Shown: positions 1 through 64,000 of the stretch, one piece after another | Layout: each line of letters opens with the position of its first letter | How positions within the stretch are numbered: position 1 is the first letter of the stretch | Source: Nitratiruptor sp. YY08-10 | Lineage (GTDB): Bacteria > Campylobacterota > Campylobacteria > Campylobacterales > Nitratiruptoraceae | Assembly: GCF_016629565.1 (NCBI RefSeq) | Contig: NZ_AP023057.1 | Location: forward strand, 558,001-622,000 | Length of the DNA stretch: 64,000 bases | Direction: 5' to 3' | The notes under the pieces: generated by a model | Databases searched by the model: none | The model's input: the letters and a program-made list of their open reading frames with translations, nothing else | What the model was told of the DNA's origin: nothing | Program-made: the position numbers and the translations under genes

Positions 1-957
1 ATTCCGGAAAAATACTATGAAGCACATTTAAAAGGTTTTACCAACTTTATAAAAAGTGGGATTTTAAAACATGATAACAAACCTTTGGAACTTGAAGGCA
101 AAAGAAAAAATGGTGAAATTTTTCCTATACGAGTCTCTTTTGGAACAACAACCTTGAACGATAAAAAAATTGTCATTGCAAATATTGAAGATATACAATT
201 AGAAAAAGAGAAAGACAAGATTTTACTTCAGCAATCAAGAATAGCTGCTTTAGGAGAGATGATAGGAAATATTGCACATCAGTGGCGTCAACCTTTAAAT
301 GCGATTAAAATTGTTGCGAGTGGCTTGAAAATGAGGAAAAAAACTGGTCTTTTAAAAATGGAAGATATCGATAAAGATATAGAAAAAATTATGAATTATA
401 CAGATTATCTTTCGCAAACTATTGATGATTTTAGAAATTTTTTCAAACAAGATAAAACAAAAGAGAAGTTTAATGTATTAGATGTTGCCAAACGTGCACT
501 CTCTTTGGTTGAGGCTTCTTACGAGCATCATAATATCAAAACGGTTTTTGAATATGATCAAAATATGGAATATTTTTATGTAGGCTATCCAAATGAGCTT
601 GCGCAAGTTTTTTTAAACATTTTAAATAATGCCAAAGATGTATTGATTGAAAAAAATATAAAAGACAAAGTTGTAAAGATATCACTGGCTCAAACGAAAG
701 AGAAATTGGTTGTAGAAATTTGTGATAATGGTGGAGGTGTAGAAGACAGCATTATGGTAAAAATTTTCGACCCTTATTTTACTACCAAACATAAAGCCCA
801 AGGAACCGGTATGGGGCTATATATGAGCAAACAGATAATAGAAAAACATTTCCATGGATTTTTAAGCGTTAGAAATAAAAAATTTACAATAGAAAATAAA
901 GAGCTGTATGGCGCTTGTTTCAAGATAGAACTACTCTTTCCTCAGAATGAGAACTAA
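1..957 (+). CDS. PAS sensor histidine kinase, 5'-truncated by window edge
   Basis: The frame is open from base 1, so only the C-terminal part is here. The first ~65 residues look like the end of a PAS fold (a KRKNGEIFPIRVSFG strand, then an IANIEDIQ end). A HisKA helix follows with the phospho-acceptor His in IAHQWRQPLNAI, a variant common in Campylobacterota sensor kinases. The HATPase domain has its N box (FLNILNNAKDVL), G1 box (ICDNGGGV), F box (FDPYFTTK) and G2 box (GTGMGLYMSK). No transmembrane segment is present in the visible part. No response regulator gene follows: the next gene, 300 bases on, is a reductase subunit. Regulation of that operon by this kinase is possible but only suggested by position. 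Confidence 0.9.
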   Translation: MPEKYYEAHLKGFTNFIKSGILKHDNKPLELEGKRKNGEIFPIRVSFGTTTLNDKKIVIANIEDIQLEKEKDKILLQQSRIAALGEMIGNIAHQWRQPLNAIKIVASGLKMRKKTGLLKMEDIDKDIEKIMNYTDYLSQTIDDFRNFFKQDKTKEKFNVLDVAKRALSLVEASYEHHNIKTVFEYDQNMEYFYVGYPNELAQVFLNILNNAKDVLIEKNIKDKVVKISLAQTKEKLVVEICDNGGGVEDSIMVKIFDPYFTTKHKAQGTGMGLYMSKQIIEKHFHGFLSVRNKKFTIENKELYGACFKIELLFPQNEN

Positions 958-1256
958 AATCGTTATTCATGTTTTATTTCTTGGGTAGTTAATTTCATTT
1001 TTAAAAATTTTCTGTTTCTATCAATTTTTTTTATCGACTCTCAAAGATTATTTGACTAAATCACTGTAATTATAAGGTTCTGTATCGATTTTAAAAAAAA
1101 AGAGGTACATCCGTCCGGTTTTTAGCATATGTTAAGCAAATGTTGCTAGACTATAAATAGCTAGGAAGTAGCGTAAAAACGGTGTTTAAGACAGCTTATA
1201 GATATAAAAAGCTGGCCTTATGATTAAACTGATCTTATCAGTCAAAAGGAGAGGAT
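958..1256 (+). other. 299-base intergenic region upstream of the molybdoenzyme operon
   Basis: No supported ORF. It should carry the promoter of the operon starting at 1257. A TATAAA element lies at 1152-1157 without a convincing -35 box. A short palindrome sits at 1228-1242, and the purine-rich ribosome site (AAAAGGAGAGG) ends four bases before the start codon. Confidence 0.5.
1228..1242 (+). promoter_or_regulatory. Palindrome just upstream of the Fe-S subunit gene
   Basis: ACTGAT-CTT-ATCAGT is a perfect 6-bp inverted repeat with a 3-base spacer, ending 14 bases before the ATG. It has TGAT/ATCA half-sites like an FNR/CRP box, but the spacer is 3 rather than 4 bases. It may be an operator or a small hairpin next to the ribosome site. 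Confidence 0.35.
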
Positions 1257-1901
1257 ATGAAGTTAGGCTTTTTGGTTGACCTGGACCTCTGTATGGGGTG
1301 TAAAGGGTGCGAGGTCTCCTGTAAGGTGGAAAATAAAGTGCCACTTCATTCTTGGAGATTACGAGTCAAATATGTAGATGTCGGTGTATATCCAGAAACA
1401 AAACGAACTTATACACCTCTAAGATGTAACCACTGTGAAGATGCGCCATGTGAGCGAATCTGTCCGGTGAGTGCACTGCATTATCTTGAAAACGGCATTG
1501 TCAATATCGATAAAGAGCGATGTATTGGGTGTGCTGGATGTATGATGGCATGTCCATATGGTGCGATCTATATGGATCCTGAAACAAATACTGCAGATAA
1601 ATGTACATACTGTGCACACAGAATAGCCAGCGAGATGATGCCAGCATGTGTTGTAGCTTGTCCAGTTGAGGCAAACATCTTCGGTGATTTGGATGATCCA
1701 ACCAGTCATATCAGCCAATACATCATGAGACACCAAAAAGATGGTGGAGTAAGAGTACGAAAACCAGAGAAAAATACCCATCCTAAACATTTTTATGTCG
1801 GTGGAGGTGAGGTGCAACTCAATCCTCTAGCTTCTAAACGAGAAGAGGGATACAACCTATTTAACAACATTACTCATCTAGACCATATAGGAGGCCACTA
1901 A
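1257..1901 (+). CDS. 4Fe-4S electron-transfer subunit of a molybdopterin oxidoreductase (PsrB/TtrB-like)
   Basis: 214-residue ferredoxin-like subunit with the four-cluster cysteine pattern of the DmsB/PsrB/TtrB group: CMGCKGCEVSC near residue 12, CNHCEDAPCERICP near 57, CIGCAGCMMACP near 90, and CTYC...CVVACP near 115-135. It should pass electrons between the membrane subunit and the molybdenum subunit encoded downstream. It has no signal peptide of its own, so it would be exported bound to the Tat-targeted partner. The stop overlaps the next ATG (TAATG), which indicates translational coupling. The Cys-poor C-terminal tail (about 60 residues) is of unknown role. The family is clear; the substrate of the complex is not. 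Confidence 0.9.
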   Translation: MKLGFLVDLDLCMGCKGCEVSCKVENKVPLHSWRLRVKYVDVGVYPETKRTYTPLRCNHCEDAPCERICPVSALHYLENGIVNIDKERCIGCAGCMMACPYGAIYMDPETNTADKCTYCAHRIASEMMPACVVACPVEANIFGDLDDPTSHISQYIMRHQKDGGVRVRKPEKNTHPKHFYVGGGEVQLNPLASKREEGYNLFNNITHLDHIGGH

Positions 1902-2824
1902 TGGTAGAGCATACTGTTGCAGCGACTAACGCTATCGTTACATTAGATGTCGCAATTCCCAAAGTAATCTGGGGATGGATGATTACACTGAATATGTGGG
2001 CAAAAAGTATAGGTACTGGAGTTATCCTTGTTGGTGCGTTTTTACTTGCAAGATATGGTGATAAAGTTGGCGACAAAGTAAAACTGTGGATGCCTATAAT
2101 CTCTTTTATTTTTCTCAATATATTCTTGCTTTTTACACTGTTGGATTTGCATCAACCGTTTAGAATGTGGCACATTTTTGTCTATCCACACTTCACAAGT
2201 GCAATTACAGTAGGTGCGTGGATGGCAACTGTTTTTACCGGTATCGTTTTTGTTATGTGTGTGATCGCTGTTAAAAAATATCTTCTCAAACAGCCTTGCA
2301 AATTGGAAGGGTTATATAATCCCCTCTTAAAAGCCGCGGTTATCCTTGCTATTCCTGTGACACTTTACACTGCGACTATCATGGGTGAGGCAACAGCAAG
2401 AGAGCTTTGGCAAACACCAACGGAACTTGCTCAGATGCTTTTGGCAGCACTTCTATGTGGTAGTGCGGTATTTCTCATTATCGGTGGCAACTGGAGTTAT
2501 GAAGTAAAAAGAGATTTGGCGATTATTCTTGGATCAAGTGCATTTTTAAGTTTTACAATCTACATGGGTGAATACTACTTTGGACATATGAAAGCAGAGG
2601 AAGTAGCGGCAATCTTGGCATACGTAAAAGAGCATGGACCGTACCATGTAATGTTCTGGGCAGGACAGTGGCTTGCATTTATCATTCCAATGATTTTAGT
2701 TTATTTCAGTTTGAAATCAAGAAGTAGTTCACTACTCTATCTTGCAAGCGTTTCAGCAATTGTTGGGCTCTATGTTGCAAAACATGTATGGCTTATCATT
2801 CCACAACTATTACCTCTTAGCTAA
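1901..2824 (+). CDS. NrfD/PsrC-type membrane anchor and quinone-site subunit
   Basis: 307-residue hydrophobic protein with about eight transmembrane helices (roughly 18-45, 65-85, 100-125, 145-163, 183-205, 213-235, 253-273, 280-300). This is the NrfD/PsrC architecture that anchors the Fe-S and molybdenum subunits and exchanges electrons with the quinone pool. Conserved-looking charged and aromatic residues sit between helices (LDLHQPFRMWHIF, MGEATARELWQTP). The start overlaps the upstream stop by one base and the gene ends 11 bases before the catalytic subunit. The gene order Fe-S, NrfD, catalytic differs from the psrABC order. Confidence 0.9.
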   Translation: MVEHTVAATNAIVTLDVAIPKVIWGWMITLNMWAKSIGTGVILVGAFLLARYGDKVGDKVKLWMPIISFIFLNIFLLFTLLDLHQPFRMWHIFVYPHFTSAITVGAWMATVFTGIVFVMCVIAVKKYLLKQPCKLEGLYNPLLKAAVILAIPVTLYTATIMGEATARELWQTPTELAQMLLAALLCGSAVFLIIGGNWSYEVKRDLAIILGSSAFLSFTIYMGEYYFGHMKAEEVAAILAYVKEHGPYHVMFWAGQWLAFIIPMILVYFSLKSRSSSLLYLASVSAIVGLYVAKHVWLIIPQLLPLS

Positions 2825-2835
2825 GGAGAGCGAAT

Positions 2836-5800
2836 ATGAGTTTTATTGAAAGTAGAAGAAATTTTCTAAAAGGAACAGCAGCAGCTGCAGTTGCAGGAAT
2901 TGCTGTAAGTAAAGGCGTTTTTGAGACCATCGCCGAAGCGAATGTGCAAGAGACAACAAAATTTACCAATACTCCAAAAGAGTTAAACTTCTATCCACCT
3001 TTAGAAGAGTGGGATGATTTCAAAGAGCTCGATGGGGATGATTGGAAACGAGGCGGAATTAATAGAAAAGGGGTACAAAGCGAAGAGAACCCAGATGGTA
3101 TTTATGTCAACGACTATGTGATCGTTCCAACAGTATGTAGTAACTGTGAGGCAGGATGTGGTTTGACTGCATGGGTCGATAAAAAAAGCATGGTTGTTAA
3201 AAAATATATGGGTAACCCTTTGCATACAGGAAGCCGTGGTAGAAACTGTGCAAAAGGGTATGCCGTTTGGTCACAAATGTATGATCCAGACAGGGTTCCT
3301 TTCCCGCTCAAACGTGCTCCTGGAAGTAAAAGAGGTGAAGGGAAATGGGTCCGGGTAACATGGGATGATGCAATGAAAGAGATCGGTAAAAAAGTAGCCG
3401 AACTTCTTGAAAAAGGCGATGAAGTAAGTAGAAAAATGTTCATCTACCATGTCGGCCGACCAAATGAGAATGGATTTAGTGGAAAAGTACCTCATACTCT
3501 TGGATTTGACGGATTTGATTCCCATACAAACATCTGTAGTGCGGGAGCTCGACAAGGATCGATCCAGTGGGCAAATGATGATAGGAACTCACCAGACTGG
3601 GCAAACAGCCGACTTATTTTCTTGCAATCTTCTCACGCTGCAGATGCCGGGCACTATTTCCAACAAAGTGCTGGACTTATTGCGGATGCAAGAAAAAAAG
3701 GTGCAAAACTCGTTGTAATCGATCCAAGACTTTCAAACAGCGCCGGTATGGCAGATTTGTGGCTTCCAGTTTGGCCTGGAACAGAAGCTGCGTTGTATCT
3801 TTACCTAGCAAATAGAGTACTTCATGAGAAGAAGAAAAATGGTGAAGATATGGTTGACCATCAATTTGTGAAAAATTGGGTCAACTGGAAGAAACTGATG
3901 AAAGATAAAGAATACCTAAACTTTATCAAAGAAAAAGGATACATCAGTAGGCTTCCAAAAGATGAGAGCTATGAGAGTTTCATTGAACTGCTTAAAGATA
4001 TGTATAAGCCTTATGATTTGGATTTTGTTGTAAAAGAGTGTAAACTCGAAGGGCAAGAGTATAAGTTAGAGCAGCTTTGGGAAATGATCCAAGATGCTGG
4101 AGATAAAATAAGCACTTATCTATGGCGTGCAGGTACGATTGGCCACAGAGGCGGATGGATGAACACTAGAAGTGGTTTCTTGCTTCTTGCACTCACCGGT
4201 GCACTTAAAGGGGATATTGGTGGAGTGAGCTGGCACCATTGGCATGAAGTGAGTGTTAATGGCAAATTTTTCAAAGCGACAGTTGCTGGAAAAGCGCCAG
4301 AGCGTGTCGATACATGGAATGACTATTCATGGCCGCCTGAGTATCCACTCTCTACATATGAGATGAGTTTCTTGCTTCCTCACCTTATTATGGATGATGA
4401 GTGGAGAGAAAAATGGAATAAACGAGGATTTAAAGTAGCGGAAAAAATAGCTGTATGGGTACCACGTATGTATAACCCAGTTTGGATCAATCCAGATGGT
4501 TTTCGATGGATAGAAGCACTGAAGCGAGAAGACAAGTTTGAATTAACATTCAATCTTTCACCAACCTGGAGTGAGACAAACTGGTATTGTGATTATGTCT
4601 TGCCAACAGGGCTTTCCGGTGAGAGACACGATCAGCAATCCGCTCCAACAAAACCAGAACAGTGGACAGCGTTTCGTCAGCCAGCTCTAAGAGTAGCGCT
4701 TGAAAAGATGGGTTGGAAACCAAAAGATCCAACGAGGGCAACACTTGAAGCGCATATCAAAGCTGGACTTGGTGAGATTTGGGAAGAGAATGAGTTTTGG
4801 GCGAATCTGTTTGTACACTATGTTGATCCAGATGGAAAATATGGTGTAAAACAGTACTGGGCTAGCAAAGAGGATCCAAGCCGAGCTATTACAATAGCTG
4901 AGCTTTATGATGCAGCATTTGCTAACTTGCCGAAATTGAAAAAAGCGGCAAAAGCAGCTTATCCTAACAGTAAATATCCTTGCTATGAGTTTATGCGAGA
5001 TCGGGGTGCATGGACAGAAGAGACAGATATCTATAAACCGCAGGAAGAAGAGATTCCTTTTGATGGGGAATACTACACTGTTCATGGCAAAAAGATCCAT
5101 AAAAATCATGTTGAAAAAGATGAATACGATGTACTCTACCATGATGGAAAGCCGTTTGGTATCGAGATTGATGGAAAAGTGTATCATGGATTCCATACGC
5201 CAGATAAGAGACTTGACTTTTATGTCGACTGGCTTGCAAAAGAGTATCAATGGCCAGAGTATGCGATTCCTATCTATCCAAGAAACGAAAAAGAGCGAAA
5301 AGAGATGGTGCATCTCGTGACGCAAGTACATCACGATTACATCAAAGATAAGAACCAATTTGCGCTCAATACCATTTACAGATTGCCATATAACATCCAT
5401 ACAAGAAGTGTCAACTCTAAGCACTTGATGGAGATCAGTCAAAACCACAACCCGATCTGGATCCATACAAGCGATGCGAAACGACTTGGTATCAAAAAAG
5501 GTGAAAAGATACGGGTGAAAATCGTCGATACTGTAAGTGGATTAGAGAGCGGATATTTTGTCGGTATGGCTATTCCAACGGAAGCAACGAGACCGGGAGT
5601 TCTTGCATGTTCACACCACGCAGGACGATGGAAACTCAAAAATGCTGTTGAAATACCGGGATTCGAGCACAAGCTTGGTGTCATGGGTCTTGGAGCTCCA
5701 CTGTATAAGATGGAGATGGATGGAAAAATCGGTAAAATGCGAGCGAAAGAGGGTATCAAAGCTGGCATGTTGAAACGAGAAGACAGCTGGCAATTCAAAG

Positions 5801-6123
5801 AGATCAACAAAGATCTTGACAATATCTGGTGGGATGGTTTGACAGGAGCATGGCAAAATGCGGTTGCTCCAGTACATCCGGATCCAATTGCAGGGAACCA
5901 TGCATGGCATCAGATGGTTTACATTGAAAAAGCAAAACCGGGTGATAAGTATGGTGATGTCTATGTCAATTATGAAAACAACTTCAAAACATATCAGGCA
6001 TGGAGAGACAAACTGACAAGACCGGTTAGTGAAAAGATGAAATTCAGACGTCCGCCTTGGATCAAACGACCTGCAACTCCATTGACTCTCAGAGCCTACA
6101 AAAACCCAATGTATAAAGGGTAA
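2836..6123 (+). CDS. Tat-exported molybdopterin oxidoreductase, catalytic subunit (Psr/Phs/Ttr/Soe group)
   Basis: 1095-residue DMSO-reductase-superfamily enzyme. A twin-arginine signal (SRRNFLKG, residues 6-13) followed by an Ala-rich hydrophobic stretch places it in the periplasm. A 4Fe-4S site is seen as C101-x2-C104-x3-C108 with C138. Cys234 (in HTNICSAGAR) is the likely molybdenum ligand by position. Bis-MGD binding stretches and a C-terminal molydopterin-binding domain (about residues 820-960) follow. It is much longer than PsrA/PhsA (about 750) and closer in size to TtrA or Soe-type subunits. Ribosome site AAGGAGAG precedes the ATG. Candidate substrates are polysulfide, sulfur, tetrathionate, sulfite or an arsenic oxyanion; the sequence does not decide between them. 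A perfect hairpin follows directly after the stop. Confidence 0.9.
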   Translation: MSFIESRRNFLKGTAAAAVAGIAVSKGVFETIAEANVQETTKFTNTPKELNFYPPLEEWDDFKELDGDDWKRGGINRKGVQSEENPDGIYVNDYVIVPTVCSNCEAGCGLTAWVDKKSMVVKKYMGNPLHTGSRGRNCAKGYAVWSQMYDPDRVPFPLKRAPGSKRGEGKWVRVTWDDAMKEIGKKVAELLEKGDEVSRKMFIYHVGRPNENGFSGKVPHTLGFDGFDSHTNICSAGARQGSIQWANDDRNSPDWANSRLIFLQSSHAADAGHYFQQSAGLIADARKKGAKLVVIDPRLSNSAGMADLWLPVWPGTEAALYLYLANRVLHEKKKNGEDMVDHQFVKNWVNWKKLMKDKEYLNFIKEKGYISRLPKDESYESFIELLKDMYKPYDLDFVVKECKLEGQEYKLEQLWEMIQDAGDKISTYLWRAGTIGHRGGWMNTRSGFLLLALTGALKGDIGGVSWHHWHEVSVNGKFFKATVAGKAPERVDTWNDYSWPPEYPLSTYEMSFLLPHLIMDDEWREKWNKRGFKVAEKIAVWVPRMYNPVWINPDGFRWIEALKREDKFELTFNLSPTWSETNWYCDYVLPTGLSGERHDQQSAPTKPEQWTAFRQPALRVALEKMGWKPKDPTRATLEAHIKAGLGEIWEENEFWANLFVHYVDPDGKYGVKQYWASKEDPSRAITIAELYDAAFANLPKLKKAAKAAYPNSKYPCYEFMRDRGAWTEETDIYKPQEEEIPFDGEYYTVHGKKIHKNHVEKDEYDVLYHDGKPFGIEIDGKVYHGFHTPDKRLDFYVDWLAKEYQWPEYAIPIYPRNEKERKEMVHLVTQVHHDYIKDKNQFALNTIYRLPYNIHTRSVNSKHLMEISQNHNPIWIHTSDAKRLGIKKGEKIRVKIVDTVSGLESGYFVGMAIPTEATRPGVLACSHHAGRWKLKNAVEIPGFEHKLGVMGLGAPLYKMEMDGKIGKMRAKEGIKAGMLKREDSWQFKEINKDLDNIWWDGLTGAWQNAVAPVHPDPIAGNHAWHQMVYIEKAKPGDKYGDVYVNYENNFKTYQAWRDKLTRPVSEKMKFRRPPWIKRPATPLTLRAYKNPMYKG

Positions 6124-6149
6124 TTTCACAAGCCAACTGGCTTGTGAAA
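6124..6149 (+). terminator. Stem-loop at the end of the molybdoenzyme operon
   Basis: TTTCACAAGCC / GGCTTGTGAAA is a perfect 11-bp stem with loop AACT, starting at the base after the stop codon. It lies between convergent genes and could act for both strands. No long T tract follows, so it may be a weak terminator or an mRNA-stabilising hairpin. Confidence 0.65.
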
Positions 6150-6241
6150 ATTTATAAATAGGAATAAGGAAATTACGTGATTGTTATTTTTTGATGTAAA
6201 TGGTGTAATTCCAAATTCCTCATTGCAAATTATCAAATTTT

Positions 6242-6616
6242 TTAACTTCCACTACTTGTTCCAACTTCGTAATCTTGAAAATAGCGCTCTTCATCAAATA
6301 GTTTTTTCTTTTTCCCCAATACATGAAGATAGTGTGCAATTATTTTAATCTCCTCATCACTCAAAGCTTTTGCAAAAGGTGCCATCATGTTGGCTCTGTT
6401 GGAGTGGATTAATCCTTTTTTGTATCCGAATAGTCGTTTTTGTATATATGTTTCACTTTTTCCAGCAAGTTTTGGAAAATTGTTTGCACCTTCGGCGTTA
6501 ATACCATGGCAACCGTAACATCCATGTTTTGTATAGAGTTTCGCACCAATTGATTCATTGGTGTCTGCTACAATTAAACACAGTGCAATAGCTAAAAGAG
6601 TCCACATCTTTTTCAT
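6242..6616 (-). CDS. Small periplasmic c-type cytochrome
   Basis: 124 residues with an N-terminal signal peptide (MKKMWTLLAIALCLIVA) and one haem-attachment motif CYGCH near residue 33. The sixth haem ligand is probably a Met in NMMAPFAKALSDEE, as in class I cytochromes (c553 type). The C-terminal tail is charged and extended. It is transcribed opposite to the molybdoenzyme operon and diverges from the torD-like gene; the ribosome site is GGAG about 9 bases before the ATG. It may be a soluble electron carrier for the adjacent respiratory enzyme, but this rests on position only. Confidence 0.85.
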   Translation of the reverse strand: MKKMWTLLAIALCLIVADTNESIGAKLYTKHGCYGCHGINAEGANNFPKLAGKSETYIQKRLFGYKKGLIHSNRANMMAPFAKALSDEEIKIIAHYLHVLGKKKKLFDEERYFQDYEVGTSSGS

Positions 6617-6692
6617 TAAGACGCTCCAATAATCGGTTTTAAAGCTGCTCTTGGATAGGATACAATTATACTATATTCAAAGGATTGTCCAA

Positions 6693-7304
6693 GTGGATAT
6701 TACTGCAAATAGAAATGCAATGTATGGACTTGTTTCTCGAATTTTTCTTATCGAAATGGATCCGGATACACTTGCAAGAATTGAAAAACTCCCCAATTTC
6801 AAAGAGCTTTTTCCGAACTATTATGAATGGGAAGAGCGACAAAAAAGAAGCAGATATAAATTGATCAATGAACTTCTTAATGTTGATTTTACAGATATTG
6901 CTATTATGCACCTTATTCCTTATGAAACTTTCTATATAAGAGAGGATGGTATGATAGAAAGTGGTGGTGCAAATCCTGTTCTTCAAGTCTATAACGATTT
7001 TGGTTACAGAGTCGATTATGAAAAGGCTAGAGTTGTAAGTGCTGATCACATTGGTGTAGAGCTTGAGTTTATGAATCTTTTGACGAATGCTCAAAAAAAG
7101 GCCGAGGAGGAAGGAGATGGAGAAGCAGTGCAAAAGATAAAAGAGGAGCAAAAACAGTTTTTGCAAAATCATCTACTTCAATTTGCACCAATGTATTTGA
7201 TCAATGTAGCAGAGCAGGCACGTACGCCTTTTTACAAAGATGCTGCAAAACTGACACTTGAATTTATTCTTGAAGATAATGAGTATTTGAGTCAAACATG
7301 CTAA
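6693..7304 (+). CDS. TorD/DmsD-family molybdoenzyme chaperone
   Basis: All-helical protein with the family signature SADHIGVELEFMNLL in the middle, followed by the typical long linker helix and the HLLQFAPMYL segment. These chaperones bind the Tat signal of their molybdoenzyme and hold it until the cofactor is inserted, so the natural client is the catalytic subunit encoded at 2836-6123. The frame stays open to a TTG at 6651, but that codon lies upstream of a likely -10 region (TACAAT 6661-6666 / TATACT 6667-6672). GTG at 6693 has an AAGGA site 8 bases upstream and is preferred (203 residues). It overlaps the next gene by 7 bases. Confidence 0.85.
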   Translation: MDITANRNAMYGLVSRIFLIEMDPDTLARIEKLPNFKELFPNYYEWEERQKRSRYKLINELLNVDFTDIAIMHLIPYETFYIREDGMIESGGANPVLQVYNDFGYRVDYEKARVVSADHIGVELEFMNLLTNAQKKAEEEGDGEAVQKIKEEQKQFLQNHLLQFAPMYLINVAEQARTPFYKDAAKLTLEFILEDNEYLSQTC

Positions 7305-8362
7305 AACTCAATCCCAGCAGTTGTGTCCGATACTACTCAAAACTGAGTGAATGTAATAAGTGTGAAGCAATTTGTCCGGTAGAAGCTGTTGAGACAAAAG
7401 AGGCTGGGATTGCCATTTATCAAGATAAGTGTGTGGAGTGTGGAGGATGTGTTGGTGTATGTCCCACAGAAGCTCTTGAATTAAGCGATTTTAATGTAAC
7501 TAACTTCTTCTTTGAGTTTCTAAATCAAGACGAGCAAGTCATCAGCTGTAAAACAAATTTTGTCTGTCTGGCTGCACTTGGTACGGAGTATATGATCGCT
7601 TTGGGAATCGTAAAAGATATTGTTCTTGATATTGGGCATTGTCCAACATGTGAGTTGAAGGAGAAATGTTTTCCAGCGATAGAAGATATGCTCAATGAAG
7701 CTAATTATGTACTACAAACGATAGGTGGCAAAGAAATCAAAGCTGAGTCTTTGGTAAAAACAAAAGAGACTGAACCAAACAGAAGAGAGTTTTTCAATCT
7801 CTTTTCACTCAAAAAAGTGGCCCAAGCCAAAAGTGAGTTTGAATCAAAACTGGAAGCCCTGGACAATCCAGAGATTGCTCTCGATGCGGCAGGAGCCAAA
7901 GCGATCAAGGAAAAAAGCATTCCAAACAAAAGGAAGCTTCTTTTTACGCTTTTAAAAAAGATGGGAAAACCGGATGAATATAAGATACTTGAAAACAGAT
8001 ATCTAAGTTTTACATCGGATAAAACAGTTGATGAGACATGTGACAACTGCTCTATCTGCTATCGAATCTGTCCCACTGAAGCGCTCAGTACCACACGAAA
8101 AATGGATGCGATTTTGTTTGATCCGCTTTTGTGTGTTCGGTGTCATCTGTGTCACGATGTATGCGAAAAGAAGAGTATTCAGCTTGCCGAAACCTTCGAC
8201 ACGAAAGAGTTTTTTGAGCCTTCTCAGAAAATCTTGGCAAAATTCAATGTGGTTCGATGTATCGACTGTGGCAATTTCTTTACCTATACAGGAGGTGAAC
8301 AGGTTTGCCCAAGGTGTAAGATAGAAGAGGAAGAGGCAAAAACTTTATGGGGGATAGAATGA
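7298..8362 (+). CDS. Cytoplasmic polyferredoxin with four Fe-S motifs and a C-terminal zinc ribbon
   Basis: 354 residues. The N-terminal half has two 4Fe-4S motifs (CNKCEAICP near 19 and CVECGGCVGVCP near 45), then a segment with CPTCELKEKC near 115. After a charged linker, a second ferredoxin pair appears (CDNCSICYRICP near 249 and CVRCHLCHDVC near 277), then a CIDC...CPRC zinc ribbon near 320-340. There is no signal peptide. It lies between a TorD chaperone and two unrecognised genes, all overlapping or nearly so. It may supply electrons or clusters during molybdoenzyme assembly, or act as a soluble electron carrier. That role is inferred from neighbours. Confidence 0.75.
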   Translation: MLKLNPSSCVRYYSKLSECNKCEAICPVEAVETKEAGIAIYQDKCVECGGCVGVCPTEALELSDFNVTNFFFEFLNQDEQVISCKTNFVCLAALGTEYMIALGIVKDIVLDIGHCPTCELKEKCFPAIEDMLNEANYVLQTIGGKEIKAESLVKTKETEPNRREFFNLFSLKKVAQAKSEFESKLEALDNPEIALDAAGAKAIKEKSIPNKRKLLFTLLKKMGKPDEYKILENRYLSFTSDKTVDETCDNCSICYRICPTEALSTTRKMDAILFDPLLCVRCHLCHDVCEKKSIQLAETFDTKEFFEPSQKILAKFNVVRCIDCGNFFTYTGGEQVCPRCKIEEEEAKTLWGIE

Positions 8363-8712
8363 ATTCAGCTGACATTCATGGGAAAAAACTGATAGCAGTA
8401 GCAGGTAAAGATGTGTTTGGAAAACAGTTTATCTCGGTTGTCAATAAAGAGATAGCCGATAAAAACCTTTTTATGATAGGCATAAATATCAATGAAGAGG
8501 ATTTTAGCTTTTTTATCCACAATCTTAAAGATTCGAAAGTGGAAGTGACCATTTTTATGCCAGAATTTCAGAAAAAATCGGCTGAGTTTTTTGGTCTTGA
8601 TGGATATCTTCTTATGAGTTACAAAGAAAATGGTGCATTGAAATTTGTTACTGCACCAAATGAGACGTTGATAGATGATCAAAAACTGCTTAAATTATCA
8701 AAACAATTGTAA
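8359..8712 (+). CDS. Unrecognised small protein in the torD-like cassette
   Basis: 117 residues from ATG 8359, which overlaps the upstream stop as ATGA and has GGGGGA six bases before it. An ATG at 8347 in the same frame lies deeper inside the upstream gene and is less likely. The product is soluble, with alternating strand/helix character (KKLIAVAGKDVFGKQF, KNLFMIGININEEDF, VEVTIFMPEFQKKS) and no cysteine. I do not recognise the family. Its tight coupling to the polyferredoxin and chaperone genes suggests a part in making or regulating the neighbouring molybdoenzyme. Confidence 0.65.
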   Translation: MNSADIHGKKLIAVAGKDVFGKQFISVVNKEIADKNLFMIGININEEDFSFFIHNLKDSKVEVTIFMPEFQKKSAEFFGLDGYLLMSYKENGALKFVTAPNETLIDDQKLLKLSKQL

Positions 8713-8721
8713 GGAAGAGGG

Positions 8722-9192
8722 ATGGATTTTAATTTAGATGATTTGAGAAAAGAGTTTGATGCACTCAAAGCTGCAAAAGATTTTAAAGATGAAGAGGCCT
8801 GTGAGATAGGGTGTGAGCCTGCTGAAGAAGCGGAAGGATTTATTGAGACTATTCAAAAATATATGCTTGCACCGGCAAACTGCGGTGTCTATTATAGTCG
8901 TCTCGATATTAAAATTATAGGACTCATGATAGAAGAGGATGTACAGGTTCGGGAGCGGAAAAGAATGATCCGAGATATTTTACGCTCTATCACCTCCAAA
9001 GAGGCATTGGCAAATCTTTTTGAGGTGATTGAAAAAGTAGGGCAGGAAAAGATAGATATTTACGATCAGCTAAGCCAGGCTTTTCCACATTCTGGGCCTA
9101 TTTTTGATGATAAAAAGGCAAAATTTCAAGAGTTCAAGAAAGTTTTGGCAAAGATTTTGGAAGATTTTGAAGAGGTGGAAGAGGAGATTTAA
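8722..9192 (+). CDS. Unrecognised acidic helical protein, last gene of the torD-like cassette
   Basis: 156 residues, strongly acidic, mostly helical, with two cysteines close together (EEACEIGCEP near residue 27) and an acidic tail (FEEVEEEI). It has no signal or membrane segment. Ribosome site AAGGAAGAGGG precedes the ATG. It follows the previous gene by nine bases and its 3' end overlaps the convergent phoU by four. The predicted helical content and position recall TorD/NarJ-type chaperones, but no diagnostic motif was found, so the function is left open. Confidence 0.65.
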   Translation: MDFNLDDLRKEFDALKAAKDFKDEEACEIGCEPAEEAEGFIETIQKYMLAPANCGVYYSRLDIKIIGLMIEEDVQVRERKRMIRDILRSITSKEALANLFEVIEKVGQEKIDIYDQLSQAFPHSGPIFDDKKAKFQEFKKVLAKILEDFEEVEEEI

Positions 9193-9857
9193 AAGTTTTC
9201 CAGTCTCCCGCCTTTTTTAGCAAACATCAAAAGTTTTGCAATTTCAACAGCTCTGTCGCCTGTACGTTCAAGTTTTCTGCATGAAGACAAGACATTGAGA
9301 AAATCTGTAAGTTTTGTTGTATCTTTACATAGATTTTCAAGCAACTCTTTTTCGAAAAGTGTGAAAATCTCATCTGTTTTGCTCTCTTCAACGAGTGTTT
9401 TTCTATACAGATCTTCTACTTCATCAAGATCGTTTGTATTAAGCATCTTTAAAGAGTATTCAAGTGCTTCTATGGCGCTCTCGTGAAGTTGAACAATGTA
9501 GTTATCCAATAGCGTAAATTCGATCTCGTTTTTGATATGTTTTGCCATATTCTTTGTATATGTTTTGGCATAATCTCCTACGCGGACGATCTCATTTGTG
9601 AGTTTGATATAGGCTATCAGTTCTCGGAGCTGACTTGCTTCAGGACCAAAAAGTGCGATAGTTTTGACAACTTCATTATCGATATCTCTTGCTTCATTAT
9701 CAAGGGTTTTTACCATCTCGGCAACCGATTTGAACGCATCAATATCTTTATTTTTAAATGAATCAAGTGCGATTTTATGGGCATTGAGTACCTTCTTGGC
9801 GGCATCTGATACAAGTTTGTTAATCTGTTTAAGTCGCTCTTGATAATTTTTAAGCAT
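9189..9857 (-). CDS. phoU: Phosphate signalling protein PhoU
   Basis: 222 residues of two PhoU-type three-helix bundles (about 1-105 and 110-215). The metal-binding acidic pattern appears as DNEARDIDNEVV in the first repeat and as a degenerate form in the second (CRKLERTGDRAVEIAKLL, where the GDRA-E motif is typical). PhoU links the Pst transporter to the PhoR/PhoB-type two-component system and limits phosphate import. It is transcribed away from pstS rather than at the end of the pst operon, and shares a 127-base promoter region with it. Ribosome site AAGGATAACA precedes the ATG. No phoB/phoR pair is in the window. Confidence 0.9.
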   Translation of the reverse strand: MLKNYQERLKQINKLVSDAAKKVLNAHKIALDSFKNKDIDAFKSVAEMVKTLDNEARDIDNEVVKTIALFGPEASQLRELIAYIKLTNEIVRVGDYAKTYTKNMAKHIKNEIEFTLLDNYIVQLHESAIEALEYSLKMLNTNDLDEVEDLYRKTLVEESKTDEIFTLFEKELLENLCKDTTKLTDFLNVLSSCRKLERTGDRAVEIAKLLMFAKKGGRLENF

Positions 9858-9898
9858 TGTTATCCTTGTTTTGTTTTTTTTTCAATTGTACATCATTT

Positions 9899-9954
9899 TG
9901 ATTACATTTTGATAACAGTACTGTAACCGTTTTGTAATCATTATGATTTATCAT
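9899..9954 (+). promoter_or_regulatory. Pho-box array and -10 element of pstS
   Basis: Five heptamers recur with an exact 11-bp period: TGATTAC (9899), TGATAAC (9910), CTGTAAC (9921), TTGTAAT (9932), ATGATTT (9943). A 7-bp direct repeat with 4-bp spacers is the known PhoB-box design. The strongest pair (9921-9938) ends exactly 10 bases before a TATCAT -10 candidate (9949-9954), matching PhoB-activated promoters where the box replaces the -35 element. It lies between divergent phoU and pstS and may serve both. Confidence 0.75.
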
Positions 9955-9984
9955 TACGGTATCAAAACAGATAAAGGAGCATAG

Positions 9985-10995
9985 ATGCTGAAAAAAGCAG
10001 GTCTGATAGCTTCAGCTGCTATTATGCTTGTCACTGCGGCTAATGCAGACAAGATCAGCGGAGCAGGAGCGACATTTCCAGTGCCTCTTTATTATGAATG
10101 GGCATACGATTATGAAAAGCTCACTGGTGTTGAAGTCAATTATCAATCTATCGGAAGTGGCGGCGGAATCAAACAAATAAGTTTTAGAACAGTTGATTTT
10201 GGTGCGAGTGATAAGCCACTGAAGCCAAGACAACTGAACAGAAAAAAACTCTATCAATTTCCGGCAGTTATTGGCAGTATAGTTGTGGTATACAATATTC
10301 CAGGAATAGCTGATATGCAGCTTCAACTGGAAAACAAAGATTTGGCCGAAATCTTTCTTGGAAAAATCACGTTTTGGGATGACAAGAAAATCGCTGAAGA
10401 CAACCCTGGAGTAAAGCTACCTCACAAAAAAATTGTTGTTGTACACAGAAGCGATGGCAGTGGAACGACATTCAACTTCACATATTTTCTCAGCGGTGTT
10501 AGTGAAGCGTGGGCAAACAGTGTTGGTACAGGAAAAGCAGTAGACTGGCCGGTAGGGATCGGCGGCAAAGGCAACGAGGGTGTGAGCAATCTTGTCAAAC
10601 AGACACCATACAGTATCGGATATGTGGAGTATGCATACAAACTCCAAAACCATTTTACCGCTGCAGCAATTCAGACAAAAAGCGGAAAATGGGTACAACC
10701 AACAGAAGAAAATTTCAAAGCGGCTGCTGCACATGCAAAATGGGGCCCTAAAAACCACTTCTACCAGGTATTAGCGCTTCAGCCAGGTGACAATAGTTAC
10801 CCCATTGTCGCAGGAACCTTTATTTTGCTTCCACGAGAAAAAAGCGAGACAAACAAAAAGGTGACCGCTTTTTTTGACTGGGCATTTCGAAATGGAGATG
10901 AAACGGCAAAAAAACTCGGATATATACCACTTCCGGCAAGTACGAAAGAGAAAATTCAATCATATTGGAAAATGCACGGAATTGCTCCTAAATAG
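9985..10995 (+). CDS. pstS: Phosphate-binding periplasmic protein PstS
   Basis: 336 residues with a signal peptide (MLKKAGLIASAAIMLVTAANA). The mature start ISGAGATFPVPLYYEW is the classic PstS N-terminus. The phosphate loop is seen as HRSDGSGTTFNFTYFL (residues ~152-167), together with GSGGGIKQI and the FGASDKPL loop. It captures phosphate for the PstCAB importer encoded just downstream, separated from it by a porin gene. Ribosome site AAAGGAGCATAG precedes the ATG. Expression under phosphate limitation is indicated by the Pho-box array upstream. Confidence 0.95.
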   Translation: MLKKAGLIASAAIMLVTAANADKISGAGATFPVPLYYEWAYDYEKLTGVEVNYQSIGSGGGIKQISFRTVDFGASDKPLKPRQLNRKKLYQFPAVIGSIVVVYNIPGIADMQLQLENKDLAEIFLGKITFWDDKKIAEDNPGVKLPHKKIVVVHRSDGSGTTFNFTYFLSGVSEAWANSVGTGKAVDWPVGIGGKGNEGVSNLVKQTPYSIGYVEYAYKLQNHFTAAAIQTKSGKWVQPTEENFKAAAAHAKWGPKNHFYQVLALQPGDNSYPIVAGTFILLPREKSETNKKVTAFFDWAFRNGDETAKKLGYIPLPASTKEKIQSYWKMHGIAPK

Positions 10996-11005
10996 GAAAT
11001 AACGT

Positions 11006-11068
11006 ATGAAGGGAATTAAAGTTTCCTTATTAAAAGGCTATATTTACCAAACCATAAATCTCAAATAG
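11006..11068 (+). CDS. Possible 20-residue ORF between pstS and the porin gene
   Basis: An ATG at 11006, preceded by GGAAATAACGT, opens a 20-codon frame ending in TAG at 11066-11068, just before the ribosome site of the porin gene. It could be a leader peptide or simply chance. Only the ribosome-site-like sequence and the placement support it. Confidence 0.2.
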   Translation: MKGIKVSLLKGYIYQTINLK

Positions 11069-11079
11069 AAAGGAAAGAT

Positions 11080-12465
11080 ATGAAAAAATTGTCTTTGGCA
11101 GCATTCATGGTTGTAAACGCTTTTTGTGCGACAGTTACACTCTATCAAGACACAAATACCGGTGCTATCTATACAAAGCCGGGACCCAATAGAGTAGTTT
11201 TGGGAGAATTTGTCAGCAAAGACGAGTTAAAAAAAGAGACTCTTAAAGAAATAAAAAAAGAACTTCCATATAAACATACGCTTCAAACGCATTTTCGTGT
11301 CATTAAGAAAAATTCTCCAGAGTTTTTGCTAGGAAAAGAGACTGGACCAAACATGCTTGTTCGTCCTTTTGACAATCCAGATATGTACATGAAATTCGGT
11401 GTTCGTGTGATGGGAACGTTTGAAAACTACAAAGAGGAAAACAAAGCGACAGGAGTTACGGAAGAGGATTTTTGGGATGCATATCTAAGAAGGGTGCGCT
11501 TTGAAGTGACAGCAGGATTTGGCAAACACACCTCTTTTACTATGGATATCCGAAACGATAAAGCGAACTATCGAGATAGTGGTGAAAAAGAGTTTAATGT
11601 TGGTGATGCCTATTTGAAAATCAAAAAACCTTTCGGAACATCCCTTGCAAACTTTAAACTCTACCGAGGTAAAATCGATGTATCAAGAACTGAAACCGTC
11701 AAATCTGCTTATGTAATCCATTATGATCGACCCCATGTTGCAGATGAAGCTGCACAATATATCTCACACAACAGACGGGCGACAAACATCCAGATGTATG
11801 GAAACTGGAAGCACAAAATTGCCTATCAAATTGCTATGGGTGATGGTGTCTACTCTGGAAAACTCAAAGATGCCAGAGGAAAGAAATTTAGTAGTTCTAC
11901 TGCGAATGGTTTTCATCAAGATGAGTTCTTCTATGGTGGGAAAATTGTCCTTTCACCATTTGATGGGTGGGAAGAGAAGAAAAGAACAGAAACATATTTT
12001 GCACAAGGAAAACATTTCTCCATTGGTGCGGCCTATTGGAAAAGTCCTGATATCAACTTTGTAGACGGTAATGGAAAAGCGGTAAAACTCGATCACACTC
12101 TTATCAACTATGAACTTTCGGCGCACTATAAAGGCGCATTTGTTCAGGCAGAATATTTCAAATTTGATGGCGTTGTGAGTGACTGGAATAATGCACAAGT
12201 GGGTAAATCGAATGGTTGGTACGTTACTGGTGAGTATGTTATCCCATCGCTTTACTATATAGCGCCATTTGCTCGATATGAGAAATGGGATAAACTTGAA
12301 GATGCAAATGGCTACGATATGACTTCTAAAATCGCAGGTATTAACTGGTATTTAAGAGGCAACTCTACAAAAGTTGGTATCGCATATCAAGAAGATGATT
12401 ATGATGTCAATGTAGGAGACAAAAAAGTCAAAAGAGTCAAATTTACCACTCAGTGGTTCTTCTAA
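11080..12465 (+). CDS. Outer-membrane porin, probably phosphate/anion-selective (OprP/OprO-like)
   Basis: 461 residues with a short signal peptide (MKKLSLAAFMVVNAFCA), a Lys/Glu-rich N-terminal segment (about 20-90, possibly a short coiled coil), then many alternating amphipathic strands. It ends in a C-terminal aromatic residue (TTQWFF), the outer-membrane assembly signal. The stretches RVRFEVTAGFGKHTSFTMDI and KIAYQIAMGDGVYSG fit the phosphate-porin O/P family. Its position between pstS and pstC supports uptake of phosphate across the outer membrane. The family assignment is good; the anion specificity is inferred from context. Confidence 0.8.
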   Translation: MKKLSLAAFMVVNAFCATVTLYQDTNTGAIYTKPGPNRVVLGEFVSKDELKKETLKEIKKELPYKHTLQTHFRVIKKNSPEFLLGKETGPNMLVRPFDNPDMYMKFGVRVMGTFENYKEENKATGVTEEDFWDAYLRRVRFEVTAGFGKHTSFTMDIRNDKANYRDSGEKEFNVGDAYLKIKKPFGTSLANFKLYRGKIDVSRTETVKSAYVIHYDRPHVADEAAQYISHNRRATNIQMYGNWKHKIAYQIAMGDGVYSGKLKDARGKKFSSSTANGFHQDEFFYGGKIVLSPFDGWEEKKRTETYFAQGKHFSIGAAYWKSPDINFVDGNGKAVKLDHTLINYELSAHYKGAFVQAEYFKFDGVVSDWNNAQVGKSNGWYVTGEYVIPSLYYIAPFARYEKWDKLEDANGYDMTSKIAGINWYLRGNSTKVGIAYQEDDYDVNVGDKKVKRVKFTTQWFF

Positions 12466-12484
12466 TCGGCGATCTTTTCGCCGA
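12466..12484 (+). terminator. Stem-loop directly after the porin stop codon
   Basis: TCGGCGA-TCTTT-TCGCCGA is a perfect 7-bp GC-rich stem with a 5-base loop, beginning at the base after the stop. There is no T tract. It probably protects or partly terminates the pstS-porin transcript before the separate pstC promoter. Confidence 0.55.
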
Positions 12485-12487
12485 ATA

Positions 12488-12521
12488 TTGTAACCAAAAT
12501 GAAATCATCCTGTAATATAAT
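12488..12521 (+). promoter_or_regulatory. Second Pho-box array and -10 element, upstream of pstC
   Basis: Heptamers with an 11-bp period: TTGTAAC (12488), ATGAAAT (12499), CTGTAAT (12510). The first pair ends at 12505, exactly 10 bases before TATAAT (12516-12521). The geometry is the same as at pstS, which supports a real Pho-controlled promoter for pstCAB. Confidence 0.75.
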
Positions 12522-12548
12522 CTTCGCAAAAAAGCAGGAGCGCTTCCT

Positions 12549-13409
12549 ATGAGAAAAGCCCTCGATTTTCTTTTCAAACATATAGCTCTGTTTTCGGCAA
12601 TCTCTATTTTGATAGTGCTAATCGCTATTTTTGCCATACTCTTCAAAGAAGCACTTCCGGCAATCAACGCCTTTGGCTGGAAATTTCTGGTCAATACCAG
12701 ATGGGCTCCGAATATGGATATTTTTGGTGGATTTCCTGCAATTTATGGCTCTATTATGTCCACACTTATCGCCATGCTTATCGCAACACCGATGGCAATA
12801 GGGGTGGCGATTTTTTTGACAGAAATTGCCCATGCAAAACTCAAGGGACCTGTTGGAACGGCTATTGAGATGCTTGCAGCTATTCCTTCCATTATCTATG
12901 GTATGTGGGGTCTCTTTTTCTTCGCACCCTATATCAGGGAGTGGTTTGGCGGCAATGGTCTTGGACTGCTCACTGCCGGTATCGTTCTTGCGATCATGAT
13001 CTTGCCCTTCATGGCTGCAATTACCAGAGACAGTATGAACACAATACCCGATGTTCTCAAAGAGTCAGCCTATGCGCTTGGAGCAACAAAATGGGATGTA
13101 GTCAAAGATGTGGTGATTCCTTTTGCAAAAGCTGGGATCATTGGATCCATTATCTTGGCTCTTGGCAGAGCTATTGGTGAGACAATGGCAGTGACATTTG
13201 TTATGGGAAATGCACACAAAATCCCAAAACATCTGACAGATCCGGCAACCAGCATTCCTGTTACTTTGGCAAATGAATTTACAGAAGCCGATAGCGATCT
13301 GTACTACTCAAGCCTTTTTTACCTTGCTCTCATATTATTTGTTATCAGTTTTATTGTCATTGCATTTGCGAAGTTTTATTTTCTGAGAAAAGTAAGGGCT
13401 GCAAAATGA
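12549..13409 (+). CDS. pstC: Phosphate ABC transporter permease PstC
   Basis: 286 residues with six predicted membrane helices. It contains the FGGFPAIYGSIMSTLIAMLI segment and the EAA loop region (KESAYALGATKWDVVKDVV) that contacts the ATPase. It forms the channel with PstA. Ribosome site CAGGAG lies about eight bases before the ATG. Its stop overlaps the pstA start as ATGA. Confidence 0.95.
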   Translation: MRKALDFLFKHIALFSAISILIVLIAIFAILFKEALPAINAFGWKFLVNTRWAPNMDIFGGFPAIYGSIMSTLIAMLIATPMAIGVAIFLTEIAHAKLKGPVGTAIEMLAAIPSIIYGMWGLFFFAPYIREWFGGNGLGLLTAGIVLAIMILPFMAAITRDSMNTIPDVLKESAYALGATKWDVVKDVVIPFAKAGIIGSIILALGRAIGETMAVTFVMGNAHKIPKHLTDPATSIPVTLANEFTEADSDLYYSSLFYLALILFVISFIVIAFAKFYFLRKVRAAK

Positions 13410-14233
13410 AAAAAAGGAAAATAATCAATCTTATTATCATGAGCTTTTCAACGGTAGCTGCTCTTACTGGGCTCATTTTTTTGTTTTGGATTTTATGGGT
13501 TCTTTTGAGTAAAGGTTTGGATGCAATGAACATCAAAATATTTATACTCGATACGGCTCCTCCTGGGCGTGAAGGGGGACTGAGAAACGCCCTTGTCGGT
13601 CAGCTTCTTTTGGTGAGTGTCGCTTCTTTGATCGGTATTCCTCTTGGCATATTTGCCGGAACATATTTGAGTGAATATGGCGGGAACTCCAAATTTTCAA
13701 ACTTTTTGCGCGATATCAGTGATATTATGATGAGTGCTCCGTCGATAGTTATAGGAGCCTTTGTATATGCGATTCTTGTGGCACCTGTTGGTCATTTTAG
13801 CGGTTGGGCTGGAGCTGTGGCCTTAGCAATCATGATGATACCGATTGTGCTGAGAACCACAGATGACATGCTTTCCCTTGTTTCCCAGCAGCTAAGAGAG
13901 GCAGCATATGCCTTGGGCGCTCCAAAATATAAAGTGATTATGCAAGTTGTTTATCGAGGGGCAAAAGTAGGGATGATTACGGGAATTCTTCTTTCAATCG
14001 CACGAATTGCAGGTGAAACCGCACCACTTCTTTTCACCTCGTTTAACAATAACTTCTATACGACAAATCTTAATGAAGCGATGGCTTCTTTGACCGTTAC
14101 AATGTTCAATTTTGCCACCAGTCCGTATGAGGATTGGATCAAGCTTGGATGGGCGGCAGCCTTCATTTTAGGAGCATTTGTACTGTTTGTAAATATCATA
14201 GGACGAATGATTATCAAAAAAAAGGTTAAATAA
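13406..14233 (+). CDS. pstA: Phosphate ABC transporter permease PstA
   Basis: 275-residue membrane permease, six helices, with the PstA motif [19 protein letters not shown] and the EAA loop [20 protein letters not shown]. Partner of PstC in the inner-membrane channel. It overlaps pstC by four bases and pstB by one, so pstCAB is a translationally coupled unit. Confidence 0.95.
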
Positions 14234-15018
14234 TGGCAGTATTGTGTGAAGTGAAAGAACCAAAAGAGATAGAAATTAAAAATTTTAGTTTCTATTACAA
14301 AGGCAGTGACAAACCGGCACTCAAAAACATCACTCTTCCTGTTGCGAAAAACAGAGTAACAGCACTGATAGGTCCCAGCGGTTGCGGAAAATCGACTCTG
14401 CTCAGGAGTCTTAACCGCATTCATGACCTTTATCCCGGTAATCGATATGAAGGGGAGGTTCTTTTTGAAGGCAAAAATATTTTAGATAAAAGAGTTGATC
14501 TTATCGCTCTTCGAGTGAAAATCGGAATGATTTTCCAAAAGCCGACCCCTTTTCCTATGAGCATTTTTGATAATATCGCTTATGGACTGAGGCTCCAAGG
14601 GATTAAAAACAAAACAGAGCTCAAAGACCGCGTAGAAGAGGCTTTAAAGGGTGCGGCTTTGTGGGATGAGGTGAAAGATAGGCTCAAGGATGATGCCAAT
14701 GCCCTCTCAGGAGGTCAGCAGCAGCGTCTTTGTATTGCACGAGCAGTGGCTGTCAAGCCAAAAGTGTTGCTGTTTGATGAGCCTACCAGCGCTCTCGATC
14801 CAATCAGTACTCAAGCGATCGAAGAGTTAGTGATTGAGCTAAAAGATCAGATGACCATCGTTATCGTAACGCACAATATGCAACAAGCCGCGCGGATCAG
14901 TGATTATACTGCGTTTATGTATATGGGTGAACTTGTCGAACTTGGTATTACGGAAGATTTTTTTATCAATCCAAAAATGAAACTCTCCGAAGAGTATATC
15001 ACTGGAAAGTTTGGATGA
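14233..15018 (+). CDS. pstB: Phosphate ABC transporter ATPase PstB
   Basis: 261 residues. Walker [10 protein letters not shown] (about 48-56), Q-loop [15 protein letters not shown] signature LSGGQQQRL, Walker [13 protein letters not shown] and the switch His in [13 protein letters not shown] are all present. It powers phosphate import through PstCA. The N-terminus is about 12 residues longer than a minimal PstB; the ATG overlapping the pstA stop is kept. It ends nine bases from a convergent gene with no visible terminator. Confidence 0.95.
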
Positions 15019-15027
15019 GAGAGTGGC

Positions 15028-15657
15028 TTACTGCCCCGGAAAAAAGGGCAGAGCCATAGGAGAACACGATTTCGCCTCATCCAGAGGTATGGCCGGATTT
15101 GCTCCACTGAGTCCAAAATCGATCAGTTTCATTGTTGTTTTTCCGTTTTCTTTTACGAGAACGATCCCAAAAGGAACTTGCGAACTGACCCACACTTCAC
15201 TTTTTTCATCTTTGAAGATGGCAACGGAAATTTTTTTACCTGATGGAAGTGTATAGGTGGAGAGTTTGATATTTGGTTTTTGGGGACTATACTTTTTTGG
15301 TGTTTTTGTATAGTAGTTTGGTTTTTCTCCACTCATACCGATCATCTCCTCTTCCATACATATAATACCTTGAGGCGTCTTAGTAATCATCTTTTGTAAA
15401 GAGGAGTCATTTTCTTTATCGCTCCAATATTGTGTAACAAATCTGCCTTGAGGTGAAGTTGCCTCATTTTCAATGATATTGACACGCTTTCCTTTGTATT
15501 TGATTGTTCCAAGATACTTGATAGTCATCTGCATTGATGTACCATCACTTACGATCTCATACTTTGCCCATGCACCTTTTTTCATTTTGAGAAAGCCTGT
15601 ATACGGAGCAGCAAAAAGCAAAAGAGTCCCAAAGAAAAGGAGCCATAACTTTTTCAT
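15028..15657 (-). CDS. Unrecognised exported protein at the end of the bat operon
   Basis: 209 residues with a signal peptide (MKKLWLLFFGTLLLFAAP). The mature part looks beta-rich (KGAWAKYEIVSDGTSMQMTIKYLGTIKYKG...), with a MEEEMIGM stretch and a Pro/Ser-rich C-terminus. It overlaps the upstream small membrane-protein gene by four bases and is the last gene of the eleven-gene minus-strand run. No family was recognised. A periplasmic role, perhaps with the Bat proteins, is a guess from position. Confidence 0.7.
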   Translation of the reverse strand: MKKLWLLFFGTLLLFAAPYTGFLKMKKGAWAKYEIVSDGTSMQMTIKYLGTIKYKGKRVNIIENEATSPQGRFVTQYWSDKENDSSLQKMITKTPQGIICMEEEMIGMSGEKPNYYTKTPKKYSPQKPNIKLSTYTLPSGKKISVAIFKDEKSEVWVSSQVPFGIVLVKENGKTTMKLIDFGLSGANPAIPLDEAKSCSPMALPFFPGQ

Positions 15658-15986
15658 AGCTCATCCTTTTTTCTTTTATTATATTGCTTTATTAAATCTT
15701 TGTAAAGTTTAATCATTTTTTTATATAGCTCTTTGGGTATTGAAGGTGCTTTAGGGTTATATTTGTATTTTGCCACCTCATCTAAAAGTTTTTGCACCTC
15801 TTTATCATTTGGTGCCAACTCTTGCAAAGCGATACTAAGTTCATAGATATCTTTTGGTGGCTTGGTTTTAGTTTTTTTGTTTTTCTTTACAATAGCAGCT
15901 ACAAAAAGTGTAGGAATGAGAAGCAGAGTAATCACAATGGTTGCCATGAGAATATGGTGAAAATCTGGCAAAGGCAGTAACTCCAT
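15654..15986 (-). CDS. Small membrane-anchored protein of the bat operon
   Basis: 110 residues with one transmembrane helix near the N-terminus (about 12-33, ATIVITLLLIPTLFVAAIV). A Lys-rich cytoplasmic junction and a helical soluble tail follow. This resembles the short DUF4381-like membrane proteins often found in MoxR-Bat operons, but the match is by layout rather than by motif. It overlaps both neighbours by one to four bases. Confidence 0.6.
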   Translation of the reverse strand: MELLPLPDFHHILMATIVITLLLIPTLFVAAIVKKNKKTKTKPPKDIYELSIALQELAPNDKEVQKLLDEVAKYKYNPKAPSIPKELYKKMIKLYKDLIKQYNKRKKDEL

Positions 15987-16777
15987 TATCGGCTCCCAAA
16001 AAAGAGTTGCAGTTTGGTAAAAATATCTTCATCTTCGTAAATTGTGAGTGTATCACATCCAGCTTTTTTAAGTTGTATCAAATGCTCTTGTTGAAGTGTA
16101 TCTATTTTTTTTGAGTAGTTATCGATGCTTTTTGGAGTGAGTTTTACGCTTCTCTCATTTAGGCTTTGGGTATCTTTTACAATGGTCTCTTTAAAAAAGT
16201 GCTTTGCTCTGCTTGCAAAGGCAATAGCGACAACTTCATGTTTTGTAGGAAGTAGTTTTAAAGAAAAAGGATCCAAAAAGTCACCAACTAAAATAATGAG
16301 ATGCTTTTGAGTCAGTCTATAAAAGAGCTCATCGAGATTATAGGAGAAAGTTTTGCCAATAATTGGTGTATGGGCAATTGAAGTAATCGCATTTTCTAAC
16401 TCATATTCATTTGATATTTTCAAAATATGCGATTTTTCACTAATAAGACTTAGATTGTCTTTTGAAGCTAGTGCAGAAAATCCAATGAGCGCCAACGACT
16501 CAAGCAGCATCTCCCATTTGAGTCTAAAAAATCCAAAATAGAGCGTCCCACTCATTAAGGGAATGATAGTGATATTTCGCATATGCTCCTCTTGATAGAG
16601 CTTCATATAGGCTTGCCCAGTCTTTGCATAGGCCATCCAGTCGATCTTTTTTGCATCACTAAGATAGTCATATTCAATCAGCTCTACAAAATCAAAGCCC
16701 TCTCCCAAGCTGGCACTAAAGATTCCGTGCTGGTGGGCATAAACTGCCTTTTTTGCTTTTATGATGAGCCGTTTCAT
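15986..16777 (-). CDS. DUF58 protein of the MoxR-Bat system
   Basis: 263 residues. The DUF58 signature is seen near residues 35-62: YDYLSDAKKIDWMAYAKTG...KLYQEE. The C-terminal half has a vWA-like fold but lacks an obvious intact metal site. DUF58 proteins accompany MoxR ATPases and the Bat proteins; the biochemical role is unclear in general. It overlaps moxR by four bases upstream and the small membrane gene by one downstream. Confidence 0.8.
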   Translation of the reverse strand: MKRLIIKAKKAVYAHQHGIFSASLGEGFDFVELIEYDYLSDAKKIDWMAYAKTGQAYMKLYQEEHMRNITIIPLMSGTLYFGFFRLKWEMLLESLALIGFSALASKDNLSLISEKSHILKISNEYELENAITSIAHTPIIGKTFSYNLDELFYRLTQKHLIILVGDFLDPFSLKLLPTKHEVVAIAFASRAKHFFKETIVKDTQSLNERSVKLTPKSIDNYSKKIDTLQQEHLIQLKKAGCDTLTIYEDEDIFTKLQLFFGSR

Positions 16778-17688
16778 GGAATAGGCACTTCTTTCATGAT
16801 AGATTCAAGTATCATATCTGCGTTTTTGCCTTCCGCTCTTGCTTCATAATTTAAAATGACTCTATGGCGAAGAGTCGGTTTTACAATATCTAAAATATCT
16901 TTTGGTGTAACGTAGTCTCGTCCATATTTGTATGCCACGGCTTTAGAGGCTTTGAGCAGATCGATACTTCCCCTTGGACTGCTTCCATACATGGTATCCG
17001 GATGGTCTCTGGTTGCCTGAACGATTTGCACGATATAGTTTTTCAAAGCCTTTTCGATATGGATCGATTCCACCTGCTCTTTTGCCTGCTTTAGCTCCTC
17101 TTTCGACAAAACGTTTTGGATTTGCACCTCTTTTTTCTTTTCAAAGCGCTCCAAAATTTCCAGCTCTTCATTTGGAGTGTTATATCCAAGCTCAATTTTA
17201 AACATAAATCGATCCAGTTGCGCTTCAGGCAACCGGTATGTTCCCTCTTGCTCTATCGGGTTTTGTGTCGCCATTACGACAAACGGAAAAGGAAGAGCAA
17301 AGCTCTCTTCTGCAATAGTAACCTGTCTTTCTTGCATCGCTTCAAGCAAAGCTGACTGCACTTTGGCCGGTGCTCTGTTGATCTCATCTGCCAAAAGCAG
17401 ATTGGTGAAAATTGGACCATGTTTTATCGTAAAATCTCCCGTTTTTGGATTGAAGATTTGAGCGCCTGTGATGTCGCTAGGCAAAAGGTCTGGAGTAAAT
17501 TGTACTCTTTTGGAGTCGATGCCAAGTGTCTGAGCCAATGTTTTGATGGTTGTTGTTTTCGCAAGTCCCGGAAGTCCCTCAAGCAGTACATGTCCTTCAC
17601 AAAGAAGTGCCAAAATGATGGCATCTATCATCTCCTCTTGACCAACGATTACTTTTTGAATTTCAGCTTTTATCGATTGAAAAATCAT
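16774..17688 (-). CDS. MoxR-family AAA+ ATPase
   Basis: 304 residues. Walker A is GLPGLAKTT (about 38-46), Walker B LLADEINRAPAKVQSALLEAMQE (about 92-114), sensor 1 in MATQNPIEQEGTYRLPEAQLDRF and sensor 2 in SPRGSIDLL. MoxR ATPases act as chaperones for vWA-domain partners; the two vWA proteins and the DUF58 protein next door are the likely clients. It overlaps batD by four bases. Confidence 0.92.
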   Translation of the reverse strand: MIFQSIKAEIQKVIVGQEEMIDAIILALLCEGHVLLEGLPGLAKTTTIKTLAQTLGIDSKRVQFTPDLLPSDITGAQIFNPKTGDFTIKHGPIFTNLLLADEINRAPAKVQSALLEAMQERQVTIAEESFALPFPFVVMATQNPIEQEGTYRLPEAQLDRFMFKIELGYNTPNEELEILERFEKKKEVQIQNVLSKEELKQAKEQVESIHIEKALKNYIVQIVQATRDHPDTMYGSSPRGSIDLLKASKAVAYKYGRDYVTPKDILDIVKPTLRHRVILNYEARAEGKNADMILESIMKEVPIP

Positions 17689-18761
17689 GTTAGTTCCTTT
17701 AGGATTTTTTTCTTGATTTGTACTAAGGATATTTTTTTATTTGTGCTAATTGCTTCATTTAAAAGCTCTTTTTCCTTTTCAAAGCCCGGAAGTGGTGCTA
17801 AAATCTGCAAAAGCTCTTTTTCATCTTTGGCTAAAAGAATTTCAAACTGTTTTTGATAGACTCTTTTGAGAAGGATAAAAAGCAGTATGCCGCTTAAAAG
17901 CCCGCTTAGAAAAATAAAAATATAGACGAAAGTTTTTTCAAAGGTATGAAAAACAGGTTCAATTTTTGGCGGGTTGTCGGTTTTGTCTGGCTGGATGGGA
18001 ACTGTTTTAACGTCGATTTGATATTTTGGCGTTGCAAGGGTTTGCAACGTGTGATAATCAAACATTTTTAGCTTTAAAGGCTCAATTTCAAAACTACTTT
18101 TGGTTATGAGAGCGTAGGAGATTTTATATCTGATATGAGCACCATCTGGTGCGAACTCCACTTTCTGGATAGGTTTATCTTGCAAAATCTTTATTTTTGG
18201 ATTGGTTTTTAAATGGAGTGAGGGAATTTGATCAAAACCGGTTCCGGTAATTGTCAATATTGCATAGACTGGCTCGTACGCTTTGGCTCTTGTTTTATCA
18301 AGTTGCAAATGCAACGTAAAATCACCATAGAGATCGGCTTTTGGTGTCTTTTTGACAAAAATTTTTAGGGGCTCAATTGGATATGAGGTGATTTTACCTT
18401 CGATGATTTTGGTTTGCTCATACCCGGTGCCTAAAATATCTGTTTGGATCTCTTGTTTTGAGGCTCTTTTGACTGTAAGCTCTATCGGTAGTTTGAGATT
18501 GCCTTCTTTTAATGGGAAAATTAGAAACTCATTTTCATAACCAGTTGTTAGGGTCTTCTTTTTTAAAAGCACCACTTTAAAATCTTTTGTTGCTTTTGGA
18601 GCAAATTTAACCCAAATTATCGTCTCTTTGTTTTTTGCAAAGTAGGTAAGCTTGAGATGAATAGGCTCTTTTACAAATGCTTCATGTTTATCGAAAATAA
18701 CACTGTATTCGTTAGCAAAAAGGGCGATACAAAAAAATAGACTACCAAGGATGTTTTTCAT
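17685..18761 (-). CDS. BatD-like protein (oxygen/stress tolerance operon)
   Basis: 358 residues with a signal peptide (MKNILGSLFFCIALFANE), an Ig-like beta-rich periplasmic region up to about residue 265, one transmembrane helix (about 276-297, FIFLSGLLSGILLFIL) and a cytoplasmic helical tail. This is the BatD layout, at somewhat less than the usual length. BatA-E genes were first linked to aerotolerance in Bacteroides. The start overlaps batBC by 20 bases. Confidence 0.75.
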   Translation of the reverse strand: MKNILGSLFFCIALFANEYSVIFDKHEAFVKEPIHLKLTYFAKNKETIIWVKFAPKATKDFKVVLLKKKTLTTGYENEFLIFPLKEGNLKLPIELTVKRASKQEIQTDILGTGYEQTKIIEGKITSYPIEPLKIFVKKTPKADLYGDFTLHLQLDKTRAKAYEPVYAILTITGTGFDQIPSLHLKTNPKIKILQDKPIQKVEFAPDGAHIRYKISYALITKSSFEIEPLKLKMFDYHTLQTLATPKYQIDVKTVPIQPDKTDNPPKIEPVFHTFEKTFVYIFIFLSGLLSGILLFILLKRVYQKQFEILLAKDEKELLQILAPLPGFEKEKELLNEAISTNKKISLVQIKKKILKELT

Positions 18762-20235
18762 GGATATATCCTTTGTTGATCAGATCATAGAGTCTTGAGC
18801 CAAGGGGCATACTGCTTCCTTTTTGGGTAATACTTTGGCTTTTTTGTTTCGTTTTTTTGCCTCCGCGGCTTGAGCTTGCAAGGGCTGCGGTTTGCAGATT
18901 GCTGCTTCCGGCACTTTTGCCTTTATCCTTTTTCCCATGCTCTTTTTTTACTATTTTCTTTTTTGAAAAGGGAAGCAATAGCTTTTTGGGTCTCTTTTTC
19001 AAAGCCAGCACTTCTATTTTTTTAATGAGATCACTATTTGGTTTATATTGTGCTGCCAAAACATAATATTGTAAAGCCTCGTCATATTTTCGTATCTTTT
19101 CATAGCATACACCCAAGTTTTTATATATTTTTGCTTTTAGAGCAATATCTTTTGTTTTGATAGATTGTAAGATATTGATAGCTTCTTTATATTTTCCTAG
19201 TTTCATCAAAGCCATTGCCTGGGCGTATCTTGCTTCAAGATAGGGTAGATTTTGAAAATATTTCAAGCTTTTTTTATACTCTTTATTGTAGTAAGCTTTA
19301 TAGCCTTTTTGCAGTTTCCACTCATCCAGTAAGGATGCATGCAGTGGAAAGGCAAGAATGATCATGAAAGGGATAAATGATCGGATTTTTTCAAAAAGGG
19401 TAGTGTAGATATATAATAGCAGAATTGTCGCAATAAAAAGTGGAATAAAAAAGAGTTCAATTTTGTCCATGGTCTGGGTTTTTGTTATTTTAGCTTCAAT
19501 ATTTTCTAAAACATCAAGATACTTATCGTATGGATAGATGAAGTCAGCGTATTGATTGATAGCTTGATTGAGTCTTGTGACAACTAGTTTGCCATTGTGT
19601 TTGAGATAGCCCTCATTTGTTGGAATAAGCGCTCCCTCTTTTGTCGCAATCTGTACAAAGTGCAAACGGATATTTTTGGGTTTATGTAAAATCTTCTCTT
19701 CTCCTCCATCGCTAAAAAGGACCAAATCGATATTTCCTTGAAATTTTGAGACAAAATTGAGCAGTTTTTGGATATTGGTTGATTTTGTCATAATGTTTTT
19801 GGGATCAATACTATTTAGTGCTTGTAAAAGTATCGCTTTATCCGACGTTGGAGGAGCGATGATGAGAGGATTTGAGGTAAATACAATTAATGCGATTTTA
19901 CTATTTGCTTTTTGGATGAGCTCTTTGATTGCCTTTTTGGCAAAGATAAGTCTATTTGGCTTTAAATCTTTTGCCCTCATGCTTGCCGACATATCCAAAG
20001 CTATAAAAAGAGGCTGCAAGGATGTGGTGGAGGTTTTTGGTGTGAGCTGCATGGGTCTAGCCAAAGCGATAAAAAGCAAGATGAGAACTAGAGGAAGTAG
20101 TTTTATTTTATTGGAACTTTGCTCTATAATAAGCTCTTTTGGTAAAGGGATGCTATCTTTTTTTTCTTTGATAATCCAAAAAAGAAGTAAAGTCGGAATG
20201 ATAAGAATGAGCCAATATCCTGCTTCAAAGCTCAT
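18742..20235 (-). CDS. BatB-BatC fusion: vWA domain plus TPR domain
   Basis: 497 residues. Two N-terminal membrane helices bracket a von Willebrand A domain whose MIDAS motif DMSAS (residues ~86-90) is intact, with downstream FSDGGEE. A third membrane helix near 265-285 is followed by a second hydrophobic stretch and at least three TPR repeats (EWKLQKGYKAYYNKEYKKSL..., KAIYKNLGVCYEK-like units, about 310-410). A basic Ser/Gly/Lys-rich tail ends the protein. In many species these are two genes, batB and batC, so this is a fusion. It overlaps batA by four bases. Confidence 0.8.
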   Translation of the reverse strand: MSFEAGYWLILIIPTLLLFWIIKEKKDSIPLPKELIIEQSSNKIKLLPLVLILLFIALARPMQLTPKTSTTSLQPLFIALDMSASMRAKDLKPNRLIFAKKAIKELIQKANSKIALIVFTSNPLIIAPPTSDKAILLQALNSIDPKNIMTKSTNIQKLLNFVSKFQGNIDLVLFSDGGEEKILHKPKNIRLHFVQIATKEGALIPTNEGYLKHNGKLVVTRLNQAINQYADFIYPYDKYLDVLENIEAKITKTQTMDKIELFFIPLFIATILLLYIYTTLFEKIRSFIPFMIILAFPLHASLLDEWKLQKGYKAYYNKEYKKSLKYFQNLPYLEARYAQAMALMKLGKYKEAINILQSIKTKDIALKAKIYKNLGVCYEKIRKYDEALQYYVLAAQYKPNSDLIKKIEVLALKKRPKKLLLPFSKKKIVKKEHGKKDKGKSAGSSNLQTAALASSSRGGKKTKQKSQSITQKGSSMPLGSRLYDLINKGYIHEKHPW

Positions 20236-21101
20236 CTAAAACTCCTATAAAGCTCAAATCCCAGCAAAAAAAGAGCAATAAAAAGCAGGTATGGAAATAG
20301 ATAGTGTTTATTCTCATAACTTCCACTTCGAATAGGGCTTGGTTCAAGACTGTTTAACTCATCAAAAATTTGTTTTAAATCCTCTTCATTTTTTGCATAG
20401 AAAAATTTTCCGCCGCTTTTTGTTGCAATCTGCTTTAAAAGGTTTTTATCCGCATCTCCTAGGCCAATGGTATAGATTTTGATGCCCTCTTTTTTTGCTC
20501 TCTCAACTGCTTGGCGAGGTGAGATGGAGCCGCTGTTGTGGTGACCATCAGTTATTAGAATAAGCACTTTTTCTTTTGCTTTGTCTGCTTTGAGAGCCTC
20601 AATTCCTTGCCATAGTCCATCACCAATAGCGGTATTGTTGCCGGCAATCGATGGTTCAAGATAATCGATTAAAAAATCGAGGGCTTTTGTATCATAGGTT
20701 AGGGGCGCTGCAATGTAGGCAAAGGATCCAAAGATGACAATGCCGATATTGTCATCATAGCGTCTATGAAAAAAGTTTTTTGCCATCGATTTGACTACTT
20801 CAAATTTGCTTTTTTCATCATACAGAGTCTCTTCCATCGATCCGCTGGCATCAAGAGCCAAAACAAGATCCCTTCCTTTTCTGTCATCAAGTTTGATAGA
20901 GGAGTAGAGAAACGGTGTAGAAAGGGCTAAGACAAAAAGAGTGAAGGTGAGCGTTGGCAAAAGAGTCAATCGAATCTGAAATCGTGATAGAAGTTCGGTT
21001 TTTGCAAAATAGATTTTGAGATTTTCTCTTTTGCACTGAAAAAAGCAGAGCATCAAAGGCAGCAGAGCCAAAAACCATGGGTGTTCAAATGCTATCTTCA
21101 T
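20232..21101 (-). CDS. BatA-like vWA-domain membrane protein
   Basis: 289 residues. Membrane helices at the N-terminus (about 8-20 and 45-65) and at the C-terminus flank a vWA domain with an intact MIDAS: LDASGSM near residue 85, the APLTYD threonine and the ITDGHHNSG aspartate. It is the expected partner of MoxR and BatB. It overlaps pgpA by four bases. Confidence 0.85.
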   Translation of the reverse strand: MKIAFEHPWFLALLPLMLCFFQCKRENLKIYFAKTELLSRFQIRLTLLPTLTFTLFVLALSTPFLYSSIKLDDRKGRDLVLALDASGSMEETLYDEKSKFEVVKSMAKNFFHRRYDDNIGIVIFGSFAYIAAPLTYDTKALDFLIDYLEPSIAGNNTAIGDGLWQGIEALKADKAKEKVLILITDGHHNSGSISPRQAVERAKKEGIKIYTIGLGDADKNLLKQIATKSGGKFFYAKNEEDLKQIFDELNSLEPSPIRSGSYENKHYLFPYLLFIALFLLGFELYRSFR

Positions 21102-21553
21102 AAAAGCTTTTCTGCTCCGACATAGATAAGTCCTGTTAAAAGTCCGGCCAAAACACCTGCAAGCAGGTCGTCCGCCATGACGCCAAGACCTCCTGGCATG
21201 CTATCTAACTTTTTGATATAGGATGGTTTTGTAATATCTAAAATTCTAAAAAGAATAAATGCTACTACAAGCCATATAAGATGCGTACTTGGCAAAATGG
21301 AGTAGGCGAGCCAAATTCCCGCAATCTCATCAATTACAATAGATGGATCATCGTGGGTATTGGTCTGCTTTTCATAGATATTGATCTCTTTTATCCCAAT
21401 TATGGTAATGAGAATAACCAGTAAAAACAGGCTTGATTGGGGTAGAAAGTGTAAAAGAAAAGCTCCTATAATTGCTCCAAAAAGTGTTCCCCATGTGCCA
21501 GGCGCTTTTGGAAGTGTTCCCGTGTAGCATCCTGTTAGAAAAAAGCGTCGCAT
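21098..21553 (-). CDS. pgpA: Phosphatidylglycerophosphatase A
   Basis: 151-residue membrane enzyme with the PgpA signature GTLPKAPGTWGTLFGA, IDEIAGIW, and the C-terminal metal-binding motif GVMADDLLAGVLAG. It dephosphorylates phosphatidylglycerol phosphate to phosphatidylglycerol. The same neighbour order (sat then pgpA) occurs in Campylobacter jejuni (Cj1609-Cj1610). Ribosome site AGGAG precedes the ATG. Confidence 0.9.
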   Translation of the reverse strand: MRRFFLTGCYTGTLPKAPGTWGTLFGAIIGAFLLHFLPQSSLFLLVILITIIGIKEINIYEKQTNTHDDPSIVIDEIAGIWLAYSILPSTHLIWLVVAFILFRILDITKPSYIKKLDSMPGGLGVMADDLLAGVLAGLLTGLIYVGAEKLL

Positions 21554-21560
21554 CGTACTC

Positions 21561-22751
21561 CTATGTCAAAGAGGTTGTTTGATAGAGTTTCATGAGTTGG
21601 ATGTAAAAATCTTTTTCAGTATGTTTTTCCAAAATACCGGCATTTGGAATAAGGTCTGCATAGAGTTTTTCAAGATTTTTAAAGCGATTTGGAAATAGTT
21701 TACTTAAAAGTATCGCACTGATTTCTCTCCGTACCAAAACGGCTGGAGGAAGGAGCCCTAGTTTCAAAAGTTCCAAAATGGAGTCAGCATGATAGGAGAT
21801 ATGATGATGACTGCCATGTGGGCAGGTTTCTGTGCTCACAAGCGTTTTACATTTGTTGCAGTAGACGAATTCATTGACCATCTCGATATCTATATTGATT
21901 CCTTTAAGATTGTCAAAAACACTTTTGAGATGATTTTTATCATAGTACAGACCCAATCCGGCATGATTTTTTCCTACGACCAGACGAGTGCATCCAAAAT
22001 TTTGTGCTACGATGGCATCAAGGATGAGTTCATTAAATCCTGCAAAAATATAGGTATTTTCCAATGGAACGATGAGAACTCTATTTTTGGGGAGATAGTT
22101 TTTGACAAAATAATCCACGGTTTTGTATCGTAAGTCATAGGAAAATTGATCATTGACATAGGGTTTGAGCAAAAAGAGTACGACTAAATCACTATGCTCA
22201 AGAGTGGAACGAATCAGTCTCTCATGGGCCCTGTGAAGAGGTTTGGCAGCGAGCATGATGGCGCTCACCTCTTTCGCTTTGAGCTCCTTTTTACGTTTTA
22301 CAATATCCTCTTTTGCTTTTTTGACATCTTCAAACTCAATCTGAAAATCGCCGGCAACTGCATAGTTTCCAAGGCGTTTCAACGTCGCTTCAATACCGGG
22401 ATGGGAAATGTCTGCAGTACCGTAAATATTTTTGAGTCTTTCAATCGGATCGATGGGAAAAATCTCTTCTACATTGATTGAGCCTACTTGTCGGCCGTTA
22501 CAGATGAGTTCTACGTGATCGCCTGGTTTGAGTGAACGAAGGATCTCTTCATTTTTTTTTCCACTTGGTGCAAGAATAAAGGAAAAAGGAAAAGATTTGC
22601 CCTTATACTCTTTTGTGGTATCAACTTCTTGTGCCTCTTTTTGATTCATCAGCTTGTCTATCGGGTGCAAAAGCCCCTCTTGCACCATTGCAAGTGTCGA
22701 TACCGCCTCTTGGTCAATAAATAACGATTTATTTTTTCTTGAAGATTTCAT
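21561..22751 (-). CDS. sat: Divergent sulfate adenylyltransferase (ATP sulfurylase)-like protein
   Basis: 396 residues of the Sat fold: an N-terminal PUA-like domain, a nucleotidyltransferase core with the HxxH motif (PLHRAH, residues 171-176), a GKNHAG loop near 260-265, and zinc-type cysteines (CNKCKTLV, ETCPHG) near 297-312. However, the QTRNP sequence that normally precedes HRAH is replaced by LAAKP (167-171), and the GRDHAG loop reads GKNHAG. Residues used to bind sulfate and ATP are therefore changed. It is either a divergent enzyme or one with another substrate. Its start overlaps the regulator gene by 23 bases. Orthologue position matches Cj1609. Confidence 0.8.
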   Translation of the reverse strand: MKSSRKNKSLFIDQEAVSTLAMVQEGLLHPIDKLMNQKEAQEVDTTKEYKGKSFPFSFILAPSGKKNEEILRSLKPGDHVELICNGRQVGSINVEEIFPIDPIERLKNIYGTADISHPGIEATLKRLGNYAVAGDFQIEFEDVKKAKEDIVKRKKELKAKEVSAIMLAAKPLHRAHERLIRSTLEHSDLVVLFLLKPYVNDQFSYDLRYKTVDYFVKNYLPKNRVLIVPLENTYIFAGFNELILDAIVAQNFGCTRLVVGKNHAGLGLYYDKNHLKSVFDNLKGINIDIEMVNEFVYCNKCKTLVSTETCPHGSHHHISYHADSILELLKLGLLPPAVLVRREISAILLSKLFPNRFKNLEKLYADLIPNAGILEKHTEKDFYIQLMKLYQTTSLT

Positions 22752-23619
22752 ATTTTTTCCTCTTCTCCCAAAGGCTCTTTCGAGAAATCCCTAACTTTTT
22801 TGAGATAGTAGTATCGGGAAATTTATACTGATAGTTGATAATGATATATTTGACATACTCATCAATTGTCATGATATCGTTTCTGTCAAACACCTTATTG
22901 TCACTTTTGAGTTCAATCTGTTTAAACGGTATCTCTTCAGACTCTTTCTCTGTTGAAGAGACGATTGCCCTCTTATTTGCTATTATCTCCAAAAATTGCA
23001 GTTTTTCACTTTTTTTGAGGTTTTGAAAATCGGTAATATACAGAAGTTGTGTAGGATCTTCACTTTTGATTTGATTGATCGCCCCTTTATCGTTGAGGGT
23101 ATAATAGACAAAGGGTTCGTCTACCGTTTCAGCGTACGCAAAAGCGTATGCATCTGCATATCGTTGATAATTCGTCGTTATGAAAAGAGGTAATGGGTCT
23201 TTGATCGAAATATTGTCGATAGAAAAACCCTTGAAACTGTTTTTGAGATATTGTTTATATGTTTTATTCTCTTTTAGAAGTCTCTCATATTCAATAAAAT
23301 GCTTCATTTTCCGTATCAATTCTTCGATCATGAAAGGTTTGAGGATGTAATCGTTTGCGCCTGCTTTCAAAGGGTCCGATACTGTGTCTTGCGAAATATA
23401 TGAGACCAGTAGAATAATGATTTTATCTTTATAGGCCTCGATAACCGGATAAAAATCTTGACCGTTGATGTTGGTAGATAGAAGGATGATATCATAATGC
23501 TGCTCTTGCAACGCATCTTTGATACTAGCCGCCGTTTCGCAGGTAAATCCTATTTCAGAGAGTTTTGTTGCGATACTTTGGGCAAGATATATTTCATTCT
23601 CTACGATAAGTACTTTCAT
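22729..23619 (-). CDS. HP1021/Cj1608-like atypical response regulator
   Basis: 296 residues. The receiver domain (1-115) keeps the fold and Lys94 (LKPF), but the phospho-acceptor aspartate is Ser48 (IILLSTNI) and the acidic pocket reads VENE, so normal phosphorylation is unlikely. The middle part looks like a degenerate AAA+ remnant (LLYITDFQNLKKSEKLQFLE in the Walker B position). The C-terminus is a Fis-type helix-turn-helix (ISKKLGISRKSLWEKRKKY). Length, domain layout and the ispDF neighbour match HP1021 of Helicobacter pylori and Cj1608, regulators linked to redox response and replication initiation. It overlaps ispDF by four bases. Confidence 0.85.
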   Translation of the reverse strand: MKVLIVENEIYLAQSIATKLSEIGFTCETAASIKDALQEQHYDIILLSTNINGQDFYPVIEAYKDKIIILLVSYISQDTVSDPLKAGANDYILKPFMIEELIRKMKHFIEYERLLKENKTYKQYLKNSFKGFSIDNISIKDPLPLFITTNYQRYADAYAFAYAETVDEPFVYYTLNDKGAINQIKSEDPTQLLYITDFQNLKKSEKLQFLEIIANKRAIVSSTEKESEEIPFKQIELKSDNKVFDRNDIMTIDEYVKYIIINYQYKFPDTTISKKLGISRKSLWEKRKKYEIFKKK

Positions 23620-24737
23620 ATTGCACTCCAGTCAAAATAGTGTAGTGTAGCTGTTGCCATTGCGGCAATGCCTTCATTTCTTCCAACAAATCCAAGATGT
23701 TCGGTGGTTGTGGCTTTAAGATTGATTGCATGCTGAGGAATATGCAATAAATCATGCAGACTCTGTTGCATTTTTGCTTTATAAGGACCTATTTTTGGAT
23801 TTTGTGCAATGATGGTGAGATCGACATTTTCTATTACAAATCCGCATGCATGAAGGAGCTGAACTGCTTCAAAAAGCAGCTTTTTCGAATCGATATCTTT
23901 GTATGTATCAACACTATCTGGAAACAGTTCTCCTATATCTCCAAAACCGGCTGCTCCAAGGAGTGCGTCGATAAGGGCATGAATGGCCACATCTGCGTCT
24001 GAGTGGCCAGCAAGACCTTTATCGTAGGGGATTTCTATTCCACACAAAAAGAGCTTTCTGTTTGCACAAAAAGCATGCACATCAAAGCCGTTTCCTATAC
24101 GTTTTGCATTTGAGGGCTTTTGCAAACAAGGCAACAGTTTCAAGTCTTCTGTATAGGTAAGCTTGTGCTGCTTTCTGTCTCCGGGGATATATAAAACCTT
24201 CTCTTCCAAAGATGCGATGGCACTGCTTTCATCGGTAAACTCTTTTCCCTGGGTAAGAGCTTTGCGTAATATATCTGTTTTTGAGAGTTGTGGCGTCTGG
24301 ATCAGTTTGACTTCGTTTCTATCGATTGTTTCATTTTTATACACCACTGTATCTGCAGGTTGGATATACGGTACTATGCATGCGGCGTGAGATCGATTTT
24401 CTATCATCTTTTGTACGACCTCTTTTTGGATACAGGGCCTCGCGATATCGGAAACAAGGACATAAGGTGTTTGAACCATTTCAAGGGCATTGAGTAAAGA
24501 GCGTTGCCGTGTATCGGCTCCTTCAACGACAGTATAGTGACAATATTTTTTATAAAATGGGATCTCTTTGGGATGAGCGGTTATTACAACATCGTGGAAG
24601 GAAAAGCTATGAGTGAATCTGTTCGTAACATAGAGCCAAAGCGGTTCATTACCGCACCATAGCCACTGTTTTTTTACGTTAAGACCAAATCTGCTTGAAT
24701 TTCCGGCACCAAGTAACACCAACGTCAAATCGGACAA
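23616..24737 (-). CDS. ispDF: Bifunctional IspD-IspF enzyme of the MEP isoprenoid pathway
   Basis: 373 residues. The N-terminal IspD part (about 1-205) transfers CMP to methylerythritol phosphate; its nucleotide loop reads LLGAGNSSRFG. The C-terminal IspF part (about 215-373) makes the cyclodiphosphate and shows the metal motif GFDVHAF, with GLAGHSDADVAIHALIDALLGAAGFGDIGELFPD-type residues (Asp/His ligands intact) and the LGFVGRNEG end. The two are separate genes in E. coli and fused in Campylobacterota. First gene of the minus-strand operon; translation starts on ATG 24737. Confidence 0.95.
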   Translation of the reverse strand: MSDLTLVLLGAGNSSRFGLNVKKQWLWCGNEPLWLYVTNRFTHSFSFHDVVITAHPKEIPFYKKYCHYTVVEGADTRQRSLLNALEMVQTPYVLVSDIARPCIQKEVVQKMIENRSHAACIVPYIQPADTVVYKNETIDRNEVKLIQTPQLSKTDILRKALTQGKEFTDESSAIASLEEKVLYIPGDRKQHKLTYTEDLKLLPCLQKPSNAKRIGNGFDVHAFCANRKLFLCGIEIPYDKGLAGHSDADVAIHALIDALLGAAGFGDIGELFPDSVDTYKDIDSKKLLFEAVQLLHACGFVIENVDLTIIAQNPKIGPYKAKMQQSLHDLLHIPQHAINLKATTTEHLGFVGRNEGIAAMATATLHYFDWSAI

Positions 24738-24853
24738 AGATTATCCTTTTTTCTTAATTGTTACGAAATTATACATTACAAAAGCTTTTTTTTATCTTTT
24801 TTCAGTAATATTTTGGAAATTCCCCTGATTGTTTAAGGGATGAAGGAGTTTTT
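24738..24853. promoter_or_regulatory. Divergent promoter region between ispDF and thiC
   Basis: 116 AT-rich bases. At 24759-24765 is TGTTACG, one base off the TGTTWCW box known for HP1021, and with CATTACAA (24773-24780) it forms an imperfect palindrome. No TPP riboswitch core was recognised upstream of thiC. The thiC ribosome site is GAAGGAG. Confidence 0.4.
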
Positions 24854-26188
24854 ATGAGAAAAGAGTGGGTAGAGAAACGCAAAAATGATAGTGTTCGAAC
24901 ACAGATGTACTATGCAAGACAAGGTATTATTACTGAAGAGATGGAGTATGTGGCAAAGGTAGAAGGGCTTGATGCTGAGCTTATTCGTAAAGAGGTAGCA
25001 CGAGGTCGGATGATTATCCCGGCAAACATTAATCATATCCATCAAAAGCCGATGGCGATAGGAATCGCTGCAAAGTGTAAAATCAATGCAAATATCGGAA
25101 GCTCTGCTTTGGCCAGTGATGCCGAGGGGGAAGTTGAAAAGGTCAAAGTGTGCCAAAAGTACGGTGCCGATACGATAATGGATCTCTCCACCGGTGGTGA
25201 TCTTGACGCAATCAGAGAAGAGGTGATCAAGCATGCGGAGGTTCCTATTGGAACGGTTCCAATCTATCAGATTTTGCACGATTGCAATAACAAAATAGAA
25301 GATTTGACAATCGATAAGATGCTTGAAGTCATTGAGCGTCAAGCCAAGCAAGGGGTAAGCTATTTTACAATTCATGCTGGATTTTTGCTTCGATTTATGC
25401 CCCTTGTAGCTAAAAGAAAGATGGGAATCGTAAGTCGTGGTGGCAGTTTGATGGCAGCATGGATGATGCATTACCATAAGGAAAATCCATTCTATACAGC
25501 ATTTGACGATATTTTGGATATTTGTAGAAAATATGATGTGAGTCTCTCTTTGGGCGACAGTTTGAGACCAGGATGCTTGGCAGATGCAAGCGATGATGCA
25601 CAGCTTGAAGAGTTGAAAGTTTTGGGAGAACTTACTCTCAAAGCATGGGACAAAGATGTGCAGGTGATGATTGAAGGGCCTGGACATGTACCGATGAATC
25701 AGATTGAAAGAAATATCAAGATTGAAAGAGATTATTGCCATGAAGCTCCATTTTATGTATTGGGGCCGCTTGTAACAGACATTGCCGCAGGATATGATCA
25801 TCTGGCAAGTGCAATCGGAGCTGCAATGGCTGGATGGTATGGAGCGAGTATGCTTTGTTATGTGACGCCAAAAGAGCATTTGGGTCTTCCAAATGCAGAG
25901 GATGTACGAGAGGGAATTGTTGCATACAAAATTGCAGCCCATGCAGCGGATATTGCCAGAGGCCGAAAAGGGGCACGCGATGTGGATGATGCCATGAGCG
26001 ATGCAAGATATAAATTTGATTGGAACAAACAGTTCGAATTGGCTTTGGACCCAGATAGAGCAAGAGAGTATCACGATGAGACGCTACCGCAAGATGTTTT
26101 CAAAGAGGCAGAGTTTTGCTCTATGTGCGGACCAAAATTTTGTAGCTACAAAATCACACAAGATATTCTTGAAAAACATGGAGCCTAA
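24854..26188 (+). CDS. thiC: Phosphomethylpyrimidine synthase ThiC (radical SAM, thiamine biosynthesis)
   Basis: 444 residues. ThiC converts aminoimidazole ribotide to hydroxymethylpyrimidine phosphate. The C-terminal cluster motif [10 protein letters not shown] (residues ~423-432) carries the CxxCxxxxC that binds the radical-SAM 4Fe-4S cluster. Other family stretches are [22 protein letters not shown] and [11 protein letters not shown]. It lacks the ~150-residue N-terminal extension of enterobacterial ThiC, as is usual for the short form. A large antisense ORF covers it but is a shadow. Confidence 0.95.
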
Positions 26189-26246
26189 GGCAAAAGCCTG
26201 GCTCTATTTGAAATTGGGAAAAAGTTGTTCCTAATTCCAATTTTTT
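26181..26246 (+). terminator. Composite terminator of thiC
   Basis: Two hairpins. The first straddles the stop codon: GAGCC + AGGC, loop AAAA, GCCT + GGCTC (26181-26204). The second pairs TTGAAATTGGGAA (26208-26220) with TTCCTAATTCCAA (26228-26240), with one mismatch and one G-U, and is followed by TTTTTT (26241-26246), the layout of an intrinsic terminator. Confidence 0.75.
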
Positions 26247-26257
26247 AATGAATTGCC

Positions 26258-26317
26258 CTATTTTTGTAACATAGTTACAATAAGCATAACTGTTACCGTC
26301 TGATTAATCACTTCCAT
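26258..26317 (-). CDS. Possible 19-residue hydrophobic micro-ORF
   Basis: On the minus strand an ATG (26317-26315) is preceded by a textbook ribosome site, AAGGAG, with a six-base spacer. The frame encodes MEVINQTVTVMLIVTMLQK and stops at TAG. The core VTVMLIVTML is long enough only for a very short membrane helix. No family was recognised. Small membrane peptides and type I toxins look like this, but chance cannot be excluded. The 3' end of the frame coincides with the palindrome at 26264-26280. Confidence 0.35.
   Translation of the reverse strand: MEVINQTVTVMLIVTMLQK
26264..26280. promoter_or_regulatory. Perfect 17-bp palindrome between thiC and mrp
   Basis: TTGTAAC-ATA-GTTACAA has perfect 7-bp arms and a 3-base spacer. 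The left arm with the next base contains TGTAACA, the reverse complement of TGTTACA, an exact match to the HP1021 box TGTTWCW; a near match TGTTACC follows at 26291. It may be an operator for mrp or for the micro-ORF. Confidence 0.4.
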
Positions 26318-26401
26318 CTTTGACTCCTTGGTATGGATCGATACCTACTGACTTCTTTATAATAAACGTTGCATTGTTATAGCTTAGCGAAATGAATCAC
26401 C

Positions 26402-26428
26402 AATTCCAGATTCCCAATTCCAAATTCT
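26402..26428. repeat. Short tandem repeat of an AATTCCAAATTCC element
   Basis: AATTCCAGATTCC (26402-26414) and AATTCCAAATTCT (26416-26428) are two near-identical copies. Another copy, AATTCCAAATTCC, is at 6207-6219, and the thiC terminator arm at 26233 carries AATTCCAATTTT. This looks like a small dispersed intergenic element. Confidence 0.4.
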
Positions 26429-26440
26429 CATAAAACTTTA

Positions 26441-26454
26441 ATCTTAAATAAGAT
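26441..26454. promoter_or_regulatory. Palindrome overlapping the likely mrp promoter
   Basis: ATCTTA-AA-TAAGAT is a perfect 6-bp inverted repeat. Its right arm runs into GATAAAAT (26452-26459), a plausible -10 region for mrp, so a repressor site is possible. Confidence 0.3.
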
Positions 26455-26487
26455 AAAATCTATCCTAATTGAAACAAAGGAGCTGCA

Positions 26488-27651
26488 ATGCTGAATGAAG
26501 CAAAAGTACAAGAAGTTTTATCCACTGTGACATATCCCGGTTTTACCAAAGATATTGTGACATTTGGATTTGTCAAAGGAATCGAAGTCAATGGTGATAG
26601 AGTTGCCGTTGAGCTGGATATCACATCAAGTGCACCGGAGGTTGCCCAGCAGCTTCGAGATGAAATCACAAAAAAGCTTGGGTTGCAAGGTGCGAAAGAG
26701 GTGATTGTCAATATCAAGCAGCCTAAAATGCCAAGAGAGACTTCCAGCAGAGGGAAAAACCTAGCACCGCAAGTGAAAAATTTCGTCATGATCAGTAGTG
26801 GGAAAGGTGGAGTTGGAAAATCCACGACTACCGTGAATTTAGCGATCGCTACTGCAATGCAAGGAAAAAAAGTTGGAATCTTGGATGCGGATATCTATGG
26901 TCCAAATGTGCCTCGAATGATGGGGATACTTGGCGCACAGCCAGAAGTTGTAGGCAACAAGGTTAAGCCAATCGAGACAAAATATGGCGTGGAAGTCATG
27001 AGTATGGGAGTGCTCATGGAAGAGGGGCAGTCGCTTATTTGGCGAGGAGCTATGATCATGAAAGCGATTGAACAGTTTTTAAGAGATATTTTATGGAGTG
27101 ATCTGGATGTGCTTTTTATCGACATGCCTCCAGGGACCGGGGATGCGCAGTTGACATTAGCGCAAAGCGTACCGGTTACAGCAGGTGTCACTGTGACTAC
27201 ACCTCAGATGGTGAGCCTCGATGATAGCAGAAGAAGTCTTGATATGTTTAAAAAGCTTCATATTCCAATTGCCGGAATTGTAGAAAATATGAGTGGCTTC
27301 ATCTGTCCAAACTGTAGCACAGAAAGTGATATTTTCGGAAAAGGAACAGCCCACGATGTAGCATTAGAATATGGTACAAGCGTGCTTGGTGAAATTCCTA
27401 TCGAGCCGGCAATCAGAGAAGGTGGAGATGAAGGAAAACCTGTCGTTTTTTATCATCCGGAGAGTGAAACAGCAAAACGGTACCATCAAGCAGCAAACAA
27501 ATTGTGGCATTTCATAGAAAAAGTGAATGAAGAGGGCGGTGCAAGCAATGAAATGATTCAGCCAACAACTCCTCCGGGAGTAAGTGCGTGTTCCACTGCA
27601 GGGCATAATGCAGGGAATCAAAGCGGCGGAGGCTGTGGCTGTTCTCACTAA
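26488..27651 (+). CDS. mrp: Mrp/ApbC iron-sulfur cluster carrier ATPase
   Basis: 387 residues. An N-terminal MIP18/DUF59 domain (about 1-85) precedes a deviant Walker A P-loop (SSGKGGVGKSTTTVNLA, about 109-125) and the IDMPPGTGDAQL switch. The CxxC that binds a transferable Fe-S cluster is seen as CPNC near 272-275. The Gly/Cys-rich tail (CGCSH end) may be a further metal site. Mrp proteins load clusters onto target enzymes. In Campylobacter jejuni mrp also lies beside ispDF and the Cj1608 regulator. Ribosome site AAAGGAGC precedes the ATG. Confidence 0.93.
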   Translation: MLNEAKVQEVLSTVTYPGFTKDIVTFGFVKGIEVNGDRVAVELDITSSAPEVAQQLRDEITKKLGLQGAKEVIVNIKQPKMPRETSSRGKNLAPQVKNFVMISSGKGGVGKSTTTVNLAIATAMQGKKVGILDADIYGPNVPRMMGILGAQPEVVGNKVKPIETKYGVEVMSMGVLMEEGQSLIWRGAMIMKAIEQFLRDILWSDLDVLFIDMPPGTGDAQLTLAQSVPVTAGVTVTTPQMVSLDDSRRSLDMFKKLHIPIAGIVENMSGFICPNCSTESDIFGKGTAHDVALEYGTSVLGEIPIEPAIREGGDEGKPVVFYHPESETAKRYHQAANKLWHFIEKVNEEGGASNEMIQPTTPPGVSACSTAGHNAGNQSGGGCGCSH

Positions 27652-27672
27652 TGCGAACGAACCCTCTTTTGG

Positions 27673-27678
27673 TATAAT
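27673..27678 (+). promoter_or_regulatory. Extended -10 promoter of the ParA-like gene
   Basis: TTGGTATAAT gives a TATAAT hexamer with an extended TG element, about 25 bases before the ATG. ACCCTC (27661-27666) and GAGGGT (27694-27699) are complementary, so the ribosome site GAGGG might be sequestered if transcription came from upstream. Confidence 0.55.
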
Positions 27679-27702
27679 AAACAAAAACCTCCAGAGGGTC
27701 TT

Positions 27703-28512
27703 ATGCAGCAGCACTATAAAATAGCCGTTATCAATACGAAGGGGGGAGTGGGGAAAAGTACAATAAGTATGCAGCTTCTCGCCCCCTTTTTGTATGAAAA
27801 GCAGGGCTCGGCAATTTCGTTTTTTGAATTTGACGATGAGAATGAAGACAGCCTCTCCTTTGATAAGAGTAAAATAGTTTGGCTTGAAAAGGTTAGAATC
27901 TCCGGACAAGATCTTCGTGATACGCTTCGTGATATCCTTTTGATGGATACAAGTATCATTATGGATGTGGGAGCAAATAAAACAGCAGTCTATGTTTTGG
28001 AAGCTTTGATCGATAGTGGTATGATCTACGCTTTGGATGCGGTGGTCATTCCGTTGATGGATGGTGAACTGGACGCTACAAGTGCTATCAACATTTATCA
28101 AAAAATAAAAAACGCACACAGTGAAATTAAAACTATTTTTGCTCTCAATCGATGGAATGAAAACAGGGAAGTGGAATCTCAGTTTGATATCTTTTTGGGT
28201 GATAAGTATGGCTTTTTCGATACAAAAGGCGTAATCAACTATATCAATGAAAAAGATAGAAACTATCTTGTGCTTGCAGACAGTGATGCTATAAAATATT
28301 CCAGAGCATTTGGAATAACATTATGGGAGATGGCCCAGCAAGAGATGGATATGGATCAGGAGCTGAAAGAAGCAATAGCCGGTGGTGCTACGAAAGAGGA
28401 AATCAAACGTCTCAGCTTTAAAAAATCACTCAAAAGTGATTGTGAGAAGTATTATGAAAAAATTTTGCGGAAGGCTTTTGAAGAGTTGGAAAAGATTCTA
28501 GCCCACCAATAG
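27703..28512 (+). CDS. Orphan ParA/MinD-type ATPase
   Basis: 269 residues. The deviant Walker A motif NTKGGVGKSTISMQLL (residues ~11-26) with the signature Lys is clear, and the switch region reads IIMDVGANKTAV. The usual Walker A' and the second half diverge, and the C-terminal 80 residues are helical and charged. There is no parB beside it, so it is not an obvious chromosome-partition pair. Possible roles are positioning of a protein complex, perhaps a chemotaxis or envelope assembly. Its 3' end overlaps the convergent PAS gene by 15 bases, in a shared terminator. Confidence 0.7.
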   Translation: MQQHYKIAVINTKGGVGKSTISMQLLAPFLYEKQGSAISFFEFDDENEDSLSFDKSKIVWLEKVRISGQDLRDTLRDILLMDTSIIMDVGANKTAVYVLEALIDSGMIYALDAVVIPLMDGELDATSAINIYQKIKNAHSEIKTIFALNRWNENREVESQFDIFLGDKYGFFDTKGVINYINEKDRNYLVLADSDAIKYSRAFGITLWEMAQQEMDMDQELKEAIAGGATKEEIKRLSFKKSLKSDCEKYYEKILRKAFEELEKILAHQ

Positions 28513-28531
28513 GTGGGAGAATCTTTTTTTT
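28490..28531. terminator. Bidirectional terminator inside two overlapping gene ends
   Basis: AAAAGATTCT + CCCACC, loop AATA, GGTGGG + AGAATC, then TTTTTTTT. A 16-bp stem with a 2-base bulge has A-rich and T-rich flanks, so it can stop transcription from either side. It lies within the last codons of both convergent genes. Confidence 0.85.
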
Positions 28532-29934
28532 GCCTGATTGATCTTTTGGATAGCGATATTGGTTATTGTAAATACCGTTGTGTTTTCTTCTGTCGCATCG
28601 AACAAAGAGTGTTCGAGGTTAATGATCTCCTGTTTTGCTCTTTCGATTAGATGAAGCATCTGAGAAAAGATAATATGGAATCCACCTTCCTCTTCTTCAG
28701 TATGAGCTGATTCAATCATACCGTTGATATGGATAAAATCGAGTCTGTTGATAAGGATATTGAGTTCGCTGATGTTGTATAGAATAGAGCGTAACATATT
28801 TTTGGAAGCGAACATGCTTTTTTGAAGTTCTGTTACATAAAGTTGCATCAATTGGAATAGTTCGTTGATATTGTTTGTAATCTCATTTTCTTCTTTTTCA
28901 CCAATTTCTTTGTCTGAAAAGTTTACAATCATTTCTTTAATAAAAAAGACGATCATTTCGATATTCAGTTTTAAAGTAAGGATGTTGAAACCGATACCTT
29001 CAATATCTTTTTTCGCTTCATTGATGAGCCGATTCATTTCAAGGACTTTTCTCTCGCTGATTTCTGCATTTTTTCTCATTTCATGAGAAAGGGTAGAGAA
29101 TGAAACTCCCTCTTTTTTGACTTTGTAACTTTCGATAGATGCATTGAGGGATAAAAGTCTTATATCTTCTGCTAAACCAAAGATAAAATTTGATTTCTTT
29201 TCCAACTCTTCATTCAGATCCAAAAAAGTATGTACTTTGTTGAATATTTCATTGAAATATCGATTGATTCGGAGAAAAATGGTTTCCAAACCACAAAGTG
29301 AATCGATGAAGTCCAGATTCTCTTCCAGTATATTTTGCAGATTGGTTCTGCATGAAGCAGGATTGCTGTTTTGATCTAAAAGTTTTTCTCTATTTAGAAT
29401 TTCTTCGAAAAAGATGCGTTTGGCAAAGTCTTCATAGGTATGAAACCCAAGCTCTTGTATCTTTTTTATTAACAGTTCTTGTGCCGCATCCATATCCTCT
29501 TTTATTTCTTTTTCAAGAATTTCTCGATAGAGCTCAGGAATGAGCTTAAAATATTCCGAAGTGGGTTTTAGTCGGATGGAGATGTATTTTTCTATCTCTC
29601 CCTCATTATTGAAGATAGGGTATACTGCGGCTAGTACCCAGTAATATGAACCGTCTTTTGCCATGTTTTTTACATATCCGACAAAGGGTTTTCCGCTTTT
29701 GATGGTATCCCAGAGTGCTTTAAAAATAGTTCTAGGCATATCGGGATGGCGAATGATGTTATGTGGTTTCCCGATCATTTCATCTTTTGTAAATTTAGAA
29801 ACGTGCACAAATACATCATTGCCAGTCAGTATAATTCCTTTTGGATTGGTTATCGAAAAAAAGAGTTCATCTAGATTAAATGGTGATTCAATATTTTTAG
29901 GTTCAATGCCTCGTTTATTGTATTTAAAGTGCAT
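28498..29934 (-). CDS. Soluble PAS protein with a degenerate chemoreceptor hairpin
   Basis: 478 residues, no membrane segment. An Aer-type PAS domain (about 20-125) has the usual VFVHVSKFTKDEMIGKPHNIIRHPDMP pattern and the W-containing PAS core (KDGSYYWVLAAVYP). The segment near 270-310 (IRLLSLNASIESYKVKKEGVSF...SHEMRKNA) aligns by eye with the conserved receptor tip ([15 protein letters not shown]...ADEVRKLAE) but many signalling residues are changed. It follows the TlpD-like receptor by eight bases and is the last gene of the che operon. It may modulate the receptor array rather than drive CheA itself. Confidence 0.7.
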   Translation of the reverse strand: MHFKYNKRGIEPKNIESPFNLDELFFSITNPKGIILTGNDVFVHVSKFTKDEMIGKPHNIIRHPDMPRTIFKALWDTIKSGKPFVGYVKNMAKDGSYYWVLAAVYPIFNNEGEIEKYISIRLKPTSEYFKLIPELYREILEKEIKEDMDAAQELLIKKIQELGFHTYEDFAKRIFFEEILNREKLLDQNSNPASCRTNLQNILEENLDFIDSLCGLETIFLRINRYFNEIFNKVHTFLDLNEELEKKSNFIFGLAEDIRLLSLNASIESYKVKKEGVSFSTLSHEMRKNAEISERKVLEMNRLINEAKKDIEGIGFNILTLKLNIEMIVFFIKEMIVNFSDKEIGEKEENEITNNINELFQLMQLYVTELQKSMFASKNMLRSILYNISELNILINRLDFIHINGMIESAHTEEEEGGFHIIFSQMLHLIERAKQEIINLEHSLFDATEENTTVFTITNIAIQKINQAKKRFSHLLVG

Positions 29935-29942
29935 CTTTGATC

Positions 29943-31292
29943 CTACTTATTGGATTTGGTTTCTATTTTATCCTTTTCAGTCGTTGCAATAATTGCGTAA
30001 ATCTTCATTAACTGTTTTATGAGACTACTGGATGCATCGGCAAGTTCTGAAAATTTCTCAAAGATCTCATCATTTCTATTCTCTTTTTTGAGTCTTAGTA
30101 TCTCAAAAGCGATGGTGTGCACTTGTTTGTGATCTTCTTCTATGTCTTCTAGCAGTGAGATGACTTCAGGGCCATACTTTTTCAACTCTTTAAAAGCTTC
30201 TTGTGAATAGAACCACTTTCCAAAATTACACGACGTATAATCTTTAAGCGTGATATTTTCATAGCCTTCGGTATATTTGGCTGTATCAACCACAAATACC
30301 GAATGATCTTTTATAGCGCTTAAAATTTTTGTAATTGGTTCATTAGGATCAACGGTTGAGCAGTTATCAAATCCTTCTTTTACTTCATCAATGGCTGAAA
30401 GAATACGCTCACCTGTTATATTGGCAAGTTTTTGAACCTGTTGAAGTTCATTATTGAGTTTTTTGATTTCATCACTGAAAGTGTAGATATTTTCTTTTTG
30501 TTTTGTAGTGTATTCTATCTGTTTCGAGATTAGATCCGTTACTTTGTTGCTTGCTTTTTTGATTTTGAAAAAGGATTTGAGTACGTCACTTGCACCCTCG
30601 GCACTGTCTTCAACAATTGTTTTTGCATTACTGACAACTTGAGAGGTATTGTCCATCTCATCCATTACAGAAACGGTCACTTCCCTGATTTCACTGGCAC
30701 TCTTGCTTGTTTTTTCAGCAAGTTTTCGTACTTCGTCAGCTACAACAGCAAATCCTCGTCCAACTTCTCCTGCACGTGCTGCTTCGATTGCAGCATTGAG
30801 CGCAAGCAGGTTGGTTTGTTCTGTAATTTCCAAAATAACGTTTAAAACATGGTCTATTCCACTGATCTTTCGCTTGAGCTCTTCCGTGGTTTTTGTCAGA
30901 TTATCCATTGCCTGGACAGATTGGAGAATATCCTCGTTGGTTTTATTGAGGATGGATTCTCCCTCTTCTATATATTCATTGGTCTCTTTTTGAGTCTGCT
31001 CAATTTGGTGGATACTTTCCATGATTATATCGGTTGTTTTGAGGCTCTCTTTGCTTGTCTGAGTAATTTTTTCGAAAGAGTCATTGAAATTATGAAATCT
31101 ATTCTTGAATCGGTAGATACCAGTTTTTACTAATGCAGATTGGAACAGTCCATCTGCAAGCTTGATTCCGCTGTCGTACCATATGATCTTTTCTTTTTGT
31201 ATCTGCTGTTCCAGTTCTTTCTGACATGTATCTAGTGCTTCTTCACACTCGGTTGTGGTCTCATTTTTCAATTCAATATCTTTTTTCCCCAT
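29943..31292 (-). CDS. Soluble chemoreceptor with C-terminal CZB domain (TlpD-like)
   Basis: 449 residues, no transmembrane helix. Coiled-coil N-terminus, then an intact methyl-accepting signalling tip ([32 protein letters not shown], about 160-190), then a chemoreceptor zinc-binding domain (about 315-435) with the expected ligands: DHSVFV His, CNFGKWFY Cys motif, and EEDHKQVH His residues. This is the layout of Helicobacter TlpD, a cytoplasmic receptor for energy or oxidant signals. It sits in the che operon after cheY. Confidence 0.88.
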
Positions 31293-31306
31293 ATTGAGCT
31301 CCTATT

Positions 31307-31702
31307 CTATTTTTTTTTCGGTGTAAAAATTGCGCTGATTTTCTCTTTTAGTACTTTTGGTGTGAAAGGTTTGACGATGTAGTTGTTGACCCCACTTTTG
31401 AGAGCCAAAATGATGTTTTCTTTTTTCGCTTCTGCTGTAACCATCAAAATGGGAAGATGCTTGAGTTTTGGATCTTTTCTGATCTCTTGAACAAGTTCGA
31501 TTCCTGTCATATTGGGCATGTTCCAGTCTGTTATTACAAACTGGTAATTGCCGCTTCTTAGTTTTTGCAATGCTACCTGACCATCCTCCGCTTCATCTAC
31601 ATTCTCGTATCCCATCTCTTTCAGAGCATTTTTGAGGATACGGCGGATGGTAGGAGCATCGTCGACAACTAAAATCTTTATGTTTTTATTGGGTAATGCC
31701 AT
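31307..31702 (-). CDS. cheY: Chemotaxis response regulator CheY
   Basis: 131-residue single receiver domain. The acidic pair (VVDDAPT), the phospho-acceptor Asp in FVITDWNMPNMTG (about residue 59), the switch Thr in MVTAEA and the Lys in VKPF are all intact. Phospho-CheY would bind the FliM N-terminus encoded at 36854. The gene follows cheV by eight bases. Confidence 0.95.
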   Translation of the reverse strand: MALPNKNIKILVVDDAPTIRRILKNALKEMGYENVDEAEDGQVALQKLRSGNYQFVITDWNMPNMTGIELVQEIRKDPKLKHLPILMVTAEAKKENIILALKSGVNNYIVKPFTPKVLKEKISAIFTPKKK

Positions 31703-31710
31703 TTATCCTC

Positions 31711-32670
31711 CTATTTTTTTATCGCATATTCGTGTACTATGTGCAGTAGATCTTTCGTATCGAATTTTACAAGATGTGCGTCTGCATTGACAAATTTTGT
31801 TTTATCGACAGTTGCTTTGTCTGACAAAGAGGTGTTGATGACCACTGGAATTTTGGAAAGGACAGGGTCCTCTTTGACCTTTTTGGTAAATGTTAGTCCG
31901 TCCATTCCAGGCATTTCGATATCACTGATAATCAATTGTAGTTTATCTGTAATGTCACTTCCCTCTTTTTGAGCCTCTTCAGCAAGTTCATGTAAAATCT
32001 GCAATCCTTCGATACCACTTTGGGCTTCGATTACAGTATGACCATCTTTTTCCAAAATCGTTCGGATGATTCGTCGTGCCACCGGGCTGTCATCGAGTAT
32101 TAGGATACGATAGTGTTGGCCTGTTTTTTTATACGATCCTTCCTCTTCTACATGGAAAACTTTGATCATTCCAAGTTCATCCAAAATACCTTCAAAATCA
32201 AGAAGCAGGAGAAGTTGACCATTTTCTATCTCGATAACACCCACAACCTTGCCCCCGAGTTTTTCATCTATACTTGCAGGCGGTTTTTTGATATCCGTCC
32301 ATTTGATACGACGTATCCGTCTTGCTTCATGGACCAAAATTCCGATGATTTCACGTAAAAACTCCATGACGATGACGTATTTGTTCTCTTTGTCTTTAGG
32401 AGCTTTGATCTTCATCCATTTTTGAAGATTGACGATAGGAATCACCTCTTCTCTGATTTTCGCCAAACCTTCAACTTCTGGAGGTGATCCGGGAGATTTG
32501 AAGATGTGTTCCGGCTTTTGTATGACCTCTTTTACTTTGGCGACATTGACACCAAGAACCCATTCATACACGGAACCATCTTCGAGCTCTTCATACATCC
32601 GAAAATCGATGATTTCCAGTTCGTTGGCACCTGTTTCGAGAATTTTCGGTAAATAGTCATTCTTTTTCAT
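31711..32670 (-). CDS. cheV: CheV: CheW-receiver coupling protein
   Basis: 319 residues: an N-terminal CheW-like domain (about 20-165) and a C-terminal receiver (about 185-315) with DDSPVARR, the acceptor Asp in IISDIEMPGMDG, and VKFD in place of the usual LKPF near the end. CheV links receptors to CheA and can act as a phosphate sink. Helicobacter and Campylobacter have one to three CheV proteins; one copy is in this window. Confidence 0.92.
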   Translation of the reverse strand: MKKNDYLPKILETGANELEIIDFRMYEELEDGSVYEWVLGVNVAKVKEVIQKPEHIFKSPGSPPEVEGLAKIREEVIPIVNLQKWMKIKAPKDKENKYVIVMEFLREIIGILVHEARRIRRIKWTDIKKPPASIDEKLGGKVVGVIEIENGQLLLLLDFEGILDELGMIKVFHVEEEGSYKKTGQHYRILILDDSPVARRIIRTILEKDGHTVIEAQSGIEGLQILHELAEEAQKEGSDITDKLQLIISDIEMPGMDGLTFTKKVKEDPVLSKIPVVINTSLSDKATVDKTKFVNADAHLVKFDTKDLLHIVHEYAIKK

Positions 32671-32679
32671 CCGCGCCTC

Positions 32680-33198
32680 TTATTCTTGGTTTTCTTGGAT
32701 CTCTTTTTTGTTAAAGAGTTTATCTGTATCGAGTAAGATGAGAAGGTTTCTTTTTGACTGTTCCTTCTCTTGATCGATGATGATAACACCGATAACATAC
32801 TTTGCATCAATACCGATGGAATTGATAGGAGCAGGGAGAATCTCTTCATTCTCTATGGTGATTGCTCCGACTACTTTATCGATCAAAAGACCGATATTGC
32901 CTATTTCGGTATCGATAATCAAAATATATTCTTGATCAATAATATCACTGTTCGGTAAGTTGAGCATCTTTTTAAGATTGACAACAGGTACGATGTTGCC
33001 TCTTAAATTCATGACCCCGACGATATATTCGGGAGTTTTTGGTACAGGTGATATATCGAGTTTTTTTGTGATTTTTGTTACGTTTTTTATATTGATGCCG
33101 ATAAGTTCGTCGTTTAACATGAAAGCTATAACGCGTTCTTCCTCTTTAATAGATTGGGTTATATTTTCATCGATACCGAATACTTGCATTTCACCCAT
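32680..33198 (-). CDS. cheW: Chemotaxis coupling protein CheW
   Basis: 172 residues forming the double beta-barrel CheW fold: VIAFMLNDELIGINI near the start, YIVGVMNLRGNIVPVVNLKKML in the middle and GLLIDKVVGAITIENEEILPAP later. It couples receptors to CheA. The start overlaps the last base of the cheA stop (33198), so the pair is translationally coupled. Confidence 0.95.
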   Translation of the reverse strand: MGEMQVFGIDENITQSIKEEERVIAFMLNDELIGINIKNVTKITKKLDISPVPKTPEYIVGVMNLRGNIVPVVNLKKMLNLPNSDIIDQEYILIIDTEIGNIGLLIDKVVGAITIENEEILPAPINSIGIDAKYVIGVIIIDQEKEQSKRNLLILLDTDKLFNKKEIQENQE

Positions 33199-35219
33199 CA
33201 GATAACTCCTATAAGTTCATTTCTTTTATCACTGATAAGTGATTTGATATCCAAAATCAAAACCACTTTTCCATCACCTGTGATTGTTGCACCGGCAATA
33301 CCCTGGACATCTTTGAGCATTTCACCCAGCGGTTTTATAACGATCTCCTCTTCGCCAAAAAGATCGTCTACAGCAATTGCGATATTTTTCTCCCCGATGT
33401 TTAGGATGATTACAAATTTCTCGTGATCGTTGCTTTCAAGATCAAAAAGTTCGTTCAAATGAAAGAAGAGATACACCTCGTCTCTGAGGACCAAAGATTT
33501 GTATGTACCAACATCTTTGATATCATCGGGATTGTATTTGATAATTTCTACGACGCTAAAAAGAGGGATAGCGAAGATTCTATCATTGGATCCAACCATC
33601 AATGTTCTGATAATTGCTACCGTCAAAGGTAGTTTCATCGTGATTTTTGTGCCTTTACCGGGTTCGCTTTCGATCTCTATGGCACCTCGTAAGGAGTGGA
33701 TAACATTGGCTACTACATCCATACCCACGCCACGACCGGAAATTTCGCTGACCTCTTCAACGGTAGAAAATCCTGGCATAAAAATCAATTCATATGCCTC
33801 TTTATCGCTCATTTGAGCTGCTTGTTCCGGAGTAATCAGTCCTTTTTCAATCGCTTTTCGTTTAACTTTATCAGCATCGATGCCCCGTCCGTCATCTTCA
33901 ATGAATACGATAATTCTATCCCCTTCTTGTAAAGCAGAGAGTATAATATGTCCGGTTTCGGGTTTTCCTTTGGCAATACGCTCTTCAGGTGGTTCGATTC
34001 CATGGTCAATAGAATTCCGTACAAGGTGTATGAGTGGGTCTTCGAGTTGATTGAGAATACTGCGGTCGATTTCTGTATCTTCACCTTCCAAAATAAGTTC
34101 GATCTTTTTACCCATTTTTTTTGCGAGATCGCGAACGATACGCGGAAATTTGCTAAATATCCGTTTGACCGGTTGCATTCTTAGTTTCATAACGACTTCC
34201 TGTAGATCCGAAACCGATCGGCTCATACCGGCAATCGCTTCATTCAGTTCCTCTACCGCTTCAGAGTCTTCACAGTTGGTTCGAAGACGAGAGGTGAGCT
34301 TGACAATTCTGTTTCTATCAAGAACGAGTTCTCCTACGAGATTCATCAATGTGCTTACTCTCTCTATATCTATACGGATTGTTTCCGTTTCCTCTTTCTT
34401 CTGTTTTGGTTTGGGTGCTGTTTTTGATTTTTCCGGTACTGTAACCGGTGCCTTTTCTTCTTGCTTGGTCGCAACAGCAGGCTGCTCTTTGACTTCTGGT
34501 TCGATTATGCGTCTTTCTTTGATAAGATCTTCAACATCTTTTCCTTCGTTGATGAGCTCATCCAGTTTCATGATAAGATCCATATCCCGCTCTTCTGGAG
34601 GCAAAAGTATGAGATCGTCGAGAATCTCTTTGAAATTTTTTCCAGGGTGTTCGCGGATCAGCTGCTGTATCTTTTCATCCACATCATCATGGAAAATGAT
34701 TTCTTCTTTTACAGAATTGTCGTTTGAGGGTTCTTGTGCTGCCTCGGATGGTTCTTGTTCTATCTCGCTACCAATTTGTTCATGTTCAGACGATTCGTTT
34801 GCTTGAAATGATTCAGGATTTTCTAAAATGTGATTGAGTTTGTCCAGCAGCGGCTTGATCTCATCAACATCAGGAATCTCATTTTCTGATTTTAATGTCT
34901 CAATAGCAGATTTGAGAACGTCTATTCCCTCTAAAATAACATCCATCATATCAGATGTCAAAGTCATCTCATTATTGCGGAGTTTATCAAAAATACTTTC
35001 AATAACGTGAGCCAATTCGATAATACTTTCTAAGCCTAAAAAACCGGCTCCGCCCTTTAGGGTATGCATTCCTCTGAATATTTCATTGAGAAGATCCCTG
35101 TTTGTAGGATCACTTTCGAGTTCTATCAGTTCTTGATCAAGGTTTTCTATGATTTCTTCGGCTTCCTGTACAAACTCGTCTAAAATCTCTTGCATATCTT
35201 CACTGACATTCACTCTCAT
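33198..35219 (-). CDS. cheA: Chemotaxis histidine kinase CheA, without a receiver domain
   Basis: 673 residues. Hpt domain with acceptor His52 (GMHTLKGGAGF), a charged linker (about 135-285) in place of a clear P2 domain, the dimerisation helices (STLMNLVGELVLDRNRI), an ATPase domain (HLVRNSIDHGIEPPEER, DDGRGID, SGRGVGMDVV), and a C-terminal CheW-like regulatory domain ending the protein. Helicobacter and Campylobacter CheA carries an extra C-terminal receiver (CheAY); this one does not. It follows the CheZ-like gene by four bases. Confidence 0.95.
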   Translation of the reverse strand: MRVNVSEDMQEILDEFVQEAEEIIENLDQELIELESDPTNRDLLNEIFRGMHTLKGGAGFLGLESIIELAHVIESIFDKLRNNEMTLTSDMMDVILEGIDVLKSAIETLKSENEIPDVDEIKPLLDKLNHILENPESFQANESSEHEQIGSEIEQEPSEAAQEPSNDNSVKEEIIFHDDVDEKIQQLIREHPGKNFKEILDDLILLPPEERDMDLIMKLDELINEGKDVEDLIKERRIIEPEVKEQPAVATKQEEKAPVTVPEKSKTAPKPKQKKEETETIRIDIERVSTLMNLVGELVLDRNRIVKLTSRLRTNCEDSEAVEELNEAIAGMSRSVSDLQEVVMKLRMQPVKRIFSKFPRIVRDLAKKMGKKIELILEGEDTEIDRSILNQLEDPLIHLVRNSIDHGIEPPEERIAKGKPETGHIILSALQEGDRIIVFIEDDGRGIDADKVKRKAIEKGLITPEQAAQMSDKEAYELIFMPGFSTVEEVSEISGRGVGMDVVANVIHSLRGAIEIESEPGKGTKITMKLPLTVAIIRTLMVGSNDRIFAIPLFSVVEIIKYNPDDIKDVGTYKSLVLRDEVYLFFHLNELFDLESNDHEKFVIILNIGEKNIAIAVDDLFGEEEIVIKPLGEMLKDVQGIAGATITGDGKVVLILDIKSLISDKRNELIGVI

Positions 35220-35223
35220 CTAT

Positions 35224-35568
35224 CTATCCTTTGTATTCATTAAACATTCTGTCGATATCACTTTGATCTACCTCTTTTTCCCATGCAAATTCGTCTAAAA
35301 ATCTTTTATCTTTTTCCAGTTCAATGTTTTCATCTATCATAGTTAGAAAATCTGAAACTTTTTTTAATCTTTGAACGATGATATCCTCCAATTGCAAAAC
35401 GGCAATAGTTTCATTAATCTTTTCATGCATTTGTGGATCTATTATCTGTTTTTGGATTTCCTGAAGGGTGTGCAATATGGAGTTGGAACACTTAGTAACT
35501 TCTTGTGAGGCAAGATCAAGATGTTGAATTGCTATATTTATATGTTCATTATGATATCTTTTTTTCAT
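35224..35568 (-). CDS. Minimal CheZ-like phosphatase of CheY
   Basis: 114 residues, entirely helical. A hairpin of two long helices contains D62-x3-Q66 in LEDIIVQRLKKV, matching the spacing of the catalytic Asp143/Gln147 pair of E. coli CheZ (DFQDLTGQ). The C-terminal tail DQSDIDRMFNEYKG resembles CheY-binding peptides such as the FliM start SQEEIDALL. It is about half the length of E. coli CheZ and heads the che operon. The fold and role are inferred from these motifs and the location. It could instead be an unrelated small che protein. Confidence 0.6.
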   Translation of the reverse strand: MKKRYHNEHINIAIQHLDLASQEVTKCSNSILHTLQEIQKQIIDPQMHEKINETIAVLQLEDIIVQRLKKVSDFLTMIDENIELEKDKRFLDEFAWEKEVDQSDIDRMFNEYKG

Positions 35569-35616
35569 TAAAATAACCCTTTCTAGGAAATTTTATCCTG
35601 ACTATGTATGTAAACA

Positions 35617-35642
35617 TTATCGTTTAATTCATCTTAATTTTA
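35617..35642 (-). promoter_or_regulatory. Sigma-28-like promoter candidate for the che operon
   Basis: Read on the minus strand: TAAAATTA (35642-35635), a 10-base spacer, then AACGATAA (35624-35617). The -10 resembles GCCGATAA of FliA promoters; the spacer is one base shorter than in E. coli. FliA is encoded in the window. Confidence 0.4.
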
Positions 35643-35717
35643 AATAAAATGTACTAGAATAAGTAATAACAATTTATTTAAAAGTAAAATTAATGATAAT
35701 GATAACAAGGATAAGAT

Positions 35718-36743
35718 GTGTCCGAAGAAAAGAAAAAGGTGCATTTAACAAAACTGCAAAAAGCTGCTATTTTGATCTCTGCACTTCCCGAAGATATTAG
35801 TGTACAAATTTTTAAAAAATTGAAAGATTTTGAAGTAGAAAGGATTGTTAAAACAATTTTGATGCTTGAAACTCCATCAAAAGAATCAGTTTTAGAAGTC
35901 CTGAAAGAGGCCTACGATAATTTAAAAGAGGCTTCTCCAGTAAAAATAGCACCTGATCATCTCAAAAAGATTTTACAAAAGGCTCTTCCTCCTGAAGTTT
36001 TAGAAAAACTTTTAAATCAAACATTTGATGAGGAAGAGTTTAAAGCAATATTTAAAGAGTTGGAAAAACTCGATCCAAAAATGGTAGCAAATCTTATTAA
36101 AAATGAACATCCCCAGGTAATTGCTCTTATCCTCTCTCAACTTAAACCTTCCGTAGCAGCAGAGATATTACAGTATATTCCCAAAAGAGCGGGAGTAACC
36201 AATGTGCAAGAAGAAGTGATAAAAAGAATTGCATCTATAGAAAAAATCAATGCTCAGACACTAAAAATCGTAGCCAATACATTAGAAGAAGAGTTGCTAA
36301 CCATTGGTGCAGGAACGGAAGAGACATTGAGTGGCATCGATATCGCAGCAGAAATAGTCAATGCTTTACCGAAAGAGGTACAAGTAGAGCTTCTTGAAGA
36401 AGTCCGTAAAGAGGATGAAATTTTGGCAGATAACATCGAAGAGAGAATGTTTAAGTTTGAAGATATTTTGAAGCTTGACAATAAAGCGATTATTGAAATT
36501 TTGAAAAATGTCGATAAAAACGTTTTGATGATGGCTCTCAAAGGTGCTCCTCAAGAGATATTGGACAAATTTTTATCCAATATGTCCAAGCGTGCGGCTG
36601 AAATGTTTTTGGAAGATATGGAAGTCTTGGGTCCAGTGAAGAAAAGTGATGTGGAAAAGGCTCAGAAGAAAATCATCGAAGAGATTAAAAATTTGATCAA
36701 TAAAGGTGTGATCGAGTTCGGAAGTGGAGAAGAGTACGTGTAA
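35718..36743 (+). CDS. fliG: Flagellar motor switch protein FliG
   Basis: 341 residues. The N-terminal domain binds FliF; the middle domain has the EHPQ motif (KNEHPQVIALILSQL); the C-terminal domain has the MFKFEDILKLDNKAI segment and the torque helix with charged residues for contact with the stator. It starts on GTG at 35718, with AAGGAT five bases upstream; the overlapping ATG at 35716 is out of frame. It stands at the head of the flagellar cluster, divergent from che, and is 16 kb from fliF, its usual neighbour. Confidence 0.95.
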   Translation: MSEEKKKVHLTKLQKAAILISALPEDISVQIFKKLKDFEVERIVKTILMLETPSKESVLEVLKEAYDNLKEASPVKIAPDHLKKILQKALPPEVLEKLLNQTFDEEEFKAIFKELEKLDPKMVANLIKNEHPQVIALILSQLKPSVAAEILQYIPKRAGVTNVQEEVIKRIASIEKINAQTLKIVANTLEEELLTIGAGTEETLSGIDIAAEIVNALPKEVQVELLEEVRKEDEILADNIEERMFKFEDILKLDNKAIIEILKNVDKNVLMMALKGAPQEILDKFLSNMSKRAAEMFLEDMEVLGPVKKSDVEKAQKKIIEEIKNLINKGVIEFGSGEEYV

Positions 36744-36745
36744 TA

Positions 36746-36771
36746 TCGTCACAAATGTGAAAAAGTGACGA
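36746..36771 (+). terminator. Stem-loop between fliG and fliM
   Basis: TCGTCAC ... GTGACGA is a perfect 7-bp stem with a 12-base loop; inside it TCAC-AAAT-GTGA is an alternative smaller hairpin. It starts two bases after the fliG stop. The T7 run comes only after a further 12 bases, so termination would be partial. Confidence 0.45.
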
Positions 36772-36798
36772 AATAGTGGCTTCATTTTTTTAAAAAAC

Positions 36799-36827
36799 TT
36801 GAAATGATTATTAAAATGAAATATAAT
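36799..36827 (+). promoter_or_regulatory. Sigma-70-type promoter upstream of fliM
   Basis: TTGAAA (36799-36804), a 17-base spacer and a perfect TATAAT (36822-36827), 26 bases before the fliM ATG. This is the best housekeeping-type promoter in the window, and it would drive a long flagellar transcript. Confidence 0.75.
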
Positions 36828-36853
36828 AGCTTAAAGTTCAAATAAGGACTGGA

Positions 36854-37834
36854 ATGTCTGAACAGGATTTCTTGTCTCAAGAAGAGATAGATGCACTGCT
36901 TGGAGGCGGTGAGTCGGAAGCAGAAGAGGAGAGCAGTGTTGAAGAGCTTTCAGATATTCGACCCTTTGATTTTGATGAATTAGAGAGTATAAAAAAAGGG
37001 GGATTCCCAGGCCTTGAGCTCATTTATGAGCGATGGGTGAAGCTTTTTCGAGAAGAGGTTCGCAAAGTTCTTCCAAAAATCAACATGGTCTCCAAAGAAT
37101 CCATCTATATCACCCGTTTCAATAACTTTATGTTCAATATTCCCATGCCGTCAAGCTATACCACATTTACGATGAGGCCTTTGAAAGAGACAGCTCTTTT
37201 GGTTATAGACTCAAGACTTGTTTTTACTGTTATCAGTGTTATGTTTGGAGGTCCCGCAAAACCGTTTAAAGTAGAAGGTAGAGAATTTACAAAACTGGAA
37301 ACCTATGTGATCAAAGATTTTATCGATATAGCATTGGAGTCACTGCAAGATGTTTTCAGCGCAGTTTATCCAGTTGATGTTGAAAAAAAGTCGATAGAAC
37401 TCAATCCCGCTTTGGCAAAGATAACTTCGGGAAATGAAAAGGTAATTATTTCGGAATGTATTGTGGATATCGACGGTTTTGAGGCCCCTATCTATTTCTG
37501 TTTTCCACACGGGATGTTTTTACCTATCAAAGAGATTATTTACAGTGAATTTCAAGGAGAGGTCGATCCTGTATGGAAAAAAAGAGTCCATGAGATTTTA
37601 TTGCAAACCGATGTGAAAGTTGCTTTGGAACTTCCAAAACAGACCTATTTGATGAAGGATGTGCTACAATGGAAGGAAGGAATGGAACTTGTATTGGATA
37701 TCGAAAAAGATGAGGATGCATATTTGCGAATTTCTGATAAATACAAGTTTCGTTGTAAAGTTGGAAAAATAAAAGAAAAATATGCGGCACTCCTAAAAAC
37801 AGAGCATCAAGAAGAGGAAGCAGAGAATGAGTGA
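36854..37834 (+). CDS. fliM: Flagellar motor switch protein FliM
   Basis: 326 residues. The N-terminal CheY-binding peptide is intact (LSQEEIDALLGG). A CheC-like middle domain and a C-terminal FliN-like (SpoA) domain follow. FliM forms most of the C-ring and receives phospho-CheY. Its end overlaps the fliN start by eight bases. Confidence 0.95.
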   Translation: MSEQDFLSQEEIDALLGGGESEAEEESSVEELSDIRPFDFDELESIKKGGFPGLELIYERWVKLFREEVRKVLPKINMVSKESIYITRFNNFMFNIPMPSSYTTFTMRPLKETALLVIDSRLVFTVISVMFGGPAKPFKVEGREFTKLETYVIKDFIDIALESLQDVFSAVYPVDVEKKSIELNPALAKITSGNEKVIISECIVDIDGFEAPIYFCFPHGMFLPIKEIIYSEFQGEVDPVWKKRVHEILLQTDVKVALELPKQTYLMKDVLQWKEGMELVLDIEKDEDAYLRISDKYKFRCKVGKIKEKYAALLKTEHQEEEAENE

Positions 37835-38243
37835 AGAGACAAATCCCTCATCTGAAGAGCAAAATAACGAAGAGCAAGAGCTCTCTCCTGATGAGTTGAT
37901 GGCACAGCAGTTTGCACAGGAGAGTTACGGGAATGATGAAGATGAGGAATCTAATGTTGAAGGAAGTGAAGGCATTGAAAAAAGTAAATTTTCCATTCTT
38001 TTAGATGTTCCTTTAGACGTCATTGTAGAAATCGGATCGACACAGATGCCTCTTGAAGAAGTATTGAAGCTCAACCCAAACAGTGTAGTGGAGCTTAACC
38101 GTTTTATCCATGAACCGGTTGATTTGAAAGTGAACGGTAAAGTGATTGCAAAAGGGGAGCTCTATACAGTAAAAAATAATTTTGGGCTGAAAATTACTCA
38201 TGTAGTCACTCCTGAAGAGCGACTGAAAATTTTGGAAGGATAA
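37827..38243 (+). CDS. fliN: Flagellar switch protein FliN (first copy)
   Basis: 138 residues. An acidic N-terminal half (about 1-60) precedes a SpoA domain with the family pattern LLDVPLDVIVEIGSTQMPLEEVLKLNPNSVVELNR...VDLKVNGKVIAKGELYTVKNNFGLKIT. C-ring component beneath FliM. A second short FliN-like protein is encoded at 59208. There is no FliY-type CheC fusion here. Confidence 0.92.
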   Translation: MSEETNPSSEEQNNEEQELSPDELMAQQFAQESYGNDEDEESNVEGSEGIEKSKFSILLDVPLDVIVEIGSTQMPLEEVLKLNPNSVVELNRFIHEPVDLKVNGKVIAKGELYTVKNNFGLKITHVVTPEERLKILEG

Positions 38244-38246
38244 ACA

Positions 38247-38963
38247 ATGGCTCTTGATCTACAAGCAACATATGTATTGGCAAGCGGTGCATCCAGGGCG
38301 ATGGAGCAGCTTGATACCATTACAAATAATCTTGCCAACGTCAATACAACCGGATTTAAAGAGATGGTTGTAAAAGAGATGAGTCAGCGCCTTTATGAAA
38401 ATGGAGGGGATGCCAATCACCTTTTTGTGTTTCCAAGATTTAAAGAGAGTATATTGAATCTTACACAAGGCTCATTAAAACATACACAAAACAGACTCGA
38501 CTTTGCATTGGAAGGAAAAGGTTTTTTCGTTGTACAAAAAGGGAATCAGAAACTACTGACAAGGAATGGCCATTTTTTCATCAATGGTGAAGGATTGCTG
38601 GTAGACCAAAACGGACATTACCTTTTGGATACGGAAGATAAACCGATTCGTTTAGAAGGCAAAAGTGAAATCAATGTCACTGAAGATGGATCTATTTATC
38701 AAGATGGCAAATTTGTCAGGCGATTGCAGATTAAAAATTATGATGCTTTGACAATTCTTGGTGATACCTACTATCAGTCGAAAGGGAACGAAGTAGAATC
38801 GGATGCCAAAGTGCGTCAGGGGTTTTTAGAATCAAGCAACATCAATCCTTTAATGGAGATGACGGAGATGATTATGGCGCAAAGACGTTTTGATATGTAT
38901 GGTAATATGATAAAAAGTATAGATCAACTCAATCAAAAAACCAATGAAATCGGAAGAGCGTAA
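38247..38963 (+). CDS. flgF: Flagellar rod protein FlgF-like
   Basis: 238 residues of the rod/hook family. The N-terminal motif LDTITNNLANVNTTGFKE and the C-terminal SNINPLMEMTEMIMAQRRFDMYGNMIKSID helix are typical. It is shorter than FlgG next door, and the gene order (just before flgG) supports FlgF, a proximal rod protein. It follows fliN by three bases. Confidence 0.85.
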   Translation: MALDLQATYVLASGASRAMEQLDTITNNLANVNTTGFKEMVVKEMSQRLYENGGDANHLFVFPRFKESILNLTQGSLKHTQNRLDFALEGKGFFVVQKGNQKLLTRNGHFFINGEGLLVDQNGHYLLDTEDKPIRLEGKSEINVTEDGSIYQDGKFVRRLQIKNYDALTILGDTYYQSKGNEVESDAKVRQGFLESSNINPLMEMTEMIMAQRRFDMYGNMIKSIDQLNQKTNEIGRA

Positions 38964-38973
38964 AGGATAGCAA

Positions 38974-39774
38974 ATGATTCGAGCACTATGGACTTCAGCT
39001 TCGGGTATGCAGGCACAACAGACAAATCTTGATGTTGTCTCAAACAATATTGCAAACGTCAATACGACCGGATTCAAACAAAGCAGAGCCAATTTTGAAG
39101 ATCTCATTTATCAAAATATCAAAGATCCCGGAGTAGAAAACGGTGATGGCAACAGACTTCCTACCGGTATTCAAATAGGCCTTGGTGTGCGAGTGGCAGA
39201 TGTGGCGAAAATGTTCTCCCAAGGAAGCCTCAAACATACCGAAAGGGATCTGGATGTTGCTATTCAAGGGAGAGGTTTTTTCAAAATAGAGCTTCCCGGA
39301 GGAGGCGAAGCCTATACAAGAGCCGGCAATTTTCAAATCGATAATGAAGGCAATCTCGTAACCGACCAGGGATACAAGGTACTACCAAATATCCAGATCA
39401 ATGCGCCAGAAACCCTTGTGGGTATCTCGATCAGTCCAAACGGGAAAATCGTTGCTGTACGAAATGAAGGTGCAGGTCAGACAACGGAAGAGCTTGGACA
39501 GCTCAAACTTTATCGTTTTATCAATCCGGCAGGGCTCAAAGCAATAGGCGGCAATCTTTTTGTTCAGTCGGATGCTTCTGGAGAAGCGATCGAGGGAGAT
39601 CCTGATACAAATGGTTTTGGAAAACTCTCGCAAGGCTTTTTGGAGATGTCCAATGTCAATATCGTTGAGGAGATGGTGAACTTGATCGTTGCCCAGCGCG
39701 CATACGAGATGAACTCCAAAGGCATCACAACTGCTGATGAAATGCTACGAACCGTTGCCGGCCTTAAATCGTAA
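38974..39774 (+). CDS. flgG: Flagellar distal rod protein FlgG
   Basis: 266 residues with MIRALWTSASGMQAQQTNLDVVSNNIANVNTTGFKQ at the start (key motif SNNIANVNTTGFK), the FlgG-specific loop, and the C-terminal EEMVNLIVAQRAYEMNSKGI. Forms the drive-shaft rod. Ribosome site AAAGGATAGC precedes the ATG. Its 3' end overlaps the flgA frame. Confidence 0.95.
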   Translation: MIRALWTSASGMQAQQTNLDVVSNNIANVNTTGFKQSRANFEDLIYQNIKDPGVENGDGNRLPTGIQIGLGVRVADVAKMFSQGSLKHTERDLDVAIQGRGFFKIELPGGGEAYTRAGNFQIDNEGNLVTDQGYKVLPNIQINAPETLVGISISPNGKIVAVRNEGAGQTTEELGQLKLYRFINPAGLKAIGGNLFVQSDASGEAIEGDPDTNGFGKLSQGFLEMSNVNIVEEMVNLIVAQRAYEMNSKGITTADEMLRTVAGLKS

Positions 39775-40678
39775 ATTTGTCATTTTTCTTTTTTTCACGG
39801 CCATGTTGTTTGGTCGTGAAACAATTCTTTTAAAAAAACAGGTTCTTGTCAATACACCAAAGATAGAACTCTCCCAAATTGCGATAATAGATATCAACAA
39901 TCAAAAACTAAAGAACTATCTTTCCCATCTTCTCATTGATCAAAAATATTACAAAAACGACTCAAAAATCACAAAAGAAGAGGTTCGACAACTCCTGCAA
40001 GAAAATTTCATAGACACTTCGCACATCTCCATCAAAGGGCAACAGACAACTGTTCGCTTTCAAAAAAACACTCTTTCAAAAGAGATGATAGAAGATATGA
40101 TCAGAAAATATTTCAAAAAGAAATATCCAAATAAAAAGATTCGAAAAATCTCCCTTCGTATGAAACCTGTCGCAATAGTAGGACGTTATACAACAACAAT
40201 AGAGCCCGAAACCGTATCGAGAAATTATGCTTATGTCAGAGTTCATATCCAACCAGCTGATGGAAAAGAGATCACTTATAGGGCATATTTGATGATTAAA
40301 ACTCTTGCCAATGTTGTTGTTGCAGCACATGATATCCCCAAAGGCTCAGTGATACAAAACGAAGATGTAGAAGTTCAAAAAGCGGTAGTCCATGGCAGGA
40401 ACTATCCAGATCTCCAAGAGATTATAGGATCTGTGGCAAAAGTGAATATCTATAAAAATCGAAAGATTACCCGGTATATGATAGAACCAAACTATGCAGT
40501 AAAAAAGCATCAAAATGTTCGCATCATCTATAAAAAAGGCCCGATTATGATAGAGCTTTTGGGACTTGCCCTCCAAAATGGGAAAAGGGGTGATATAATA
40601 AAAGTGAAAAACATATCTACGAACAAGGTTTTGGCATGCAAAGTTATATCCGATGGTGTTGTGCTGTTTCTGTATTGA
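39737..40678 (+). CDS. flgA: Flagellar P-ring assembly chaperone FlgA
   Basis: 313 residues. A hydrophobic export signal (KFVIFLFFTAMLFG, about 13-26) and a C-terminal SAF domain (about 190-313: VVVAAHDIPKGSVIQNEDVEV... GKRGDIIKVKN) identify FlgA, which helps FlgI assemble in the periplasm. The start is uncertain: ATG 39737 or TTG 39755, both inside flgG. The N-terminal half is more divergent and longer than in E. coli FlgA. It overlaps flgH by 43 bases. Confidence 0.85.
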   Translation: MKCYEPLPALNRKFVIFLFFTAMLFGRETILLKKQVLVNTPKIELSQIAIIDINNQKLKNYLSHLLIDQKYYKNDSKITKEEVRQLLQENFIDTSHISIKGQQTTVRFQKNTLSKEMIEDMIRKYFKKKYPNKKIRKISLRMKPVAIVGRYTTTIEPETVSRNYAYVRVHIQPADGKEITYRAYLMIKTLANVVVAAHDIPKGSVIQNEDVEVQKAVVHGRNYPDLQEIIGSVAKVNIYKNRKITRYMIEPNYAVKKHQNVRIIYKKGPIMIELLGLALQNGKRGDIIKVKNISTNKVLACKVISDGVVLFLY

Positions 40679-41316
40679 TATTGTTCTGCGGATGTATGGG
40701 CTCAGCACCGAAAGCTCCTATGAAGCCAAAGATTTTAAGCGAAAAAGAGGTGATGCAAGCTCCTAAACAGCAAGCACCAGGTTCACTCTATAGCGGATAT
40801 GACAATCTTTTTAGCGATATGAAGGCCTATGAGGTCGGTGATGTGGTTACGATCAACATCAATGAAAATTTATCAGGAAAAGGCCAGAGCGATGTTCAGA
40901 CTTCACGAAGCAATAGCGTAGGGCTAGGTGTTCCGACTCCGAAAATAAAAGGTCGATCGGTCATCAAAGGGGATGAGTTTTTAAGTCTTGACGGTAGTTC
41001 ACAAAACAGTTTTTCAGGGAAAGGCGGAACAAAAAGAAGTGCGAAGTTGATTGCAAAAATCACTGCAAGAGTCGTAAAAGTCTATCCAAACGGCAATCTC
41101 TATATCGTAGGGAAAAAATATCTCAAAATCAATTCCGATACCCAGTACCTTAAAATCGCGGGCATTGTCAATCCAAAAGATATATTGCCAGACAACAGTA
41201 TAGACTCGTCAAGAATATCGGATATGTATGTGGAGTATAATGGTCAAGGGTTTGTTACAGATGCGCAAGAGCCGGGCTGGCTCGCGAAATTTGTCATGAA
41301 AATATGGCCGTTTTGA
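40636..41316 (+). CDS. flgH: Flagellar L-ring lipoprotein FlgH
   Basis: 226 residues. The signal sequence ends in a lipobox-like CGC (LILFCGCMGS), so the mature protein should be a lipoprotein. FlgH motifs are SLYSGYDNLFSDMKAYEVGDVVTINI and the Gly/Ser-rich NSFSGKGGTKRSAKL, plus NLYIVGKKYLKIN. It forms the outer-membrane ring. An AAGG site lies eight bases before the ATG, within flgA. Confidence 0.92.
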   Translation: MQSYIRWCCAVSVLILFCGCMGSAPKAPMKPKILSEKEVMQAPKQQAPGSLYSGYDNLFSDMKAYEVGDVVTININENLSGKGQSDVQTSRSNSVGLGVPTPKIKGRSVIKGDEFLSLDGSSQNSFSGKGGTKRSAKLIAKITARVVKVYPNGNLYIVGKKYLKINSDTQYLKIAGIVNPKDILPDNSIDSSRISDMYVEYNGQGFVTDAQEPGWLAKFVMKIWPF

Positions 41317-41345
41317 TATAATTAATGAAAATATTGAGGGTGTGA

Positions 41346-42437
41346 ATGCGACTGTTTTTTTTACTGTTTTTTATACTGTTCGATGTTCTTTGGGCTGTCG
41401 AAATCAAGATTGGCGATCAAGTCAACGTTGTCGGTGTTCGTGAAAACTACTTGACAGGGTATGGCATCGTTGTAGGTTTAAATGGTACAGGAGACGGAAC
41501 GACCACGAAATTTACACTATTGAGCATTGCCAATATGCTGAAGAAAATGGGGATCAATATCGATCCAAAAGATGTGAAAACAAAAAACGCGGCTGCAGTT
41601 ATTGTGACGGCCAAGTTGCCACCGTTCGCGAAAAGCGGGATGACGGTGGATGTGACGGTGTCGAGTATGGGAGATGCGAAAGATATAGGCAATGGCGTGC
41701 TTATTCGTACCCCGCTTTTTGGACCGGACAAAAAAATATACGCTTTTGCCCAGGGCCCTACGTCAACGGGTGGGGGATTCAGTGAATCGAATAAAGGCGG
41801 CAAGGTACAAAAAAATTTCACTACCACAGCACTCATTCCGAATGGAGCGATCATAGAAAGGGATCTTCCCTACAGTTTTGACGAACAAAAAACGGTAACG
41901 CTTACGCTGAAACATCCAAGCTTTGAAATGGCCCGTCGTATTGTGGATGCAATCAACAAACATTTCAAAGAAGAGCTCGCCTTTGCATTGGATGCTTCAA
42001 CCATTCGTGTGTTGTACCCGATGAAGAACCAGTACGACAAAGTACAGTTTCTCTCGCAACTTCTTGATCTCAAAGTGCAAAGCGAAAATGAGCCTACGAT
42101 CGTTATTTATGAGCGGACAGGAACGGTCATTATGAGTGGCGATATCAAAATCGATACGCCTGTGTATATCTCCCATGGAAGTATCTATGTAACAGTTCAG
42201 AAAGAGCCTGTAATTTCCCAGCCAAACCCCCTTGCCGGAGGAAAAACCGTTCAAACCCAATCGACACAAACCACGGTTCAAGAAGCAAACGGAAGAATTT
42301 TTTCTATACGATCGCCTTCACTCAAAGATCTTGTCAAAGCACTGAACGATTTGGGGATTTCACCAAGAGATCTTATTGCTATAATACAGGCTATTAAAAA
42401 CGCCGGTAAACTCCACGCAAAAATCGTCATAATGTAG
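41346..42437 (+). CDS. flgI: Flagellar P-ring protein FlgI
   Basis: 363 residues with a signal peptide (MRLFFLLFFILFDVLWA). Family hallmarks: KIGDQVNVVGVRENYLTGYGIVVGLNGTGDGT, the MTVDVTVSSMGDAKDIGNGVLIRTPL region, and the C-terminal SLKDLVKALNDLGISPRDLIAIIQAIKNAG. It forms the periplasmic ring. flgJ follows one base after the stop. Confidence 0.95.
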   Translation: MRLFFLLFFILFDVLWAVEIKIGDQVNVVGVRENYLTGYGIVVGLNGTGDGTTTKFTLLSIANMLKKMGINIDPKDVKTKNAAAVIVTAKLPPFAKSGMTVDVTVSSMGDAKDIGNGVLIRTPLFGPDKKIYAFAQGPTSTGGGFSESNKGGKVQKNFTTTALIPNGAIIERDLPYSFDEQKTVTLTLKHPSFEMARRIVDAINKHFKEELAFALDASTIRVLYPMKNQYDKVQFLSQLLDLKVQSENEPTIVIYERTGTVIMSGDIKIDTPVYISHGSIYVTVQKEPVISQPNPLAGGKTVQTQSTQTTVQEANGRIFSIRSPSLKDLVKALNDLGISPRDLIAIIQAIKNAGKLHAKIVIM

Positions 42438-42438
42438 G

Positions 42439-42726
42439 ATGGATATGAAGATAGAAACATATTGGGATTTTGCACAGCTGAGCCAGATAAAAACGAAAGA
42501 TTTGGCGGCGAAAGGTTTTGAAGAGGAGTTTATACGCCAGTTTTTAAAAGAGGTACGAAAATCTCTTGAGAGAACATCGCCGCTTTTGGATAACTCTTTT
42601 TCAGCAAAAATGTATTGGGATATGTTCGATATGCAGATCGCAAAAGTCTTAAGTGATAGTGACCAGTTTGGTTTGAAAGAGTATATTGCACATGCAGTTG
42701 AGACATACAAGAAGAATAGCCAATGA
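42439..42726 (+). CDS. flgJ: Rod-binding protein, FlgJ N-terminal domain only
   Basis: 95 residues (or 93 from ATG 42445, better spaced from AGGATGG). The pattern GFEEEFIRQFLKEVRKS...SFSAKMYWDMFDMQIAKVLSDSDQFGLKEYI is the rod-binding domain of FlgJ. The muramidase half found in E. coli is absent, as in many other phyla, so peptidoglycan would be opened by another enzyme. The stop overlaps flhA as ATGA. Confidence 0.85.
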   Translation: MDMKIETYWDFAQLSQIKTKDLAAKGFEEEFIRQFLKEVRKSLERTSPLLDNSFSAKMYWDMFDMQIAKVLSDSDQFGLKEYIAHAVETYKKNSQ

Positions 42727-44810
42727 CCTACGGAATTGAAAAGATTTTTTCAAAAGTGCATGAGCATTCCGATGCCATTATCATCGTTTTAATATTGGCC
42801 ATTTTGGCCTCGATGATACTTCCTGTGCCTCCATTTTTTCTCGATCTTTTACTCACAGCGAGTATTACGTTCTCTTTGGTTATTCTTATGACTACTGTGT
42901 ATGTGGGCAATCCTTTGGAGATCGCATCCTTCCCTTCACTGTTGCTTTTGGCGACACTTTTTCGTTTGGCTTTGAATATCGCTACAACAAGAAGAATACT
43001 TTTGCACGGCCATGAGGGGCCGGAGGCTGCTGGAAAACTGATCGAGAGTTTTGGTCAGTTTGTCGTGGGAGGAAACTATATTGTCGGTATCATCATTTTC
43101 ATTATATTAGTGACGATCAATTTCATTGTGGTAACAAAAGGGACGGAAAGAATCAGTGAAGTGGGCGCACGTTTTACTCTCGATGCGATGCCTGGGAAAC
43201 AGATGGCAATCGATGCAGACCTCAATGCCGGACTCATTGATGAACAAGAAGCCCGAAGACGCCGTGAAGCCATTGCAAAAGAGGCCGATTTTTATGGGGC
43301 AATGGATGGTGCAAGTAAATTTATACGCGGGGATGCAATTGCCGGTATTATCATCACTACTATCAATATCATAGGCGGTATCGCGATAGGAGTATTGCAG
43401 CATGGTATGGATCTTTCTACCGCTGTGGCAAACTTTACGCTATTGACTGTGGGTGATGGGTTGGTGAGTCAAATTCCATCCCTTATTACCTCTACTGCAG
43501 CCGGCTTGATGGTAACTCGTGCAGTTTCAGAAACAAATCTTGGAAAAGAGATCTTCTCTCAACTCACCAGTTATCCCAAGGCTTTATATATGACTGCGGG
43601 CGCTCTTTTCGTGATCGGTACGGTACCTGGCATGCCGTTTGTCCCTTTTACCATTCTGGCCGGTATGATTGCGTTGACGGCATATATGATGCAGCTTGAA
43701 ATGAAGAGAGAAACGATCGAAAAAGAGGAGGAAGAGGTTAAAGAGATCCTACAGCAGCAAGAGGAGGAGAGAGAAGAGGAGTTTATTGCTCAGCCTGAGA
43801 CCATAACCTTTGAGATCGGGTACGCCCTTATACCTTTAGTGGATGAAGACAAGGGTGGAGAACTGCTCAAACGGATCAAATCTTTGCGAAAGCAGCTCTC
43901 AAAAGAGCTTGGTCTGATGGTGCCGCTCATTCATATCAAGGACAATCTGGAACTTAAGTCCGGAGAGTATAGGATTTTGCTCAAAGGGGTGGAAGTAGCA
44001 AGATATGAAATACAACCAGGTAAGATGCTGGCCATCGATACTGGGCAGACCAATGGGAAACTTGAAGGGGTAGAGACGAAAGAGCCTACATTTGGACTCA
44101 AAGCCTACTGGATCGATGAGAGTCAAAAAGATAAAGCGAGAATGTTGGGCTTTACCGTCGTTGATATCCCTACGGTCATTATCACTCATCTTTCAGAAAT
44201 TATCAAACAGAATGCTCATGAGATTTTGGGAAGAAGTGAAACGAAAGAGCTTGTGGACAAACTTGCCCAGAAATATCCGATTGTCAAAGAGATCGTGCCT
44301 GAGCAGGTACCATATTCTGTCTTGCATCGGGTATTGCAAAATCTTTTACGTGAGCATATTCCTATTAAAGATCTGCTTACTATCATCGAGTCGCTTTCTG
44401 ACAATATCACAAAAACGGAAGATACCGATATCTTAACAGAACTTGTTCGAGAGTCTTTAGCAAGATTGATAACTTCTATCTATGCAAAAGATGGAGTGCT
44501 GTATGCTTTGACGCTAGATCCGGCGAGTGAAGAGAAACTCTATACAAAAATTAAAGAGTACAACGGCAATCTTCCTCCGATAGACCCTGCAAAACTGCAG
44601 AACTTTATCATGCAAATCAGTAAAAATATTGAAAAGTTTGTGATCGAACAAAGAACACCCGTGCTTCTTACATCTCCCAATGTCCGTAGGTATGTTCACA
44701 AAATAATAGAACCCTATTTGTCCAATGTGGCGGTTCTGTCCTACAATGAAGTTGATCCCAAAACGAAACTCAAAATCATAGACAAGGTCAGCCTCGATGG
44801 AAATAGTTAA
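42723..44810 (+). CDS. flhA: Flagellar export gate protein FlhA
   Basis: 695 residues. Eight N-terminal membrane helices include the highly conserved FHIPEP-type region (FPSLLLLATLFRLALNIATTRRILLHG and the SEVGARFTLDAMPGKQMAIDADLNAG loop). The large cytoplasmic domain (about 340-695) docks substrates and chaperones. It is the major export-gate subunit with FlhB. Its 3' end overlaps flhF by 14 bases. Confidence 0.96.
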   Translation: MTYGIEKIFSKVHEHSDAIIIVLILAILASMILPVPPFFLDLLLTASITFSLVILMTTVYVGNPLEIASFPSLLLLATLFRLALNIATTRRILLHGHEGPEAAGKLIESFGQFVVGGNYIVGIIIFIILVTINFIVVTKGTERISEVGARFTLDAMPGKQMAIDADLNAGLIDEQEARRRREAIAKEADFYGAMDGASKFIRGDAIAGIIITTINIIGGIAIGVLQHGMDLSTAVANFTLLTVGDGLVSQIPSLITSTAAGLMVTRAVSETNLGKEIFSQLTSYPKALYMTAGALFVIGTVPGMPFVPFTILAGMIALTAYMMQLEMKRETIEKEEEEVKEILQQQEEEREEEFIAQPETITFEIGYALIPLVDEDKGGELLKRIKSLRKQLSKELGLMVPLIHIKDNLELKSGEYRILLKGVEVARYEIQPGKMLAIDTGQTNGKLEGVETKEPTFGLKAYWIDESQKDKARMLGFTVVDIPTVIITHLSEIIKQNAHEILGRSETKELVDKLAQKYPIVKEIVPEQVPYSVLHRVLQNLLREHIPIKDLLTIIESLSDNITKTEDTDILTELVRESLARLITSIYAKDGVLYALTLDPASEEKLYTKIKEYNGNLPPIDPAKLQNFIMQISKNIEKFVIEQRTPVLLTSPNVRRYVHKIIEPYLSNVAVLSYNEVDPKTKLKIIDKVSLDGNS

Positions 44811-45972
44811 GTACGAAGGATACGATCTGGAGGCTTTGATCGAACAAGCCAAAAAAGAGTATGGAGAAGATGTAAAAATTTTAAGTTATGAGACACAAAC
44901 CCAGCGTCGCTTTTTTCTCTTTGCAAAAAAGAAATATACACTGTTTATCAAGATTGAAGACAAAAATGAAAACTTTTTGGATCTTTTATCAAAGGAGGAG
45001 AAAAATCAGGAGATTGATCAATTTCTTGCCAAAATAGAGGCGATGATCGATAAAAAGATTGAGCCTTTGAAGGAGGAGATCAAAAAAAGAGGTAGTGTCT
45101 CGTTTGAACCTGCAGAGCTTCCCTCTCATGCAAAAAATCCTCTTCTCAAAGAGGAGCAGTTTGACGAGTTTACTGGTGATGCAGTAGAGCTTATCAAACT
45201 ACTAGTCGAAAACGATGTGGATCCAAAAGTTGCCAAGATGCTTGTCAAAGAGTCATGTGGACTTGATATTGATACCAATAAACTCGATCTCAATACCTCT
45301 TTTTTCAAAGAAGCTCTGACAACGGCGATAGAAAAGAAGATTAAATTTAGAGGTCCTTTGAAAATACAGAAAGGCAACTTCAAAGTAATAGCTTTTGTAG
45401 GTCCAACTGGTGTTGGAAAGACAACCAACCTCTTTAAAATTGCTTCAGAACTTGTGATCAACCAAAAATTGAAAATTGCGGTAATCAGCATCGATACCTT
45501 CAAAGTAGGTGCCGTACAGCAGGCAAGATCCTTTTCCAATATCCTCAATATTCCTTTTTACGCTATTACAGATTCGAAAAATCTTAAAAAGACGTTGCAA
45601 AATCTCAATGGTATCGATGTAGTACTGATAGATACCGTTGGAAGAAGCCATTACGATTACTGGAGATTAGGTGAAATGCGAGAAATCCTTGGCGGTGGTG
45701 CCGACTTTATGGATATCTCTTTGGTTCTTAGCTGTAACTATAAAAACAGCGAAGCCCTGGAAGTGGTAAATCGCTACCGAACCTTTTTCCCTATCCATAG
45801 TCTCTTTTTTACAAAAATAGATGAGACGTACAAACCTGGAATTTTACTCAATCTTCCGATCAAAACAGACATTCCTCTCTCTTTTATCAGTGTAGGACAG
45901 AAAGTGCCGGAAGATATCAGGCTTCTTAATCCTGAGCGGGTAGCACAATATGTATTAGGTGAACAGTTATGA
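44797..45972 (+). CDS. flhF: SRP-family GTPase FlhF (polar flagellar placement)
   Basis: 391 residues. A variable N-terminal basic/B domain, N-domain helices, then a GTPase with P-loop GPTGVGKTTNLFKIA (about 200-214), DTFKVGAVQQARSF and the DTVGRSHYD switch. FlhF marks the flagellar pole and, in Campylobacter, is needed for motility gene expression. It overlaps flhG by four bases, so the FlhF/FlhG pair is co-translated. Confidence 0.95.
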   Translation: MEIVKYEGYDLEALIEQAKKEYGEDVKILSYETQTQRRFFLFAKKKYTLFIKIEDKNENFLDLLSKEEKNQEIDQFLAKIEAMIDKKIEPLKEEIKKRGSVSFEPAELPSHAKNPLLKEEQFDEFTGDAVELIKLLVENDVDPKVAKMLVKESCGLDIDTNKLDLNTSFFKEALTTAIEKKIKFRGPLKIQKGNFKVIAFVGPTGVGKTTNLFKIASELVINQKLKIAVISIDTFKVGAVQQARSFSNILNIPFYAITDSKNLKKTLQNLNGIDVVLIDTVGRSHYDYWRLGEMREILGGGADFMDISLVLSCNYKNSEALEVVNRYRTFFPIHSLFFTKIDETYKPGILLNLPIKTDIPLSFISVGQKVPEDIRLLNPERVAQYVLGEQL

Positions 45973-46823
45973 TGGATCAGGCAAGTGGTTTACGGGAACT
46001 TGTTTCAAAAAAGCAGAAACAAACAAGAGATTCCAATTTTATAACCATTGCAAGCGGCAAAGGCGGTGTGGGTAAAACAAATTTTGCTCTCAATTTTTCC
46101 TATTTGATGGCTAACCAGTATAATAAACGTGTATTGCTCATCGATGCGGATTTTGGCATGGCAAATATCCATCTTTTTGTAGAGGCGGATGCGAAAAGAA
46201 ATATGAAAAATCTTTACAACGGGGCTTCTTTGGATGAGGTGATACAAAAAGCGGACGGTTTTGACGTTTTGCTTGGATTTTCTGGCATCGATGATATCTG
46301 GGAAATAGAAGACACCACTGCGCAGACCATTGTAGCGCAACTGGAACAGGTGAGTAGCCGATATGATTATATCATCATCGATAGCGGTGCGGGGATAGAT
46401 GATAAAATTGCCGGCTTTTTAAGAGCCTCAGACAGATCCTATATCGTCACGACCCCGGAGCCTACTGCACTTATGGATGCATATGCACTCATAAAATCGA
46501 TGTATAACATTTATGGATATGATCGGTTCAAAATAGTCGTGAATATGTCTAAAAACCGCGAAGATGGGAAAAATACCTACAACAAACTCCGTGTCTCTTT
46601 GAACAAATTTTTACAGATTGATGCTGAACTTTTGGGTATTTTGCCCTATACGAATAGTTTAAGACAATCTGTTCGTAAAAAAATGCTTGTATGCAAAAAT
46701 TTTCCTAAGGATAGTTACACCATCAATATGAGGCGAATCTGTGAATCAGAGCTACGTATTCAAAAAACATCTTCGGAAAATTTTTGGCAAAAACTTTTTG
46801 ATTTCATGGGAAAGAGTGAATGA
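45969..46823 (+). CDS. flhG: MinD-like ATPase FlhG (flagellar number control)
   Basis: 284 residues. A short N-terminal FlhF-activating stretch (QASGLRELV) precedes the deviant P-loop SGKGGVGKTNFALNFSYLM; the DSGAGID switch and a C-terminal amphipathic region follow. It restrains flagellar number by stimulating FlhF GTPase. It overlaps fliA by four bases. Confidence 0.95.
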   Translation: MMDQASGLRELVSKKQKQTRDSNFITIASGKGGVGKTNFALNFSYLMANQYNKRVLLIDADFGMANIHLFVEADAKRNMKNLYNGASLDEVIQKADGFDVLLGFSGIDDIWEIEDTTAQTIVAQLEQVSSRYDYIIIDSGAGIDDKIAGFLRASDRSYIVTTPEPTALMDAYALIKSMYNIYGYDRFKIVVNMSKNREDGKNTYNKLRVSLNKFLQIDAELLGILPYTNSLRQSVRKKMLVCKNFPKDSYTINMRRICESELRIQKTSSENFWQKLFDFMGKSE

Positions 46824-47455
46824 GTCTAACGCCACAGGAGAAACAGCAGATTGTTCTGGACAATTTGGCTCTTGTCAAAAAGGTGGCATCAAAAATATAT
46901 TTTAAACTTCCCAAAGATGCAAATATTGAATTTGACGAACTTGTTAGTACAGGTACCATAGGTTTGTATAAAGCGATAGAAAAATACAATCGCGACAAAG
47001 CCCAGTTTTCTACGTACGCCTATATAAAAATTCGTGGTGAAATACTTGACTACCTTCGTTCGTTACATATCGTTCCTCGTACCATGAGAGAAAAAATCAA
47101 AAAAGAGAAAGAGGAAGGGCAAAAAGATATTCCTCTGTCTAATCTTGCCATTATGATGAGTATGGAAAAGGCTCTTGGAGAGAGTGACAATGGTCTGAGA
47201 CTGATGGATATTTTGATCAGTAATGAAAAAAGTCCAGAAGATTATGCCATTTCTTCAGAAATTCATGATAAAATAGTAGAAGCTTTGGCTGATCTTAGCG
47301 AAAGTGAGCGAAAAACGTTACAGATGCTCTATTTCGAAGAGCGTGAGCCTAAAGAGGTGTCGCAGGCACTTGGGATATCACAATCACGGGTATCGCAGAT
47401 AAAATCGAAAGCGATAGCGAAGTTGAAATGTGTGTTTAAGAAAATGGAGATGTAA
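46820..47455 (+). CDS. fliA: Flagellar sigma factor FliA (sigma-28)
   Basis: 211 residues, slightly shorter than E. coli FliA (239). Region 2 is seen in FDELVSTGTIGLYKAIEKYN and FSTYAYIKIRGEILDYLRS, region 3 in RTMREKIKKEKEEG, region 4 in LSESERKTLQMLYFEEREPKEVSQALGISQSRVSQIKSKAI. It directs late flagellar genes, and possibly the che operon, whose upstream region has a FliA-like box. Its stop overlaps the next start (TAATG). No anti-sigma FlgM was seen here. Confidence 0.93.
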   Translation: MSLTPQEKQQIVLDNLALVKKVASKIYFKLPKDANIEFDELVSTGTIGLYKAIEKYNRDKAQFSTYAYIKIRGEILDYLRSLHIVPRTMREKIKKEKEEGQKDIPLSNLAIMMSMEKALGESDNGLRLMDILISNEKSPEDYAISSEIHDKIVEALADLSESERKTLQMLYFEEREPKEVSQALGISQSRVSQIKSKAIAKLKCVFKKMEM

Positions 47456-49365
47456 TGAATCTATTGGACCTGCTTTTTCTTTCTCCAAAAGAGGTTAAGA
47501 AGAAAACAGCTATAAAAAATAGTTCTACCCCCTCAGGCCCTAAATTCGATTTTAAAACAGTACTTACATCGATACTTCAAGAAAAAACGAAAAAAAACGA
47601 TATTCTTTTTGAACAGAAAAAGCTTGACTTAGTACCAAAACACTCCTTGCAAACTCTCATAGGCCAAATGCCCAAAGCTTCACAAGCCAATGTACAATCA
47701 TCAGTACAAACAGCAGATGGGAAATCGATAAAAGATAATTTTTTTCAAAAAGATTCTGTTCGGTACAAACAGAAAACGCATATACCGCATAAGTTATTAC
47801 AAATTTCTGCAAAGAAAAACTCTTTAAAAAAAGTGATTTTTCAATATGATAAAGATACAAGAGCGTTTGGTAAAAAACCTTTACAGAGTTTTACTATCGT
47901 TTCTGCAAAGAGTGTGGAAAAGCGGCAATATTTGCACAAAGCAGTCCAAATATCCAAAAAGAGTGTACAAACGCCATCTGTAATACAAAAAGAAGAAGTG
48001 AAAATTGGTGAAAATAAGAAAAATGATGTAAGAAATCAAAAAATTCATAAGAATATATTTGCTGCAAATACTGTTCCTACAAAGGATATCAACGAAAATC
48101 AAGAGTTAGAAAAAAAATCGAAAAAGCAAAAAGAGCATTGTACTGAATACAAAACCGAACAAACAATATATGCTTGGGCTCATTCTTACGGAAGTCAAAA
48201 AACCAAGAATCGTTTGAAAGCAGAGGATTTTATAAATGAAATGCGTCGTAACCCGATTCCACCAAAATCTCTAAAAGATTTTTCAAAACAAAATGAGATA
48301 CAATTAAATAAGAAACAAAACCAGATAATCAGTAGAACCGTTTCGAACATTCATGCTCCTTTCCAACATACGACACTTCCAAAAAAAGAGAACTTACAAA
48401 ATAATCGTACTCCGTTCTATGCATCAAAAAATTTCGAATCAAAAACTCCTTTTTTTACAAAACCTTTTATAAAAGAGGAATCGCAAAAAAGTGCACAAAA
48501 AATAAAGCATATTGCAGATCAAAGTAATGATTTGGAAATAGGACATATGCCTTTAAACAAGAAGAGGGTACATCAGCCGGATATCAAACAAATGTATATG
48601 ATGAAAACATTCGATGGCAGTACGCAATATGTCGATGAAGACAAAAGTCAAAGTAAACACAGAAAAAGTACATTAAACAAGAGTGTTCAAGAGGCTTTTT
48701 TTGAAACTGAACGCCAGAATAAACCAAAACAGATTGTTGGTGAAAGAAACCATCTAGATGTATCACAAATTCATAGTCAATTGAAGCAAAAACAAATTTT
48801 TGAAAAAAACAGTGCAACGAAAGAAAAAGCATTAAAGCATTCTGAAGAGATTACCCAAAATCAAGAAATATCTACTTCACAAAATATAATTATTGGAAGT
48901 GAAAGGAAAGAGAGTCCTAAAAGAATCGCTCTTTCAAAGCAGATTGATTCGATTGAAAAAACCATTGAACAGCACATACTCAATACTCACAATGATCCAT
49001 CGCAACAAAACGGTGACCATAATGCAAATTCAGATTCCTCTACAAAAAGTTTTGTTAGCAGGTCCGATGATCAAACCACTCTATTTAAAGAGAGCCACAA
49101 ACAGCAGCAATTTATCATAACGCTTGATCAAACTCGAATCAGAATCAGTCTTCATCATCAATCTGTTCAGATGCAATTTGTGAGTATGACGCCTTTGATG
49201 ATGGAGGATGGACTGCAGCACTACATCGATAAGGTAATGCAGCAGACCGGTTTTGACAAATACAGGATAACTTTAAAAGATAAAGAAAAAAGAAGAGATT
49301 TTTCAAACACTACCGTACTTCCCTCAACAAGAAGTGAGTCAAGTCTGGTAAATGTTAAGATATAG
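47455..49365 (+). CDS. fliK: FliK-like hook-length control protein
   Basis: 636 residues. A very long, low-conservation Lys/Gln/Ser-rich region (about 1-540) is followed by a compact C-terminal domain (about 555-620: FIITLDQTRIRISLHHQSVQMQFVSM...LQHYIDKVMQQTGFDKYRITLKD). That recalls the FliK substrate-switch domain. The length exceeds typical FliK (about 400). The assignment rests on position in the cluster, the low-complexity ruler-like body and the C-terminal fold. The 3' end overlaps the next gene by 14 bases. Confidence 0.65.
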   Translation: MNLLDLLFLSPKEVKKKTAIKNSSTPSGPKFDFKTVLTSILQEKTKKNDILFEQKKLDLVPKHSLQTLIGQMPKASQANVQSSVQTADGKSIKDNFFQKDSVRYKQKTHIPHKLLQISAKKNSLKKVIFQYDKDTRAFGKKPLQSFTIVSAKSVEKRQYLHKAVQISKKSVQTPSVIQKEEVKIGENKKNDVRNQKIHKNIFAANTVPTKDINENQELEKKSKKQKEHCTEYKTEQTIYAWAHSYGSQKTKNRLKAEDFINEMRRNPIPPKSLKDFSKQNEIQLNKKQNQIISRTVSNIHAPFQHTTLPKKENLQNNRTPFYASKNFESKTPFFTKPFIKEESQKSAQKIKHIADQSNDLEIGHMPLNKKRVHQPDIKQMYMMKTFDGSTQYVDEDKSQSKHRKSTLNKSVQEAFFETERQNKPKQIVGERNHLDVSQIHSQLKQKQIFEKNSATKEKALKHSEEITQNQEISTSQNIIIGSERKESPKRIALSKQIDSIEKTIEQHILNTHNDPSQQNGDHNANSDSSTKSFVSRSDDQTTLFKESHKQQQFIITLDQTRIRISLHHQSVQMQFVSMTPLMMEDGLQHYIDKVMQQTGFDKYRITLKDKEKRRDFSNTTVLPSTRSESSLVNVKI

Positions 49366-51331
49366 CCTTTTTCTATTTTGTTTCCTTACAGCCGTTTTTG
49401 CATCAACGAATGAGACTATACGCCAACATAGCGGACAAGATTTCAATGAAACGAATACCTCTTCGCACAAAGATAACAGCTACATAAAAATAGTATATGA
49501 AAATGCGCTACGTGACTTTCGGGTGGGTTCATATTATGATGCTTTAAATGAATTTTCTTACGTTGTTAAATTTCCCAATACACCCTATTTTTTGGACGCT
49601 TTGTACCAACTTGCAAAAACATATCTTGCAATCGGCAAACGCACAGGTGAAAAAAAGTTTTTTTGGAGTGCATTGAATTATCTCAATCTCTATTTGGGAC
49701 GAGGTGGAGTAGATAATGCAAAGTACTATTATCTCAAAGCTCTTATTTTAGAAAATTTGGGATTCTATGAAAGAGCACTTGCGCTGTATCAGCTGGGTTT
49801 GGCTAAAGCAGATAATCAAATAAAAGAAGATATTTTGATTGGAATGTTGCGGACAGCAGCACTAGAAAAGAAAACCAATCTTTTTACAAAATATATGATC
49901 ATGCTATCTATAGAAAACTTATCGAAAGAACAAAAAAAAGAGTATCGTTTTATTCAAGGGCTTTTCTATTTTTATCAAGACGAGTATGAAAAAGCCAGAC
50001 GTTTGTTGCTGCAAACCTACAAAGAGTATGAAGAGTATCTCATAGACAATCCACAGTTTTATTATATTGTTGCAGAAAATGCATATCGATATGGAGAATA
50101 TAAGACGGCAAAACAGCTTTTTAAACGAATACTAAAATATGTTAAAAATAGGGATGTTTTACAAAAGACTCTGTTACGGCTTGGTGATATAGCCTTTAAT
50201 ACCAACAATACCCATGAGAGTGTCGGATACTACTATCGTCTTATCAAAAAATTTCCCAAAAGCAAATACGCAACGATCGCAAAACTTAAACTCCTATACA
50301 TCATGAAAAAAGATAAGAAGGTGCAACATTATCTAAAAAAATTTTTGCCTGATGCAATGTTTTTGAAAAATCCGCAAAAGTTTACTTTGGAAATATTGGT
50401 AAAAAACAGACAAAACTATCTCGGTTTTTTTGCATTGGCAAATTTTGGATTGAATGTTCTTGAACTCAGAAGCGAAAAACTCATGAAACGACTTGGCTGG
50501 GAGATCTCATTGGTTCCTGTGAAGAGTCTGAAATATGAACACAAAGAGTATTTCCGAAAACTTTGGGAACCGGAGTTGTACCATCTGAATGATCCGAAGC
50601 TCATGTGCATTCTATACAGATCCAATCCCCAGTTTTTTGTAGAAATTTTCACAAAGTCAGTTTTATTGCATATGGGCAAAGTTATATATCAATGCGAAAA
50701 AGGGAAAAAAACATATATCGATCTTTTGAAAAGAATGTATAAAAAGTTCAAAGATGATGCACTGTTGTATAAACTCGTTGATGTCCATTATGAACTTGGA
50801 CAATACAGTGAAGCTATGAAATATCTCATGAAAGTGAAGAAGAGAGGTTGTACATATGCGATAGATTACAATAAATTATGCTTTTTAATACAGCGCCAAT
50901 GCAGCAATAGATTTGAGATGTTGAAAAACAGATGCAAACAAAACAGTTTTTATAAATTGCTTTTTCTTTCTGCTTCCAAGCTGGAGCAAGGCATCATCGA
51001 TACCTCTTTTGTCAAATCTCACAGGGATTTTTTTGTCAAAAATTACACAAAAGATCCTGTTGTGAGAAAATATGTAGAAATATTGGCGAAAAAAATGATA
51101 GAAAAAGAACTATATCAGCAAATCATAGACCTTCTTTCTCCCATTGCTTCCTATATCAAGGAGGACTGTTTTTTAAACAGTATATTATCTCTATCTTATG
51201 TTAGAATTGGTAAAATGCAATATGCTGGCAAGATATTAAATGAGATGAGTTCATGTGATAATGAGTGGTACCATATCGCAAAAGCTGCATATGATGATAT
51301 ACTGTTTAGTAAAGAAATAGAGGGTCAATAA
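49352..51331 (+). CDS. Exported TPR-repeat protein, possibly PflA-like motor scaffold component
   Basis: 659 residues with a signal peptide (MLRYSLFLFCFLTAVFAST). Repeated helix pairs follow, several TPR-like (YDALNEFSYVVKFPNTPYFLDALYQLAKTYLAIG, YERALALYQLGLAKA, GEYKTAKQLFKRILKY, TNNTHESVGYYYRLIKKFPKSKYA). C. jejuni PflA, a periplasmic TPR protein of the motor disk, has the same layout, though about 130 residues longer. Placement between fliK and flgB suggests a flagellar role. The homology is suggested by architecture only. Confidence 0.6.
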   Translation: MLRYSLFLFCFLTAVFASTNETIRQHSGQDFNETNTSSHKDNSYIKIVYENALRDFRVGSYYDALNEFSYVVKFPNTPYFLDALYQLAKTYLAIGKRTGEKKFFWSALNYLNLYLGRGGVDNAKYYYLKALILENLGFYERALALYQLGLAKADNQIKEDILIGMLRTAALEKKTNLFTKYMIMLSIENLSKEQKKEYRFIQGLFYFYQDEYEKARRLLLQTYKEYEEYLIDNPQFYYIVAENAYRYGEYKTAKQLFKRILKYVKNRDVLQKTLLRLGDIAFNTNNTHESVGYYYRLIKKFPKSKYATIAKLKLLYIMKKDKKVQHYLKKFLPDAMFLKNPQKFTLEILVKNRQNYLGFFALANFGLNVLELRSEKLMKRLGWEISLVPVKSLKYEHKEYFRKLWEPELYHLNDPKLMCILYRSNPQFFVEIFTKSVLLHMGKVIYQCEKGKKTYIDLLKRMYKKFKDDALLYKLVDVHYELGQYSEAMKYLMKVKKRGCTYAIDYNKLCFLIQRQCSNRFEMLKNRCKQNSFYKLLFLSASKLEQGIIDTSFVKSHRDFFVKNYTKDPVVRKYVEILAKKMIEKELYQQIIDLLSPIASYIKEDCFLNSILSLSYVRIGKMQYAGKILNEMSSCDNEWYHIAKAAYDDILFSKEIEGQ

Positions 51332-51696
51332 TGTGGGAGAAAATCGACGGATTGGAAAAAGCGGCTTCCTTCTTTTTTGAACGCTCCAAAGTTATTCAAG
51401 GAAATATTGCCAATGCCGATACCCCAAACTTTAAACCAAAAGAGCTTGTTTTTGAACAAGAGCTGAAAAACCAGATGGAGCTCAAAAAAACCGATCCGAA
51501 ACATATCGATCCGCAAACGCCAAAAAGTGCGTTTAAAGAGGTGGAGTTGGGAGAGATTAGAGGATATGACAACAACAGAGTTGATATTCAAGAAGAACTT
51601 GCCAAATTGGCCGAAAGCTCTATCATGTATAAGTCGCTCTCTGAAACATTGAAAAAAGAGTTTACAAAACTTAAACTTGTTATAACAGGAAGATAG
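51331..51696 (+). CDS. flgB: Flagellar proximal rod protein FlgB
   Basis: 121 residues with GNIANADTPNFKPKELVFEQEL near the start and the C-terminal ESSIMYKSLSETLKKEFTKLKLVITGR helix. Start ATG overlaps the previous stop (TAATG). Followed two bases later by flgC, the usual order. Confidence 0.95.
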   Translation: MWEKIDGLEKAASFFFERSKVIQGNIANADTPNFKPKELVFEQELKNQMELKKTDPKHIDPQTPKSAFKEVELGEIRGYDNNRVDIQEELAKLAESSIMYKSLSETLKKEFTKLKLVITGR

Positions 51697-51698
51697 CC

Positions 51699-52109
51699 AT
51701 GATTTTTAAAGGTCTAGAAGTTTCTCAAACCGGTCTTTCAGTGCAAAAGTATCGTATGGATATCGTTGCGAGTAATATGGCCAATGCGAACTCTATAGAC
51801 GATAACGGCATCCCATATAGGCGTAAAGTTCCTATCTTTCAAGAGATTTTGGACAAAGAACAAAACAAAATTCCTCTTTCAAAAGTTGCAATCAAGCAGG
51901 TTGTCGAAGACCCATCTCCATTTAAACTCAAATATGATCCAAACAATCCTCTTGCCGATGCTAATGGATATGTACAGCTGCCAAATGTAGATCCTTTAAG
52001 GGAGATGGTGGATATGATCTCTGCGATGAGGACGTATGAAGCAAATCTGACCGCTTTTAATACGCATAAAGATATGCTATTAAAAACCATCGATATTTTG
52101 AAAGTGTAA
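51699..52109 (+). CDS. flgC: Flagellar proximal rod protein FlgC
   Basis: 136 residues. YRMDIVASNMANANSIDDNGIPYRRK and the C-terminal DPLREMVDMISAMRTYEANLTAFNTHKDMLLKTIDI helix are diagnostic. Ribosome site GGAAGATAG precedes the ATG. It is followed by fliE at a ten-base gap. Confidence 0.95.
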   Translation: MIFKGLEVSQTGLSVQKYRMDIVASNMANANSIDDNGIPYRRKVPIFQEILDKEQNKIPLSKVAIKQVVEDPSPFKLKYDPNNPLADANGYVQLPNVDPLREMVDMISAMRTYEANLTAFNTHKDMLLKTIDILKV

Positions 52110-52119
52110 AGGATAGGAA

Positions 52120-52419
52120 ATGAAGATTGATGGCATAGGACAAATAGCTTCACAAAACAATGTATTGGGTGTCAACGAGATAAAAAACATCAAAAACAAA
52201 GAGGGGTTTTCTGATCTTTTGATGCATTTTATAGCTGATGTCAATCAAGATTTGACAAAAGCAAAAGAGGCGGAAAAACTTTTACAAAGCGGTAAAGTGG
52301 AAAACTTGATCGAAACAATGGCGACAATCGAAAAGGCGGATATCTCCTTACGTTTTGCTACAGAACTTCGTAATAAAGCGATAGAAGCATACCAAGAGAT
52401 TATGCGTATGCAAGTATAA
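52120..52419 (+). CDS. fliE: Flagellar MS ring-rod junction protein FliE
   Basis: 99 residues, helical, with the C-terminal FliE pattern KADISLRFATELRNKAIEAYQEIMRMQV. It joins the FliF ring to the rod. Followed by fliF at ten bases. Confidence 0.92.
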   Translation: MKIDGIGQIASQNNVLGVNEIKNIKNKEGFSDLLMHFIADVNQDLTKAKEAEKLLQSGKVENLIETMATIEKADISLRFATELRNKAIEAYQEIMRMQV

Positions 52420-52429
52420 GAGGTGATAT

Positions 52430-54058
52430 TTGGCTTTAGATATAGCAACGATCAAAGAAAAACTCAAACAGGCTTTTGAAAATAAAAACTTTATAAAAAC
52501 ACTCTTTTTGGCTCTCGGCATCGGAGCTTTGATTGTTCTGCTTTCTGCATTGCTAATCCGGGATATTTCGGCTGAAAAGTATGGTGTTTTATACGCAAAT
52601 TTGACAGCAGATGATGCCGGAAATATTTTAACTATCCTCCAGGAAGAGAAAATCCCCTACAAAGTGGAAGGGAATGGAAAAATCATTCTTGTTCCAAAAG
52701 ATAAGATTTATGATGTACGTCTGAAACTTGCAGCCAAGGGCCTGCCAAGATCGCAAAATGTGGGATTTGAAATTTTTGATGAGCCCAAAATGGGTATAAC
52801 TCACTTTCAAGAAAATATCAACTATATACGGGCTTTAGAAGGAGAGCTTGCTAGAACAATCAAAAAAATAGATGCTGTACAAGATGCCAGGGTCAATATC
52901 GCTCTTTCTAAAGACAGTATTTTTGCAAGGGAAGAGGATGAGGCAAAAGCCTCTGTGATCATATCATTGCATCCTGGAATGAGTCTGACAAAAGAGCAGG
53001 TGAAAGCGATTGTTTTCTTGGTATCGCATGCTGTACCGAAACTAAAACCTCAAAACGTGACAGTTGTCGATAATACAGGACGTGTTCTTTCGGATATGCT
53101 TGAAGAAAATGAAGAAAAAGAGATCAATGATGTTGTTGATCTCAAACGAAAACTTCGTAGAGATATCGAGAAGAGTGTCGAGTCGATGTTGGCAAGAGCC
53201 CTTGGTGCTCAAAAAGTGGTCGTCCGGGCAAATGTAGAAATTGAAACTGCCAAAATAGATAAACGTGACGAGATATATGACCCTGATAAAACAGCGGTTG
53301 TAAGTGAGAGAAAGATTCAGGAGAAATCCAAAAGTGTTCCGCAACGCCCTGTCGGATCTCCTGGTACACCTACAAATGTTCCTGCAACGATCAATACCGG
53401 TCCCAATGGAAATATTTTGCAAGATAAGAGTAAAAAAGATATTACGACAAACTATGATGTGACGAAATCATTGATCGTGACCAAGCAAAATGTTTTTAAA
53501 GTCAAGAAGATTACTGTAGGCGTTCTTATTGATGGAAAATATATCAAAAAAATGGATAAAAACGGAACGATGCAAGTACAATTTGTTCCACGCAGCGAGC
53601 AAGAACTCAAATCATTTGAAAACTTGATCAAAAGTGCTATTGGATATGATCCAAAACGGGGAGATCAGGTTACGGTTGTCAGTGTTCCTTTTGAAAACCA
53701 AGCTCTTGCTGCACCGATACAACCAAGCAAAGGATTTGAGCGCTATATCATATATGCAGCTTTTGCATTGATTGCTATTATGGCACTTTTGCTGGTCTGG
53801 TTTATTCTCAAACAAAGAAAACAAAAAGTTCTATTGGAGCAAGAACTGGCAACCGTAGCACAACCTGGTACGACAACGCCACAAAGCTTAACGGAAAGTT
53901 CAAAAAAAGCTCTGCATGAACTGGAAGAGGAGATGAGCGCACTCTCTTTACAGGATGAACCGGTCTATCAAAAAATTCTTCATATTGCCCAAGAAAATCC
54001 TGATTTGATTGCAACACTGATCAGTAAATGGATCAAAGAAGAGGCTAGCAGCAAATGA
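52430..54058 (+). CDS. fliF: Flagellar MS-ring protein FliF
   Basis: 542 residues. One N-terminal membrane helix (about 20-45), YscJ-type ring-building domains (KYGVLYANLTADDAGNILTILQEEKIPYKVEGNG..., VQDARVNIALS), and a second membrane helix near 438-460 leading to the cytoplasmic tail that binds FliG. It starts on TTG with GAGGTG five bases upstream; no in-frame ATG fits better. The fliG gene that normally follows is instead 16 kb upstream. It overlaps fliH by four bases. Confidence 0.95.
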   Translation: MALDIATIKEKLKQAFENKNFIKTLFLALGIGALIVLLSALLIRDISAEKYGVLYANLTADDAGNILTILQEEKIPYKVEGNGKIILVPKDKIYDVRLKLAAKGLPRSQNVGFEIFDEPKMGITHFQENINYIRALEGELARTIKKIDAVQDARVNIALSKDSIFAREEDEAKASVIISLHPGMSLTKEQVKAIVFLVSHAVPKLKPQNVTVVDNTGRVLSDMLEENEEKEINDVVDLKRKLRRDIEKSVESMLARALGAQKVVVRANVEIETAKIDKRDEIYDPDKTAVVSERKIQEKSKSVPQRPVGSPGTPTNVPATINTGPNGNILQDKSKKDITTNYDVTKSLIVTKQNVFKVKKITVGVLIDGKYIKKMDKNGTMQVQFVPRSEQELKSFENLIKSAIGYDPKRGDQVTVVSVPFENQALAAPIQPSKGFERYIIYAAFALIAIMALLLVWFILKQRKQKVLLEQELATVAQPGTTTPQSLTESSKKALHELEEEMSALSLQDEPVYQKILHIAQENPDLIATLISKWIKEEASSK

Positions 54059-54738
54059 AGCTTGATATAGATGATTTTTCAATTTTATTGAATGATCAAG
54101 AAGAGGGGACTCAGCAAAATCAACAAAAGGATCCCGAAGATATAGAGAGACAATATCAAGAGAAACTTTTACAGTTAGAAAAAGAGTATAAAAATCTGAT
54201 CGAAAAAGCTTCTAAAGACTCCTATGAAAAGGGATTTCAGGAGGCCACGAAGCTTTACGAGCAAAAAATGCAAGAGAATCTTTCAAAATTGAAAAAAGAG
54301 TTTGAAGAACAATATAAACAAAAACAGCAACTAGATGCCAAAAATGTGGCTCATATGACAGAGGAGTTGAAAAAAGCCTATGAAATCACGATTGAAAAAT
54401 TCTCAACGCAGATAAATGAATATATCACATCTATTTTAGAATATCTTTATATCGATCCGAACAATAGCCAGTATGTTGTAGAGAAAATAGAAGAGATTCT
54501 TGAGCAGTTCCACAACTATTTTCCGATCTCCATTGAAATTTCTTCTCGTTTAAAAGATCTTTTGCAAAACAAAATTGCATCTGGAGTGGAAATAAAAGTC
54601 AACGAACATATGAAAGAGAATGAATTTGTTATCCATTTTCATGATTTTTTGATACAGCCGGACCTAAAAAAGAAATTGGAACTCATTAAAGATGAACTTA
54701 GTCAAGAGATTGAAAACTCATCCAAAATATCTGATTAA
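54055..54738 (+). CDS. fliH: Flagellar export regulator FliH
   Basis: 227 residues: a long charged coiled coil (about 25-120) and a C-terminal domain with LEYLYIDPNNSQYVVEKIEEILEQF. FliH is the stator-like partner of the FliI ATPase. Weak sequence conservation, but the place between fliF and fliI settles the call. It overlaps fliI by 47 bases. Confidence 0.85.
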   Translation: MKLDIDDFSILLNDQEEGTQQNQQKDPEDIERQYQEKLLQLEKEYKNLIEKASKDSYEKGFQEATKLYEQKMQENLSKLKKEFEEQYKQKQQLDAKNVAHMTEELKKAYEITIEKFSTQINEYITSILEYLYIDPNNSQYVVEKIEEILEQFHNYFPISIEISSRLKDLLQNKIASGVEIKVNEHMKENEFVIHFHDFLIQPDLKKKLELIKDELSQEIENSSKISD

Positions 54739-56005
54739 AGGGAAGATTACAAGTATTAAAGGTCCGTTAATCGAAGCTGTTTTGCCCGATGTTTCCATAG
54801 GAGATTTATGTTATCTAGATAATGGGGTTGAAGCAGAAGTTGTCGGTTTTCGCGATGGAAAAACACTGTTGATGACCTATGATGATCTATTTGGGATTCG
54901 CATAGGCAGTTTCATCTCTTCATCTCTCTCTTCATCCAAAATCGGCGTAGGCGAAGATCTTTTAGGAACGGTTCTTGATCCCTTTGGCAATCCTTTGAAT
55001 AAAGAAAAGGTGCAAATCGAAACAAAAGTCTCTTTAAAAAATGAAACGATCAATCCTCTTTTGAGAGAGCGTATCAAACTTCCTTTAGATGTAGGTGTAC
55101 GAAGCATTAACGGACTCTTTACGATAGGAAAAGGTCAAAGAATAGGAATTTTTGCCAGTGCAGGGGTGGGGAAATCGACACTTCTTGGGATGGTTTCAAG
55201 ATTTACGAGTGCCGATATCAATGTGATTGCACTTATTGGTGAGCGTGGTAGGGAAGTACGAGAATTTATAGAAGACAATCTGGGTCAAGATGGCTTGCAA
55301 AAATCTATAGTTGTCGTTGCTACTTCGGATCAACCACCTTTGGCAAAACTTCGAGCTGTCCATATCGCTATGGCATATGCAACATATTTTTCGAAAAGAG
55401 GCAAGGATGTCCTGTTCTTAGTTGATTCACTTACGAGACTAGCTATGGCGCAACGAGAGATCGGGCTGCTCGTGGGTGAACCGCCTACGTCCAAAGGGTA
55501 TACGCCTTCTGTATTTACATTACTTCCTAAAATAATAGAGCGAGCCGGGACATTTCGCAATCAAGGAAGCATTACCGGTATCTATACCGTTTTATTTGAG
55601 GGAGAGGAGTTGTCAAGTGATCCTATAGCAGATGCGGCAGTCGGTTTTTTAGATGGTCATGTGGTCCTTTCAAAGGAGATGGCACAAAAAAGAGTGTTTC
55701 CTGCAGTTGATCCATTAAAAAGCATCAGCAGACTCGCGCCGCAACTTGTAACACCAGAAATTTCAGAATTTCAGGCCCAGTTTATTCAGATATACGCTTT
55801 GTACAAAGAGAACGAAGATATGATTAATATGGGGTTATATAAACCGGGCAGTTCACAAAAAATCGATCTTGCTATCAAATATTATCCGAAGTGCCTAGAA
55901 TATTTGAGACAGTCTATCGATGAGCCTGTCAATTTGGAAAAAAGCTTTGAAGATTTGAAAAATCTAATATTATCGGCGAAAAGTGATGGATTTTTTAGTT
56001 ATTAA
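54692..56005 (+). CDS. fliI: Flagellar export ATPase FliI
   Basis: 437 residues, F1-beta-like. P-loop FASAGVGKSTLLGM (about 154-167), Walker B VLFLVDSLTRLAMAQREIGL, and the type III ATPase motif GEPPTSKGYTPSVFTLLPKIIERAG. It starts inside fliH at ATG 54692 (a TTG at 54710 is the alternative). No fliJ gene follows, although fliJ is the usual next gene. Confidence 0.95.
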   Translation: MNLVKRLKTHPKYLIKGKITSIKGPLIEAVLPDVSIGDLCYLDNGVEAEVVGFRDGKTLLMTYDDLFGIRIGSFISSSLSSSKIGVGEDLLGTVLDPFGNPLNKEKVQIETKVSLKNETINPLLRERIKLPLDVGVRSINGLFTIGKGQRIGIFASAGVGKSTLLGMVSRFTSADINVIALIGERGREVREFIEDNLGQDGLQKSIVVVATSDQPPLAKLRAVHIAMAYATYFSKRGKDVLFLVDSLTRLAMAQREIGLLVGEPPTSKGYTPSVFTLLPKIIERAGTFRNQGSITGIYTVLFEGEELSSDPIADAAVGFLDGHVVLSKEMAQKRVFPAVDPLKSISRLAPQLVTPEISEFQAQFIQIYALYKENEDMINMGLYKPGSSQKIDLAIKYYPKCLEYLRQSIDEPVNLEKSFEDLKNLILSAKSDGFFSY

Positions 56006-56064
56006 AGAAAATTTTAATATTTCATCAGCTACAATCTAAAATAGACTCGGTATAAAGGACGTTT

Positions 56065-56724
56065 ATGGCACTTGAACCAATCCAGACAATACAAGGGTAT
56101 GCTGGAAAAGAGATCAATGTATACGATAAAAATGTTGATCAGTCCAAAATGGACAAAGAGGGTTTTTTGAAAGTGCTACTGGCAAACTTTCAATTCCAAG
56201 ATCCTTTTGAAGCACAAGATATTGCAAAGTTTATCGACAATACCGTCAAACTCAGAGAGCTGGAAGTACTCAACAACTTCGAAACAAGTGTCAATACATT
56301 GGCAAACGGAACTGAACGACTTTTGAGTGCGGCAAATCTTATTGGCAAAAAAGTTGTGTATACCGGAAACGAAACATTCGTAGAAAATGGCAAAACGGAT
56401 GTGAGCGTGAAACTGGATGAGGATGTGAACTACTTGGCTCTCTATCTTTATGATGAAAATGGGAATGTTGTATATCAAAAAGAGCTAACAGAGACTATAC
56501 CTGCAGGTACATCGAAAAGATTTGAAATCAACGATGAGAGTATACCGGATGGTGTTTACAATGTAGGAGTGGTTGCAAAAAATGGGGAAGAAGAGATATC
56601 ACAAGTTGAAATTCACTCTACTGGATTAGTCGACGGTGTGGAAAAAGAGGGGAGTGAAATTGTCTTGAGCGTGAACAGCGGTCAGAGTGTAAAACTGAAT
56701 GATGTATACAGCATAGGAGGATAG
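56065..56724 (+). CDS. flgD: Hook-cap scaffold protein FlgD
   Basis: 219 residues. The N-terminal motif MDKEGFLKVLLANFQFQDPFEAQD is diagnostic; a FlgD Ig-like/FLGD-Tudor region (LYLYDENGNVVYQKELTETIPAGTSKRFEIN) follows. The hook cap is needed to polymerise FlgE, the next gene. A 59-base gap precedes it, with a possible TACAAT -10 at 56030-56035. Ribosome site AAAGGACG precedes the ATG. Confidence 0.93.
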   Translation: MALEPIQTIQGYAGKEINVYDKNVDQSKMDKEGFLKVLLANFQFQDPFEAQDIAKFIDNTVKLRELEVLNNFETSVNTLANGTERLLSAANLIGKKVVYTGNETFVENGKTDVSVKLDEDVNYLALYLYDENGNVVYQKELTETIPAGTSKRFEINDESIPDGVYNVGVVAKNGEEEISQVEIHSTGLVDGVEKEGSEIVLSVNSGQSVKLNDVYSIGG

Positions 56725-56725
56725 G

Positions 56726-58591
56726 ATGTTACAGTCGTTTTATACTGGAAACAGTGGATTAAATGCAAATAAAACGTGGCTAGGTGTGATAAGTGATAAT
56801 ATAGCAAATGTCAATACTAACGGCTTTAAACAAGAGAGGGTGAACTTCAGTGATCTTGTCGCAAGTTCACTCACTACATACTCTTCATCAGGTGCTCCAA
56901 GAAATAAAGAGATTGGTGGTGGTGCTTTTGTAGCCGGAACTATTAAAGATTTTTCTCAAGGATCATTTAAAAATACTAACCAACCTCTTTCTCTTGCTTT
57001 AGATGGAGAAGGTTTTTTTATGGTGAAAAACCCTTCAGCTGATCTAACCTACTACACAAGAGCTGGTGATTTTAGAGTAGATGCGAATGGAGATGTAATT
57101 AGTCCCGCAGGGTTAAAGCTTCAAGGCTGGATGTTAGATGAGACAGGAAATATTGCAGGAGCTATGGGAAGCATCAATATACCTAACAATCTTGACCCAA
57201 AAAATACGGATAAAGTGGCATTTGAGAATCCTGCGAATCTTGATGCTGGAGTCGATGCTATCACGAAAACTTTTGATCCAAGTGATGCTACTACTTACCA
57301 TTATGTAAATACTATTACCACTTACGATAGTTTGGGTACAGCTCATGTTTTAAAACACTATTTTGTGAAAACGGATACAAATACATGGCGCGTATATACT
57401 CAATTGGATGATAGGGCCATTACATACACCGATGGTGCAAATGAGTATGCATCATTGGAATTGAAATTTAACGGTAAAGGCGAACTTACTTCTGCCTATT
57501 ATATGAGAATACCTACACTTAATCAAAATGATACTGCATCAGAAATTTCAGATGATGGTGTTTTTACGTTAAATACTGTTCCTGTCTTACCCGGAACAGT
57601 ATTTATAACAAAAGATCAAAATAATCAAGATGTCACATGGAATGATGATGGTTCAGGCAATATTGTTGATATTAAAACAGGAGAAATTAAAGGTTCCATT
57701 AGTTATGATGATGGAAAAATAACAATAATTGGTGCAGCAGGTGATGGCAATACAAATAGTATTACAGTTACATATAAAGATTATAAATATACATCCGCAT
57801 TAGAAGCAAGTGATGACGGGACAAATTCTGTTTACAATACAGGTATTACAAATATTGCTCCAGGAACATTGGCTATTTATGTTTGGGATGATGGTACAGA
57901 TGGTACAAATGATATATCAAATGGGCCATGGACTGATAAAAATGGCGATGGCAATATTTATGATTCGACAAATACGCAAGTGGGTACAATAGATTATCAA
58001 ACAGGTACTATTACTTTAACAAATGGTGATGGTGATACGAATGACACTATTGAATTCGAATATGGGATTAAAGTTACAGATTTAGGTAATATTTCTACAA
58101 CAACTATCAATTATTCAAATAATGAAAGTCGTTTTTTAAATAATGGTGCTACAGACTCCTCTATTTCTGAAGATTTTAAAAAGCTAACACAACTCGATAG
58201 CGAATTCATCTTCTACGCGCAGCAAAATGGTGCGAGTAAGGGTGATTTGATGAGTATCAGTGTAACAGAAGATGGTATCATTAAAGGAACTTATACAAAT
58301 GGTCAAGTAAAAGATGTAGCAAGACTCGCAGTTGCAACTTTTAAGGATAAAGAGATCTTGGTTCGAAAAGGGGACAATCTGTACTTACCAAATCAACAGA
58401 CTTTCACACCTATAATCGTTCCTGGTGGCGTCATCAGTAAGATACGAAGTGGTATGCTTGAGATGAGTAACGTGGATATCTCTCAAGAATTCATCAACCT
58501 CATTACTGCACAACGTGCATATCAGGCAAATGCAAAAACGATCACCACATCTGATCAGATACTCCAAACGACGATGGACATAAAGCGATAG
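56726..58591 (+). CDS. flgE: Flagellar hook protein FlgE with an internally duplicated module
   Basis: 621 residues. Conserved ends: SDNIANVNTNGFKQERVNFSDL at the N-terminus and SNVDISQEFINLITAQRAYQANAKTITTSDQIL at the C-terminus. The variable outer domain contains two related modules, residues 275-355 and 362-450, each running SDDG...PGT...D-GNI-D...G-I-Y-G-IT...GD-NTN...Y. These Asp/Gly/Asn-rich stretches would lie on the hook surface. Their DNA (57548-58075) is visibly more AT-rich than the rest of the gene. Ribosome site GGAGGATAGG. Confidence 0.93.
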   Translation: MLQSFYTGNSGLNANKTWLGVISDNIANVNTNGFKQERVNFSDLVASSLTTYSSSGAPRNKEIGGGAFVAGTIKDFSQGSFKNTNQPLSLALDGEGFFMVKNPSADLTYYTRAGDFRVDANGDVISPAGLKLQGWMLDETGNIAGAMGSINIPNNLDPKNTDKVAFENPANLDAGVDAITKTFDPSDATTYHYVNTITTYDSLGTAHVLKHYFVKTDTNTWRVYTQLDDRAITYTDGANEYASLELKFNGKGELTSAYYMRIPTLNQNDTASEISDDGVFTLNTVPVLPGTVFITKDQNNQDVTWNDDGSGNIVDIKTGEIKGSISYDDGKITIIGAAGDGNTNSITVTYKDYKYTSALEASDDGTNSVYNTGITNIAPGTLAIYVWDDGTDGTNDISNGPWTDKNGDGNIYDSTNTQVGTIDYQTGTITLTNGDGDTNDTIEFEYGIKVTDLGNISTTTINYSNNESRFLNNGATDSSISEDFKKLTQLDSEFIFYAQQNGASKGDLMSISVTEDGIIKGTYTNGQVKDVARLAVATFKDKEILVRKGDNLYLPNQQTFTPIIVPGGVISKIRSGMLEMSNVDISQEFINLITAQRAYQANAKTITTSDQILQTTMDIKR

Positions 58592-58646
58592 GGATTTTCC
58601 CTGTCCGGCTTTCATTAACATAATATTTGTTTAATCATTAATTTAC

Positions 58647-58667
58647 TATACTTGAATAACTTATTCA
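58647..58667 (+). promoter_or_regulatory. Promoter and palindrome upstream of fliL
   Basis: A TATACT -10 candidate (58647-58652) is followed at once by the palindrome TGAATAA-C-TTATTCA (58653-58667), placed where the transcript would begin. It may be an operator or a 5' hairpin. No sigma-54 GG-N10-GC element was seen in the 95-base gap. Confidence 0.4.
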
Positions 58668-58686
58668 TCATACAAGGGATCCATCT

Positions 58687-59202
58687 ATGGCTGAAGAAGC
58701 AAAAGAACAGGAAGAGTCACAAGGTGGCGGGAAAAAAAAGCTCATAATCATTCTTTTGATTGTTCTTATCCTCTTGGGCGGGGGTGGTGCTGCTGCGTAC
58801 AAATTTTTGGTATTGGACAAGCAGAAAAAAGAGGAAAATAAAAAAGAGAAAAAAGCAGAAAAAATAGCGGAAGATCTCAAGAATATTGAAGATCTCGGTA
58901 TCACATACGATGTTGGAACATTTATTGTCAATTTGCAGGATAAAGATGCAGATCGTTATTTGAAAGTGACAATTGTTCTGGATGTGCAGGATGAGAAGGT
59001 AAAACAGGAGCTTGAAAAGAGACTGCCTCAGGTCAAGGATGCGATAACGACGCTCCTTTTTACCAAGTCGTCTTATGAACTTCGTACGGCCGAAGGAATC
59101 GAAGAGTTAAAAGAGCAAATCCTAAAAAGAGTCAATGCTATCTTACCGATAGGCGGTGTGAAGAATGTCTATTTTACCGATTTTGTGATTCAAACAGCAT
59201 AG
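58687..59202 (+). CDS. fliL: Flagellar basal-body associated protein FliL
   Basis: 171 residues. A short cytoplasmic start, one membrane helix (about 19-39, LIIILLIVLILLGGGGAAAYKF), a Lys/Glu-rich linker and the periplasmic FliL domain (GTFIVNLQDKDADRYLKVTIVLDV...LPQVKDAITTLLFTKSSYEL). It supports stators near the MS ring. It follows flgE after 95 bases. Confidence 0.92.
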   Translation: MAEEAKEQEESQGGGKKKLIIILLIVLILLGGGGAAAYKFLVLDKQKKEENKKEKKAEKIAEDLKNIEDLGITYDVGTFIVNLQDKDADRYLKVTIVLDVQDEKVKQELEKRLPQVKDAITTLLFTKSSYELRTAEGIEELKEQILKRVNAILPIGGVKNVYFTDFVIQTA

Positions 59203-59207
59203 GAAAG

Positions 59208-59462
59208 ATGATGGATAAAGAGATAGGTGAACAAAAAGATCTCTCTTTATTGGAAGATATTTCGTTAAAGATGAGCGTGCGGCTGGGGAGCACAAAAAAG
59301 ATGATTATAGAGATACTCTCTCTCAAAGAGGGGGATGTGATTGAACTTGAAAAAAATACCGAAGACTACATTGACGTTATGCTCAACGACAAGAAAATGG
59401 CAATTGGGGAAATCGTCGTTATTAATGATAAGTATGGAGTGAGGATTGTAGATCTTGCTTGA
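59208..59462 (+). CDS. Second, short FliN-like switch protein
   Basis: 84 residues consisting of little more than a SpoA domain: LLEDISLKMSVRLGSTKKMIIEILSLKEGDVIELEKNTEDYIDVMLNDKKMAIGEIVVINDKYGVRIVDL. This is the minimal FliN length and its place before fliO-fliP matches the classical fliL-(M)-N-O-P-Q-R order. With the longer FliN at 37827, the organism has two SpoA proteins. They could form mixed C-rings or one could serve export. ATG 59208 or 59211. Confidence 0.85.
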   Translation: MMDKEIGEQKDLSLLEDISLKMSVRLGSTKKMIIEILSLKEGDVIELEKNTEDYIDVMLNDKKMAIGEIVVINDKYGVRIVDLA

Positions 59463-59712
59463 TACATATTTCCTTGTTAAATTCCTTGTAACTTTTCTTC
59501 TACTTATTTTTACTTTATATATAATCTACTATTATCTGAAAAAAAAAGCTCCAGCAATTAAGCAAAACGGAAAGATACATGTCGAAGAAATAAACTATAT
59601 CGATCGGAACAGACAGATACTTCTTATACGTGTCAAGGACACAGAATTTCTCATACTCAATGATGAAAAAGGAGCTATAGTAATCAAAGAGTGGGAAAGA
59701 AGTGAACAATGA
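59455..59712 (+). CDS. fliO: Short FliO-like membrane protein
   Basis: 85 residues with one membrane helix (about 5-27, LVKFLVTFLLLIFTLYIIYYYL) and a small soluble FliO-type domain (INYIDRNRQILLIRVKDTEFLILND). FliO helps assemble the FliP ring. It starts on TTG, eight bases inside the fliN copy, and overlaps fliP by four bases. Confidence 0.75.
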   Translation: MLDTYFLVKFLVTFLLLIFTLYIIYYYLKKKAPAIKQNGKIHVEEINYIDRNRQILLIRVKDTEFLILNDEKGAIVIKEWERSEQ

Positions 59713-60419
59713 GAAAAATCTTTCTATTATTACTTTTTGTAGGAATGCCTCTTTTCGCGGCAAATGATATCAATGCTTTGCTGGATCAGTTAAAAAATGT
59801 CGATACGACACTAAAAATTCTTGCCCTTTTTACTATTTTAAGTCTCGCCCCTGCCATTTTGATCACGATGACATCTTTTACAAGAATTGTCATTGTTTTA
59901 GGACTTCTTCGCCAAGCTCTTGGTATTCCCCAGTCCCCTCCAAACCAGGTGATTATCGCGTTATCACTTTTTTTGACATTTTTTATCATGAAACCCGTGT
60001 TTGATCAAATTTATGTGGACGCAGTACAGCCGTATATGCAACATAAGATGAGTGATATGGAAGCTGTGGAAGCAGCGATGAAGCCAATAAAAAAGTTTTT
60101 GGTCAATAATACTCAAAAAGAGGAACTAAAGCTCTTTTTGGATATCAACAAAACTGCACCAAAAAATTACAATGATATCAGTTTGTCTGTTTTGTTACCG
60201 GCATTTTTAGTCAGTGAGATTAAGATCGCTTTTGAGATAGCCTTTGTTATTTTTTTACCCTTTTTGGTAATTGATATGTTGGTGGCAAGTATTTTAATGT
60301 CCATGGGTATGATGATGATTCCTCCTATGATGATCTCTCTTCCATTCAAACTGATACTTTTCATTCTTTCAGATGGATGGGAACTGCTGATTAAAGCGCT
60401 TATTAAAGGATATCAATGA
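59709..60419 (+). CDS. fliP: Flagellar export gate protein FliP
   Basis: 236 residues with a cleavable signal (MRKIFLLLLFVGMPLFAAND) and four membrane helices. Signature: LAPAILITMTSFTRIVIVLGLLRQALGIPQSPPNQVI and the C-terminal LPFLVIDMLVASILMSMGMMMIPPMMISLPFKL. It forms the export channel with FliQ and FliR. Overlaps fliQ by four bases. Confidence 0.96.
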   Translation: MRKIFLLLLFVGMPLFAANDINALLDQLKNVDTTLKILALFTILSLAPAILITMTSFTRIVIVLGLLRQALGIPQSPPNQVIIALSLFLTFFIMKPVFDQIYVDAVQPYMQHKMSDMEAVEAAMKPIKKFLVNNTQKEELKLFLDINKTAPKNYNDISLSVLLPAFLVSEIKIAFEIAFVIFLPFLVIDMLVASILMSMGMMMIPPMMISLPFKLILFILSDGWELLIKALIKGYQ

Positions 60420-60685
60420 ATGTTGATCAAGCTATCACATTGGTAGAACAGATGCTAAAGATCACGGCACTGGTGAGTTTGCCTCCGTTAGCGACAGCTT
60501 TTGGTGTAGGTCTTATTATCAGCATTTTCCAAGCGGCGACCCAGATTCAGGAAATGACATTGACATTTATTCCAAAAATCATAGCGACGGTAGTTGCGTT
60601 AATTATATTTGGTTCATGGATGTTCATGACATTGATCGATTATTATAAATCAATATTTGATTCGATTTCTCATTTGGTTCAATGA
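60416..60685 (+). CDS. fliQ: Flagellar export gate protein FliQ
   Basis: 89 residues, two helices, with LPPLATAFGVGLIISIFQAATQIQEMTLTFIPKI, the FliQ signature. Overlaps fliP and fliR by four bases each. Confidence 0.95.
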   Translation: MNVDQAITLVEQMLKITALVSLPPLATAFGVGLIISIFQAATQIQEMTLTFIPKIIATVVALIIFGSWMFMTLIDYYKSIFDSISHLVQ

Positions 60686-61449
60686 GTATTTCACTTGATC
60701 AGATATATTTTGCTATATTGGTGTTTTTCAGAGTAGGAGCAATATTCCTCTCTTTGCCGGTACTGAATGCAAATTATATTCCGAACAATATAAAACTGCT
60801 TCTTGTGTTGGCATTTTCTTTTTATCTCCTGCAAAATCTCACAATTCATTACGACTTCTCCAAAGTGACGCTGATGCAATTTACATTGATGATATTAAAA
60901 GAGATTTTGCTGGGGTTTTCCATTGGTCTACTCGTTTCGATATTTGTTGCTGCATTTACCTATGCTGCCGAGATCATTAGTTATTTTATGGGTTTTACAA
61001 TTGTTAACGTGTTTGATCCCACATATGGTCAGGTTTCCATTTTAAGTAGACTTTTTATAATGCTCTTTTTTATACTCTTTTTTGTAACAGATGTGTACCA
61101 TATTTTTATCATATCAATTGTTAAGAGTTTTGAATATATTCCTCTCATTCAAACTTCATATCCGGACTCCTTTTTTACCTATCTGTTTCAAAAAAGCGGA
61201 TTGATTTTTAGTCTCTCTTTTCAGCTTGCTTTTCCATTTGCTCTCATAGTCTATTTGATAAATTTGGCTTTAGCTTTGGTGAACAGGCTCATTCCACAGA
61301 TAAATGTTTTTATTGTAGGTTTGCCGCTACAGATTTTTGTAGGAATAGTTGCTTTGATGATTGGAGCTGGGGTTTTGGTTTCCGTGGGAGTTACCTATGT
61401 ACAGCAGATGGTGGAAAACTACTTTATATTTATAAAGCATTTAGGATAA
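60682..61449 (+). CDS. fliR: Flagellar export gate protein FliR
   Basis: 255 residues with about six membrane helices; the start ILVFFRVGAIFLSLPVLNANYIPNNIKLLL, the middle KEILLGFSIGLLVSIFVAAFTYAAEII and the VNRLIPQINVFIVGLPLQIFVG segment identify FliR. It caps the FliP5Q4R1 channel. It is followed three bases later by flhB. Confidence 0.95.
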   Translation: MSISLDQIYFAILVFFRVGAIFLSLPVLNANYIPNNIKLLLVLAFSFYLLQNLTIHYDFSKVTLMQFTLMILKEILLGFSIGLLVSIFVAAFTYAAEIISYFMGFTIVNVFDPTYGQVSILSRLFIMLFFILFFVTDVYHIFIISIVKSFEYIPLIQTSYPDSFFTYLFQKSGLIFSLSFQLAFPFALIVYLINLALALVNRLIPQINVFIVGLPLQIFVGIVALMIGAGVLVSVGVTYVQQMVENYFIFIKHLG

Positions 61450-61452
61450 AAC

Positions 61453-62508
61453 GTGGCAAAAGATCCAAGTAAAACCGAAAAGGCCACCCCCCGTAGGCGG
61501 GAAAAAGCACGAGAAGAGGGACAGGTAGCAAAAAGTCAGGATATTCCCATATCAGCGACATTGATTATCGTCTTTTTGCTTTTTATTGCTTATATTCCTT
61601 TTGCATATAAAAAACTGTTTGAGCTTTTTACACTTATTTTTTCTGATCCAATGTACAATATTCCGCAATACAACTACTCGATACTCTATTTGGTCATGGA
61701 GTTTATGGGATATTTGATAATCCCCTTCTTTCTTGCACTTCTGATAACCGGTGTTGTATCGAATATAGCACAAATCGGCTTTCTTTTTACATTTAAAACT
61801 ATGATTCCAAAACTGGAAAAAATTGATCCTATTTCAGGACTGAAACGGCTCTTTTCCTTGAAAACGCTTTTTGAGCTTGTCAAAAATATTTTAAAATTGA
61901 TTGCCGCAACTGTCGTAAGTTATTTTTTAGTGCAATTTTTACTCCAAGACGTTTTCCAATATGCTTTGACTACACCGTATAAAGATGCCGTACTTTTGGT
62001 GAAATATACCCTTATCATGATTCTAGGATTTGCGATATTATCCATTCCGATCGCTGCTATTGACTTTTTCTTCAGAAAGTTTGAATTTGAAGAGAATATC
62101 AAAATGAGTAAACACGAAATCAAAGAAGAACACAAACAGATGGAAGGGAATCCTCAGATAAAATCTGAGATTCGGAAACGGATGCGAGAAATGAGCATGA
62201 ATAGAATCATGGCCGAAGTTCCAAAAGCGGATGTGGTCATTACCAACCCGACGCATTTTGCTATTGCTTTGAAATATGAAAAAGAGAAAATGCATGCACC
62301 AAAAGTCGTTGCAAAAGGAAAAGACTATCTTGCATTAAAGATCAAAGAAGTAGCAAAGGAACACGGTGTTCCTATAGAAGAGAATCCACCTTTGGCAAGA
62401 GCAATTTATCAAGCCTGTGAAGTGGATGAGTATATCCCGGAAAATCTCTATAAAGCGATAGCGAAAATCTTTGCAAAAGTATTCAAAAAAAAGAGACAAA
62501 AGTTATAA
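61453..62508 (+). CDS. flhB: Flagellar export switch protein FlhB
   Basis: 351 residues. Four membrane helices after the N-terminal KTEKATPRRREKAREEGQVAKS signature, then the cytoplasmic domain with the self-cleavage site NPTH (in VVITNPTHFAIALKYE, about 267-270). It sets export specificity with FliK. It starts on GTG with TAGGATAAAAC upstream. Last gene of the flagellar cluster; its end overlaps the convergent diguanylate cyclase by six bases. Confidence 0.96.
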   Translation: MAKDPSKTEKATPRRREKAREEGQVAKSQDIPISATLIIVFLLFIAYIPFAYKKLFELFTLIFSDPMYNIPQYNYSILYLVMEFMGYLIIPFFLALLITGVVSNIAQIGFLFTFKTMIPKLEKIDPISGLKRLFSLKTLFELVKNILKLIAATVVSYFLVQFLLQDVFQYALTTPYKDAVLLVKYTLIMILGFAILSIPIAAIDFFFRKFEFEENIKMSKHEIKEEHKQMEGNPQIKSEIRKRMREMSMNRIMAEVPKADVVITNPTHFAIALKYEKEKMHAPKVVAKGKDYLALKIKEVAKEHGVPIEENPPLARAIYQACEVDEYIPENLYKAIAKIFAKVFKKKRQKL

Positions 62509-63963
62509 TGCAATTGTTGTTTTGTTTCTTCCGCCGAGTTTGGAGCTATAGAGTGCATTATCCGCTTTTTTGATGGCTTGATCGATACTTTCATTGGGAT
62601 CTACACTGGCAACACCCAAACTGATAGTTACTTTTCCAACTTCAGGAAATGTGTGTGACTCGACTGCTTTTCTTAGTTTCTCAGCCATGGCGAAGGCTTG
62701 TTTTTCATCTGTTTCAGGAGCCAAAATCAAAAACTCTTCTCCTCCCCAACGAATTGCATAATCATATTTTCGAATATTTTTTTTGATGATTTTTGCCAGT
62801 TCTTGTAAAACTGCGTCTCCTATGTCGTGTCCGTAGGTATCGTTGATTTTTTTAAAATGGTCTATATCGAACAAAATTACGGATAAAGGTCGTTTATGTC
62901 GATGGCTTCTTTTGATCTCACTTTCTGCAATCTCTTGAAATTTATGTCTGTTGTAGAGACCAGTTAATTTATCTACTGTTGCCATCTCTTCAAATTTTAT
63001 CCTTGACATTGCAAAATAAAAGAGCATCATAAATAAAAAGAGGATAAGTATAGAGCCTATGACAATATTTTGCCAAAAAATCGTATCAAATATCTTGATA
63101 TTGTTATCTTGTTTGATAGAAACGATATAGCCGATATTAAAGCGGTCATTGTTGATTGCCAAAAATGTTGCCACGTAGTAGTTGCCATCAATATTTATGT
63201 ATGTTGCAAAATCCTGATATTGTAATAATTGGTTGGCTATTTTGTTTCGTATTTTTAATTTGATTTTTTGTATGACTTGTGGATAACTATCATCGTTTTT
63301 GTCGGAAATTTTCTCATAGTAAAAAAATGGGCTGAAATCACTTTGAACAAACGAGTATATACCGTAACGAAATGCAAAGCCCTGAACCATTAGTTTATTG
63401 ACGATAAACTCGTAATGAGCATGGAAAAGTTTTTGTAGTTCTTTCGTAAAAACATTATATGACAGCGCGAGATTGATTAATGCAACGAGATGATTATTGT
63501 AATAAATCGGTTTTTGAAAAGTGATCAAAAGCTTGTTTGCCATACTATTTTGGTTATTTAAAAACCGTTTTTTGGATGAGATTGTCAATTGCGGTTTGTT
63601 CATATTCAATAGAAGTGTTCCATCCGGTTTGTTCAGTGAGAGATAATGGATATGATATTTTTTTAGCTTTTTGTAGTATGGAAGAAGTTTTTGATAGAGT
63701 CTTTTTTTGTCTTTAGGTTGATTTATTAATCTCAAAAACTCTTGATCGTCATAGAGGGTATCGTAAAAGAATGATATCAAATGTTGGTACGAATATTTTG
63801 TTACACGATATTCTGAACGTAATTGATCAATTTTTTGGGAAAGATAGAGATCTATTCTGTTTTGCTTGTCTTGGGAAAAATAAAAATATATCCCAATAAT
63901 CCCTATAATTGCGACAAAGAGAAGCGTTATAAAAAGAATGGTCGTTTTACTGTTTCTTGTCAT
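62503..63963 (-). CDS. Membrane-bound diguanylate cyclase
   Basis: 486 residues. Two membrane helices (about 10-28 and 297-318) flank a periplasmic sensor domain of about 265 residues with a Cache-like pattern. The C-terminal GGDEF domain has RWGGEEF (active-site variant GGEEF), the upstream DKLTGLYNRHKF, FDIDHFKKINDTYGHDIGD, and an RKYD inhibitory I-site nine residues before GGEEF. It should make cyclic di-GMP, with product inhibition. It faces flhB, so a link between surface sensing and motility is plausible. The 37 bases upstream to the window edge hold no gene. Confidence 0.92.
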   Translation of the reverse strand: MTRNSKTTILFITLLFVAIIGIIGIYFYFSQDKQNRIDLYLSQKIDQLRSEYRVTKYSYQHLISFFYDTLYDDQEFLRLINQPKDKKRLYQKLLPYYKKLKKYHIHYLSLNKPDGTLLLNMNKPQLTISSKKRFLNNQNSMANKLLITFQKPIYYNNHLVALINLALSYNVFTKELQKLFHAHYEFIVNKLMVQGFAFRYGIYSFVQSDFSPFFYYEKISDKNDDSYPQVIQKIKLKIRNKIANQLLQYQDFATYINIDGNYYVATFLAINNDRFNIGYIVSIKQDNNIKIFDTIFWQNIVIGSILILFLFMMLFYFAMSRIKFEEMATVDKLTGLYNRHKFQEIAESEIKRSHRHKRPLSVILFDIDHFKKINDTYGHDIGDAVLQELAKIIKKNIRKYDYAIRWGGEEFLILAPETDEKQAFAMAEKLRKAVESHTFPEVGKVTISLGVASVDPNESIDQAIKKADNALYSSKLGGRNKTTIAL

Positions 63964-64000
63964 TTTTGAGTTTTGTCAAAATTACTGTTATTTTGTTTAA

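Follow-up and report, generated by a model that had tools for sequence, protein, structure and literature searches.

The window analyzed here, 64,000 nucleotides of the Nitratiruptor sp. YY08-10 genome (contig NZ_AP023057.1), carries a che operon whose first gene encodes a protein of 114 residues and is followed by cheA, cheW, cheV, cheY and an MCP gene (Table 1). The ORF starts with ATG, has AAAGGG about 10 nt upstream of the start, and stops 4 nt ahead of the cheA ATG at 35219. The start of fliG lies 150 bp away on the opposite strand. Our search of the window for sigma-54 promoters returned none above chance, and sigma-70-like sites near the start of the first gene were at chance level. A preliminary description made from the sequence alone had proposed that this ORF heads the che operon and encodes a reduced CheZ, with D62-x3-Q66 in the CheZ catalytic spacing and QSDIDRMF among the last residues. 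The 114-residue ORF and its leading position were confirmed, and both motifs are present in the translation, in which QSDIDRMF is followed by NEYKG.

Table 1. Features of the che operon and adjoining flagellar genes, in window coordinates
Feature	Position	Strand	Basis or remark
short cheZ-like gene, 114 aa	35224-35568	minus	first gene of the che operon
DxxxQ putative catalytic motif codons, D62-I-I-V-Q66	35371..35385	minus	translation; aligns to the DxxxQ of F3 CheZ
FAWEKE block and putative CheY-binding tail, F94-G114	35227..35289	minus	invariant residues; match of a homologue to the end of PF04344
cheA	33198..35219	minus	Pfam: Hpt, H-kinase_dim, HATPase_c and CheW domains
cheW	32680..33198	minus	CheW-like sequence and operon position, without Pfam scan; orthologue follows cheA in relatives
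cheV (CheW + receiver)	31711..32670	minus	Pfam
cheY, expected substrate	31307..31702	minus	59% identity to E. coli CheY
MCP with chemoreceptor zinc-binding (CZB) domain	29943..31292	minus	Pfam; in the che operon
fliG, divergent neighbor	35718..36743	plus	sequence and position; conserved neighbor
fliM, N-terminus FLSQEEIDALLGGG = CheY-binding peptide	36854..37834	plus	ORF list and sequence

Conservation of the short gene

Orthologues were recovered from 20 of the 22 genomes of the GTDB family Nitratiruptoraceae, with 30-80% identity to the 114-aa protein; the relatives with named records that carry one are recorded as Nitratiruptor and Campylobacterales. All 20 loci have the orthologue as the immediate upstream neighbor of cheA, on the cheA strand. 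The two genomes that lack the gene either gave no cheA match (G006) or contain cheA only as a C-terminal fragment (residues 497-673; G009). Since neither assembly includes the start of cheA, neither shows a real loss, and the gene is present in every family genome with an assembled cheA 5' end. Orthologue lengths run from 107 to 122 aa in two genera, and a third genus has a 171-aa form. Viral contigs were searched and gave no relative.

Thirteen residues are invariant in the 19 members that we aligned (A13, H16, E23, D62, I63, Q66, R67, F74, F94, W96, E99, Q102 and D106), and they map to the DxxxQ motif, to one face of helix 1 and to the tail region. The residues before the putative catalytic Asp are LE in the 114-aa protein and FQ in most CheZs. 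We counted ORFs of at least 50 aa in the collected loci that combine [aromatic/M/L..][Q/E..]DxxxQ with a QxxIDxLL-like tail. The two elements co-occur in 46 of 1519, every one of which is either a CheZ or a member of the Nitratiruptoraceae short family; among the 283 ORFs of the window, only the 114-aa protein has both. Judged by this conservation, the ORF is not a chance ORF, and the reduced form is a conserved trait of the family rather than a one-off truncation.

Relationship to CheZ

CheZ is the enzyme whose action ends the ‘change direction’ signal. The preliminary description had pointed to CheZ and to the remote CheZ of Helicobacter as the profiles to compare, and homology was found, although at scores below the Pfam cut-off. 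The 114-aa protein did not match PF04344 in the Pfam search, and searching the host genome with PF04344 found nothing. Within the family, PF04344 touched 5 of 19 members, all below the cut-off. The best of these matches was the 171-aa member of G017 (E=1e-5; 25.9 bits against a gathering score of 30.7), and its alignment extends from catalytic helix 2 to the last residue of the tail (profile positions 107-202/203). The cut-off was passed by only 1 of the 99 Campylobacterota genomes with a PF04344 match. Accepted F3 CheZs thus mostly miss the threshold as well, and we therefore file the short family as a divergent CheZ homologue, not as a member of PF04344.

The best profile match of the short family was the F3-class Campylobacterota CheZ (the Helicobacter/Campylobacter-type ‘remote CheZ’). 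The two share DxxxQ in a QDIxxQ[RK] context, the helix-1 glutamate within a stretch resembling [E/D]SEExAT, and the C-terminal tail. They differ in that F3 CheZs are about 220-260 aa long, with a longer hairpin and, at the N-terminus, an additional FliM-like peptide (MTQEELDALM), and are encoded away from cheA (PMC9321776). Profile-profile comparison gave a probability of 80 with the F3 CheZs collected by PF04344 alone and of 94.9 with a wider F3 set, which includes sequences found by the short-family profile itself; in both alignments DxxxQ falls on DxxxQ and tail on tail. None of 300 column shuffles reached the family-versus-F3 CheZ score. Helical controls from the same operon scored 18-24 (four controls) and 31 (one MCP segment) against F3 CheZ, compared to 37 for the short family. 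With a receptor segment at 31, the profile score alone is suggestive, and it is the motif register and the gene context that carry weight.

The match to E. coli-type CheZ was weak (probability 2), yet it outscored 300 shuffles as well as the five helical controls, and DxxxQ is again aligned with DxxxQ. In seven sister genomes, the reverse search with an F3 CheZ profile picked out exactly the short cheZ-like gene (E values from 4e-5 to 0.015); it did not pick the gene in the window's own genome. The short-family profile retrieved F3 CheZ loci that PF04344 also finds. A sequence search of the PDB gave nothing meaningful for the 114-aa protein or the family profile. From these comparisons we regard the short family as a divergent CheZ.

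Predicted structure

AlphaFold2 was run on 14 natural sequences as monomers. The models show a helix at residues 8-41, a turn at about 42-44 and helices at 45-58 and 60-81 (pLDDT about 90-94), followed by a low-confidence linker and a weaker tail helix at 102-112. D62 and Q66 sit on helix 60-81, the second helix of the predicted hairpin. The preliminary description had named a dimeric four-helix bundle as the fold to look for and had seen in the protein no more than a hairpin and a tail; the monomer models bear out the hairpin half of that fold, and their content, namely a two-helix hairpin, a linker and a tail, agrees with the second point. Foldseek and VIA-align returned only generic helical hairpins, with CheZ absent from their lists. 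Two-helix hairpins are a common shape, so the fold search speaks neither for nor against CheZ, of which the PDB holds one sequence only, 1KMI.

E. coli CheZ (214 aa, PF04344, 1KMI) consists of an N-terminal helix (residues 1-34), a hairpin (35-168), a linker (169-199) and a C-terminal helix (199-214) (PMC7750401). The short family resembles it in having DxxxQ on the second hairpin helix, the linker and the tail, and differs in having neither the N-terminal helix nor the apical half of the hairpin, which is reduced to about 74 residues. The putative catalytic Asp is about 18 residues from the turn in the short family and about 43 in E. coli CheZ, from which it follows that the tip that binds CheA-short is absent. 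Since the E. coli tip, with F97/W98, binds CheA-short (PMC7750401), recruitment by this route is not expected of the minimal protein. A shorter CheZ bundle is also reported in Azorhizobium caulinodans (PMC7750401), and the apical tip is a variable rather than a defining feature of CheZ.

The C-terminal tail

CheY binds the CheZ C-terminal helix and the FliM N-terminus, two similar peptides, on one and the same face. The last residues of the protein had been likened to the FliM peptide, and the likeness is genuine, as the Nitratiruptor tails (QDDIDAMFNEYKG) look closer to FliM (QEEIDALLGGG). The tail of the sister genus g2 is QNDVDDILKSYGL and that of E. coli CheZ is QDQVDDLLDSLGF. Resemblance to FliM is expected of peptides that both bind CheY, so that borrowing from FliM need not be invoked, and we consider the tail homologous to the C-terminal CheY-binding helix of CheZ itself. 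Apart from this likeness to its N-terminal peptide, FliM had no match in the 114-aa protein, and the genuine fliM is a separate gene of the window (Table 1).

Ahead of the tail is a FAWE(N/K)E block (35272-35289, minus strand) that is near-invariant in Nitratiruptoraceae and absent from the other CheZs examined. When six genomes were searched with a 24-residue peptide made up of this block and the tail, each gave the short cheZ-like gene as its only match. The block appears to be the most distinctive feature of the short family.

Putative role as a CheY-P phosphatase

Nitratiruptor is reported to have lost the F3 genes for chemosensing and flagella that were native to it, and to have taken up an F14 system together with its flagellar cluster from Aquificota, the claimed donor being Persephonella (PMC9321776). 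The host CheY shares 59% identity with that of E. coli and retains the stretches DWNMPNM and VTAEAKKENII; with the surroundings of the phosphorylation site and of KENII preserved, a CheZ partner is expected. Searches of the family revealed no full-length CheZ, and CheX and CheC/FliY (PF13690, PF04509) had no match in the 22 family genomes or in the 114-aa protein. A short CheZ within the F14 cluster would complete the chemotaxis pathway and fill a gap in a system where the CheZ, CheX and CheC Pfam models are all without a hit. The short protein is probably the sole CheY-P phosphatase of Nitratiruptoraceae.

In our assessment the best explanation, and a highly probable one, is that the 114-aa protein is a minimal CheZ made up of the active-site part of the hairpin and the CheY-binding tail. 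The earlier reading of a reduced CheZ is upheld by the profiles, the motif register, the operon position, the predicted hairpin and the failure to detect another CheY-P phosphatase family; from these we infer the activity.

We considered whether the protein could instead be an adaptor that binds CheY-P without catalysis, the tail sequestering CheY-P or docking it near CheA or the array and the hairpin serving merely as a dimerizer. The hairpin is indeed short, and the tail and FAWENE block are conserved at least as well as the catalytic region. Nevertheless, D62 and Q66 do not vary across 19 sequences whose identity to the 114-aa protein is only 30-80%, and no other phosphatase family for CheY-P was detected, which makes the adaptor improbable. 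It is less probable still that this is an unrelated small helical protein, such as a flagellar export co-chaperone or a FliJ/FlgN-like hairpin, that precedes cheA by chance. The structure search does yield many unrelated hairpins, and the sole Pfam hit of the 114-aa protein was FliS_cochap (E=0.012, far under the cut-off). However, that hit occurs in 1 of 19 members, compared to 5 of 19 for CheZ, DxxxQ and the tail are in register with CheZ, and the linkage to cheA is strict over 20 loci. Identity with the FliS co-chaperone was rejected on the sub-threshold score and the single member. Rhizobial CheS is a short che-operon protein that is linked to cheA and binds CheA (PMC12654446), but a regulator of that kind, acting on phosphotransfer instead of CheY-P hydrolysis, is very unlikely here despite the position of the gene directly before cheA, because a CheZ-type catalytic motif and a CheY-binding tail would not be expected in it.

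For the minimal CheZ we propose a mechanism by analogy with the E. coli enzyme. A short four-helix bundle would probably form from two chains, each contributing a hairpin with helix 1 at about 8-41 and helix 2 at about 45-81, and the C-terminal helix (about 99-112), on its loose linker, would catch the FliM-binding face of CheY-P. D62 would then position the region of the CheY active-site lysine and Mg2+, while Q66 would insert into the active site and orient the water that attacks the aspartyl-phosphate. In E. coli CheZ these catalytic roles are played by D143 and Q147.

If the reading holds, the minimal part list of a CheZ would come down to a hairpin with the active site and a tail that binds CheY, and this small protein of a deep-sea vent bacterium would allow one to ask how a CheZ can function when it has neither the CheA-binding tip nor the N-terminal helix. 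Length filters miss such proteins, as in the criteria of PMC2829493, by which a CheZ alignment must run past residue 180 of a query of 214 aa. We also put forward, tentatively and as a rather doubtful extension, that Nitratiruptoraceae use one of the smallest free-standing CheZs, tip-less and CheA-independent, in which the new, invariant FAWENE block replaces the tip as a docking or regulatory element, and that excision of the hairpin tip gave rise to such a form on more than one occasion within Campylobacterota.

Short and divergent CheZs in other bacteria

Short CheZs are not unique to Nitratiruptoraceae. CheT of Sinorhizobium/Agrobacterium is described as a remote CheZ that has DXXXQ, resembles CheZ in its AlphaFold model and dephosphorylates one CheY (Agbekudzi 2024, as summarized in PMC12654446). 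The short family is likened to it by that description, not by sequence, both being remote CheZ-like proteins of che clusters with DXXXQ; by the same summary CheT differs in being alphaproteobacterial, in not adjoining cheA and in binding CheR (PMC12654446).

Other Campylobacterales encode CheZ-like proteins of 111-129 aa and 152-161 aa (L042, L043, L047, L048, L050, L053 and L056). These resemble the short family in their short hairpin with DxxxQ and their acidic C-terminal tail, and differ from it in being clearly derived from F3 CheZ and in lacking the FAWENE block. Aligned with F3 CheZ, they lack the hairpin tip, and the shortest of them lack the N-terminal peptide too. With tip-less forms in other Campylobacterales families, reduction of CheZ appears to be recurrent. 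In L042, L043, L048, L053 and L056 (around 1400-1850), the short genes, encoding 111-152 aa, adjoin a truD-like gene and an MCP gene, not cheA, and most of their products are without the N-terminal peptide. The F3 CheZs of loci L057-L086 combine the N-terminal FliM-like MTQEELDALM with a C-terminal tail, so that each chain may hold two CheY-binding peptides.

Two proteins of Carboxydothermus islandicus (L034:5317-6285 and L035:1668-2603, both plus strand; 311-322 aa) join an MCP signaling domain (Pfam E ~1e-13) to a CheZ-like NFQFQDIIAQRLNNVI and end in a short tail, AELLNNVEFF; one of them is encoded directly upstream of a cheY-like gene. They are possible receptor-phosphatase fusions. Another very divergent short CheZ is possibly represented by the 139-aa protein at L052:1420-1839 (plus strand), which has VAIQLQDIISQQF (DxxxQ) and an acidic tail and is encoded between CheB-like and response-regulator genes.
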